This document shows, piece by piece, positions 1 through 39,704 of a stretch of 39,704 nucleotides of DNA. The stretch lies in IMG/VR virus record IMGVR_UViG_3300037258_000491, positions 1 to 39,704 of that record, one strand, 5' to 3'. The notes beneath the pieces are model-generated. The model was not told the DNA's origin and ran no database searches. It worked only from the letters and a program-made list of their open reading frames with translations. Each line of letters opens with the position of its first letter. The first letter of the stretch is position 1. Source of the stretch: a virus. Made by a program: the position numbers and the translations under genes.

Positions 1-127
1 TGCTGCGGATCGCGCTGTCCAGACACGTTCATCACCTAGAGTTCATGCAGGTCAGAGACTTATCAACCATATCGGTAGGGATAGTCGGATGGCTCGGTTT
101 GGCGTGGGTCGAGTTGGCCTGTCGGAG
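1..127. repeat. Terminal direct repeat, left copy
   Basis: These 127 bases are identical to the last 127 bases of the window (39578-39704). An exact overlap of an odd length such as 127 is what a de Bruijn assembler leaves when it closes a circle, so I read it as circular closure or permutation rather than a biological terminal repeat. Bases 1-32 are a redundant copy of the first codons of the small terminase gene, read on the minus strand. Only one copy should be counted in the genome length. Confidence 0.95.
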
Positions 128-176
128 TGGGGTGAATCGGGTGCCACCCGAATTATCTCCGACAGGCATGATGTGA
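33..176. other. Intergenic gap with nested palindrome, upstream of the terminase
   Basis: No gene is seen between the holin-like gene and the small terminase. The gap holds a nested palindrome. The outer arms CCTGTCGGAG (118-127) and CTCCGACAGG (157-166) pair perfectly over 10 bp. Inside them, TCGGGTG (137-143) and CACCCGA (145-151) pair over 7 bp around one central base. There is no T tract on either strand after the arms, so it does not look like an intrinsic terminator. A position just before the small terminase gene would fit a packaging (pac or cos) recognition site, but that is inference. Confidence 0.6.
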
Positions 177-404
177 TTAGCCACCCTGATGTGGCGTGGG
201 GATAACAGAGCTAGGCGCGGTCGGTGTCTTGACTGCCGTGGCCGGCGTGTTGGGTACGGCATATACACCGACCGCAGTCGCAATGGCGACAGCCAACTCG
301 ACCCACTGGTTCCCGGCGAACTCGTAGGTGAGGACACCGAGCACGACCCCGGCGACAACCGTGATCACCTTCGCGTACCGGCCCAGGCCTAGTTGCGTGA
401 GCAT
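177..404 (-). CDS. Small holin-like membrane protein
   Basis: This 75-residue protein has two predicted membrane segments (about residues 12-29 and 34-51) separated by a short turn with NQWVE. A Thr/Pro/Ala-rich hydrophilic tail ends in PTPHQGG. Size and topology match the small two-helix holin-like proteins of actinobacterial phages, which open the inner membrane at the end of infection. No endolysin lies next to it, so the role stays tentative. The ATG at 404 has no Shine-Dalgarno (SD) sequence. A -10-like TAGAGT ends exactly six bases before it, which suggests a leaderless message. The gene heads the late operon and lies about 145 bases upstream of the small terminase across the closure point. 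It could instead be a small membrane protein of unknown role. Confidence 0.6.
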   Translation of the reverse strand: MLTQLGLGRYAKVITVVAGVVLGVLTYEFAGNQWVELAVAIATAVGVYAVPNTPATAVKTPTAPSSVIPTPHQGG

Positions 405-410
405 GCAAAC

Positions 411-440
411 ACTCTAACTCGCTACTGCGATACTGCGCAA
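411..440 (-). promoter_or_regulatory. Candidate promoter of the holin-like gene and late operon
   Basis: On the minus strand, TTGCGC (435-440) and TAGAGT (411-416) are separated by 18 bases. Each matches four of six positions of the sigma70 consensus. The predicted start of transcription falls on the A of the ATG at 404, the same geometry as at the ribbon-helix-helix gene. The boxes are imperfect, so this is a candidate only. Confidence 0.35.
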
Positions 441-535
441 TTGTCACTCCTAGTAGCACACTGGACACAAAGATCAGATTTCGCCAGGCCGCTACTAGAC
501 TGGTCTGTCTGATGCCGTCGATGACGCGAATCCAG

Positions 536-597
536 CCCCCCCCATATAGATCTCATCCTCGCGCGCGCGCACGTGGGTGAGATTAGTATAGGGGGGG
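536..597. repeat. Long imperfect hairpin with C8/G7 arms and CG-repeat loop
   Basis: The left arm runs C8 (536-543), TATA (545-548), ATCTCA (550-555). The right arm runs TGAGAT (578-583), TATA (587-590), G7 (591-597). The arms pair in order with small bulges. The loop contains an 11-base alternating CG run (560-570), a sequence type that can adopt left-handed DNA under supercoiling. There is no T tract for a terminator. The homopolymer runs are also places where sequencing errors are likely. Confidence 0.6.
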
Positions 598-607
598 TGT
601 CATATCC

Positions 608-680
608 GTCATCAGCGTCATCACCTCCTTGTGAGTTCTACCTAGAAAGAGGTGTCATCAGCGTCATCAGCGTCATCAGT
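608..680. repeat. Five 9-bp iterons (GTCATCAGC) in two clusters
   Basis: The unit GTCATCAGC occurs head to tail as two copies at 608-625 (second copy GTCATCACC) and three copies at 654-680 (last copy GTCATCAGT). Twenty-eight bases separate the clusters. The last copy overlaps the stop codon of the primase-helicase gene. Short directly repeated units beside a replication gene are typical of iteron origins. They could also be operator sites. Confidence 0.7.
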
Positions 681-3267
681 GACTACGTGTAATCCTAAGA
701 TAACGAACTGTCTTCCGCTCCGGCGCCGGCGTAGTCGTCCGGTGGCGGCTGATGAGGAAGCCACCAGCCCTCAGCACGGCGTCGAGAGCGGTGATCTTGT
801 CGTTGAGCGCCCTGGAATCCTCCGGCCAGAAGTTCCCCAGCCGCGGCAGAATCCGGTACAAATCGTCTTTCGTGCCCTGCCAGACCATGTGCACTGGCTG
901 CCCTTGCGCGTGCTGCTGGTGCGGACTGCTGCACATGCACGGCCACGACCATTCGTCAAACAGCCTCCGGATCGCCGTGGCTACCGGTTCGGCATCGGCG
1001 GCTTCCTCGCGCACCCGCTGAGACGACTCCAGGTAGGCCTCAAGGCAGTTGCCGCCGTAAGCGATATCGTGGGCAGCCAGCATCCGGGCGTAGCCGTTCA
1101 TCCGGGCGTAGCCGCGGCCCTCAGCCGGAATGTGCGGCAGCATGGCCAGCGTGGCCGAGATGTGATCGAGCAGCGCGCCGAGCAAGCGCGGGCGGGCCTT
1201 GTCCAGCTCAGCCGGGATTACCTCGTCGGAAGACCGCTCCTTTTCACTGATCGCCGGGCACGGCACCTCGATGATCCGGTCGAGTGCATCCGCGCCGAGT
1301 CCATAAGGCAGTGACAGCCCGGTCGCGATAAAAGTCCGCTTATAAGCCATCGACACGTCATCGAAGTTCGTCTTCATCTTCCGAAACGTGTCCTGGTGGC
1401 CAGTGACGAGCGTGCAGATCCAGTCCGATACATCTCCGGTTACCATTGTCATGTTGTCAAAACTCACCACGTAATGCTTGGCCGCTCGGATGATGTTATT
1501 TCGCTCATCCGATTTGTCGAGCCGTCCGTCGAGCCATTCGGTGCCATCGGTCAGCCGAGCCAGTCCGCCGCCCAGCGTGGTCTTCCCAGAGCCAGGCGTA
1601 CCGGTAATCCATAGGCCGGGCCGGTTCACGCCGGCGAAGAATGCCGCCACCAGCCATCCGGTGGACAAATCCTGGATAGTCTCGTCCCTGATCCGGAGCA
1701 CCGTCCACAGCTCACTGAGGTTACCGCCGCGTACCGGGGCTGCCAGCGGCAAGTAGCTGAGCGACCTCCGGAAAACAGGTGCTGCAAACAGCAGCTGCCG
1801 CGGGTCAGTCACCGCCCATCCGCCGGCAGTCACGTGCACAACCTGCCCGGTGTCGTCACCGAGGTCGATAACCAGGCCGCCCGGCACCTCGACGGACCTC
1901 AGCTGAGCGGTTACCTTCCGGCCGTGCCGGGCAGCCAGCGCTTCGAGGTGGTTGACCGCGTTGTACATAAGGGTGCTCGACGGGGTAAGCGCGGTAAAGG
2001 CCAAGCCGCGCTTCTTCGCTTCCTCCTCGCCAATCAGCTGCACCTGCTGGTGGACCCAGGCATTCCAGTGCAGGCTCATCTGGCGCCAGATATCGTGCGC
2101 CAGATTCCAGACATCCTTGGTCAGGAAGCTCAGCGGCACGTATGGCTGGTCGCGCAGCATCTCACCGGGCAGGGCAAACAGCTCACCGCCGATGTCCCGG
2201 GCGAAGTCGTGCGATTTCAGAATCACGTCGACTAGCGAGTCTGCCCCGGGCTTACGGGGGCGGCTGGCATTCTGGTTGTCCGGGTCGGGCTCGTCTGCGG
2301 GTACTGTCATAACCGGCGCCGGAGCGCCCCAGCGTGACACGGGCGGGATCAATTCAGCCGGCAGCACCCCGATGATCTCACTGAGCTTCGCTCCGGCCGG
2401 GTAGCACCGGCTGAATGCCCGGTAGACATCAGCGTCACCCCGGCCGGTATCGCTGTCGTACTCGGTGCACAGGTCGCCAAACAGCCGTCCCATGCCGCGC
2501 AGGCCGCGCCCACCGGCCGCCTTGATGATCCCGCAGCGGCGCATCAGCGACTCGTTACGCTCGCCTTCACTCCAATCGCCGAGTACTTCGGCAGCGACAT
2601 TCGAGGAGTAATTATCGTCCGGGTCGATCCAGTCGGAGCACATGTCGTCAAAGTCATCACTGAAGGCCACACCGCGGTCGGTGTGCAGCACGCCGCCATT
2701 GTCTGTAAGCAGCGCCCGCATCAGCTCCTCGGTCGCTACTACCCAGGGCCGCCCCTGGTCGACGTAGGCGGTGCCACTCGCGTGCATGCCCTCGACATAA
2801 ATAAGGCCGTTCGACTTAATATGCCCGAAGTCTCCGGCCAGCTGCTTCGGCCACAAGGCAAGCAGCGCAGTCGGTACCTGGATGAGGACGTGGAACTTGA
2901 ACGTGCCGTTACCACAGTCCCGAATCGAGTTGGCGACGTCCCGCCACGAGCCGAGCAGCTTCCCGGTTGCGGTCCCGGCCCACCGGTCCGGGTAGTCGCC
3001 GTCCAGGCCGATCGTCCGGGTCGACCGCGAGCAGGCGATGCCCCACTGGAACTGGCCAAACTGCGGATGCGGCAGCTTCTCCTTCGGTGTACCCGCACCG
3101 GCAATGAACTCGTTATATGAAACGGACCCGTAAGCTATGTCTTCGTAAGCGCAGCCGAGACAGGCGATCTTGCCGCCGCCAGCGCTGTTGTAGAACTTGA
3201 TCCAGGCCGGACTGAATGGGTCTGTTGCAGTATCTGCCGGACCTTGGTACGATGGGGGTGTGGTCAT
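676..3267 (-). CDS. Primase-polymerase/helicase fusion
   Basis: The protein has 863 residues from the ATG at 3267, which has GAGGAG eight bases upstream. The open frame extends to 3474 but has no good SD there. Residues about 20-190 resemble the bifunctional primase-polymerase (Prim-Pol) N-terminal domain, with the acidic motif LDGD (88-91) and a basic/His segment KFH (124-126). Residues about 530-750 form a P-loop ATPase with Walker A GTPGSGKT (556-563), a Walker B-like strand VVSFDN (600-605) and an arginine motif LDRIIEV (662-668). A CxC pair and two His near the C-terminus (about 790-800) may bind metal. It probably primes and unwinds phage DNA, with host polymerase elongating. It is the last gene of the early operon and ends beside the iteron region. 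The domain calls are from motifs only. Confidence 0.8.
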   Translation of the reverse strand: MTTPPSYQGPADTATDPFSPAWIKFYNSAGGGKIACLGCAYEDIAYGSVSYNEFIAGAGTPKEKLPHPQFGQFQWGIACSRSTRTIGLDGDYPDRWAGTATGKLLGSWRDVANSIRDCGNGTFKFHVLIQVPTALLALWPKQLAGDFGHIKSNGLIYVEGMHASGTAYVDQGRPWVVATEELMRALLTDNGGVLHTDRGVAFSDDFDDMCSDWIDPDDNYSSNVAAEVLGDWSEGERNESLMRRCGIIKAAGGRGLRGMGRLFGDLCTEYDSDTGRGDADVYRAFSRCYPAGAKLSEIIGVLPAELIPPVSRWGAPAPVMTVPADEPDPDNQNASRPRKPGADSLVDVILKSHDFARDIGGELFALPGEMLRDQPYVPLSFLTKDVWNLAHDIWRQMSLHWNAWVHQQVQLIGEEEAKKRGLAFTALTPSSTLMYNAVNHLEALAARHGRKVTAQLRSVEVPGGLVIDLGDDTGQVVHVTAGGWAVTDPRQLLFAAPVFRRSLSYLPLAAPVRGGNLSELWTVLRIRDETIQDLSTGWLVAAFFAGVNRPGLWITGTPGSGKTTLGGGLARLTDGTEWLDGRLDKSDERNNIIRAAKHYVVSFDNMTMVTGDVSDWICTLVTGHQDTFRKMKTNFDDVSMAYKRTFIATGLSLPYGLGADALDRIIEVPCPAISEKERSSDEVIPAELDKARPRLLGALLDHISATLAMLPHIPAEGRGYARMNGYARMLAAHDIAYGGNCLEAYLESSQRVREEAADAEPVATAIRRLFDEWSWPCMCSSPHQQHAQGQPVHMVWQGTKDDLYRILPRLGNFWPEDSRALNDKITALDAVLRAGGFLISRHRTTTPAPERKTVRYLRITRSH

Positions 3268-3332
3268 GGAACGGCTCCTCAACGGGTTGTTGATGACAGG
3301 TGATGGTGACAAGGCGACTCCAATCGCTTGTG

Positions 3333-3370
3333 CCGGACCGCCGCCCAGGGATCTTGAGGCGGCGGTCCGG
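3333..3370. other. Perfect 13-bp hairpin in the gap before the primase-helicase gene
   Basis: The arms CCGGACCGCCGCC (3333-3345) and GGCGGCGGTCCGG (3358-3370) are perfectly complementary with a 12-base loop. The hairpin lies in the only sizeable gap of the early operon (3268-3392). Neither strand has a T run after the stem, so it is not a standard intrinsic terminator. It could attenuate transcription, protect or process RNA, or insulate translation of the large gene from the small ones upstream. Confidence 0.7.
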
Positions 3371-3392
3371 GGTTCATTCAGCTTACGCTCGT

Positions 3393-3896
3393 CTACATGG
3401 GCAGCTCTTCGTCTCTTTTCGCCTGCTGTGCCGGGGTGATGCGGGCTCGCTGTTCCAGTGACAACCCAGCCCACTGTGACTCGCGGTGCGCGTACAGTTG
3501 CTCCTCCTGCTCAGTTGAGAAAAAGCCTGCTTCATCCGGCACGTCCATCGCCGGGCCGCACTCCGGGGTACAGGTCAGGCCGCCGCACAGGTGCGGAGCG
3601 CCCCGCGACTCGGCGAACGCCTGCATATCGTGCAGCTCATGCAGGTCAGTCATCTCCGGATTACGGTGCCGGCAGTTCGGCAAGTGGCCCCAGTCGCAGG
3701 AGCCAGTGAGGGTGGCGTACCGCGCAGCCAGCTCAGCAGACGGCAACCCGTAGTAAGGCATTACGCCGTGCCGCTCCTCTAGCTTGCGCTCTGCCCGGCG
3801 TAGTTTTTTCTCGATCGTCCGCGCCTGGTTGGAATGCAGCTGCTCTAGCGCGTACTGCAGCGTCCAGATTTCGGTGATGCTGAGCTTGACCTTCAT
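3393..3896 (-). CDS. Hypothetical early protein with Cys/His clusters
   Basis: The protein has 167 residues. The ATG at 3896 is chosen because AAGGAG sits seven bases upstream; the longer open frame has no such signal. The N-terminus (residues 1-40) is a charged helix (QARTIEKKLRRAERKLEE). The middle holds several Cys and His (CDWGHLPNCRHR, then CGGLTCTPECG), suggesting one or two structural metal sites. I do not recognise the family. It follows the preceding gene after 10 bases and precedes the hairpin gap before the primase-helicase. Confidence 0.7.
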   Translation of the reverse strand: MKVKLSITEIWTLQYALEQLHSNQARTIEKKLRRAERKLEERHGVMPYYGLPSAELAARYATLTGSCDWGHLPNCRHRNPEMTDLHELHDMQAFAESRGAPHLCGGLTCTPECGPAMDVPDEAGFFSTEQEEQLYAHRESQWAGLSLEQRARITPAQQAKRDEELPM

Positions 3897-3906
3897 GACT
3901 TCTCCT

Positions 3907-4245
3907 TCAGGTTGCTTTCTGCAGGATGCCCAGCTGGAGCTGGTAGTTGTACTCCAGCAGCTCGCGCACATCGCCGTCGTAATCGATCTTCGGCAGCCGC
4001 TTCTTACCTAGCTCGTCCGCGATGTCTGATGCTTTCCGGTACTCACGGCTGAGCGTCATGACGTCCTCAAAATACGGACCGTACTTATCACCACTCAGGT
4101 GCCTCGGCGGAACTGTCTCGAAGATAAGCCGACGTTGGGTAATGGGCGCGTCCAGCCAGTCATACCGGGTCCGGATGCGCCGGTAGGCATCAGAGTAGAT
4201 GGCGAACGCCGCGTCTTTCAGCGCCTCGACGAACGGGTCTTTCAC
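3907..4245 (-). CDS. Hypothetical early protein
   Basis: The protein has 112 residues from a GTG at 4245 that overlaps the upstream stop as GTGA and has GAAGGAG at a suitable distance. It is mixed helical, rich in Tyr, Arg and Asp, with no Cys pairs and no membrane segment. The family is not recognised. Its tight coupling inside the early operon suggests a soluble accessory function. Confidence 0.7.
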   Translation of the reverse strand: MKDPFVEALKDAAFAIYSDAYRRIRTRYDWLDAPITQRRLIFETVPPRHLSGDKYGPYFEDVMTLSREYRKASDIADELGKKRLPKIDYDGDVRELLEYNYQLQLGILQKAT

Positions 4246-4775
4246 GACTCCTTCTCCATCGCTTGCTTGTATCGACGTTGGGCAGCTAGCTCTTCCATCG
4301 CGGCAAGCATGCGCTGCCAGCAATCGGAGCCGATACCCCGCGCGACCGACTGATCGTCGGAGACTTTCTTTTTGCAGACGAGGCAGCTATCGCGCGGGCC
4401 GAACCGGTTGCCCTCCGTCCACTCCTTCGCCAATTTGGTGATAAGAAGTTCTGTTCGGCGCCGCCTGGTCTCCGCAGCTTTCACGGCCGCCTCACTCCGC
4501 CTGACTCTCCGGCTCTCCCTCGCGAGGGAGATGGCTGCCCGGACAGTTTCCTCTGGGTACCCGTTCGGGTTATGCAGCGTGCTGTCCAAGCTGATACCGA
4601 TGTCGTAGTAGCGGATGCCCTGGTAGTTAATCCATTTCCAGGTGCCCACGATCCTCCCTCGTTCGCGTTTCGGTGGTACTCCGAGCACGGCCAGCCTGGC
4701 TAGTACTTCTTCCCGCTCGCTGACGTACTGGTACGTGACTTGGATCGGGCTGTCTTCGGCCACGTCGTAACTCAC
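4242..4775 (-). CDS. DUF6011-like zinc-motif protein
   Basis: The protein has 177 residues. The C-terminal third contains CLVCKKKVSDDQSVARGIG followed by SDCW (about residues 132-155). This matches the CxxC...SxxxGxGxxC pattern of the DUF6011 zinc-binding family common in actinobacterial phages and plasmids. The N-terminal part includes a WKWINYQGIRYYDIG strand segment. A basic helix (residues about 87-110) separates the two. The function is unknown; binding of nucleic acid is plausible. It overlaps both neighbours by four bases. Confidence 0.75.
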   Translation of the reverse strand: MSYDVAEDSPIQVTYQYVSEREEVLARLAVLGVPPKRERGRIVGTWKWINYQGIRYYDIGISLDSTLHNPNGYPEETVRAAISLARESRRVRRSEAAVKAAETRRRRTELLITKLAKEWTEGNRFGPRDSCLVCKKKVSDDQSVARGIGSDCWQRMLAAMEELAAQRRYKQAMEKES

Positions 4776-4981
4776 AGGGCCGCCCGCGCCTTCGCTACGT
4801 TGGCAACCGCCTGGTCATAAGCGGCCCAGTCCTCGTCGGTGAGGTCGTAATGGTCCTCGTCAGGCGGATCAGTGCCGAGCACGTTGAAGATGTAGACGGC
4901 ATTGAGGAAGCTAGGTGTCCGGCGCAGCCGCTCTTTGCGGAGGTAGGCGTCATTAGCTGCTTTGTCTTCGGCGTAGGTCAT
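4772..4981 (-). CDS. Small acidic hypothetical protein
   Basis: The protein has 69 residues and overlaps both neighbours by four bases. It has a basic N-terminal helix (YLRKERLRR) and an acidic middle (DPPDEDHYDLTDEDW). No cysteines or membrane segment are seen. The family is not recognised. Its reality rests on the ATGA junctions on both sides. Confidence 0.65.
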   Translation of the reverse strand: MTYAEDKAANDAYLRKERLRRTPSFLNAVYIFNVLGTDPPDEDHYDLTDEDWAAYDQAVANVAKARAAL

Positions 4982-5292
4982 GACTCCGCCTCATTTCGTA
5001 CGATGACATCGAACATGAACTCTTCGTACTGAGAGGGGCAGAATCGCAGAACGGGAACGTCCCCGCCGCAGTCACCATCGCACCTGCAGTGCTCTATCGA
5101 TGGCCAGGAGAGTGTGGATAGCTCAGCGATCGGACGCGACTGGCAGTCAGCGCATACGGCTACCCGCATTCGGCTAACGTGACAGGGATAGAACATCTTG
5201 AGCAGATCGAACTCCCAGAGCGGATGTTCTACTCCAAAGGGGAAGACGATAATACTCCCGCACAGGTCGCAAAGATTACTAGTGGAACTCAT
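4978..5292 (-). CDS. Cysteine-rich putative zinc-ribbon protein
   Basis: The protein has 104 residues. It starts with CDLCG (residues 8-12) and has VCADC in the middle, the usual four-Cys zinc-ribbon layout. A further CRCDGDC cluster follows at about 70-75. The C-terminal half is acidic. It may bind nucleic acid or protein; the exact family is not recognised. It overlaps both neighbours by four bases. Confidence 0.7.
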   Translation of the reverse strand: MSSTSNLCDLCGSIIVFPFGVEHPLWEFDLLKMFYPCHVSRMRVAVCADCQSRPIAELSTLSWPSIEHCRCDGDCGGDVPVLRFCPSQYEEFMFDVIVRNEAES

Positions 5293-5453
5293 TCTTTCTC
5301 CTCCCTTTCCATTTCGATTCCTTCGAGAGTCTCGTCGAAAGTGTCCGGGTGCTTGAGCGCCAGAATGATAGCCAGGGTGCGGAGATCTCTAGGGCTAGCG
5401 GCACGAACGGCTTTGAGCCGGTCAGCGCTGGCGAGATCCAGATTGGTTATCAC
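5289..5453 (-). CDS. Small helical protein, paralog of its upstream neighbour
   Basis: The protein has 54 residues from a GTG at 5453 that overlaps the upstream stop as GTGA, with GGAGG seven bases upstream. The core SPRDLRTLAIILALKHPDTF resembles SQRSIALMWLAREHPEIF in the product of the preceding gene, so the two look like a tandem duplication. It ends in a strongly acidic tail (EMEREEKE). The function is unknown. Confidence 0.65.
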   Translation of the reverse strand: MITNLDLASADRLKAVRAASPRDLRTLAIILALKHPDTFDETLEGIEMEREEKE

Positions 5454-5635
5454 AACCCTGCCTCCATTTCGTCGATGGCGTTTTTGATGTAGTTGTCGAC
5501 CATTGCTGCCATTGCGGCCTCGAAGATCTCCGGGTGCTCCCGAGCCAGCCACATCAGCGCGATGCTCCGCTGGCTCTCGTGGGTGGTGAGGATGCGCTCG
5601 CAGCGGCTCGCGAACTCGTTGACCGGATCAGTCAT
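5450..5635 (-). CDS. Small helical protein, paralog of its downstream neighbour
   Basis: The protein has 61 residues with an ATG at 5635 that overlaps the upstream stop by four bases. It is predicted all-helical. The segment from LTTHESQRS to MVDNY aligns with the 54-residue product of the next gene around a shared HP(D/E)xF motif. The function is unknown. Confidence 0.65.
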   Translation of the reverse strand: MTDPVNEFASRCERILTTHESQRSIALMWLAREHPEIFEAAMAAMVDNYIKNAIDEMEAGL

Positions 5636-6018
5636 GACAAGTTCCCGTACGCTTCGACTTTGGCGGCGAACGCTGCTTCCTCCAGGGCGACCTGCTCCGG
5701 GTGCAGCGCCTTGCGCAGTTCCTCGTAGAATGAGTCGAAGTAGTCATCGCGGTTAAGCCGGTACTCTTCCCGGTCGTTGCGCGGATCGTCTCGGCCGTTG
5801 GCTACTGTCTCGATCGCTTCGTCCAGCTGGTCAGCCAGGTCGGCGAGCACCTCGTCGTTGTCGAGCCGGGCCGCCCGCAGGATTTTCCTTGCGTCACCCT
5901 CGTGCAGCCGGGGCGGCGTGCGGTAGCCGTCGCGCTTTCCGTACCAGGAGACGGGGAGCTTGCACCAGGTGCTTACACTCGCCCGGTCGCTCCACGGGCC
6001 TACACTGTTAACAGACAC
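5632..6018 (-). CDS. Hypothetical acidic protein
   Basis: The protein has 128 residues from a GTG at 6018 with a GAGAGGAAG stretch upstream. A longer open frame runs to 6174 but would overlap the previous gene by more than 100 bases, so I prefer this start. The middle is highly acidic and helical (DNDEVLADLADQLDEAIE, then a DDPRNDREEYRLNRDDY segment). The family is not recognised. Confidence 0.6.
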   Translation of the reverse strand: MSVNSVGPWSDRASVSTWCKLPVSWYGKRDGYRTPPRLHEGDARKILRAARLDNDEVLADLADQLDEAIETVANGRDDPRNDREEYRLNRDDYFDSFYEELRKALHPEQVALEEAAFAAKVEAYGNLS

Positions 6019-6068
6019 GATTGCTTCTTCCTCTCCGGCCTGCTCCTTCCCGAGCGGGCCGGTAGTGT

Positions 6069-6446
6069 TTAGTGACTGGTACCGCAGTTCGGGCAGGAGT
6101 GCCAGATCTCCACCCCTCGCTCTGGGTGGGCTAGCCGCGCCATCAGGAAATTCTGGTCGGCCATGGGCTCCCACTCCGGCGGCATCTCCCGGTAGTACAG
6201 GCGGTTATGAACGAGGTACCGGCGCTCACCAGACTTCAGTGGAGGTGCCGACTTACCGGTAGCACTGCCGCACATCGGGCAGGCATGATGCGCCGCGACA
6301 GGCAGGAAGTCCCATATCTTGTCGGTGACTTTTCCCTCTTGGTGACTGGGCTTGACGTGCTCACCCATCGCCAGGTAGTGCCCGCAGCTGAACTTAACCG
6401 GCGTCCAGGCCATCGGCCGTGCTGGTTTAGAGTCTCTGCTAGTCAT
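6069..6446 (-). CDS. Putative double zinc-ribbon protein
   Basis: The protein has 125 residues from the ATG at 6446, which has AAGGAG upstream and overlaps the previous stop as ATGA. Metal-type motifs are CGHY (about 21-24), CPMCGS (about 57-62) and CPNCGTSH at the C-terminus. This is enough for two zinc sites. A Tyr/Arg-rich strand region lies between them. It probably binds nucleic acid or acts as an adaptor; the family is not recognised. Confidence 0.7.
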   Translation of the reverse strand: MTSRDSKPARPMAWTPVKFSCGHYLAMGEHVKPSHQEGKVTDKIWDFLPVAAHHACPMCGSATGKSAPPLKSGERRYLVHNRLYYREMPPEWEPMADQNFLMARLAHPERGVEIWHSCPNCGTSH

Positions 6447-6661
6447 AGCGCTCTCCTTGTTAGCCGGGCCATATCGGGGCACATGATGATAAGTTCACCA
6501 TCGATCCCGTTTACCAGACACAGGCGACAGGGCCACGCGACACCCAGATTTTTTTCATGCACCTCGCGCAAGATCTCTAGCTGCTCCGTGGTCGATTCTG
6601 TTATCCGAGTACTGACGGTCCCGTCCCCGTGATACGTCTTGTGCGACTTTCTTTTGCTCAT
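6443..6661 (-). CDS. Small hypothetical protein with Cys pair
   Basis: The protein has 72 residues and overlaps both neighbours by four bases. It has a basic N-terminus (SKRKSHKTYHGDG), a helical middle and CRLC with a later lone Cys. A single incomplete metal site is possible. The family is not recognised. Confidence 0.65.
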   Translation of the reverse strand: MSKRKSHKTYHGDGTVSTRITESTTEQLEILREVHEKNLGVAWPCRLCLVNGIDGELIIMCPDMARLTRRAL

Positions 6662-6819
6662 AACGACCTCTTCTTTCGCAAGCAGGTCTGATAAGCGCTA
6701 GACGTACGGTGAGCGTGCCCGCAAGACAGCACCGGGTATTTCCGCTTCGGCTTCGACCGCCAGATCGTCCCGCCGAGTGAGAACGGCCCGAGCAGGTGCA
6801 CGTGCCAGCCGAGCCTCAC
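6658..6819 (-). CDS. Small basic hypothetical protein
   Basis: The protein has 53 residues if it starts at the GTG at 6819, which overlaps the upstream stop as GTGA like the other genes of this operon. A TTG at 6858 would give 66 residues. It is basic (WRSKPKRK, RKKRSL) and contains CGHAH with a later lone Cys, a possible partial metal site. The family is not recognised. Confidence 0.55.
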   Translation of the reverse strand: MRLGWHVHLLGPFSLGGTIWRSKPKRKYPVLSCGHAHRTSSAYQTCLRKKRSL

Positions 6820-7064
6820 CGGATCACCAGCTTCTGGGTACTCAGCTCTAGAGGCCAATTAGCCGGACTAACATGCTGGAGCTTCCCGACCCGTACCCGG
6901 TAGACAGTAACGACTGCCTGCTGGTAGTTACGGATCGCTAGGTACAGATCGAGCCGTCCTTTTATGTTGTAGTAGTGTTCGGAAACGCACTCTCCGCGGA
7001 ACTCCGGCATGTTACCGAATCCCTTACCGTTATGCAGAGCCAGAGCTTGTTCACCGAGGGTCAT
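6816..7064 (-). CDS. Hypothetical early protein
   Basis: The protein has 82 residues and overlaps both neighbours by four bases. It appears to be a small alpha/beta protein with the strand-rich stretch QAVVTVYRVRVGKLQHV. No motif is recognised. Confidence 0.65.
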   Translation of the reverse strand: MTLGEQALALHNGKGFGNMPEFRGECVSEHYYNIKGRLDLYLAIRNYQQAVVTVYRVRVGKLQHVSPANWPLELSTQKLVIR

Positions 7065-7621
7065 AATTCAGCGCCATAGCAGCTGCAGGTCGGGCAGTGC
7101 GGAGTATCTTCCGCTCGCTGGGCGACTACCGGCGTACCGATGACAAACCCTGGTGTGTCGAGCGCGGCCTGACGCTGGAACCACGCTTCTCGTTCAAGTC
7201 GTTCTGTCCGGTCTTTCGGGCGCTCTGCTAGCTCTGGCGCACGCCGCTGGGCCGGGTAATCTTTACCGTCAGCACCGGTGATCCGGTCAGCTGTCCCGTC
7301 ATGGGACACCAGGTCCCGCGCCACCGTGTTCTTGGAGACGTGCAGCTCACTGCCGATGGAGCGCAGGCTGTAGCCCTCGTCCCGCAGGGCCAGTACGATC
7401 GACGCCCGGATCTGCGGTGACACCTGCTCGGGCGATGCGATGTCCCGGTACCACGCGACCGGGCTAGAGTAATTCAGCGTCTCCCAGTCCCGGGCTTGCA
7501 GCGCCTCAAGAACTAGGACGTGATGATCCTGAATATTGTCTTGAATCTGGGTGATCCGCTGTCGAGCTGCCGCCTGCGCCGGGTCGATGTGCACGATCTC
7601 GGCTAGCTGAACTTCAGTCAT
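7061..7621 (-). CDS. Helix-turn-helix regulator
   Basis: The protein has 186 residues. A helix-turn-helix lies at about residues 74-100 (ALRDEGYSLRSIGSELHVSK, then NTVARDL). It is followed by DRITGADGKDYPAQRR, a segment that often follows such domains in actinobacterial phage and plasmid regulators. The C-terminus ends with CPTCSC, a possible metal site. It probably binds DNA to control the divergent promoters or replication. Its ATG overlaps the stop of the RHH gene, so the two regulators are made from one message. Confidence 0.8.
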   Translation of the reverse strand: MTEVQLAEIVHIDPAQAAARQRITQIQDNIQDHHVLVLEALQARDWETLNYSSPVAWYRDIASPEQVSPQIRASIVLALRDEGYSLRSIGSELHVSKNTVARDLVSHDGTADRITGADGKDYPAQRRAPELAERPKDRTERLEREAWFQRQAALDTPGFVIGTPVVAQRAEDTPHCPTCSCYGAEL

Positions 7622-7776
7622 GCCGTTTCACCTTCCTTCTTTTTGTCGAGGGCTCGCTCGATCAGCCAGCGAATGAAGTTAGAGAGCGTGCGCCCATGCT
7701 CACTCGCTTCAGCTCGGGCGCGCTCCTTCAGGTCTCCGGGTATCCGGATGACTAGGTCCGCGTCGTTCTCCTTCAT
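7618..7776 (-). CDS. Ribbon-helix-helix (Arc/CopG-like) regulator
   Basis: The protein has 52 residues. The strand DLVIRIPGDL (residues 7-16) is followed by a helix-turn-helix pair (KERARAEASEHG, then RTLSNFIRWLIERALDKKK). This is the Arc/CopG ribbon-helix-helix layout, which binds DNA as dimers through the paired strands. It is the first gene of the early operon. The ATG at 7776 has no SD, and the -10 box ends exactly six bases upstream, so the message is probably leaderless. It likely binds inverted repeats in the adjacent promoter region and may repress its own or the opposing promoter. Confidence 0.85.
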   Translation of the reverse strand: MKENDADLVIRIPGDLKERARAEASEHGRTLSNFIRWLIERALDKKKEGETA

Positions 7777-7780
7777 ACCT

Positions 7781-7852
7781 GTAGTCTACACGTTGCTGCT
7801 GCGATGTCAAGACAAAATAGTAGATACTTTGACTTGACGTCGCCTAGACATC
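7781..7852. promoter_or_regulatory. Candidate operators between the divergent promoters
   Basis: A perfect palindrome GTAG-T-CTAC (7781-7789) covers the minus-strand -10 box. An inverted repeat has arms GATGTC (7803-7808, over the minus -35 box) and GACATC (7847-7852, in the spacer of the plus promoter). Short paired sites of this kind suit an RHH or HTH repressor. No binding data can be inferred. Confidence 0.4.
7783..7810 (-). promoter_or_regulatory. Leaderless promoter of the early operon
   Basis: On the minus strand, a perfect -35 box TTGACA (7805-7810) and a -10 box TAGACT (7783-7788) are 16 bases apart. The expected start of transcription is the A of the ATG at 7776. There is no space for a ribosome-binding site. 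Confidence 0.7.
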
Positions 7853-7862
7853 CGCGTATAGT
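7834..7862 (+). promoter_or_regulatory. Strong sigma70-like promoter of the plus-strand genes
   Basis: TTGACG (7834-7839) and TATAGT (7857-7862) are separated by 17 bases, five of six matches in each box. The start of transcription should lie near 7869, leaving a leader of about 74 bases before the first gene. It faces away from the early-operon promoter, with 23 bases between the two -35 boxes. Confidence 0.75.
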
Positions 7863-7942
7863 TTGAGTTGTAGGGGAAACAGCGGCCGGACCCGAAGATC
7901 GGGGATGGAGCCTCGGACTCCACAAGCAAAAGGAAAACCGAG

Positions 7943-8140
7943 ATGAGTACCGCTACCTTGCCAACCCTGGCCGATCAGATCCACGAGCTGCGCAACCGGG
8001 TAGACCAGTGCGAAGACTCCGCGGTCAGCCTCGCCTATTCCGCGGGAGCAGGACCTCAAACGGCCCTCGTCTTCGCAGTACTAGCCCTCCGCGCCGAGAT
8101 GCGCGCCGAGCAGCTGGAGCGGATCGCATGGAGCGGCTAG
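7943..8140 (+). CDS. Small helical hypothetical protein
   Basis: The protein has 65 residues and is the first gene after the strong plus promoter, with AAAGGAA upstream of its ATG. It is predicted as two helices: a charged coiled-coil-like one (LADQIHELRNRVDQCEDS) and an Ala/Leu-rich one (TALVFAVLALRAEMRAEQLE). The family is not recognised. The next gene starts inside its last codons. Confidence 0.65.
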   Translation: MSTATLPTLADQIHELRNRVDQCEDSAVSLAYSAGAGPQTALVFAVLALRAEMRAEQLERIAWSG

Positions 8141-8238
8141 AAGAAGCTGTCGAGTGGCCGGACGAATTCGGTCGCGAGGCGCACTACATCATGATCGACG
8201 AAGACGGCCGGGAATTCACCGAGGAGACTGGAAAATGA
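8128..8238 (+). CDS. Short acidic peptide
   Basis: The peptide has 36 residues from the ATG at 8128, overlapping the previous gene by 13 bases and the next by four. It is strongly acidic (EWPDEF, IDEDGREFTEETG). Its reality is supported by the overlapping stop-start chain of this operon. No function is known. Confidence 0.5.
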   Translation: MERLEEAVEWPDEFGREAHYIMIDEDGREFTEETGK

Positions 8239-8330
8239 TCAACGACCTGCTCATCGGAGCCGTTTTCGGAGCATTCCTCGTCATCGCGTGCTTCATGCTC
8301 GGCACGCTCGCAGTGAAGTTTCACCGTTAA
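8235..8330 (+). CDS. 31-residue membrane peptide
   Basis: The ATG overlaps the preceding stop as ATGA. Residues 5-26 form one hydrophobic helix (LLIGAVFGAFLVIACFMLGT) ending in a basic tail (KFHR). It could be a small membrane effector, a holin partner or an exclusion peptide. No family is recognised. Confidence 0.6.
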   Translation: MINDLLIGAVFGAFLVIACFMLGTLAVKFHR

Positions 8331-8332
8331 CT

Positions 8333-8373
8333 AAAAAAAGTGGGTGGTCTCAGCCTGCCAGCTGGGGCCACCC
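8333..8373 (-). terminator. Intrinsic terminator, minus strand
   Basis: The arms GGGTGGTCTCAGC (8342-8354) and GCTGGGGCCACCC (8361-8373) form a 13-bp stem with two G-U pairs and a six-base loop. On the minus strand the stem is followed by a run of seven Ts (plus-strand A7 at 8333-8339). This is the classic form of a rho-independent terminator. It would stop late transcripts that run leftward past 9222, just before they reach the early promoters. Confidence 0.8.
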
Positions 8374-8389
8374 GGAATCTCACGGAGAG

Positions 8390-8653
8390 ATGATTCAAGT
8401 GTACCGCAAGAACCTTTACGCACCCGGAAACTGCGTCTTCTGCGCCGACCAGTTCCAGGAGGTCAGAGCAGTAACGGTGATCTGGGGTATCCGGCCAGCC
8501 TACCCGCAGGCTGCTAAGTGGAGCTACAGCGTGTGCGAGATGCACCGCTGGCCGCAGCCCGCCGCGTCGATGGACCCCGCAGCAGTCGGCGCTCTCGAAG
8601 CCCTCGATGAGTGCAAGCGCAAGATCAACAAGCAGTGGGCAAACCAGTCTTAA
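8390..8653 (+). CDS. Small Cys-pair hypothetical protein
   Basis: The protein has 87 residues from the ATG at 8390, which has GGAGA just upstream. The open frame extends further upstream, but that part crosses the terminator hairpin. It contains CVFCADQF and later VCEMHRW, a CxxC...CxxH set that could bind zinc. The family is not recognised. Confidence 0.65.
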   Translation: MIQVYRKNLYAPGNCVFCADQFQEVRAVTVIWGIRPAYPQAAKWSYSVCEMHRWPQPAASMDPAAVGALEALDECKRKINKQWANQS

Positions 8654-8696
8654 AAGTAAGTGTAGTATCTCTTAGTATCACTAGAAAGGCCTGATC

Positions 8697-8840
8697 ATGG
8701 GACTCATTCGTAAGGCAATGTCGCTGTCAACGCTAGGCGGCATCAAGTACACCAGCAAGCGCGAAGCACAAACTAAAGCTGCGCTAGCGCAAGCTAAGTT
8801 GCTCAAAGCTGAGCGTAAGGCTCTGAAGAGGGGGCGTTAA
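8697..8840 (+). CDS. Small basic hypothetical protein
   Basis: The protein has 47 residues from the ATG at 8697, with AAAGG seven bases upstream. It is highly basic, and its second half is a Lys/Ala helix (REAQTKAALAQAKLLKAERK). It ends by sharing one base with the ATG of the next gene (TAATG). It could bind nucleic acid; no family is recognised. A TAGTATC direct repeat lies in the gap before it. Confidence 0.6.
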   Translation: MGLIRKAMSLSTLGGIKYTSKREAQTKAALAQAKLLKAERKALKRGR

Positions 8841-9229
8841 TGCGCAAAATGCTGGTCTCTGTCGCAGCAGCCGTCGCGACCGGTGTACTCTGTGCACCTG
8901 TAGCGCACGCGACCCCTGTCTATAAATGCACAATGACGTACGTGCACACCCGTTCTCCTGTCTCTAACCGGTCATCAACGCCGGGAAAGCCAATAACCGA
9001 AGAGCAACTGAACTGCACGCCCGACTTCACTGGGAAAATCGTCATCAGGATTTCCGGTGGTAGAGAGAAGACAGTCACCGGAGGGTGGGCGATGGGACCA
9101 ATCAGCGGGAAGGTGCCTTCTACTACGTCGGGAACACTCCCCGCTGGGATCAAGGGAAGTCCGTCCGTGGGCGTTGAGGTACCCGGAACGCTCCCGTACA
9201 GCTACCTGCCGAAGATCACCGTCAGTTAG
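8840..9229 (+). CDS. Secreted protein with signal peptide
   Basis: The protein has 129 residues. The N-terminus is a typical Sec signal: MRK, a hydrophobic core (about 5-20) and a probable cleavage after AHA (residue 24). The mature part has two Cys (CTMTYV, LNCTP) that could form a disulfide and is strand-rich with many Ser, Thr, Gly and Pro. It is probably exported and may act at the cell surface, for example in superinfection exclusion. That role is inference. It is the last plus-strand gene and overlaps the end of the convergent late operon by eight bases. Confidence 0.75.
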   Translation: MRKMLVSVAAAVATGVLCAPVAHATPVYKCTMTYVHTRSPVSNRSSTPGKPITEEQLNCTPDFTGKIVIRISGGREKTVTGGWAMGPISGKVPSTTSGTLPAGIKGSPSVGVEVPGTLPYSYLPKITVS

Positions 9230-9581
9230 GGCAGCCCAGGTCCGGCTTCAGCTGGGAAAGTGTTACCGCGAGTTGCTGTTCGTAGGCCCGGCTGGGGTTA
9301 GTACTGGCCGGGCCTACCGGCGGCTTTAGCGCAGACAACCTGTCGAGGGTAGAGCACAGCTTCTGCTCCAGTATCCTCCCGCTGGCTTGCTGCGCGGCCT
9401 GCTGAACGGCGAACTTGGCTTGCGCGGAGTTGCTCAGCTCGAACGTTGCCAGCAGGTTGCCCGCACCAACGAGCAGCACTAGTAGCAGCAGCCCGGCGAT
9501 ACCCCATTTAGCTCCGCGGGAGATGTCCTGACCGAGCGGGACCTTACTTTCTGGTATCAGTCGCTTCTCCGGCGTCGTCAT
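9222..9581 (-). CDS. Single-pass membrane protein, possible lysis accessory
   Basis: The protein has 119 residues. A hydrophobic helix lies at about 26-47 (GIAGLLLLVLLVGAGNLLAT). It is followed by an Ala/Gln-rich helix and a C-terminal domain with two Cys (KLCS, LGCPN). Its position after the minor tail genes is where actinobacterial phages often keep holins and other lysis proteins, so a lysis role is possible. It is the last late gene and ends inside the convergent secreted-protein gene. Confidence 0.6.
   Translation of the reverse strand: MTTPEKRLIPESKVPLGQDISRGAKWGIAGLLLLVLLVGAGNLLATFELSNSAQAKFAVQQAAQQASGRILEQKLCSTLDRLSALKPPVGPASTNPSRAYEQQLAVTLSQLKPDLGCPN
9282..9317. other. Perfect 11-bp hairpin inside a coding region
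   Basis: The arms GTAGGCCCGGC (9282-9292) and GCCGGGCCTAC (9307-9317) pair perfectly around a 14-base loop within the last late gene. No T tract follows directly. It lies about 50 bases past the stop of the plus-strand operon and could slow plus-strand read-through. Confidence 0.5.
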
Positions 9582-9925
9582 GACGCACCCCCGGACAAGT
9601 TCTCCACCTGGCGGGCAACTGAGTCAACGCGGGCCTGCAAGTCGGTGACTGCGCCCTGCGTCTGGTTCACCACGTCCTTCACCGACTTTCCGCTGTCCAG
9701 CGTTACCTCGCTGAGGATCTTGTTCGTTACATCCTCAACACTGCCCAGCCGTTCCATCAGCCCCGGGTACCCTGGATGGCCGTGTGCCGGCTTGCGCCCG
9801 TTCCAGTCATCGATCAGCTCTGACGTACGGCGCAGGATTCGCCAGGCCCACCGGCCAACCCAGGCGAGGAGCGCGATGAGCGTTGTCGACAGCGCAATCG
9901 CAGCGATCACCCACCCGGGGTCCAT
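9578..9925 (-). CDS. Membrane-anchored coiled-coil protein
   Basis: The protein has 115 residues. One membrane helix lies at about 5-24 (WVIAAIALSTTLIALLAWVG), followed by a basic turn (RRT). A long coiled-coil region at about 60-112 has heptads with VEDV, VKDVV, VTDLQARVDSVARQVE. It resembles small membrane proteins found near the lysis genes of actinobacterial phages. A holin or spanin-like role is possible but unproven. It overlaps the next gene by four bases. Confidence 0.6.
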   Translation of the reverse strand: MDPGWVIAAIALSTTLIALLAWVGRWAWRILRRTSELIDDWNGRKPAHGHPGYPGLMERLGSVEDVTNKILSEVTLDSGKSVKDVVNQTQGAVTDLQARVDSVARQVENLSGGAS

Positions 9926-9960
9926 GGCGCCTCCTGTTATTCAGTATGCATTATTAAAGC

Positions 9961-10485
9961 TCACTGCAGTTCGTACATTCTGCCCCAGGAACTAGCAGCA
10001 ACCACTGTCCCGGTAGCGCTCGATGTTGACTGCGCCCAGGCGAAGTTCACCGTGCCGCCGGATGCAGCAGTAAACACCGCGCTTTCCCGCAGGTTCTCGT
10101 ACGCGGTGACTACGTTAGTTGCGCAGCCGTAGGTTGTTATCGTGCTGAACACGACCGCGGCCATATTGAGCGCGATATTGTTAGCGGTTGCGTTGCTGGC
10201 CGAACTGCCCGGTCCCATCACGCTGCGGTACCCCGACGTACCGGCGGGCATGATCCAGGTGGTGGACAGCCCAGCCGCCGAAACTCCGGCGTACAGCACG
10301 TTGAACTCGACGAGGTACAGCCCGCCTGCAGTCACCGGGAACGCCAGGTACGGGTCCGCCGCCTGGATGGTAGTAGACGCCCGGGTTGTACTGGCAGGCG
10401 AGACGACGAACTGCGGGATCATGTCCTGCAGCAGGCCCGCGGTCAGCCGCTCACCGGCGTACAGGGTCGGGAACTGGTAAGGCAT
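9961..10485 (-). CDS. Minor tail or fibre-associated protein
   Basis: The protein has 174 residues. It begins MPYQFPTLYAGERLTAGLLQ, a start I recognise from small minor tail proteins of Streptomyces phages. The rest is a strand-rich Ser/Thr/Ala domain with no Cys cluster. It probably contributes to the tail tip or fibre. Its ATG lies 43 bases inside the end of the large minor tail gene in another frame. Confidence 0.6.
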   Translation of the reverse strand: MPYQFPTLYAGERLTAGLLQDMIPQFVVSPASTTRASTTIQAADPYLAFPVTAGGLYLVEFNVLYAGVSAAGLSTTWIMPAGTSGYRSVMGPGSSASNATANNIALNMAAVVFSTITTYGCATNVVTAYENLRESAVFTAASGGTVNFAWAQSTSSATGTVVAASSWGRMYELQ

Positions 10486-13400
10486 AACATCCCCAAAATA
10501 GTCGGGTAGAAGAGGGTCACCGCGGCGCCGGCCGCCTGCGCCTTGACGATGCCGTTCACCGAGCGGACCACGGTAAATACCTGCGGTGAAGTGGTCCCGG
10601 TAACCTTCGTCACCGTCATCCGCTCGCCTGCTACCAGGACGTCAAAGGGCGGGTCGCTCGTCCGGGTTGTCCACAACGGGTAGTTCATCCCGGTGGCCGC
10701 CACCGACAACGACGTCGCGGATGAACCGACCGCGACCGCGACCGATGAGCCGTCGGTATCCAGCTGGTTGAACAGCGGGTCGCCGATGATCGCGGTGAAG
10801 TACGGTACCGCCGGAACGCAGTTCCACTCAACCGTCCAGGTCCACGGGCCGAGTGTTTCCGTCCAGCCGACGAGCAGCTGCTGGATCTGCTCCGGCGGCA
10901 TCCAGGCGGGCGGGTTCGCGATGGTCAGCAGGTCACCGACATCGCCGCCCTGCACCGAGCCGAACACCCCGGTCACCGCACTGCGCGCCAAGTTGACGGA
11001 GATACTCGGGAACCGCTGCTGGTCAACCGTGCCGATAGACAGCAGCCAGCCTGCCGCACTTTGCAGCTGGGCATCGGTGAATAGCGACTCCGAGTAGCTT
11101 TTCAGGTACCTGTTGATTCCGGCCGGTGGTGGTGAGATAGACAGCGGGCCGGTTAGCTGGGTGATCTCGTAAGAGGAACCACCCACCCGCTGGACGGTGA
11201 CGTCGTTGGCGATCAACTGATCATCATCGGTGGGCGACAGTGGTTCAACCAGCTGACCGCGTGCGTAATCGAGCGCGACCGCTGCTGCCTGGTTGCTCAT
11301 CGACACCCGGGTCCGGTAACCGAGGCCGAACTGGCTGCGCGGCTCAAACAGCTGCCCGCGGTCCGCGTCTTCGCAGGTCTGCAGCAGGTTCATTAGCGAG
11401 TCGGCTTGCTGCGCGCCCATCAGCACGGTTTGCGTCGGATCACCGACGACCAGCGCCGCGACGCCGTTAGCCGCGCACAGCCGGGTGAACCGGACCGCTG
11501 CTGTTTCCCCTGCGTAACCACTCGCCGCCGCCGCCACCGTGGCGAGCAAAGTCTCGGTGTACTGCACGGTGATCTGGCCGATGGACGTGTCCATCAGTGT
11601 GCCGCCCGGGTTGATGATCACCCCGGTCACGCTAGACACTGACCCGGCCACCGAGCCGGAGAAAACGGTAGCGATCGAGCTGACGCCCAGGGTGGACGCG
11701 CCGATCTCCCAGGTGATAGTAGAGCCGTTCTGCAGCAGTTCCGCGGTGATCAGCACCGGCTCGCCGTTCAGCCCGAAGGCAAGGGCACCAGAGTCGAAAA
11801 CGACCGCCCCGCCCGCGAAGCCGCGGATCTCCAGGCCGCCGCCCGCGATGTAGATGACGTCCACCTCGGTGATAGACCCGGTGGTGAACATGCTGGCGAT
11901 CACTGCGCCCGCGGTATCCCCGGCCAGCGGGACCTGCATCAGGAAGCGCAGTACGTTCGCCGCCGCGGTGACTCCGCCTCCCCCGCCACTGACCGTGGTC
12001 GATGTCCAGGACAGCACAACCTGGCCTTTACCACCCGCGCCACCGTTGCCGTTAGTGACCTGGTTGGTAACCGGGTTGGTGTACTGACCGCCTCCGCCAC
12101 CTCCTCCGCCAGGAGTTGACCCGGCTGACCCGTTATATGACCCGGTACCCGAACCGCCGTTACCGCCTGCTCCGGCGCCAGACGGCGGTGTGGTGTTCAT
12201 CCCCCCCGTTGCCCCGTTGCCCGCCGCGCCGTCTGTTCCGCTTGCCGCTAGTCCGCCGGAGCTGCCACCCGCGCCACCACCGGAAGCCGTGGCCGGGACT
12301 GAGTTCGTCCAGTACAGTTCAACCCGGCCGTCCGCGCCGTTACCGCCGTGCCCGGTGCTCGCCCCACCGGAAGCCGCCCCGCCACCACCGGGACCAGCCC
12401 CGTTACCACCCGCAACACCGGGATCGCCGCCGCTGCCACCCGCGCCACCGCTGACATCGGAACCGCCAGCCGCACCGCCAGCCCCGCCACTACGCCCGGG
12501 TGGTGACCCGCCACTGCCACCGCCGGATGCCCCGCCTGCGCCACCTCCGCCGGTGACTGAGCTACCTGTTGCCCCGGTACCGCCGAAGTACGCCGCCTGG
12601 GCGTCACTGCTCGCCCCGCCGCCACTGCCTCCACCACCACCGGACTCGCCGCCGAAGCCGCCGTGGATGGTAAGCGTTGCACTGTCCCCGGCGAAACCAG
12701 AGGCGCTGCCGTTTCCGCCGTTGAACCCGGGCTGCCCGCCAGTGCCGCCAGTACCCGCGGTCACGCTGTAACTGTTACCGGGCGTAACACTGACACCGAG
12801 GGTACCGAAGTTACCACCCCCGCCACCGCCTCCGGCGTGCTGCGACCCGCCGCCGATACCACCGCCACCACCTCCGCCCGAGCCCCAGGCGTGCGCGACG
12901 ACCTGTCCGACGAGCGTATCGGGGGCGTCCCAGTCGGTGTTCTGCGTGGAGTCGGCGACGGTCAGCGACCCGTTGGTACCGACTGACCCAGCGGCGCCGC
13001 TGCTGCTATCTCCGCCACCGCCACCATCGAAGCTGAATCCGCTGCTGCTGGTACTGCCGCTGCCGTCATTGGCAACGCTGCCGCCGCTAGTCCCGCCCGC
13101 CCCGCCGTCACTCGGGGTACCGCCGGCGCCGCCGTTCGCAGTGACCGTGAACAAGTTGGCCGCGAAGGAACTCAGTGCCCCCGGGTTACCAGAAGTACCC
13201 GAGCCACCGGAGCCGCCCGCACCGACTGCCCACGCGTACGGTGAGCCGGCAGTGACCGCCAGGGTGTCTCCGGCGAACTCACCGCCACCACCACCGCAGC
13301 CGCCGGCTGCTGCCCCGCTGCCCCCGCCACCCCATGCTTCAGCAGTGACTGCCCCTACCCCGGCCGGCGCGGTCCAGTGCCCGGTTCCGGAGCTAAACAC

Positions 13401-15194
13401 CGCGGTGCTGGTCGACGATGCCAGCGAAGCCGAGCCGAGGGTGCCGAACCAGGTAGACCCGGCCAGCACCGGTAGCGCTAGTGACCCGCCGAACGCGGAA
13501 TCTGAACTTAGCTGCGGTGCGCCGGAAAGCTGGATCGGCGCGATTCCGGCCACCGCGGACGCCAGGGTAATCGCACCGTCCTGGTCATCGCACGGCCAGT
13601 AGGCGACTGGGGCGGCGCTGCCGGACAGCGTCTGGTAGTACTGGTTCAGCGCTGCCCCCAGCGACGCCGTTCCGGCCTGAGTGAGCCGCCGGGTGATACC
13701 CGCGACCGCGATCTGCACGTACACGTCGTTGCCGGTCGAGTCCCAGGACGGCGGCCAGGCGGGTACCTCACCCCAGAACCGGTAAGCCAGCGCGGCTTGT
13801 GTCGGGTCGGTCGGCGCGGAGATCCGCAGCTGGGTGTTGCGGCCCAGCGAGCCGTAATAGGGACCCGCTGGGTTACGCGGGCTGAACTGGCCGCTGCGGT
13901 TGTTAAGCGTTAGCGTCATCTGCGACGGCTGGATGGTGGACGCCTCGTTCTGCCGCCCGCGGGTGATCGAGATGAGGTCGCGCTGGTAGCACTGGCTGGT
14001 GATGTCGGTCCAGGCCCCGTTAACGAACAGCTCAACTAGCAGGGTCAGCGGCTCCTGCGGAAAGATCTCCAGCAGCTGGATAACCGCGGCACTGCTAGTT
14101 GCCAGCGGGCCGAGCGCAACCGATCCGGTCATTGACGTGCCGTTAACCGCCATGCCGGCCCCGGCGGCGGCCAGCGGGCCGAGTGCAACTGAGCCGGTCG
14201 CGTTAAAGGTCGCCGGGGTAGTCACGGAGGCGAGGGCGCTGATCGCCAGCGGGCCGAGTGCGACCGAGCCGGAAACGCCGGTAGTAGCCGTCGCGTTGAC
14301 ATTGGCAATGTAGGTGGTGCCGGTTGCCTCCGCGTCATCCAGGCCCGTGTAGACCTGGTAGTACATGCTAGACGCGTCGAGCGTGTAAGGACTCGACCAC
14401 CGGTTCGTCCAGGTGACGCCGTCTGGCGCGGTATCAAAGTAGATAGTGCCGGCGGCTTCCCGGATACGCCACCAGGCGTGACTCGTCGCGTTGTAGGTAA
14501 TGCTGGAACTGGTGGTCTGTACGCCATTTTGGTACACCACGGAGTACAGGTCTGGTGTCGCGTAGGCAATGGTGAAGTTGTTGCCGGTATCAGAGACTAG
14601 CTGGAGACCGGTTTCAGCGGCAGTACCGATATACGGGGTGACTTGCGCGAAGGCGGCAGTACCACGGCAGTCGTAGTACCCCGCGGACACCAGACCAGAG
14701 CTGTAGCTGCTGTCACACTGAATAGCGCACCGGTTACCGGAAACGGCGAGTGTGCCGTACGAGTTAGCCCAGGTAGTCGACAGGTCGTTGATGACGAAAG
14801 TATCGACCAGGGTAGCCACGTCTACGCCGGGCGTGATCACCGGCAGCAGCACCAGCGTAAGCCCGGCCCCGTGCGAGAAGGCAGTCGTCCAGGAACCGCC
14901 CCCGGTGACGATCCCCTCGTTCAGCCGCCCGGCCCCGGTCGCAATCGTTGTGTCAATCGCGGTATGCGCAACTGAGCTGGTAGCCCCGTCGTTGACTGAG
15001 TTAGCGAAGTTGTTGTCGGCCAGGCTGGTCCAGGTGTTAGTGCCAGCGGGGGCCTCGGTGCACGCGGCGAACAGCGCCAGGCTCCCCGCGACCGCGGTCA
15101 CTGTGGGGGCGGTGATCGATGAAACTGACGGAGCTACCGCCGGGACAGGCGCGATGAACGGCTGCTTCGGGAACCCCCGGTTAAAGATCGCCAC
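10443..15194 (-). CDS. Large minor tail protein with glycine-rich domain
   Basis: The protein has 1,583 residues. Residues about 125-300 form a beta-sandwich-like module also found twice in the GH16-like gene. It is followed by three copies of a TGSVALGPLA linker (about 300-365). Residues about 375-530 match the conserved core of actinobacterial minor tail proteins (ITRGRQNEASTIQPSQMTLT, GPYYGSLGRNT). Residues about 608-1065 are an extreme Gly-rich domain, as in phage adhesins with polyglycine helices. The rest returns to the tail core and includes VVRSVNGIVKAQAAGAAV near the end. It probably forms the tail tip and host-contact adhesin. The C-terminal 14 codons overlap the next gene in another frame. 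Confidence 0.8.
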   Translation of the reverse strand: MAIFNRGFPKQPFIAPVPAVAPSVSSITAPTVTAVAGSLALFAACTEAPAGTNTWTSLADNNFANSVNDGATSSVAHTAIDTTIATGAGRLNEGIVTGGGSWTTAFSHGAGLTLVLLPVITPGVDVATLVDTFVINDLSTTWANSYGTLAVSGNRCAIQCDSSYSSGLVSAGYYDCRGTAAFAQVTPYIGTAAETGLQLVSDTGNNFTIAYATPDLYSVVYQNGVQTTSSSITYNATSHAWWRIREAAGTIYFDTAPDGVTWTNRWSSPYTLDASSMYYQVYTGLDDAEATGTTYIANVNATATTGVSGSVALGPLAISALASVTTPATFNATGSVALGPLAAAGAGMAVNGTSMTGSVALGPLATSSAAVIQLLEIFPQEPLTLLVELFVNGAWTDITSQCYQRDLISITRGRQNEASTIQPSQMTLTLNNRSGQFSPRNPAGPYYGSLGRNTQLRISAPTDPTQAALAYRFWGEVPAWPPSWDSTGNDVYVQIAVAGITRRLTQAGTASLGAALNQYYQTLSGSAAPVAYWPCDDQDGAITLASAVAGIAPIQLSGAPQLSSDSAFGGSLALPVLAGSTWFGTLGSASLASSTSTAVFSSGTGHWTAPAGVGAVTAEAWGGGGSGAAAGGCGGGGGEFAGDTLAVTAGSPYAWAVGAGGSGGSGTSGNPGALSSFAANLFTVTANGGAGGTPSDGGAGGTSGGSVANDGSGSTSSSGFSFDGGGGGDSSSGAAGSVGTNGSLTVADSTQNTDWDAPDTLVGQVVAHAWGSGGGGGGGIGGGSQHAGGGGGGGNFGTLGVSVTPGNSYSVTAGTGGTGGQPGFNGGNGSASGFAGDSATLTIHGGFGGESGGGGGSGGGASSDAQAAYFGGTGATGSSVTGGGGAGGASGGGSGGSPPGRSGGAGGAAGGSDVSGGAGGSGGDPGVAGGNGAGPGGGGAASGGASTGHGGNGADGRVELYWTNSVPATASGGGAGGSSGGLAASGTDGAAGNGATGGMNTTPPSGAGAGGNGGSGTGSYNGSAGSTPGGGGGGGGQYTNPVTNQVTNGNGGAGGKGQVVLSWTSTTVSGGGGGVTAAANVLRFLMQVPLAGDTAGAVIASMFTTGSITEVDVIYIAGGGLEIRGFAGGAVVFDSGALAFGLNGEPVLITAELLQNGSTITWEIGASTLGVSSIATVFSGSVAGSVSSVTGVIINPGGTLMDTSIGQITVQYTETLLATVAAAASGYAGETAAVRFTRLCAANGVAALVVGDPTQTVLMGAQQADSLMNLLQTCEDADRGQLFEPRSQFGLGYRTRVSMSNQAAAVALDYARGQLVEPLSPTDDDQLIANDVTVQRVGGSSYEITQLTGPLSISPPPAGINRYLKSYSESLFTDAQLQSAAGWLLSIGTVDQQRFPSISVNLARSAVTGVFGSVQGGDVGDLLTIANPPAWMPPEQIQQLLVGWTETLGPWTWTVEWNCVPAVPYFTAIIGDPLFNQLDTDGSSVAVAVGSSATSLSVAATGMNYPLWTTRTSDPPFDVLVAGERMTVTKVTGTTSPQVFTVVRSVNGIVKAQAAGAAVTLFYPTILGMLCLTSSRPCTPVSG

Positions 15195-15204
15195 CGCTAA
15201 CTCC

Positions 15205-15924
15205 TCACCACAGCGACGCCGCGCCGATCGCTTGACGCAGGTAAATCCCCGCTGGGGCTGCGGTTACCACGGAGGCGGGCTTGATCTCAGCGAGCGCGAA
15301 GCCCCAGTCGGCTTTAGCCGTATTAGTGAAGCCCATGCTGATCGGCGTGCCGGACGTGGACAGCGAGGTGGCCTTGATGCACGCTTCGACGTCACCGAAT
15401 GAACCAGCGTCGGTCTGCCCGTAGATCGTGGTGGTGCCGTTAGCGACCAGCACGACTGCCCCGGCGCTGGTACCGCAGCCGCCGACCACCTGCGAACCTG
15501 TGGTACCAGGGGTGATCGACAGGTTCTGGATCGCTGAAGTAGATGAAACCGTAGCGATAACGCCGGGCTGTGAACCGATCGCCGCTGCTCCGGCGAACTG
15601 GCGGGTAATGATGCAGAGGTCTCCGACCGTGCCTGATACTGCGACGACGGTGAACGTAACCGTGGCAGCTCCCGACCAAGCAGCGCGCGCGTAGACCCAG
15701 CCCATACCGACAGCGTTGGCTGTCGCAGACTCTAGCAACGTCCAGCTGCCAGAACCGGACGTGTCGGTCAAGGTGGCACTGGAGTAGGTTTCACCGTCGC
15801 CGTTACCGCAGCCGATGATGGCCACCTGGAGAGTACCCGCCGTCGGACTGTACGAGCCAGTGGTGACAGTGTCGGTGCCGGAACTGGTGGCGAACGCGGC
15901 ACCTGCGGTCTCGGTCAGCGCCAT
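15205..15924 (-). CDS. Minor tail protein
   Basis: The protein has 239 residues, strand-rich and full of Thr, Ser, Gly and Ala, starting MALTETAGAAFATSSGTDTV. This kind of beta-repeat protein is common in the tail modules of actinobacterial siphoviruses. No catalytic motif is seen. It lies between the 164-residue tail protein and the large adhesin gene. Confidence 0.6.
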   Translation of the reverse strand: MALTETAGAAFATSSGTDTVTTGSYSPTAGTLQVAIIGCGNGDGETYSSATLTDTSGSGSWTLLESATANAVGMGWVYARAAWSGAATVTFTVVAVSGTVGDLCIITRQFAGAAAIGSQPGVIATVSSTSAIQNLSITPGTTGSQVVGGCGTSAGAVVLVANGTTTIYGQTDAGSFGDVEACIKATSLSTSGTPISMGFTNTAKADWGFALAEIKPASVVTAAPAGIYLRQAIGAASLW

Positions 15925-15965
15925 CTATCCCCTCCCGTTACCATCAGATCTAGTTACTCTTAGTG

Positions 15966-16460
15966 CTACTCTCTCCACACTAGGTAACCAAGAGCGGTTA
16001 CTGAGGTGGTCGGCACGGTGATCGTGCAGAGCAAGAAGGCAGAGACCGGCACCATCGGCTCGCGGCCGAGCGGGAACTGCTTGACGTAGGTATTCGTGGT
16101 CAGCAGCTGCGCGTCGTAGATCTGCGTAGTGGTTGCCACCGGAGCTACCGAGTTGGTAGCACCTGCGGTAAGCCAGTAGCCAGTGCAGCCGGAAGCATTG
16201 GCTCCCGGCGGGCCGTAAGGGGTAATGGTGCCTGCAGTCAGGTGCGTCGTTACTGAGGTGGTGCTGGTTTCTCGCAGGTCAACCGTTACCCCGGCCGGAG
16301 TGCCGGTGAACGACACGCCGTACTCGACGAGGCTGATCTGCTTGGTGCTTGGCGTGCCCAGCTGGAACAGCACCGTAGCGGACGTGCCAGTGGTGACACC
16401 GACGACGCTGCCGGTGGTCGGCGTCGGGAAGGTGCCCATGAAATACAAATTCTCAGCCAT
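15966..16460 (-). CDS. Minor tail protein
   Basis: The protein has 164 residues from the ATG at 16460, chosen because GGAGG lies eight bases upstream. An upstream ATG at 16478 overlaps the previous stop as ATGA and would add six residues. It is strand-rich with the segment QISLVEYGVSFTGTPAGVTV, a pattern I associate with small tail-fibre-type proteins. No enzymatic motif is seen. Confidence 0.6.
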   Translation of the reverse strand: MAENLYFMGTFPTPTTGSVVGVTTGTSATVLFQLGTPSTKQISLVEYGVSFTGTPAGVTVDLRETSTTSVTTHLTAGTITPYGPPGANASGCTGYWLTAGATNSVAPVATTTQIYDAQLLTTNTYVKQFPLGREPMVPVSAFLLCTITVPTTSVTALGYLVWRE

Positions 16461-16474
16461 CGATTTTTCCTCCG

Positions 16475-19117
16475 TCATCCGGACGCGTAAATACCGTAAC
16501 TGTCAAACCAGCCGGTGGTCCCGGAGGTGTCGTACTGGGTGACCTCGTAAATTGTCGCGGTCATCGCCCCGGTCCCGGTCAGCGTGCATGTCCAGGCGGG
16601 CAGTGAGTCGCTGCCCGTGGCTACCAGGTAATAGGCGGCTACGTACGCACGCGGCGCGGACGGGGTGCTGCCTTCCCCCCAGATCAGCGCCCAGCCGGAC
16701 GGCGCCCCTGGAGCGGTCACCGAAGTCGTTGCGGCTGCGGTAACCACAGCGATGAGCAGGTCGCCGGCGGTGTCATTCTGGCCAGTACCAAAAACGGGCG
16801 TGACCGAGCCGGACGTCGCCCGGGTCAAGGTAGGCGTACCAACGTAGCTAAGCGGCGGGATGACGTTTACCGTGCCCGCGACGGCGAGTAGCTCCAGCGC
16901 GACGGAGCCGGTGGAGGTAGTGGGGCTGCCCGTAGTTGAGCTAACAATGCCTGTAATTGCAAGGGGAGCCAGCGCAACCGAACCCGTCGAGGTAACACCC
17001 GCTACCCCGATATTCGTCACGTACGAGGTCCCGGCGGTATCACTGCCGTAATCACCTGCGTACACCGCAACCGTGGCGCCGTTGACCGAGAATGCGTACG
17101 TTTTTGACCACAGTGACGTCCAGGTAGTCCCGGTCGGGCTCGTCTCGAAGAACAGCGTGCCGGCCGATTCGCGGATACGCCACCAGGCATGATTCGTCGC
17201 GTTGTAGGTTACCGTCGGGCTGTTGGTTGTCGTGCCGTTCTGGTAGAGCAGCGCGTACATCGACCCGCCGGTGTAACCGATCTCTGCAGCGTAAGTACTA
17301 CCAGTCTCCGCTCCACTACCAAGAAAGACCTGCAGCGTCGTCTGTGCGCTCGTTGCAATGTATGGCAGGAACTCTCCGGCTACGAAACCCGATTTCAAAT
17401 TGTAAGTGTAGGTCGATATAAGAGCAGCATCGTAATTTACATCACACGGGATGGAGCACTCACTGCCGGACACCGCAACCGCGCCGTAGCTCCACGCCCA
17501 AGTAGTTGCCAGGTCATCAGAATCGAAGCCGTCTGCTAGAGTGGCCACCGCTGCTGGATTAGTGCTGATATTAGTGAAATAGGACGTCCCTGTTGCCTGG
17601 GTAGTGTAGTTACCGGCGTACACTCCGATGTACAGCGCAGTTACGTTTATCGTGTACGCGGTTGACCAGAGGTTCGTCCAGGCAGCGCCGTCTGATGCGA
17701 CGTCGAAGTACAGGAAGCCAGTCTGCTCGCGGATACGCCACCAGGCATGCGTGTTCGCGTTGTAGGTGGTGAGCGGGCTCTGCGTGGTCGTTCCAGCTTG
17801 GTTCAACGTAGCAATCATGCTGCCGTCGGAGTACCCGAGCGTAATGCTGTTATTCGCGTCTAGGTACAGCTGAAGGCCCGTTTCCGAGTTCGCTGTCTGA
17901 TAGGGGAGGAACTGGCCATACGTGTAGCTGCCGGTCAGGTTGTACGTGCTAGTGGTAGACAGTCCGCTAGAGTAACTCGTGTCGCACTGAACGGAGCACC
18001 AGGCGTTATCGACGAGGAACGTTCCCTGACTGTTCGCCCAGTTGGCTGCCGTGTCATCTGAACCGAACGCATCAGTGAACGAGCCCGTCGTCCCGGCGCC
18101 GCTGCCACCAGTACCGCCATTGACGACTGAAGAAGTAGCGAATGGCCCAAGTGCAACTGACCCGTGGGTGATAACAGCGCCCGCAGCAGCTGAGGAAGCA
18201 GTACCACTAACTGCCTTCGGTCCGAGGGCTACCGACCCGGCCACCGTGATGTTAGCGCCCGTCGAGTTCGGGTCAGCCCCCGCGGGCGCCCAGATCCGTA
18301 CATAATCAACGAGCAAGCCTTCAAACGGCAGCGATGCCGCCGCCGGGGTGCCGCTGTTAGTCGCATCCATGTGGATCTGCAGGATGACGTACATCCCGCC
18401 GTTACTGTTGAAGTTCCACGGGCCGTTAGCGCCAGTCTGCGCCGAAGTGGTGCTAGAGTTAAGCACCCCGTCGATGTAAACGTTAATCGTATTTTCCAGG
18501 TAGTCCAGCCGGAAGACGTGGTAGTTGCCGTCCCCGACGTTGAACCCGCCTGACTCGGCGATCGGGGCACCGGTTGTGGCAACCCCGCCACCCCAGATCG
18601 TGGTGTTAGATGTACCAGGCAGCGGGTTAGCCGACCCGGAGTCACCGGCCTCTTCCATGTCAATCTCGGACCAGGTCGAATCGTACTGGCTACTTACCCC
18701 GATGAACCAGCAGGCGGTCCACAGGCCTTTCAACGGGTTAACCTTGACCTTGATCTCGCACGACTGATTAAGCTGTACCGCATACTTTGGCGTACCACCC
18801 AGATGCTGCGGGTCAGGACCGGCGGAAGTATCCACGTATCCAGTCGGCCACAACGTAGACGGCGCCCCGTCAGTGCCTTTCTTGCCAACAGTGATACACA
18901 GGTTGCTGGCGCCGTCCTGAAACAAGTTGCTGACCGTACCGGGGTAGTAAGCCAGCTCGGCACTGCCGTTAAACGCGCTGCCAGCTACCCCGGTCGGAAT
19001 CACCCAGATAGCAGTGCTCGGCAGCGTGTTGGCAATGCCGCTGCTGCCCGAGTGCACGGTTCCACTAGAGTCAACCCAGGTGCCGCCGTTGAAGTCGTCG
19101 TTGAGGATGTATGCCAT
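16475..19117 (-). CDS. Tail protein with GH16-like glucanase domain
   Basis: The protein has 880 residues. Residues about 1-280 form a concanavalin-like domain of the GH16 type. It has the catalytic-spacing motif EIDMEE (E151, D153, E156) and a later GNYHVFRLDYLENTINVYID strand pair. GH16 enzymes cut beta-1,3/1,4-glucans and galactans, so the virion may degrade a surface polymer. After this come two homologous beta modules (about 335-530 and 535-710), each with the HAWWRIRE motif, and four TGSVALGP-like linkers. The C-terminal part (about 770-880) is another beta domain. The catalytic identity is by motif only. Confidence 0.75.
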   Translation of the reverse strand: MAYILNDDFNGGTWVDSSGTVHSGSSGIANTLPSTAIWVIPTGVAGSAFNGSAELAYYPGTVSNLFQDGASNLCITVGKKGTDGAPSTLWPTGYVDTSAGPDPQHLGGTPKYAVQLNQSCEIKVKVNPLKGLWTACWFIGVSSQYDSTWSEIDMEEAGDSGSANPLPGTSNTTIWGGGVATTGAPIAESGGFNVGDGNYHVFRLDYLENTINVYIDGVLNSSTTSAQTGANGPWNFNSNGGMYVILQIHMDATNSGTPAAASLPFEGLLVDYVRIWAPAGADPNSTGANITVAGSVALGPKAVSGTASSAAAGAVITHGSVALGPFATSSVVNGGTGGSGAGTTGSFTDAFGSDDTAANWANSQGTFLVDNAWCSVQCDTSYSSGLSTTSTYNLTGSYTYGQFLPYQTANSETGLQLYLDANNSITLGYSDGSMIATLNQAGTTTQSPLTTYNANTHAWWRIREQTGFLYFDVASDGAAWTNLWSTAYTINVTALYIGVYAGNYTTQATGTSYFTNISTNPAAVATLADGFDSDDLATTWAWSYGAVAVSGSECSIPCDVNYDAALISTYTYNLKSGFVAGEFLPYIATSAQTTLQVFLGSGAETGSTYAAEIGYTGGSMYALLYQNGTTTNSPTVTYNATNHAWWRIRESAGTLFFETSPTGTTWTSLWSKTYAFSVNGATVAVYAGDYGSDTAGTSYVTNIGVAGVTSTGSVALAPLAITGIVSSTTGSPTTSTGSVALELLAVAGTVNVIPPLSYVGTPTLTRATSGSVTPVFGTGQNDTAGDLLIAVVTAAATTSVTAPGAPSGWALIWGEGSTPSAPRAYVAAYYLVATGSDSLPAWTCTLTGTGAMTATIYEVTQYDTSGTTGWFDSYGIYASG

Positions 19118-22100
19118 CAGGGGCCGAGCACCTTCTGCAGGCCGCCGTTGATCCGGATGAACTGCTTCAGCGCGCTGAACACGGCCTTGTCCGCGCCCGC
19201 TGCATTGGCGTCGAAACTGAGCACTACCTGAACTCCGCCTACCTGCTGAGACTGCAGCTGCGCTGTTGCGCCCGCAGTACTAACATGCGCGCCGCCCGGC
19301 AGCTTGACCAGCTCCCGGCCGTACTCGCCAAGCATCGCCCAGCCCGCGGAAACCGCTCCACCCGTTGCGTAACCGTGCCCGGACCCGAGGCCGTTACCGT
19401 TAGACATCAGCGTCGGGCCATAGGTCGCCTTGGCGTAATTAATAGCCGCGGCTACGTTAGCAAGCGGGTCGTAAATGTTGCTTGAAGTACCTGGTTCATG
19501 GTACGCGGAGAACGTGGAACCAATAACCTGAAGAAGTCCCCGAGACGGATCACCGGCGGCGGCGTTGCTGTCCCAGTTATTGATCGCATTTGGATTGCCG
19601 CCCGACTCTGTAGAAATCTGGTACAGAACCTGATTGGCGAGACTTAGTGGAAGGCCATCCATCTTAAGCGCTTGATCAACGATGCTCGTCCACTGGGAAA
19701 CTCCGGCGCTCGCGTTGTATTTTACGTTAGTACCGGCCGAAGCGGCCTTGCTGGCGCCGCCCTTGACCGCGTTTATGATCGCGTCCCAAGCTGCTTTCAC
19801 GGCGGCATTGACAATATGACCGGGAGCGGAGAGCACCATCTGGGCCATCATCCCGGTAGAATTATCTGCACCCTTGTTCCCGAGCAGTGCACCGATCGCG
19901 TTCGCGAGGGCAACCGAGTTACCGCTGGCGAGGGCCGCCGCGATCTTCCCACCGCTGTCGATCTTCCCGATAATTCCGGTGACAAAGCTGCCGATATCAC
20001 CAAGGCCGTGCGAGATTGCCCCAACAGCCGCCTTGCCCGCGCCCACGATGTCACCGAGCACACCACCACCTGGAATGCCGCCCGCTGCGTACCCTGGCAC
20101 ACCCAACGCAGCGAACGCGGGCGCGAGCACCCGGCTGTGCGCAGCGCTGACTACCGTCTCACCCTTAGAGATCCGAGCAAGAACATCATCCGAGGTAGAA
20201 CCCGTCCCCGCGGTAACCAGGCCGCCCGCAGCTAGTGCAGCTACCTGACCGAGATGGGGACCACCAAGAGCACCGACCGTGTCATTCCACAAAGGAGCAA
20301 TACCATGATCGTAGACGGTATTGATAAGGAAGTTGACAGGAGCTTCAAAAATGCCCTCTAGCTTATTCCAATCCGTCTTAGCGTCGCTACTGATAGCAGC
20401 CCACTTATCGGACATCTCTTTACGAAGCGCGTCTATCTTACTGAGGACCCAACTGTAGGCCTTCTCGATAGGGTTGATAATGTAAGTGTAAACGAGGTTC
20501 CACGCAGCTAGCGCATCACTCTTGATAACATTCCAGTCCTGCTTCAACCCGGCAATAATAGCATTCCACACGGACTTTGAGGTATTTTCGATATCACCCC
20601 AGATTCCCTTGAAAAACCCGAATATCTGATTCCATACCGACTCAGCAACGGACTTGATCCCCGTCCACGCTGCGCCCGCGTCACTCTTCATGACCGTCCA
20701 GACCTGCAGCGCCAGGCCTTTCATATTATTCCAAATCTGTTCCGCTAGCGCGCTGATAGCATTCCATACCTGACCAAACAGAGCCTTAATCGCATTCCAG
20801 ACCTGAGACGCCGCTGTCTTAATGGCATTCCAGGCCGCCGTCCAGTTGCCGGTTAGGAGGTCAGCAAACACCTTAAAGAGAGCTACAATGACATCCCAGG
20901 CCACCTTTAGGATAGCAGCAATAGTATCCCAAGCAATCTTAGCCGCCGCAGAAATAGCATCCCAAGCTGTCTTTACGACAGCAACCATGATATCAAAATC
21001 TAGCTTCACCTGGTTACCGATAACAGTAAGTGCACTCTTCACCGGCGTACTCAAGGAGTCAAAAGCGTTCTTAATATAATCAACCGCGTCCGTGATTACA
21101 CCCTTGATATCAGACCAGATCTTCTGCCAGTTAGCAGCAAGAAGTAGGATAGCTGCAATAAGGACAGGAATAGGATCGGTAATAGCTAGCACTGCCGCAG
21201 CGATTCCGATAAGTACCATCGGGGGTACCTTGCTAATAAAATTGGTAAAACCAGTAACGATACCAACAATCGCGTTGACGACCCCGGGCTTAGTAATCGC
21301 CGTAACGATGGAAGTAAGCCCATCAGCAAGCTGAACAAGCAGCGCGGGCGCTACCTTAGCAATCATAGTTGCTAGCTGAGTAACCAAACCGGTAAGTGCA
21401 TTGATCATCCCCGGACTGAGAATCGCTTCAGCCATCTTGAGGAACGCATTGGATACCTGCGGGAGCACCTGGATGATAGCACCGAGAATCGATGTAGCTA
21501 GCTTAGCCAACGGCGGTAGCAGTTGCTCGATCCCCTGGGACAATGCACCCGTGATAACGGCCGCAAACTTGCCAATCAAGCTGACAATCTGGGGCAAGAT
21601 TGGAGCTAGATCTCCCGCCAAAGTAGAAACTATTTCAGTAAGTGTGTTAATCATGCCAGGACTGAGGATCGCCTGCGCCATTTTGAGGAACGCATTGGAT
21701 ACCTGCGGGAGTACCTGACCTATTGCACCAAGAATCGATGTAGCTAGCTTAGTCAATGGCGGTAGCAGCTGCCCGATCCCCTGAATCAGCGCACCGGTAA
21801 TGATGGCCGCAAACCTGCCAACCAAATCCACAATCGGCGGCAAGATCGGGACCAGATCCTCCGCCAAGGTAGAGACCACCTTACCCAGAGGTCCCGCCAG
21901 GTTCTCCAATGCATTGCCGATATCCGCAAACGCCCCGCTGTTCTCCAGTGTAGTGAACACCGTACCGAACGCTTTGGCAAGATCGTTCAGCCCTGGAGCT
22001 GCGCTCTTAATAACAGTACCTAGTGACTGGAAGACGCTCACCAGGTCTGATAGCACCGCGCCCGCGAAGCTAGCAATTACTTTGCCGATTGTAATGAACA

Positions 22101-23400
22101 CAGGTAGCAGCGACTCAACTGCTCCGGCTAGCGTGACAAACACCGGAGCCAGAGCGCCGGCGAAGATGTCCGCCAGTTTTCCTATAATCGGGAACAACGC
22201 ACTCAACACGTCCCCGAGTGCCTTAAAAATAGAGCTAGAAGCTGCGATTACCGGTGCGAAACCACTGAGCATCCCGCCGACATCTTTACCTAGATCGCCC
22301 AGCACGCCCGCCAGTGCATCAAATGCCGGTGAGGCGGCCTTCAGCAGCGACAGCAGCCCGGGGAGCAATCCACTAACCAAGCCTTCAATGCCCTTGAGCA
22401 GCGGCTGCAGCAGCGGTGCAGCAGCACCAAATACCTGGCCTAGCTCCAGCCCAATCGACTTAACGAAAACACCCAGCTGGCTGAACGCTTGTTCAACCGG
22501 CTTAACCAGCGGGAGGGCCGCCTTTGCGACTGTACCCTCAATGCCACTCCACGTGGCGGACATATTAGCCGCAAATTTCTTATTAGTACCTATCAGTATA
22601 GCGATGCCACCACCAAGCACGCCTAGCCCGGCGCCAACAGCGGCAATAGCAGGCAGCGCACCAAGCAAAGAAGCACCGAGCCCGGTCACCGTGGCCATCG
22701 CACCAGAAACCCCACCGATACCCGGTAGCGCTCCGCCCGCAATGCCGCTTGCGTCCTTAGCCAGCGCGCTACCTGAGCTACTCCCGCTTGAGCTACTACT
22801 GCTCTTGCTGCTTCCGCCCAGGCTGGGCAGGCTGAATGAGCTAAACGCGCTCTTAACCGCGCTGAGGAACCCCTTGGAGTATGAGGTACCGACGTTTGTC
22901 CCGGCCTTCTGCGCGTTGGCCGTTGCAGCGCCCGTTCCCGACCCGGACAACAGCCCGCCGATCGTCGAGTTGGCCTGACTACTCGCCTTGCTCAGGCTGT
23001 TGTTCAGTCCCGAGGCAAGACCCTGGCCGACCGCGGTACCCTGCTGGGAGGCCGACTGAACCACCGTCGAGCCGGCCGAGCCGAACAGCTTCTGCCCGCC
23101 GGACGTGCCGAACAGCCCGGACAGCAGACCCGAGCCCATGTTCTGCTGGAACTTCTGCAGCAGACCGCGGGAGAAGCCCTGGCCCGCTTGTTGCCCAGCA
23201 GTCTGTGCCGTTGAAGTAACGGACGAGCTTTTACCGCCAAACAGCGCCCCGGTGACACCGCTGCCCATCGACTTATTGAACCCAGAGTTAAAGCCCTGCC
23301 CCGCTGCCTGCCCTGATTTAGTTGCCTGGGTAGCGATGGCGTTTAGTGCAGAAGTGGCGGCGTTTTTGACAGTTACAGTGATCGTTACGGTGTTGGCCAT
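19117..23400 (-). CDS. Tail tape measure protein with lytic transglycosylase domain
   Basis: The protein has 1,427 residues. It sets tail length and fits a siphovirus tail. The N-terminal half is low-complexity (Ser/Gly/Gln) and helical. The middle holds long amphipathic repeats, including a tandem duplication of 82 residues. Residues about 800-1010 are a Trp-rich series (VWNAIK, IWNNMK, AWTGIK) typical of tape measures. Near residue 1260 ISTESGGNPNAIN and GLLQVIGSTFSAY match the soluble lytic transglycosylase fold, with the Glu of TES the likely catalytic acid. That domain would cut peptidoglycan during DNA entry. The ATG at 23400 lies inside the end of the frameshifted chaperone. Confidence 0.95.
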   Translation of the reverse strand: MANTVTITVTVKNAATSALNAIATQATKSGQAAGQGFNSGFNKSMGSGVTGALFGGKSSSVTSTAQTAGQQAGQGFSRGLLQKFQQNMGSGLLSGLFGTSGGQKLFGSAGSTVVQSASQQGTAVGQGLASGLNNSLSKASSQANSTIGGLLSGSGTGAATANAQKAGTNVGTSYSKGFLSAVKSAFSSFSLPSLGGSSKSSSSSSGSSSGSALAKDASGIAGGALPGIGGVSGAMATVTGLGASLLGALPAIAAVGAGLGVLGGGIAILIGTNKKFAANMSATWSGIEGTVAKAALPLVKPVEQAFSQLGVFVKSIGLELGQVFGAAAPLLQPLLKGIEGLVSGLLPGLLSLLKAASPAFDALAGVLGDLGKDVGGMLSGFAPVIAASSSIFKALGDVLSALFPIIGKLADIFAGALAPVFVTLAGAVESLLPVFITIGKVIASFAGAVLSDLVSVFQSLGTVIKSAAPGLNDLAKAFGTVFTTLENSGAFADIGNALENLAGPLGKVVSTLAEDLVPILPPIVDLVGRFAAIITGALIQGIGQLLPPLTKLATSILGAIGQVLPQVSNAFLKMAQAILSPGMINTLTEIVSTLAGDLAPILPQIVSLIGKFAAVITGALSQGIEQLLPPLAKLATSILGAIIQVLPQVSNAFLKMAEAILSPGMINALTGLVTQLATMIAKVAPALLVQLADGLTSIVTAITKPGVVNAIVGIVTGFTNFISKVPPMVLIGIAAAVLAITDPIPVLIAAILLLAANWQKIWSDIKGVITDAVDYIKNAFDSLSTPVKSALTVIGNQVKLDFDIMVAVVKTAWDAISAAAKIAWDTIAAILKVAWDVIVALFKVFADLLTGNWTAAWNAIKTAASQVWNAIKALFGQVWNAISALAEQIWNNMKGLALQVWTVMKSDAGAAWTGIKSVAESVWNQIFGFFKGIWGDIENTSKSVWNAIIAGLKQDWNVIKSDALAAWNLVYTYIINPIEKAYSWVLSKIDALRKEMSDKWAAISSDAKTDWNKLEGIFEAPVNFLINTVYDHGIAPLWNDTVGALGGPHLGQVAALAAGGLVTAGTGSTSDDVLARISKGETVVSAAHSRVLAPAFAALGVPGYAAGGIPGGGVLGDIVGAGKAAVGAISHGLGDIGSFVTGIIGKIDSGGKIAAALASGNSVALANAIGALLGNKGADNSTGMMAQMVLSAPGHIVNAAVKAAWDAIINAVKGGASKAASAGTNVKYNASAGVSQWTSIVDQALKMDGLPLSLANQVLYQISTESGGNPNAINNWDSNAAAGDPSRGLLQVIGSTFSAYHEPGTSSNIYDPLANVAAAINYAKATYGPTLMSNGNGLGSGHGYATGGAVSAGWAMLGEYGRELVKLPGGAHVSTAGATAQLQSQQVGGVQVVLSFDANAAGADKAVFSALKQFIRINGGLQKVLGP
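21399..21890 (-). repeat. Intragenic tandem duplication in the tape measure gene
   Basis: Two copies of a 246-base (82-codon) unit lie head to tail, beginning near 21399 and 21645. Stretches such as GGAACGCATTGGATACCTGC recur exactly. Divergence elsewhere is mostly synonymous, so the duplication is fairly recent and under selection. Each unit would add a fixed length to the tail. Confidence 0.8.
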
Positions 23401-23950
23401 CCGCCGCCCTCCTCTCGCTGCATACCATGGTGTTCAATTTTCAGCAGGCGCAGGATGTCCGCGCCCTCATCATAGGCCTGGCTAGGCAGGCAGTGAAACC
23501 GATCGCAGACCGCGAGGATGACCTCAGCCTCCGCTAGCTCACGCGGCCGGGTTACGACACGTCCATCGGGATAGATAGCTCCTGGCTGGTCCCGCCACCG
23601 TTCGAGATCTTGCTGGAGAGATTTGGGATGTCACTCACCGCTGCCATCCAGGAGAAGAAGATGTTCAGCACGAATGGCAAGTCGAAATCGAGCAGCGTAT
23701 CGAAGCTGATCGTCGCCGGCTTATCGTCATCGTCCTCGATGTTCCAAGCCACGATGACATCTGCTAGCTTCTTGAGAATCTGCCGCTGCGCATCCGGGTC
23801 TTCCTGCGCAACTACCTGCAGTTCAGCGATTTCCAGGAACTCGCGCAGCGGCAACGACTTAGCGAGTACCTCTAGTCCCTCAAACTCTTCACCCTCGAAC
23901 TTAAGCAGAAACTGCCGGGTCGTGCGCTTATACCCCGGGCGCTTGCTCAC
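23385..23950 (-). CDS. Tail assembly chaperone, long form made by -1 frameshift
   Basis: The product has about 188 residues: the first 110 of the short chaperone, then 78 from the -1 frame. The shift occurs at the heptamer C CCA AAT (minus strand of 23621-23627), the canonical X XXY YYZ form in the correct frame. It lies just past a TGA in the -1 frame. The extension starts SLQQDLERWRDQ and contains PRELAEAEVILAVCDRF and LRLLKIE, features I know from long tail chaperones of actinobacterial phages. It stops at 23385, 16 bases inside the tape measure gene. Such pairs fold and load the tape measure during tail assembly. Confidence 0.85.
23552..23950 (-). CDS. Tail assembly chaperone, short form
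   Basis: The protein has 132 residues and directly precedes the tape measure gene, where siphoviruses keep this gene. It is helical and acidic (QVVAQEDPDAQRQILKKLAD; IEDDDDKPATIS). The heptamer at codons 108-110 lets a fraction of ribosomes make the long form. The short form ends in a Ser/Gly tail at TAA. Confidence 0.85.
   Translation of the reverse strand: MSKRPGYKRTTRQFLLKFEGEEFEGLEVLAKSLPLREFLEIAELQVVAQEDPDAQRQILKKLADVIVAWNIEDDDDKPATISFDTLLDFDLPFVLNIFFSWMAAVSDIPNLSSKISNGGGTSQELSIPMDVS
23621..23627 (-). promoter_or_regulatory. Programmed -1 frameshift heptamer CCCAAAT
   Basis: On the minus strand the sequence reads C CCA AAT in the zero frame, so both tRNAs can re-pair as CCC AAA in the -1 frame. 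The -1 frame opens directly downstream of a TGA at 23631-23633 and stays open for 78 codons after the slip. Confidence 0.8.
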
Positions 23951-23959
23951 CAGGAACTC

Positions 23960-24391
23960 CTAAGCATGCGTCGACCAGGCTGGTACCGTACCGTCAGCCA
24001 GCGAGCCGGGCACCTGCCAGGTCAGCTCACCGGTGTTCGCCCGGGTGATCTGGTAGTCAGTGAGCAGGCAGTTTACTACCAGGGCAGGCAGCCCGGTCGT
24101 AGTGCCGATCGGGTCAATCTCCACCGACCGGACCACCGAAGTCGACGAGACCGTCTTAAACACGTCATGGCTCATGTTCGAATCAGCCGAGTTGAAAACG
24201 CCGTTCAGCGTGACCGAGAAGTCAGCTAGCAGCAGGATGCGCTCGTTGGCGAACTTGTCCACGCCAGTTACGTCCTGCACCGCCCGCGGCGTGGAGAACT
24301 GGTAGTTAGTTACGTCATTGGTGATGGTCCGGGCGGTCGGAGTCGAATCCTCGACAACAATGGCACCACCGAGGCCGGAAGTCTTTGCCAA
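23960..24391 (-). CDS. Short tail-tube-like protein
   Basis: The protein has 143 residues. The start is a TTG at 24391 with AGAAAGGGG upstream. It begins MAKTSGLG, like the 315-residue protein encoded at 25065-26012. It also shares the segment STPRAVQDVTGVDKFANERI against STPTALLDVTSIKQSANERI. Both therefore look like tail-tube family members. It may form or modify the tube, or be a second tube protein. It sits directly before the chaperone genes, where a major tail protein is often found. Confidence 0.75.
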   Translation of the reverse strand: MAKTSGLGGAIVVEDSTPTARTITNDVTNYQFSTPRAVQDVTGVDKFANERILLLADFSVTLNGVFNSADSNMSHDVFKTVSSTSVVRSVEIDPIGTTTGLPALVVNCLLTDYQITRANTGELTWQVPGSLADGTVPAWSTHA

Positions 24392-24396
24392 GGTAA

Positions 24397-24582
24397 TCAG
24401 CCCCTTTCTACGGGGTAATTGACAGACCCGGCAGGAAGCCGGACGGTAATTTCATCGTACGGCTCACCGAGATCCGGACGGTATTCCATAATGCGGGGGT
24501 TTGCCTGCTTCACGTAAGTAACCGAAGCAGTAGTAAGGTCCGCTTCCACCATCAAGGATGTTCCGGAAACAGGTATCAGCAC
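24397..24582 (-). CDS. Small tail-module protein
   Basis: The protein has 61 residues from a GTG at 24582, with GAGAAGGG in the end of the preceding gene as SD. It appears to be a small beta-type protein (TSLMVEADLTTASVTYVKQ, EITVRLPAGSV). The family is not recognised. Its place between tail genes suggests a structural role. Confidence 0.6.
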   Translation of the reverse strand: MLIPVSGTSLMVEADLTTASVTYVKQANPRIMEYRPDLGEPYDEITVRLPAGSVNYPVERG

Positions 24583-24588
24583 CAGTAG

Positions 24589-25065
24589 TCAACCCTTCTC
24601 GATGGCTGTTTTGAGCGCACCCTGATGGATAGAGAAGTCCTCAACCCAATCCTCTGCATACTGGTGCACGCGAGCAGGTATACGGCGCGGGTTGCCCCGC
24701 CAGTCGCCTTCCGCGACATAAAAACGAACGGGGCGTCCTAGCGGCAACTGATGTTCCAGGAAGCAGCGGTTACCCGGCGCGTAAACGAACTTAAACAACA
24801 TTGGCTCCGGTCGCTGCACGCTGAAACTACGCTCCCGGTCGGCTTTACAGTACGCATACTGCTTGCGACCCAGTTCCGTCGAGGTGTCCACCGTAGTAAC
24901 CCAACCCGACTGGTACGCTACACAACCGAACTCCTCACAGGTAGCACGCCGCCAGTGTGTTTTCAGCGGCATCGACATCCCGTACGTCTTATACGCTGCC
25001 GGAGGCATCGCAGGCATAATCGCCCGAGTTGTATCACTGCTGAACGAGCCGTGGATGCCTGCCAT
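24589..25065 (-). CDS. Conserved tail-module protein
   Basis: The protein has 158 residues. Segments such as LKTHWRRATCEEFGCVAYQ, GWVTTVDTSTELGRKQ and HQYAEDWVEDFSIHQ recall a hypothetical protein I know from Streptomyces phage tail regions. It has four Cys and many aromatic residues. The function is unknown. It shares one base with the preceding gene and lies between the two tail-tube paralogs. Confidence 0.65.
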   Translation of the reverse strand: MAGIHGSFSSDTTRAIMPAMPPAAYKTYGMSMPLKTHWRRATCEEFGCVAYQSGWVTTVDTSTELGRKQYAYCKADRERSFSVQRPEPMLFKFVYAPGNRCFLEHQLPLGRPVRFYVAEGDWRGNPRRIPARVHQYAEDWVEDFSIHQGALKTAIEKG

Positions 25066-26012
25066 CAGAAGACGACCGCACTCTGATTGCGCGTCCAGCC
25101 GACCGCGAACGTGGCCAGGGTAAATGTCCCGGACGTCACCACTTCCAGGTAGCGGTTCACTGTCGTCGAGTTGCTCACCGACTGCCGGAACGAACCGGTC
25201 GCTGTCTGCGCCCCGAAGCTGATCAGGTCCGCATAAGTCCCGCCGCTCGTCGTGCAGTGCCGGATCTTCACTGTCACACTGGTTCCGACGATATCGACCA
25301 GCTGCAGGTACGCCTGCGCACCAAACGCGGTACCCGCGGCGTTGTCATCAACCGCGCTACCCGTCGTCCCGGTCGTGTCACTACGCAAGCCAGCGGTGAG
25401 CTGCTTGCCCCACTCGCCGCCGAATCCGTTCGCCTGCACCTCAACCTTGAGCGTCAGGTTACCGGTGTTGTCGCGGGTCGGGTCGTAGTTGATCTGCTTG
25501 CCGTTGATATTGAATACCGGGTTGAGCAGTGTCGTCCCGCGGTAATAGCTGGCGATGACGTCCGCAGTTGGCAGCGGCGACAGCGCGTTGTGCTCATGCC
25601 CGATCCCAGTCCAGGTCCAGGTCGGGCTACCTGTGTAAGTCACGGTGATGGTGCCGAATGCAGGCAGCACGTAAGTACCGTCGGCAGTACCCGCGGTCGC
25701 GCCGTTGATGGTGACGTTGGTGATCGTGCCGGATGCGATTGTCACTAGCACACTGAACGCGTACGTACTGGTGAGCGGCACCGTTGTCAGCGGGAAGCTC
25801 GGCGCGCTGACGCTGACGTTGCTCGACCAGAAGCTAGTGAACTGCAGGTCACCGTCGCGCAGCCCGCCGATCCGCTCGTTGGCGCTCTGCTTGATAGAGG
25901 TGACGTCGAGGAGTGCGGTAGGAGTACTAATCTGATCGACGGAGCCAACGTCCCCAGACAGATCGTAACCGTTTATATACAGATTGTCACCGAGGCCAGA
26001 GGTCTTCGCCAT
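25065..26012 (-). CDS. Major tail (tube) protein
   Basis: The protein has 315 residues. It begins MAKTSGLGDNLYINGYDLSG and contains STPTALLDVTSIKQSANERI and GGLRDGDLQFTSFW, typical of tail-tube proteins of actinobacterial siphoviruses. A second beta domain at about 60-150 and a C-terminal carbohydrate-binding-like beta domain (residues about 200-315) are larger than the basic tube fold, so decorations on the tube are likely. It is the best candidate for the main tube subunit. Confidence 0.8.
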   Translation of the reverse strand: MAKTSGLGDNLYINGYDLSGDVGSVDQISTPTALLDVTSIKQSANERIGGLRDGDLQFTSFWSSNVSVSAPSFPLTTVPLTSTYAFSVLVTIASGTITNVTINGATAGTADGTYVLPAFGTITVTYTGSPTWTWTGIGHEHNALSPLPTADVIASYYRGTTLLNPVFNINGKQINYDPTRDNTGNLTLKVEVQANGFGGEWGKQLTAGLRSDTTGTTGSAVDDNAAGTAFGAQAYLQLVDIVGTSVTVKIRHCTTSGGTYADLISFGAQTATGSFRQSVSNSTTVNRYLEVVTSGTFTLATFAVGWTRNQSAVVF

Positions 26013-26416
26013 TACGTCTGCACCTGCGTAATAAGGAAGCTTGAGCAGCTAACCGTTGCCCCGGAGGTGATTGACAAAGAGTTAAGGTTCAGACTGGCGC
26101 CCGACGTACCTACATCACCGCTCATGACCAGCGTGGAACCCGAGGTGAACAGCGCAAAGCAGCCCGCCGTGCCTGAGTTACCCGCAGTACCGGACGAGAT
26201 CGCGTTGGCGGTCGCCGTGCAGCCAGAGCCTGACGCAACCGACGTCGGAAACGCCGTCGAGCCGAACGTCATCGTGGCAAGCAGCGTGCCGCCCGGCGAG
26301 GAGTTCACCGCCGGCTGGGCGCCCGTGTAAATCTTGATCGTGCCGGTGTTCAGCAGCGCGGTGACCGCGTTGACGCCAGCTACCACCGTCGCATTCGCCC
26401 AGAGTGGCGTAGGCAT
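26012..26416 (-). CDS. Small virion-associated protein
   Basis: The protein has 134 residues. It begins MPTPLWANATVVAGVNAVTALLNTGTIKIYTGAQPAV, the last part being a pattern seen in small phage structural proteins. The rest is Ser/Thr/Gly-rich with four Cys. It sits between the tail terminator and tail tube genes. Its function is not known. Confidence 0.6.
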   Translation of the reverse strand: MPTPLWANATVVAGVNAVTALLNTGTIKIYTGAQPAVNSSPGGTLLATMTFGSTAFPTSVASGSGCTATANAISSGTAGNSGTAGCFALFTSGSTLVMSGDVGTSGASLNLNSLSITSGATVSCSSFLITQVQT

Positions 26417-26544
26417 CAGTTACCACCTCCCAGCGACGGAAGCATGATGCCGCCGGTCATCGTGATGTCATGCTCGGCGTGCCACTCTTCATCGTGGACA
26501 TCCTCCTCGTCAAAAGGAAGCGGATCTTGCTGCCATTCAGTCAT
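26416..26544 (-). CDS. Short acidic protein between tail genes
   Basis: The protein has 42 residues from the ATG at 26544 to a TGA that overlaps the next ATG as TGATG. It is very acidic (FDEEDVHDEEWHAEHD) with a hydrophobic Gly-rich end. It fills the gap between the terminator and the next gene. No family is recognised. Confidence 0.6.
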   Translation of the reverse strand: MTEWQQDPLPFDEEDVHDEEWHAEHDITMTGGIMLPSLGGGN

Positions 26545-26546
26545 TA

Positions 26547-27014
26547 CTAACCCACCTGCTGCCACATGTCGTTAACTATTACCGGGAGTGCCAAAGTCAT
26601 AACCCGGTACACCGTCGATTCAATAGTCACGTAACCAGCCGTCGCTGCTAGCCGTTGCCCGTATTCACCAAGAAGATCGATATTCCGTACCGTGCTACCC
26701 AAGGTGAAATCCGCACTGTACGCCCCAATGAGAACGGTTGCCGCTTTCATCATCTGCGGGTCCAGTTCGTCTTCGGGCTTCTTGAAGGCACTGCCATACA
26801 CCCGGGCGTTCAGCACGACATAACCGCTAGTACTAGCCAGTCCACTGGCCGCCGGAACCGGTTCCAGCGACTGCACCCAGATCGCGCAGGTCAGCCCGCT
26901 GCCAGGAAGCGACTTGGGCTCATGCAGATTGACCCGACGAAACTGGCCAGTAGTCATCGCGATCGACTCAACGGAGGCGACCAGGGCATCGACAGCGGCT
27001 ACGTCAAAGGACAC
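26547..27014 (-). CDS. Tail terminator
   Basis: The protein has 155 residues. Its size, its place after the HK97 gp10-like gene and its layout fit a tail terminator, which caps the tail tube and joins it to the head. That layout is an N-terminal helix SFDVAAVDALVASVES, a YVVLNARVYGSAFKKPEDELD middle and a C-terminal strand region. No catalytic site is expected. Confidence 0.75.
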   Translation of the reverse strand: MSFDVAAVDALVASVESIAMTTGQFRRVNLHEPKSLPGSGLTCAIWVQSLEPVPAASGLASTSGYVVLNARVYGSAFKKPEDELDPQMMKAATVLIGAYSADFTLGSTVRNIDLLGEYGQRLAATAGYVTIESTVYRVMTLALPVIVNDMWQQVG

Positions 27015-27460
27015 TAGTCCATCCTCATCCCGTAGGGCTTAAAGACCGAGTCAGCTGTCGTTCCAGCCGTCTTAACTAGTTCCTGAGTAGCTATTCGGAA
27101 ACCGTGATACCCCTTAAACCGGGTTGTGTCGTTACGACTACCAGTTCCCTCCAGCCACGGGCCGTAACTAGCCAAATCGGTTGTTACCGCAATGTCCGTC
27201 GCCATATCATCCACAACAACGGGCAACGTGTACGTTTTGTGACCGCTATGCGTACTGTAAGTCCGAGATGTCCGAGTGGTCGTAATTGAATGCTCAAACG
27301 TACCGGTACTATGCCGAATCCGACCCATAAATACAGCAAGGACAGCCCGCTGCGCATCCGCAGCCAGCCGCTTGCGGATAGCATCAGTTCCCTCATCGAG
27401 AGCCGCAACCGCACGCCCGTCGAACACCGGCCCAGATGTCTTCACCGAGGAATCAGCCAT
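27014..27460 (-). CDS. HK97 gp10-like head-tail protein
   Basis: The protein has 148 residues. The C-terminal half has YGPWLEGTGSRNDTTRFKGY, the conserved segment of gp10-like minor virion proteins of actinobacterial phages. It probably sits at the neck. It starts inside the end of the preceding gene and shares one base with the tail terminator. Confidence 0.75.
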   Translation of the reverse strand: MADSSVKTSGPVFDGRAVAALDEGTDAIRKRLAADAQRAVLAVFMGRIRHSTGTFEHSITTTRTSRTYSTHSGHKTYTLPVVVDDMATDIAVTTDLASYGPWLEGTGSRNDTTRFKGYHGFRIATQELVKTAGTTADSVFKPYGMRMD

Positions 27461-27731
27461 TAAGATCGCCCGCCTTCAACGGCGTGTCGGGGATACCCGG
27501 GTGATGCTTCTTGCACACCACGTAGGGCGTACCCGCGACCGTAAACTTGGCGATCCGCCAACAGCGATGCACATGACAGTTGTGCTTGCGGTACACGGTA
27601 ATAAGAGCAGCGATAATCGTTACTTCGCCCAGATCGCTGCCGACTCCCGACCAGAAGTTGTAGTTCGGTGGCGCACCTGGGGTGTTCAGACTGCCCGTCA
27701 TGTACGCAAGCCAGTGCAAAATTGAATGCAT
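27453..27731 (-). CDS. Small Cys/His hypothetical membrane-type protein
   Basis: The protein has 92 residues. An amphipathic or membrane helix (VTIIAALITVY) is followed by RKHNCHVHRCWRIAKF and VCKKHHPG, a Cys/His set that could bind metal. A similar layout (WLAYMTG, FWSG) is common in small hypothetical proteins near phage neck genes. The role is not known. Confidence 0.65.
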   Translation of the reverse strand: MHSILHWLAYMTGSLNTPGAPPNYNFWSGVGSDLGEVTIIAALITVYRKHNCHVHRCWRIAKFTVAGTPYVVCKKHHPGIPDTPLKAGDLNG

Positions 27732-27734
27732 GCA

Positions 27735-28805
27735 TCACACCACCCGCGTCCGCAATTTCCGGGTGTACACGTCGGTCACCCGGTTGCGCAAGTCAGGCAG
27801 CGAGCTGCCGGGCACTGGCCGTGAGTTCTCACCGATCGTCCGAGCGTAGCCGCTGGTCTTCTGCAGGACGAAGTTAAGCGACTCGCCGATCGCCAGCTCG
27901 CGGACCTCGCGCGGGACAAGCTGCACCATGACCGGCGCCGCGTCCAGGTGAGTCGCCGCCGTAGTACCACCAAAGCCGCGAATCACCGTCAGCAGCCGCA
28001 GAGCGTAAACCGTCGAGCTGGCCGGATGAGTCGCCAACGTAGTACCGCCGTAAGCACGTAGTACGGTGACACTATCCCCGGTAACCGAGAGCGTCATCAT
28101 CCACTCAGCATCGATCTGCACAACTTCACCGGCGTGCATCTGAGTACCGTCGGTAACACCTAGCACGTTATCGGACGCATTAGCGGCAGTAATACCACTG
28201 ACATTCATTTGTCCAGTAGTCACCATCGCGTTATCGCTGACCAGCATGCTCTCATCATCCACACTGATCACGTCACCAACATCTGCACCGGTCGCAGAAG
28301 CGTCCGTCACAGTAACTGCCGTCGAGGTAGTGTCACTTACCGCAGCAGCGAGTGCACCCCCAGTCCGAGACTGAGTCCAGTAACCGAAGTTACCAGTAAC
28401 CGTCACATCACGCTGCGGTGTATCCCCGACACCGAAGGAATAGGCAGTCGCCCGGTTCAACTCTAGGTAGTTGTACGGCGGGGCGTAATTCCACGGTCCC
28501 CAGAAAACAGCCGACGAAGGAATTACCGTAGCTCCCGTCGTCACCACAGGAGTAGTAACAGTTACATCAGCTAGTTCGTTCTCATCGAACCAGACCCGCC
28601 ACGGGTACGCCCGCTGGAAGTTAGGCCAGTCCCAGTAGTGAGTCTCAACATTGTTGTAAAACCGGCGGTTGGTCAGCTTGTCGATACCCTCGGCGGCAGC
28701 TTCCATAGCGGAATCAACATGACGCACGTAGTCCTGCGTCTGCTGGATGTCCGTTGCAGACATCACCTCTGACCTGCTGCAGTAGCAGGCCCGGTAAACC
28801 GCCAT
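27735..28805 (-). CDS. Head-tail connector
   Basis: The protein has 356 residues. The N-terminal helical part (SEVMSATDIQQTQDYVRHVD, AAAEGIDKLTNRRFYN) resembles the head-tail connector adaptor of siphoviruses, which docks under the portal. The middle and C-terminal part add beta repeats with VTVLRAYGGTTLATHPAS and VIRGFGGTTAATHLDA, two copies of one motif. It is longer than a simple adaptor of about 110 residues, so the beta insert is probably an extra surface domain. Confidence 0.7.
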   Translation of the reverse strand: MAVYRACYCSRSEVMSATDIQQTQDYVRHVDSAMEAAAEGIDKLTNRRFYNNVETHYWDWPNFQRAYPWRVWFDENELADVTVTTPVVTTGATVIPSSAVFWGPWNYAPPYNYLELNRATAYSFGVGDTPQRDVTVTGNFGYWTQSRTGGALAAAVSDTTSTAVTVTDASATGADVGDVISVDDESMLVSDNAMVTTGQMNVSGITAANASDNVLGVTDGTQMHAGEVVQIDAEWMMTLSVTGDSVTVLRAYGGTTLATHPASSTVYALRLLTVIRGFGGTTAATHLDAAPVMVQLVPREVRELAIGESLNFVLQKTSGYARTIGENSRPVPGSSLPDLRNRVTDVYTRKLRTRVV

Positions 28806-28875
28806 CCCGCGCTCGTTTTCCTGTCGCTAGACCGTCGTAGTACCGGCCAGACTGGCTAAAGTATTTTGTTGTAGC

Positions 28876-29082
28876 TCACATGCCCGAATGTACGTCCGGG
28901 TTCCAATCTCTAGGATACTGCCAGAAGTCGAAGGGGCAATAGAGCGTGCCCGATTCTTCTGGCGGCCCCTGCTGCAGCGGCGTCCCGTCGTTCGGGCAGG
29001 CCATCGGCAGTGTCGTATCATAGTAGTTTTTGTACGCCGCCTGCTCGATGATGGTCGACAGGAGATCATTCCCCATAACCAT
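28876..29082 (-). CDS. Small zinc-motif virion-module protein
   Basis: The protein has 68 residues. CPNDGTPLQQGPPEESG and LYCPFDFW give a Cys-rich motif like the one in small conserved proteins found beside neck genes in actinobacterial phages. It probably binds one metal ion. It precedes the connector gene after a 70-base gap with no visible feature. Confidence 0.65.
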   Translation of the reverse strand: MVMGNDLLSTIIEQAAYKNYYDTTLPMACPNDGTPLQQGPPEESGTLYCPFDFWQYPRDWNPDVHSGM

Positions 29083-29085
29083 GAG

Positions 29086-29508
29086 CTACTTACCTGCTCC
29101 CTGGTCGTGCTCCTGGAGCCGTGCAACTAGCGCCGGCTTGGGTAGCACACCCGCGGGGCCGGAGTACGAGATCCCACGCTCCTTGCACAGGTCAACTAGA
29201 TCGCGAACCGCGTAAGCACTGTAATCGGTCTTCTCATCCTCAGTCACTACGGTCTCACCGGCCGGAGCAGGTTCTTCAGCAACCGGCTCCCGCGCAGGCT
29301 GATGTACAGCAACTTGTGCACTGACAGGTTCGGCGGTTGCAACAACTTCCGTCGCGATGTACCCGGACTCATGCTCGGACGTAGCCGCCGCGTTGCTAGG
29401 CACCGCACCCGCTGGGTTAGACGGCATAACTCGCTCCTTGAAGCACATCGGACAGGACGTACCGCCTGGTGTGATATTGCTGCACCCACAGGACGGGCAG
29501 TTCCACAT
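29086..29508 (-). CDS. Zinc-ribbon and SAP-like domain protein
   Basis: The protein has 140 residues with GGAGG five bases before the ATG. The N-terminus has two CxxC-type pairs (CPSCGCSN, CPMCF), a zinc ribbon. A long Ala/Pro/Glu linker follows (about 30-95). The C-terminal helices (YAVRDLVDLCKERGISYSG, KPALVARLQEHD) resemble an SAP/HeH DNA-binding fold. It probably associates with the virion or DNA. Confidence 0.7.
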   Translation of the reverse strand: MWNCPSCGCSNITPGGTSCPMCFKERVMPSNPAGAVPSNAAATSEHESGYIATEVVATAEPVSAQVAVHQPAREPVAEEPAPAGETVVTEDEKTDYSAYAVRDLVDLCKERGISYSGPAGVLPKPALVARLQEHDQGAGK

Positions 29509-29516
29509 AGCACCTC

Positions 29517-30020
29517 CTAGGCAGCCGTGATGACAGCACCGGAGTCATAAGGCACATAAGTCACCGAGTAAGTGATCGCACCGGTGTTCGTCGCGCTGGT
29601 CGTCACCTGAATCGTCCCCGCGGGCACCAGCGCAAGACCACCCGATGTTAGACCAGTTCCCAGATCAGACCCCTTAACGACACTAGTAGTAGCCAGCACA
29701 ATCAGCGCCGCCGGGAAACTAGCACCGGTAACGTCAATCGATGTACCTAGTGCTGCATTCGCTACCGCAGTCGCCGTCGCGAGCGTAGCCGCCTGAGACG
29801 AGCCACCCGTTGGCTTGTGCCCAACCGACAGAGTGCAAGTCTGGTTCTGGATCGCGGTGGTGACCACGCCGGTGATGCTGGTGACGAGGACCCGGCCGCC
29901 GGTGACGGTGAAGATGTCCCCGCTGCCACTAGCAGGGAGCGTCTTAGCGCCACCGGTCACCAGCGCACCGTAATGCGCAACGAACAGCTGTGCCGCCTGT
30001 GCGGCCGGGTTAACAGTCAT
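29517..30020 (-). CDS. Probable head decoration protein, paralog of its upstream neighbour
   Basis: The protein has 167 residues, all-beta. IFTVTGGRVLVTSITGVVTT and VTYVPYDSGAVITAA match LFAVTGGQVLITALWGLVTT and CTYVPLTDGAVVAAS in the product of 30023-30502. The two genes therefore arose by duplication. Their position just after the capsid gene fits capsid decoration, but no data support it directly. Confidence 0.65.
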   Translation of the reverse strand: MTVNPAAQAAQLFVAHYGALVTGGAKTLPASGSGDIFTVTGGRVLVTSITGVVTTAIQNQTCTLSVGHKPTGGSSQAATLATATAVANAALGTSIDVTGASFPAALIVLATTSVVKGSDLGTGLTSGGLALVPAGTIQVTTSATNTGAITYSVTYVPYDSGAVITAA

Positions 30021-30022
30021 GA

Positions 30023-30502
30023 CTACGCCGGCGCCACGACCGACGCGGCCACCACAGCTCCGTCAGTCAGCGGCACGTACGTGCAGTACCACGCCACTAC
30101 ACCGTTGGAAGACGAGGTAACCACCACGGACTCGATCTGCCCGGTCGTCGCCATGAACCGAGCAGGCTGCCCGAACGGCTTATAGGCCGTAGCCGGAGTC
30201 AGCGTGCTAGCCGACACACCGATGACATCGCCGGCTGCCGTGCCACTGCCCAGGGCGGTCGCTGTTACCAGGACCGTTGTGTCCCCAGCGGTCGGGTGCA
30301 TCTGGAGGTTCAGCGTCTCGCTAGAGGTGTTGATCGTCGTGGTGACGAGCCCCCACAGCGCAGTGATCAGTACCTGGCCGCCAGTTACCGCAAACAGGCT
30401 GTACGTCTTGACGCCGTTAGTCGTGATGTCCTGCGTCTGGCCCGTTACCTTACTGCCGAGGCTGAGCTTCCGCAGTTCGTAACCCTCGATGAAGTTAGCC
30501 AT
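30023..30502 (-). CDS. Probable head decoration protein, paralog of its downstream neighbour
   Basis: The protein has 159 residues, all-beta. It shares the TGG(Q/R)VL(I/V)T core and the TYVP..(D/S)GAV C-terminus with the 167-residue product of the next gene. It contains no Cys and no catalytic motif. A role on the capsid surface is inferred from position. Confidence 0.65.
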   Translation of the reverse strand: MANFIEGYELRKLSLGSKVTGQTQDITTNGVKTYSLFAVTGGQVLITALWGLVTTTINTSSETLNLQMHPTAGDTTVLVTATALGSGTAAGDVIGVSASTLTPATAYKPFGQPARFMATTGQIESVVVTSSSNGVVAWYCTYVPLTDGAVVAASVVAPA

Positions 30503-30505
30503 AAC

Positions 30506-30964
30506 TTACGCCCCCAGGATGGCCAAATTGGCCGGAGTGCGCTGCACCGTCAGGTCGTGCAGGACAGCCACGACGTAAGTCGTATTAGCACCTGTCACCT
30601 GAATGTAGTCGAACCCGTCGGCGAACTGGCTGGTGTAGAAGTCGACTACCGACATATAGCCAGACGTAGCACCGATAGTGAGCACCTGTGACGACCAGCT
30701 AGCAGTTACCTTCGTCCAGGCCGCCGTACCGTCATGCGCGGTGTTCTGATACCAGAAAGCAGGCTGGCCGAACCCGTTAGCGGGCGTCCAGGTAGTAGTA
30801 CCGCCACCGTACGTCTTCGCAGCAACCACCGTCAGCGACGTAGTTGTAGTAGACGTCGCATAGCAGATGAAAGAAACCGCACTGGCATTCTTCATCGAAA
30901 TCATGTTGCCAGACGCCGCACCGACAACGTCGATGACGCGACCTAGTCCCTGCATACCAGCCAT
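30506..30964 (-). CDS. Virion protein next to the capsid gene
   Basis: The protein has 152 residues. It is strand-rich (SAVSFICYATSTTTTSLTVV, YIQVTGANTTYVVAVLHDL), a type often found downstream of the capsid gene in actinobacterial siphoviruses. It is likely a decoration or minor head protein. Its ATG lies two bases after the nuclease stop region. Confidence 0.6.
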   Translation of the reverse strand: MAGMQGLGRVIDVVGAASGNMISMKNASAVSFICYATSTTTTSLTVVAAKTYGGGTTTWTPANGFGQPAFWYQNTAHDGTAAWTKVTASWSSQVLTIGATSGYMSVVDFYTSQFADGFDYIQVTGANTTYVVAVLHDLTVQRTPANLAILGA

Positions 30965-31627
30965 TTACGGCTCCCTGTCCTTACGGCTTTTTCCTTGGGG
31001 ACAGGGCGCCACTGCTGTCCTTGCTAACTCAGCCATCCGGTGACGGCCTACTTGAGCTGCTCTCAGGTTGGCAGCGACGTACTCCATGCGATCGGGATCG
31101 TCGCGGAAGTAGCCGATACCTCGGTTGCACGGGTCGCATGCGATACCGCGAATGCACTTGCCGCACGCCGTGTTTCCGGAGCAGCAAGCGTGATCGTGGT
31201 CGACGTGCACCTTCCGCGGCTCGTCGAGGAGTAGCCGATCACCGCACAGGCAGCAGCACCCGTTCTGGTCATCGATGAGCTGCTGCCTGTACTCCGGAGT
31301 GATCCGGTACCGAGTCCAAAAGTGCATCCGGGAATGCTCTTCACTAGACCGCGGATGCTTCGCGTACCAGTCTTTGTTGAGCTGCGCTCGTCGTTCGCGC
31401 TCTTCCGGGGGCAGGTTGGCAATGCGTTCCCGGTCCCGCCGCCGCTTCTCGTCACCCGATGGACCGACCCTTGCGTCCCGCTGACGTTCGAGGAGGGCAG
31501 CGCGATTGCGCTGGTAGTGCTGACGGGATGCTTCCCGCTGGCGTGCATCGGCTGCCTCCTCCGAAAGCCTCGGCCTACTGTGCTTCTCACAAGTGCATCC
31601 TGGCTCACACTTACTGCGTCCTGGCAT
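30965..31627 (-). CDS. Endonuclease VII-type HNH homing endonuclease
   Basis: The protein has 220 residues. The C-terminal domain carries CCCLCGDRL, VHVDHDHACC and CGKCIRGIACDPCNRGIGYF, the zinc-binding and catalytic pattern of recombination endonuclease VII nucleases. The N-terminus has a CEPGCTCEKH cluster and a long Arg/Glu helix that could bind DNA. It sits between the major capsid gene and the next structural gene with no other function, which fits a free-standing homing nuclease. Confidence 0.85.
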   Translation of the reverse strand: MPGRSKCEPGCTCEKHSRPRLSEEAADARQREASRQHYQRNRAALLERQRDARVGPSGDEKRRRDRERIANLPPEERERRAQLNKDWYAKHPRSSEEHSRMHFWTRYRITPEYRQQLIDDQNGCCCLCGDRLLLDEPRKVHVDHDHACCSGNTACGKCIRGIACDPCNRGIGYFRDDPDRMEYVAANLRAAQVGRHRMAELARTAVAPCPQGKSRKDREP

Positions 31628-31647
31628 GCATCCTATTGTACATTATC

Positions 31648-33105
31648 CTAGCGGCTTGCGAGCTGTACGAAGGCCGAGAGGGTGCTTGAGCTGCCGTTAT
31701 GAGGAGTCAACGGGCTCTGCAACCAAGGTCGACCATCGACCCTCTCGATTATACGGTAAGCCGTCTGATCGTTCTGGAAGGCGAACTGGTCCGAGGCCGC
31801 CACAGCCACCGACTGCCTATCCCCGATCAGGTAGTAGGACAGGTCGACGAAGTTAATGTCGCCGGTCGTGCCGAGCTGCGAGCACTTCTCGGTGAAGATC
31901 ACCGGGCGGCCAAGGATAGAGACGGGTGGTGCATCCATGCCACCGCTGTTGCCGTAACCGCCGATCCACACCGGGCCACCACCGGTACCCACCGACAGCG
32001 CCATGGTAGCCAGCTGCGGGAAGGTATCGATAGAACAGATCCACACCGCATTGGGCAGTGAGGTAGGCAGCATCCGGGCGTACATCTTAGTGATGTTCTC
32101 CCAGACGATCGTCTTCGTCGCTTGCCCGGACTCGATCGCGACCTGCACCGACGCCGGACTGTTAATGAAGCCCTGTGGGGTGCTGACACCCGTTTCGGTC
32201 ATGAACGCGACATCCTCGAACCAGGCGAGGCCCATCGGGATGCGTGTGTCGAACCAGCCAGAGAACGCCGGAGCGTCCGCGAGCAGCTCATTGGGCACCT
32301 TGAAGAACCCAGTGAGCTTCTTAGCGTCAAGCACGACGCGACCGAAGACCGCCTGCGACTCAGTCAGCGAGCTGGACTCCTCCGACCAGTAGAAGACCAC
32401 GCCGCCGAACAGCGAGGATACGTGACTGGTGTCGTCTACCGTCGGGATGGGCACGCGCAGTGTCGACATCGGGATAACGGTGGCCCGCGACCGGACGATC
32501 GACTGCTCTAGCGCGAGCTGCAGCAGCTCCGACCGCATGATCTCCGGAATCAGGAAGCCACCGGCTCCCGGGTCCTCCGAGCCGAACGAGTTCTGGAACG
32601 ACCGAACGTTCTCCAGCTTCTGGAGCAGCGTGCCGCGGTTCTTCATGCTCGACGGCCGGGCCTCTTCCCGGATCGCCTGGCAGTACTCGCCGATCGAGTT
32701 GAACCGGTCGTCCTCGCGGTAGGCATTCTCGAATACCGCCCCCGGCGCCAGCTTGTTGTACACGGCGCCGCGGCCCTTGCTCACCGCAGGTGTCCCGTCC
32801 TGGGACAGCTGAAGCTGCGGACGACCGCCATGGAACGACAGCGCGTTACCGATATCCAGCGCGGGCTTCTTGCCGCCGCCGTTATCACGGATCAGGTCGA
32901 ACAGCACCGACTGCACCTGAGTGCGCATGTCCTCGGTGGTGTCCGGGTTCTTCTTGACCGTCATCGCTGCGTACGCGTTGATGAAGTCCCGGCAGGTCCC
33001 GTTCTTTACCGCATCAGCACTGAAGTACTCGCGCAGCCGGACCGCGTCGGTCAGTAGTTCGCGCAGCCCCTCCGAGTCAGACGGGACCGTGAGCTTTGGC
33101 GCCAT
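31648..33105 (-). CDS. Major capsid protein, HK97 family
   Basis: The protein has 485 residues. The N-terminal ~130 residues form a charged segment that may act as an internal scaffold and be removed by the protease. The core has FLIPEIMRSELLQLALEQSI, VLDAKKLTGFFKVPNELLAD, LAWFEDVAFMTETG and a C-terminal LSYYLIGDRQSVAVAAS, all typical of the HK97 fold. The gene directly follows the protease with no gap, so translation is coupled. Confidence 0.9.
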   Translation of the reverse strand: MAPKLTVPSDSEGLRELLTDAVRLREYFSADAVKNGTCRDFINAYAAMTVKKNPDTTEDMRTQVQSVLFDLIRDNGGGKKPALDIGNALSFHGGRPQLQLSQDGTPAVSKGRGAVYNKLAPGAVFENAYREDDRFNSIGEYCQAIREEARPSSMKNRGTLLQKLENVRSFQNSFGSEDPGAGGFLIPEIMRSELLQLALEQSIVRSRATVIPMSTLRVPIPTVDDTSHVSSLFGGVVFYWSEESSSLTESQAVFGRVVLDAKKLTGFFKVPNELLADAPAFSGWFDTRIPMGLAWFEDVAFMTETGVSTPQGFINSPASVQVAIESGQATKTIVWENITKMYARMLPTSLPNAVWICSIDTFPQLATMALSVGTGGGPVWIGGYGNSGGMDAPPVSILGRPVIFTEKCSQLGTTGDINFVDLSYYLIGDRQSVAVAASDQFAFQNDQTAYRIIERVDGRPWLQSPLTPHNGSSSTLSAFVQLASR

Positions 33106-34986
33106 TTATCTAGCCCCTTCCAGGCCTAGGAGAAGGGCAGCGGACAGCAGCCCCGTGTCGATCTCGTCATCCGGCGCGTAGTCGCTGAACAACTTCATCG
33201 CCTTTTCGAGCGTCATCTGAGCTTCCGCCTTGTTAGTCAGGCCGCGTGCTTCAGACAACCGCGCCAGGGCATCACGTACCCCGAAAACGTTCGGTGGCGA
33301 AGATGGTGCGTACTTATACGGCAATGCCCAAGCCTGCGGCGTTGCCGGATCGCCGGGCTTACGACCAGCGCAGATACCCCGGTAGAACGCCGCCGGGTCA
33401 TCCGACTCCGCCGCAACAGCCATCGCCGCTTCCGGGTTCCAGGCGCTATCGTCGGTCTCCGGCGTCTTCAAGGTAAAGACAGAAGCTACGATCGCCGGGT
33501 CGATGACCGCGTCCGGGCTGTAATCCGGGTTAACCTGCTTCATCGCCTTCTGCAGGGTGGCCTTCGCCGCGTCCGCGTTAGTCAGGCCCTTCGTCTGCGG
33601 CAACCTAGCCAGCGCGTTCTTTACTCCAGCAGCATTAGGCGGCGATGACGGACTGTACTTATACGGCAGTGCCCAGGCGGCTTGCGTCGAGGCGTCACCT
33701 GTCTTACGGCCGGCGCAGATACCCGCGAAGAACTTAGCCGGATCATCCGAAGCTGTACCGGCTGCCCAGGCCTTACTGGCATTCCACGGCGAATTATCAA
33801 CGTCCGCATTGAGCACCGTAAGCGCAGAGCGGTCGTCCGCTGACTTCTTCTTGAACGGCTCAGCAGCACCCGGGAACGGCGCCTTCTTACCGTCATCAGC
33901 CGCGTTAGACGCCTCCGGGCACGGCGGGATGTCCTGCAGCTGGTTACCGTTCTCGTCCCAGTAGTCGTTGTCGGTATCACCATCGGGCGAAGAGTCATCG
34001 TCGCCATCGCCATCAGGATCGAACCGCACCGAGCCATCCGGGTCTTTCACCCAGCCGCTACCCATTTCCGTCGGGCCGTCGGAAGCATTCTCGACAAACC
34101 CGTTCAACTGCTTGTTGACCTGCCAGGTTTCAGTGAGGTCAACCTGATTCGTCGAGCTGCTACCGTCTCCCGCAGGCGCAGCCTGATGGTGACTATGTGC
34201 GGCATCACCATCATGATCATGCTCATGCGCGTGTACCGCATCACTGCCCTGTGACCCGTATGCCGGATGGCTATGTGCGTGCGTACCGGTCATCGATGCG
34301 TGATTGCCGTCTGCGTTGACAACGACAGTCGCGCCGTTAAGCACCAACCCGGCATAATGCGCGAAGACGGACATGTCCCAGTCGTCTTTGAGCGCTCCCT
34401 GTCCGTGAATAGCGTCCGCTAGCCCGGCATCCACGGCCTCCTGGTCGTTGTACCAAGTTTCGTTGCCCATCTGGGCCAGCCAGTACGCGACGGGCTTACC
34501 GGTACGCTCGGCATAAATAGAGGCGATGTCCTTGGTAACCCCGTCGAGGAGATCCGCGGTCTCACGCATATCACCAGCGTCACCGATCACCTGGCCGAAG
34601 CCGTTGTGGATCATCATCCGGGCACGCGGCGCGATCTGCAGCTTCCCGGGATCGGCAGCCTGGGCGATGAACGACGCAGCACTCGCGGCTAGCCCATCGA
34701 TAATGACACTGATGTCACCGCGCTGCTTCAACCTGTTGTAGATGGTCAGCCCATCGAAGACATCGCCGCCCGGTGAGTTGATGTGCATCTCAATCGGCCC
34801 GTTGATCGCCGAAATGTCATTCAGGAACTCGCCCGCGGGCACCCCGAACATGCCAACTTCATCGTAAATGCTTACAACAGTTGGCAATCCCACTGCTGAA
34901 TTTGCAATCGAATACCACTTCGGCAGCACACCCGTCAGGTTAGCTAGGCGCCGGGTGGACCGTAGTGGCCGCGCGCCGTGAGTCAT
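33106..34986 (-). CDS. ClpP-like prohead protease with His-rich and duplicated C-terminal domains
   Basis: The protein has 626 residues. Residues 1-210 form a ClpP-type serine protease with GLAASAASF (catalytic S102) and MMIHNGF (H127), which matures phage proheads. Residues about 224-270 are very His-rich (HAHSHP, HAHEHDHDGDAAHSHH), and 319-345 hold DPDGDGDDD and DGDTDND, a likely divalent-cation site. Residues about 398-492 and 513-605 are two copies of a 115-residue-period repeat with ICAGRKxGD, AWALPYKY, SPPN and LARL. Simple prohead proteases are 200-300 residues long, so the C-terminal half is an added module. Its ATG overlaps the portal stop by four bases. Confidence 0.85.
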   Translation of the reverse strand: MTHGARPLRSTRRLANLTGVLPKWYSIANSAVGLPTVVSIYDEVGMFGVPAGEFLNDISAINGPIEMHINSPGGDVFDGLTIYNRLKQRGDISVIIDGLAASAASFIAQAADPGKLQIAPRARMMIHNGFGQVIGDAGDMRETADLLDGVTKDIASIYAERTGKPVAYWLAQMGNETWYNDQEAVDAGLADAIHGQGALKDDWDMSVFAHYAGLVLNGATVVVNADGNHASMTGTHAHSHPAYGSQGSDAVHAHEHDHDGDAAHSHHQAAPAGDGSSSTNQVDLTETWQVNKQLNGFVENASDGPTEMGSGWVKDPDGSVRFDPDGDGDDDSSPDGDTDNDYWDENGNQLQDIPPCPEASNAADDGKKAPFPGAAEPFKKKSADDRSALTVLNADVDNSPWNASKAWAAGTASDDPAKFFAGICAGRKTGDASTQAAWALPYKYSPSSPPNAAGVKNALARLPQTKGLTNADAAKATLQKAMKQVNPDYSPDAVIDPAIVASVFTLKTPETDDSAWNPEAAMAVAAESDDPAAFYRGICAGRKPGDPATPQAWALPYKYAPSSPPNVFGVRDALARLSEARGLTNKAEAQMTLEKAMKLFSDYAPDDEIDTGLLSAALLLGLEGAR

Positions 34987-36386
34987 CCGCGCCTCGCTGT
35001 TTCGAAGGGAACGTAGCCATCGTTTAGAACACGACGTAGACGTGCTTCCATGGTAGTGCTATCGCTACCTGATGTAGCACTATCCGGTGCAGATTCCGCA
35101 GGGGTTGCCGGTGGAGCAGGCACCCACCCAGGCGGCAGCGCAGGCTGCTGAGTAGCCTTCTCGACGACCGCCATGTCCGGCAGGCCCACTGCTTCCAGCA
35201 CGTCATGTGGGTCGAACCCAGCGTTGATGAACGCATCACACGCCTGCGCCTTAACCAGCAACTCGGCGTTAGCAGCTTCTGCGTTCACCGGACTCGGGTC
35301 GTCATAGTCGAACTCAACAGAGTCATCACCGAACATCGGCAGAAACTTGAAGTTGAGCGTGTCCTTACGCCGGTCGAGTCGCGGAAGCTGCTGCCAGGTG
35401 CTGAAAGTTTCCTCAGCGGTTTGCGCATTCGCCCGGTTAACGTCCTCAACGGTACCAAGCAGCGACTTGTGCATCCGCCATGCTTCACGCAACTCGTCAC
35501 GGTTATTAAGCCGCAAGTTAGCGTAATCCATGTCCTTATTGGACTGGCCAGCGGCAACCCACTGCGCGCCATTTTCCAGAATACCAACTCGCCCAGCGCG
35601 GGCTACACCTTGGTGTGATTCCCGCCAGCGATTGGTGAACTCGTCGAAATCGCGATCCGTGAAACTCACACCAGACGGTAGCTGAATGACACCACCCGGA
35701 TCAGAGCCGTTAACGAATAGATTACGCTGATACTCCGTCGCGTACCGCTGCTGCTGAATGTTCGGCATAATCGACGCGACGGGACCTATCCCGCGGAACG
35801 GATCTTCCGGGTCCGGCGTCTTCTCCTGGATAACTTCATCCATCTGCAGTGGAATCTGCGAACCATCTGGCCCGGTATACATCCAGCCAATTTGAAACTT
35901 ATCTGGATCAGTCACCGGTTCCATCCGACCGGGCCGCACGTACCACAGCGACGTCGGCATGTTGAAAGACGACTCCCGGTTCACTACCCAAAATGTCTCA
36001 CCAGTCAACTCAAGATGCTGATTACATCCTTCGCGGAACTCGTACCCGCTCATAAACGTATTAGGAGAATTCCACAATGACAGCGCCGCGTTACTGATTA
36101 CCTCAGTACGCTGATCGTCACCAGTATCCGTCGTCGCATACCGTCGTCGAGCGTCCTTGGGCTGCTTCTTGTACAACCGCCAGCGCGGCCCTGCGCATGA
36201 AGAGGCAAGGAGTGAGACAATGGCATAAACCGTCGGGGACATTCCGTAAGCGCGAAGTTGCGCATCCCGGTCTGAGCGACCAGTACCGAGATTGAATTGA
36301 TGCCCGGTGCTATTGTAACGGGATGCCAGCGGGATTGGCGGTCCGCTCACCGCAACGTTACGAAGACGCCTGAGCCCTGATTTCAC
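34983..36386 (-). CDS. Portal protein, HK97 family
   Basis: The protein has 467 residues from a GTG at 36386 that overlaps the upstream stop. The core segments SPTVYAIVSLLASSCAGPRW, LTGETFWVVNRES, GIGPVASIMPNIQQQRYATEYQ and NAEELLVKAQ-like helices are typical of siphovirus portals. The portal forms the DNA gate of the head and the docking ring for terminase and connector. A disordered Pro/Ala/Ser-rich tail (about 405-445) follows. Confidence 0.9.
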   Translation of the reverse strand: MKSGLRRLRNVAVSGPPIPLASRYNSTGHQFNLGTGRSDRDAQLRAYGMSPTVYAIVSLLASSCAGPRWRLYKKQPKDARRRYATTDTGDDQRTEVISNAALSLWNSPNTFMSGYEFREGCNQHLELTGETFWVVNRESSFNMPTSLWYVRPGRMEPVTDPDKFQIGWMYTGPDGSQIPLQMDEVIQEKTPDPEDPFRGIGPVASIMPNIQQQRYATEYQRNLFVNGSDPGGVIQLPSGVSFTDRDFDEFTNRWRESHQGVARAGRVGILENGAQWVAAGQSNKDMDYANLRLNNRDELREAWRMHKSLLGTVEDVNRANAQTAEETFSTWQQLPRLDRRKDTLNFKFLPMFGDDSVEFDYDDPSPVNAEAANAELLVKAQACDAFINAGFDPHDVLEAVGLPDMAVVEKATQQPALPPGWVPAPPATPAESAPDSATSGSDSTTMEARLRRVLNDGYVPFETARRG

Positions 36387-36658
36387 CGGCGATCGTCATC
36401 CTGATCAGCGATCATATGCTCAAGCACCACAAGCGAAATTCCAGTAACCAGGAATCCCCAACCGTGCGCCACATGAAATGCAGCGAAGTCGATGAAACCG
36501 GTACCGGCGGCGGTCAGGGGAATGTCCGCCAGCCTGCGAAGAGAGGCACGATGCGGAGCGACCGCCGCCGCGAGGACGCCCGCAGCTCCTGAAACCGCCT
36601 TGGACGCCCAGGAGCGGAGCACAGAAGCCTTGCGCGCTGGAATCGCGACCGAGGCCAT
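36383..36658 (-). CDS. Small membrane protein upstream of portal
   Basis: The protein has 91 residues from the ATG at 36658, with GGGAAGG upstream. A basic N-terminus (ARKASVLRSWASK) is followed by hydrophobic segments at about 27-37 and 42-75 (PLTAAGTGFIDFAAFHVAHG, FLVTGISLVVLEHM). Small membrane proteins in this position are common in actinobacterial phages; their role is not known. Confidence 0.65.
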   Translation of the reverse strand: MASVAIPARKASVLRSWASKAVSGAAGVLAAAVAPHRASLRRLADIPLTAAGTGFIDFAAFHVAHGWGFLVTGISLVVLEHMIADQDDDRR

Positions 36659-36689
36659 GTGGGTCCGCCTTCCCGGTTCTCTGAGCGAA

Positions 36690-36708
36690 GTGTAACTCCA
36701 GGTTACAC
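36690..36708. promoter_or_regulatory. 7-bp palindrome upstream of the membrane protein gene
   Basis: GTGTAAC (36690-36696) and GTTACAC (36702-36708) form an inverted repeat with a five-base spacer. On the minus strand it overlaps a weak promoter-like pair (TTCCCA, 17 bases, TACACT). It could be an operator for the portal-capsid segment. Confidence 0.35.
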
Positions 36709-36734
36709 GTTTGGGAAGCGCTAGCACACGGCAA

Positions 36735-36768
36735 AGGCCTGCGAACAGGTTTCCCTACTCGCAGGCCT
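36735..36768. terminator. Hairpin between small genes and portal segment
   Basis: The arms AGGCCTGCGA (36735-36744) and TCGCAGGCCT (36759-36768) pair perfectly around a 14-base loop. On the minus strand the stem is followed by only three Ts; on the plus strand a run of five Ts starts six bases later. It may partly terminate late transcription or mark an RNA processing site between the terminase and capsid segments. Confidence 0.4.
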
Positions 36769-36796
36769 GCACGATTTTTCGTCGAGAAGCGGTTGC

Positions 36797-37117
36797 TCAG
36801 CTAGTCGGCGGTACCAGATTAGAAACCGAGCCGACGGCAGAGTCAAGCGATGCCTGCGTGGTAGCCAGCGACGCGACAGCCGTGTCCAGGGCCGTGGTGT
36901 CAACCGACGGCGGGAGTGCGCTGAGTGCCGTCTGGATGGCAGTTACGTCCGTACCGAGCTGAGTCACCTGCGTCTGCACATCGGTCATCGTGGTGTTGAT
37001 CTGAGCGACGGCCGCGTCGATGTCGCCTTGCGTTGCCATGATCTTCTCCGTATTTTCGAGGATTTTGCTGAGCATCCCGCTGACGGACCGGCCCGAGCCG
37101 AAGCCGAAATTGGCCAC
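36797..37117 (-). CDS. Coiled-coil protein
   Basis: The protein has 106 residues from a GTG at 37117 with GGGAGG ten bases upstream. It is predicted as an almost continuous coiled coil (MLSKILENTEKIMATQGDID, TTMTDVQTQVTQLGTDVTAI). It ends in a short Pro-rich tail. It may be a structural linker or scaffold-like protein. Confidence 0.65.
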   Translation of the reverse strand: MANFGFGSGRSVSGMLSKILENTEKIMATQGDIDAAVAQINTTMTDVQTQVTQLGTDVTAIQTALSALPPSVDTTALDTAVASLATTQASLDSAVGSVSNLVPPTS

Positions 37118-37160
37118 GAAGCTTCAACCTCCCGCTGAGACCGTACCAGTGCTGAAAGAG

Positions 37161-37166
37161 ACTATA
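37161..37166 (-). promoter_or_regulatory. Candidate -10 box of the portal-capsid segment
   Basis: On the minus strand, TATAGT lies in the 70-base gap upstream of the coiled-coil gene. It is the same hexamer as in the strong plus promoter. No good -35 box is present, so it is a weak candidate for a late or activator-dependent promoter. Confidence 0.25.
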
Positions 37167-37187
37167 AACTACACCAGACGATCAGGC

Positions 37188-37385
37188 CTAACGCCAGTGC
37201 AGCTCCTCGGCCAGCAACCGGAACTCTGCCGCTACGAGCAACTTAACCTGGCCCCACATGCCATCATCCGCCTCGACGGTCAACGCGGAAGCACGAGCTA
37301 GCAGCGCCTGCTCAACCGGCAGCACACTCGCGTCGAGATATGTACGCCGGTGTTCCCGTCGGGGAGCTTCACTGTTAAGCGGCAC
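37188..37385 (-). CDS. Small hypothetical protein
   Basis: The protein has 65 residues from a GTG at 37385, with GAGCGAGG upstream and an 11-base overlap with the previous gene. It is predicted helical with VEQALLARASALTVEADDG. The family is not recognised. The longer open frame to 37424 has a less likely start. Confidence 0.5.
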   Translation of the reverse strand: MPLNSEAPRREHRRTYLDASVLPVEQALLARASALTVEADDGMWGQVKLLVAAEFRLLAEELHWR

Positions 37386-37596
37386 GCGACGCCTCGCTCC
37401 AGGTTGCCCGTTCCCCATGCGCAATCAAGTCGATATTGCCGAGTCCAGCGAGTGCCTTCCAGTCGCTAAATTCAAGGATATCCATGCTCGTGCGGAAGGC
37501 CATGCCGTTTACCCCGATTATGTGCAACGTCCTGCCATGAAGCTGGTAATACCCACAGTCATCATTCTCGCTACGGAAAGTAATGTCAATCTGCAT
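37375..37596 (-). CDS. Small hypothetical protein
   Basis: The protein has 73 residues, starting next to the stop of the RHH-type gene. It is a mixed alpha/beta protein (IDITFRSENDDCGYYQL, TLHIIGVNGMAF). The family is not recognised. Confidence 0.55.
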   Translation of the reverse strand: MQIDITFRSENDDCGYYQLHGRTLHIIGVNGMAFRTSMDILEFSDWKALAGLGNIDLIAHGERATWSEASRAA

Positions 37597-37597
37597 G

Positions 37598-37798
37598 TCA
37601 TTTCGCCGGTTCTTCCCTTGATGATGTCGACGGGCGGTACATGTCGATAGGCGGCCACTGCACCCGGTACAGATCGCGTTCCAGCAAGCCGCGGATAATC
37701 TCCGAGCTGGTCATCTCTCGTTCGATCACCGCAAGGCGAAGCCGTTTCCACAGGCCTTCGTCAAGGTCAACCGTAATCCGCTTCATCCGGTCAGCCAT
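37598..37798 (-). CDS. Second ribbon-helix-helix (CopG-like) protein
   Basis: The protein has 66 residues. The strand MKRITVDLDEGLW is followed by KRLRLAVIEREMTSSEIIRG and LLERDLY, the CopG ribbon-helix-helix layout. It overlaps the end of the terminase gene by eight bases. It may regulate late transcription or help terminase recognise DNA, since small DNA-binding proteins near terminase can do so. Both roles are inference. Confidence 0.75.
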   Translation of the reverse strand: MADRMKRITVDLDEGLWKRLRLAVIEREMTSSEIIRGLLERDLYRVQWPPIDMYRPSTSSREEPAK

Positions 37799-39131
37799 AG
37801 AACGCCCGGAACTTTACCTTGGGCTGAAGGTCGAGTTGTGACACAGCGTAACGGAGAGAGTCTAGAGCGTGATCATCCTGCTTGACGGGCGCTTCACGCA
37901 GGTTGTCCGTGCCCGGCTGGCTGCGCTGGTCCCAGACATACGTCGGAAATTCTTCCTCCAGGCACACCGGCCTGCGCGCGGCCCGGAGAGCCCCGTCAGG
38001 GCGTACGAGAGCCTTCTTGCACACGAACAGGCGCGGCCGACCGTCTGCGGCCTTCCTGAGCCGTGTCTGGACCGCCTCGATGCCCGGCTTGACGTCCTTC
38101 TTAGCCGGAACCGTCGAGTAGTGCAGGTGACGCTCCAGCGTGGCCCGGTCCTCGGCATCGTGGTCACAGATGATGTACCGCGGTCGGGCCGTGTCCTGGT
38201 CGATAACCCGCTTCATCACCTTGGCGTGGTCCTCGACGATCGTCTTCGTCTGGTAGATCTCCCGGTAAACGTACATCCGCCCGTCCGGGTCGACAGCGAT
38301 CCACAGCGCGCAGAACGGGTTGCTGAAACCGAAGTCGACAGAGATGAACCGGTCCCACTCGGCGGGCGGGTACCCGTTAATCCAGCTGTTCTCGACGAGG
38401 TGCACCGCCGGGTCGAAGTCCTCGTAAATCAAGCCCTCTGCGGCAACCCACTGGCCGAGTAGGAACCGCTGGCGTCGGACTGTAGGCAGTGTTTCCAAGA
38501 TCGCCAGGTAGTTCTTACCCGCGTCTGTCCACTCGCCTGCCTGGTAGTAAGCCGGATTATCCTCATGCCTGCTATAAAGCATTCGGCAGCGGCCGGTATC
38601 CGCACGGATCTTCAAGTGATGATTCGGCGCACCGGGGTTAGTAAGCATTATCATCTGCTGGTACTTCAGCTTGTTGTTACGTAGCCGGGTGATCAAGATA
38701 TCCAGGTCATCCGGATCTGTCTCGATCGCCTCATCAATCAGAATCAAGTCATAGTCTGTCGAGAGCAGCTTGGTCGGCTTGTCGAGACCGCCGACAACCA
38801 GCGTGCTGCCATTCATGTACTGGAACGCCGCGGGCTCACTGGCCGATCCGCCGAAGAACCGCACGTAGTTCATCGCCAGCGCCTCGACGGCCACTTTCTT
38901 GCGGAATGTCACCAGCGTCGAGGATGTCAGCGATGCATGCGTTTTGCGGACAACCAGCGCCCGCACGCCTTCGTTAGCCAGGCAGGTTAGGTGCAACTTG
39001 TACAGTGCTGCCAGGGTTTTGCCGGTACCCGCCGGCCCGCCGAGGAGAACCTCCGGGTCCTGCGCCTTGAACAGCTCACGCGCGGCTCCGCGGAACTCGA
39101 CGGTAACTTCCTTGTCCGCGGTCTTAGTCAT
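37791..39131 (-). CDS. terL: Terminase large subunit
   Basis: The protein has 446 residues from the ATG at 39131, which overlaps the small-subunit stop by eight bases. The ATPase half has Walker A GGPAGTGKT (31-39) and Walker B LILIDEAIE (about 130). The nuclease half has SVDFGFSNPFCALW, ICDHDAEDRATLER and DDHALDSLRYA, the acidic RNase H-type residues that cut concatemers. It pumps DNA through the portal. Confidence 0.95.
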   Translation of the reverse strand: MTKTADKEVTVEFRGAARELFKAQDPEVLLGGPAGTGKTLAALYKLHLTCLANEGVRALVVRKTHASLTSSTLVTFRKKVAVEALAMNYVRFFGGSASEPAAFQYMNGSTLVVGGLDKPTKLLSTDYDLILIDEAIETDPDDLDILITRLRNNKLKYQQMIMLTNPGAPNHHLKIRADTGRCRMLYSRHEDNPAYYQAGEWTDAGKNYLAILETLPTVRRQRFLLGQWVAAEGLIYEDFDPAVHLVENSWINGYPPAEWDRFISVDFGFSNPFCALWIAVDPDGRMYVYREIYQTKTIVEDHAKVMKRVIDQDTARPRYIICDHDAEDRATLERHLHYSTVPAKKDVKPGIEAVQTRLRKAADGRPRLFVCKKALVRPDGALRAARRPVCLEEEFPTYVWDQRSQPGTDNLREAPVKQDDHALDSLRYAVSQLDLQPKVKFRAFYG

Positions 39132-39609
39132 CAGGTCTCGTCGCGTCGCTGTCGAGGCCCACGATCGTGTAGAGCAACGCACCGGTGATCTGCAGGTCCG
39201 GCTTGATATCGAGCCCGAGCAGCTTGCGCTCTGACTCATCGATCTTGCTGACCCGATCCATGGCGGCTAGCACGATCATGTCGTCCTCGACCGGGTTTCC
39301 GTCCTCGTCGTAAACGATCTTGCCCGCCTGCGAAATCACAGCGTGACGCCGGTCGATAACGTCCTGGGCAACCTCGCGCATCTTTGACAGCCGGGCGACA
39401 TGGTTGGCGCGGTACTTCGCGACGTTGGGCTCCAGAATGCGGTCGATGCCCGCTTCGAAGTCCTTGTGCACCAGGCCGAGGCTCACACCCATCTTGGCGG
39501 AGATCTCGCGGAAGGTCAGACCTTGCTCGCGCAGCTCGATAACCCGGTCGCGACGCTGCCCGATCTCAAGCGCTTTCTGCTGCGGATCGCGCTGTCCAGA
39601 CACGTTCAT
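39124..39609 (-). CDS. terS: Terminase small subunit
   Basis: The protein has 161 residues from the ATG at 39609; a GTG three bases earlier is an alternative. An N-terminal helix-turn-helix (RVIELREQGLTFREISAKMG, VSLGLVHKDFE) would bind the packaging site. The rest is helical, for ring formation and contact with the large subunit. It ends in the first codons of the large-subunit gene. Confidence 0.85.
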   Translation of the reverse strand: MNVSGQRDPQQKALEIGQRRDRVIELREQGLTFREISAKMGVSLGLVHKDFEAGIDRILEPNVAKYRANHVARLSKMREVAQDVIDRRHAVISQAGKIVYDEDGNPVEDDMIVLAAMDRVSKIDESERKLLGLDIKPDLQITGALLYTIVGLDSDATRPDD

Positions 39610-39704
39610 CACCTAGAGTTCATGCAGGTCAGAGACTTATCAACCATATCGGTAGGGATAGTCGGATGGCTCGGTTTGGCGTGGGTCGAGTTGGCCTGTC
39701 GGAG
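39578..39704. repeat. Terminal direct repeat, right copy
   Basis: These 127 bases are identical to 1-127. The stretch spans the start of the small terminase gene and part of the nested-palindrome gap. Confidence 0.95.

Follow-up and report, generated by a model that had tools for sequence, protein, structure and literature searches.

Conserved, exchangeable modules in the tail of a predicted ClpP-type phage head maturation protease

The window analysed here, i.e. the complete 39,704 nucleotides of metagenomic IMG/VR virus record IMGVR_UViG_3300037258_000491, contains a gene in which a predicted head maturation protease is followed by a long composite tail. Judging from sequence comparison, this tail is made of conserved, old and exchangeable modules that are tied to head maturation proteases from several families of peptidases. 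It probably assists in positioning the protease, or in regulating it, while the head is being built.

Results

Protease gene and its neighbourhood

The gene (33106..34986, minus strand) is a single ORF with ATG start. It encodes 626 aa: a head maturation protease of ClpP type, extended at its C-terminus by a modular tail. Both in the window and in relatives, it is located between the genes for portal protein and major capsid protein (MCP). The portal gene lies immediately 5' (34983..36386, minus strand; Pfam PF04860, E=3e-48) and its stop is overlapped by the protease start by 4 bases. The MCP gene lies immediately 3' (31648..33105, minus strand; 485 aa; Pfam PF05065 at residues 182-465, E=3.5e-45), its start being directly preceded by the protease stop codon.

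The ClpP-type domain occupies residues 23-205 (34372..34920, minus strand), where Pfam PF00574 and PHROG 2976, 133 and 94 match. Specifically, Pfam CLP_protease is found at residues 62-194 (E=2e-31) and PHROG 2976, one of three matching PHROG head maturation protease families, at residues 23-201 (E=7.5e-61). Ser102 and His127 are invariant across 50 relatives; the third catalytic residue lies within an ETW motif, its identity being judged by eye. These matches, the conserved serine and histidine and the location between portal and MCP uphold the prohead protease call made in the first-pass annotation, and the window protein is, as far as sequence can tell, a phage head maturation protease of ClpP (S14) type. 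Behind the ClpP-like domain, the same annotation had described a His stretch, an acidic segment and a duplicated domain, all of which were recovered in this ORF. The added part had also been put at more than twice the protease size; residues 215-626 (412 aa) amount to about twice the protease domain.

The window terminase is closest to those of Streptomyces and Thermobifida phages. By protease domain, the nearest isolate is Streptomyces phage Dagobah (MT711977; 45.6% identity), whose terminase is also similar and which possesses the same block of portal, ClpP protease and MCP. Unlike the window protein, Dagobah protease has 262 aa and a plain linker tail with none of the LPYK, LPHH and SYPI modules described below. 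The HK97/D3 capsid set (PMC12749128, PMC10275583) likewise displays portal-protease-MCP order and N-terminal extension of MCP, but its protease is short (32 kDa), whereas the ClpP-type protease described here carries a modular tail of 420 residues.

Elsewhere in the window, an endonuclease VII gene (30965-31627, minus strand; Pfam E=1.3e-16) is found directly 3' of the MCP gene, and the region 19117-23400 (minus strand) encodes a likely tape measure protein of 1427 aa with transglycosylase SLT domain. In the record of Thermobifida phage P1312 (L381), strand calls look doubtful, since several genes, among them the one annotated as "portal", overlap longer ones on the opposite strand.

Duplicated LPYK domain

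A C-terminal domain of ~95 residues, which we name LPYK, is present twice. Copy 1 comprises residues 397-490 (33517..33798, minus strand) with the succession ICAGRK...AWALPYKY...NALARL, copy 2 residues 512-604 (33175..33453, minus strand). Confirming the two-copy domain with ICAGRK and AWALPYKY that had been reported from the first reading, the copies share 57% identity over 106 aa (BLASTP E=3e-43). At DNA level, they are 63% identical with many synonymous differences; the duplication is therefore old and not an assembly duplicate. Its age is also indicated by about 10 relatives with tandem LPYK, since their second copies mostly cluster together in the tree (SH-aLRT 94). Among relatives, ICAG, LPYK and NALARL positions are strongly conserved.

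Structure prediction of the tail, as suggested in the first-pass annotation, gave a divided picture: LPYK copies and the acidic segment are ordered, whereas a hairpin is modelled at low confidence for the His-rich stretch and disorder is predicted for the linkers. The LPYK tandem is predicted by AlphaFold2 as two folded domains, each a compact alpha2-beta2-alpha2 unit (helix-helix-strand-strand-helix-helix; pLDDT ~97 for both copies), with the ICAG and LPY signatures placed on the two strands.

LPYK copies of the window have no match in Pfam, PHROG and NCBIfam, and Foldseek search against PDB retrieved nothing (best E=2). PDB profiles of armadillo-repeat designs and thermonuclease were dismissed as chance matches, as no single stretch passed or E exceeded 0.02. 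Weak Pfam and PHROG matches that might have identified LPYK with a known domain came from single members, e.g. from Thermoanaerobacterium phage THSA-485A. One family, DUF6582 (PF20223), shows a faint likeness through the THSA-485A member (E=0.0076; 4e-4), which is below the curated cut-off even there, and the window protein itself gives no match to this family at E<=10. Among predicted viral structures (BFVD), the best matches are weak (E 4e-3 to 1e-2) and suggestive. Two of them resemble HATV-3 gp15 and THSA-485A Tsac_2860, identity being assigned by matching lengths (657 and 661 aa); the prohead protease of Halobacterium phage ChaoS9 stands further down the list.

His-rich and acidic segments

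Between protease and LPYK, two segments of unusual composition are located. The His-rich motif (residues 227-270, THAHSHPAYGSQGSDAVHAHEHDHDGDAAHSHH; 34177..34308, minus strand) recurs in relatives and contains 10 His in a window of 36 residues, a density reached by none of 5000 shuffles of the protein. In the full-length AlphaFold2 model it appears as a beta hairpin of low confidence. It is followed by a poorly conserved, low-complexity linker (residues 271-306; 34069..34176, minus strand), predicted to be disordered through residue 300; pLDDT is <50 over 267-300, and tail linkers are disordered in the full-length model. The acidic segment (residues 307-358; 33913..34068, minus strand), separated by a second linker from the duplicated domains, has 13 Asp in 30 residues, a density that a single one of 5000 shuffles attained. 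Within this segment, DxDxDGxxD occurs once in exact form, at residues 323-331 (33994-34020). Thus both stretches, pointed out in the first reading, are denser than composition predicts. Mean occupancy of the acidic segment is 0.88 in 50 aligned relatives. When the whole collection was scanned, the His motif was found in 76 virus contigs/ORFs and the Asp motif in 80 loci/ORFs, nearly all of them of head-protease type; a few matches resembled portal or had no assignment.

The acidic segment is ordered in the AlphaFold2 model (pLDDT ~95 over 311-350), and a metal-bound loop would be expected to show up in such a model as just this kind of confident coil, which in itself is no evidence of binding. 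Both the pattern and the predicted order recall an EF-hand-like calcium loop, but no profile or structure search returned a match for the acidic segment. WD40 and other PDB matches to this segment were rejected as repeat artefacts, their scores being summed over repeats with no single stretch passing. Neither Pfam nor profile searches assigned the window protein to a metal-site family. Relatives have zinc ribbons of the double type (DZR; lowest E, 9e-11, in locus L041) in the same region of the tail. Metal binding by the tail is plausible, and the kind of motif found, comprising the His pattern and DxDxDGxxD loop of the window protein and the zinc ribbons of its relatives, suggests that metal dependence may be involved.

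LPHH and SYPI modules

LPHH, a variant of LPYK, and SYPI, a third module, were named in this work as well. Profiles of LPYK and LPHH are homologous by hhalign with probability of 96% (E=5e-9). This figure was obtained with profiles lacking two loci common to both (97.7% with them included); 100 column shuffles gave <=8% and profiles of ClpP, MCP, portal and S78 <0.2%. All marks of an LPYK/LPHH family were found: the WDxxxA start, the LPYK/PHH signature, the NxxxVxxALARL helix and profile ancestry. One protease (locus L130) carries LPHH followed by LPYK.

The module is not restricted to ClpP-type enzymes. In ClpP (S14) proteases, LPYK or LPHH is C-terminal in most loci and N-terminal in several LPHH loci. 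In S78 proteases it is C-terminal in L041 and L017 and N-terminal in L048 and L127, and one S49 protease (L220) has an LPYK/LPHH module too. In four loci (L017, L041, L049, L065), protease, module and MCP are joined in one ORF. These fused ORFs contain S78 or ClpP protease and are 1038-1146 aa long where complete; that of L065 ends at the contig edge. In locus L212 (2870 onward, 632 aa), profiles of LPHH, ClpP and S78 match the same ORF, which may represent a double protease or a false match.

Distant LPYK/LPHH versions are present in haloarchaeal HATV-3 (Haloarcula tailed virus 3) gp15, encoded two genes before its MCP, and in the THSA-485A head protein Tsac_2860. Both are head-operon proteins from just upstream of the capsid genes, and both are annotated as hypothetical; in contrast to the window protein, their protease parts differ or are unrecognised, that of THSA-485A being weakly S78-like. 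Besides its LPHH-type domain, HATV-3 gp15 (L156, 2924-4897) contains an Hva1_TUDOR domain and may be a head protease-scaffold protein.

SYPI, with the pattern GSYPI...DLxNAI...GR...HIxKRAxALG...IPxxW, has no Pfam match. It takes the place of LPYK in a close relative (L133, 3714-4994); further SYPI loci are L157, L158, L159 and L160. Several isolated phages have it in their capsid maturation proteases. For example, head proteases of Gordonia phage ChisanaKitsune (gp30) and Alicyclobacillus phage MMB025, which are of S78 and S78_2 type, bear SYPI as a small appended module that is not detectably homologous to LPYK. The idea that SYPI is a third homologous variant found no support (hhalign 0.14%). 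In Streptomyces phage KimJongPhill, SYPI is free-standing as an 87-residue gene beside the scaffold gene. SYPI was also observed in a GX15bay protein annotated as portal.

Occurrence in virus contigs

Fusion of LPYK to the protease, encoded between portal and MCP, was seen in about 100 IMG/VR contigs. A search with a single copy retrieved LPYK from 49 virus contigs, a profile search from 80 (154 passed in all). Loci were inspected with HMMs built in this work; since many of them are fragments or near-duplicates, these counts stand for contigs and not for independent events. In inspected loci, the order of portal, protease with LPYK and MCP is nearly constant. Absence of the fusion from close relatives, owing to assembly error, had been named in the first-pass annotation as an outcome that would speak against its reading. 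The opposite was found, and assembly error or chimera is excluded by the recurrence of the same fusion together with divergence of LPYK copies at DNA level.

To avoid counting in a set selected by the module, a second sample was fetched by the window MCP. Among 22 loci with visible protease, 13 have LPYK, 5 only LPHH, 1 SYPI and 3 none, the three module-free loci having more distant MCPs. In one locus of this set (L139), the module is in a separate frame adjoining the protease. The same was noticed more generally for L051, L121 and L139, near 1157-2472: the ClpP part and the Asp-LPYK part are in different frames of the contig, which may reflect frameshift, sequencing error or split gene.

Two scans of bacterial reference genomes, covering 84,980 species, revealed no LPYK relatives, and isolated phages yielded one distant match only.

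Selection and exchange of modules

In close pairs, of which few are independent, dN/dS ranges from 0.07 to 0.28; by this measure, tail modules are under purifying selection. Signs of recombination between protease and module are seen as unequal dS in L042/L043 and as weak correlation of LPYK with ClpP (Mantel r=0.20). All-pairs identity is higher in the module than in the protease (0.68 vs 0.53), but this comparison was set aside because the set had been fetched by the module; dN/dS suggests that the protease is at least as constrained.

Discussion

Recurrence of the module, which is nearly always joined to a head maturation protease, strongly supports a role in head assembly. What this role consists of is best read, in our opinion, as that of a modular adaptor tethering or regulating the protease in the prohead, a proposal that we hold tentatively, at somewhat less than an even chance. 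Proheads contain from ~60 (HK97) to ~90 (D3) copies of protease beside several hundred copies of MCP (PMC12749128), and the need of heads for means of enclosing the protease was counted in its favour. So were the four ORFs joining protease, module and MCP, the prediction of two folded domains in the tail and the low dN/dS. In addition, the tail domain is retained on catalytic parts of different families, which suggests that all heads have its partner in common. The adaptor might bind a component of the assembling shell, such as the scaffold extension of MCP, the inner face of MCP or portal, and the protease would in this way be enclosed in the prohead and kept there in position. His and Asp parts may bind divalent metal, thereby stabilising or gating the tail, and the tail would presumably be cut or lost on maturation. 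Against the adaptor stands dispensability of the tail in Dagobah and in loci L152-L154, so protease capture must be possible without the module. Loose coupling of LPYK to ClpP, as seen in Mantel test and in L042/L043, might equally indicate that the module does something that has no bearing on the protease. A broader version of the proposal, which we consider rather doubtful, is that LPYK/LPHH represents a general prohead docking domain of bacterial phages and haloarchaeal tailed viruses, passed along with metal-binding mini-modules between unrelated head protease families. Such a domain would bring the protease to the immature shell and control its switching on and off, and would be retained even where the protease is replaced.

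Other explanations have to be weighed against the same data. The tail could regulate the protease by sensing metal or binding nucleic acid, with His hairpin, DxDxDGxxD loop and zinc ribbons timing its activation. An exact DxDxDGxxD inside a segment predicted to be folded fits this idea, and so does the occupation of the same tail region by a conserved HxHxH pattern and by double zinc ribbons in relatives. We nevertheless find it unlikely, as many relatives that keep LPYK lack the His motif or zinc ribbons and some lack the Asp motif, and as the window protein matches no metal-site family, PDB matches of its Asp segment being artefactual. A slightly lower probability is given to an internal head or ejection protein, the second possibility raised in the first-pass annotation: LPYK would be delivered by the protease, cleaved off, retained in the virion and brought into the host with DNA. 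Proteins that are packaged in phage heads and injected are known (PMC5512222), the tail modules vary and are exchanged among phages as accessory effectors are, and cleavage would be easy in the long disordered linkers. In the tail, however, neither an enzymatic domain nor a known effector domain was detected, and a position N-terminal to S78 or ClpP, or between protease and MCP, is odd for an effector; among the copies found, none was seen outside head-operon proteins. Polyvalent proteins are recognised by several effector or enzyme domains (PMC5512222), whereas the protease is the sole enzyme domain identified here by Pfam and PHROG.

Fusion of protease and scaffold is an established arrangement. 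In lambda C/Nu3, the head protease has a long C-terminal part in one reading frame; translation from an internal start yields the scaffold as well, and lambda MCP has no scaffold extension. The window protein shares the long one-frame C-terminal part with this system but matches neither the internal start nor the extension-less MCP. The capsid domain of the window MCP starts near residue 182, which leaves an N-terminal extension of scaffold type, and in 84 loci with the module the median length of this extension is 166 aa, in the position of HK97-type scaffold. No start codon within residues 181-419 has a ribosome-site match of more than 4 bases, although this is a weak test, as the gene's own start also reaches only 4. 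Moreover, in the fusion ORFs a distinct stretch lies between the module and the capsid domain, and LPYK is compact and globular, not a long coiled coil. Easley and Rem711 combine short MCPs with long protease tails, and these tails may be of scaffold type. From the extension of MCP in relatives, the lack of a good internal start and the bare protease of Dagobah, we conclude that the tail of the window protein is accessory and probably not a scaffold, so that the scaffold suggestion of the first reading is disfavoured and a tail functioning as in lambda appears improbable. Even less credit is due to the notion that the modules are neutral hitch-hikers in a permissive linker, devoid of specific function. 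They are dispensable in some relatives and vary in copy number and order, but conservation of ICAG, LPYK and NALARL, purifying selection and repeated association with several protease families speak against neutrality.

If the tail is an adaptor, its significance concerns a step that is poorly understood outside a few model phages, namely how a limited number of proteases is enclosed and held inactive until shell assembly is finished. Since LPYK is without match in Pfam, PHROGs, NCBIfam and PDB, naming it would annotate "hypothetical" stretches in phage head genes. The occurrence of LPYK/LPHH on S14, S49 and S78 head proteases and in protease-MCP fusions points to a docking surface shared by proheads, and LPYK, with its about 95 residues, is a compact handle for finding it.
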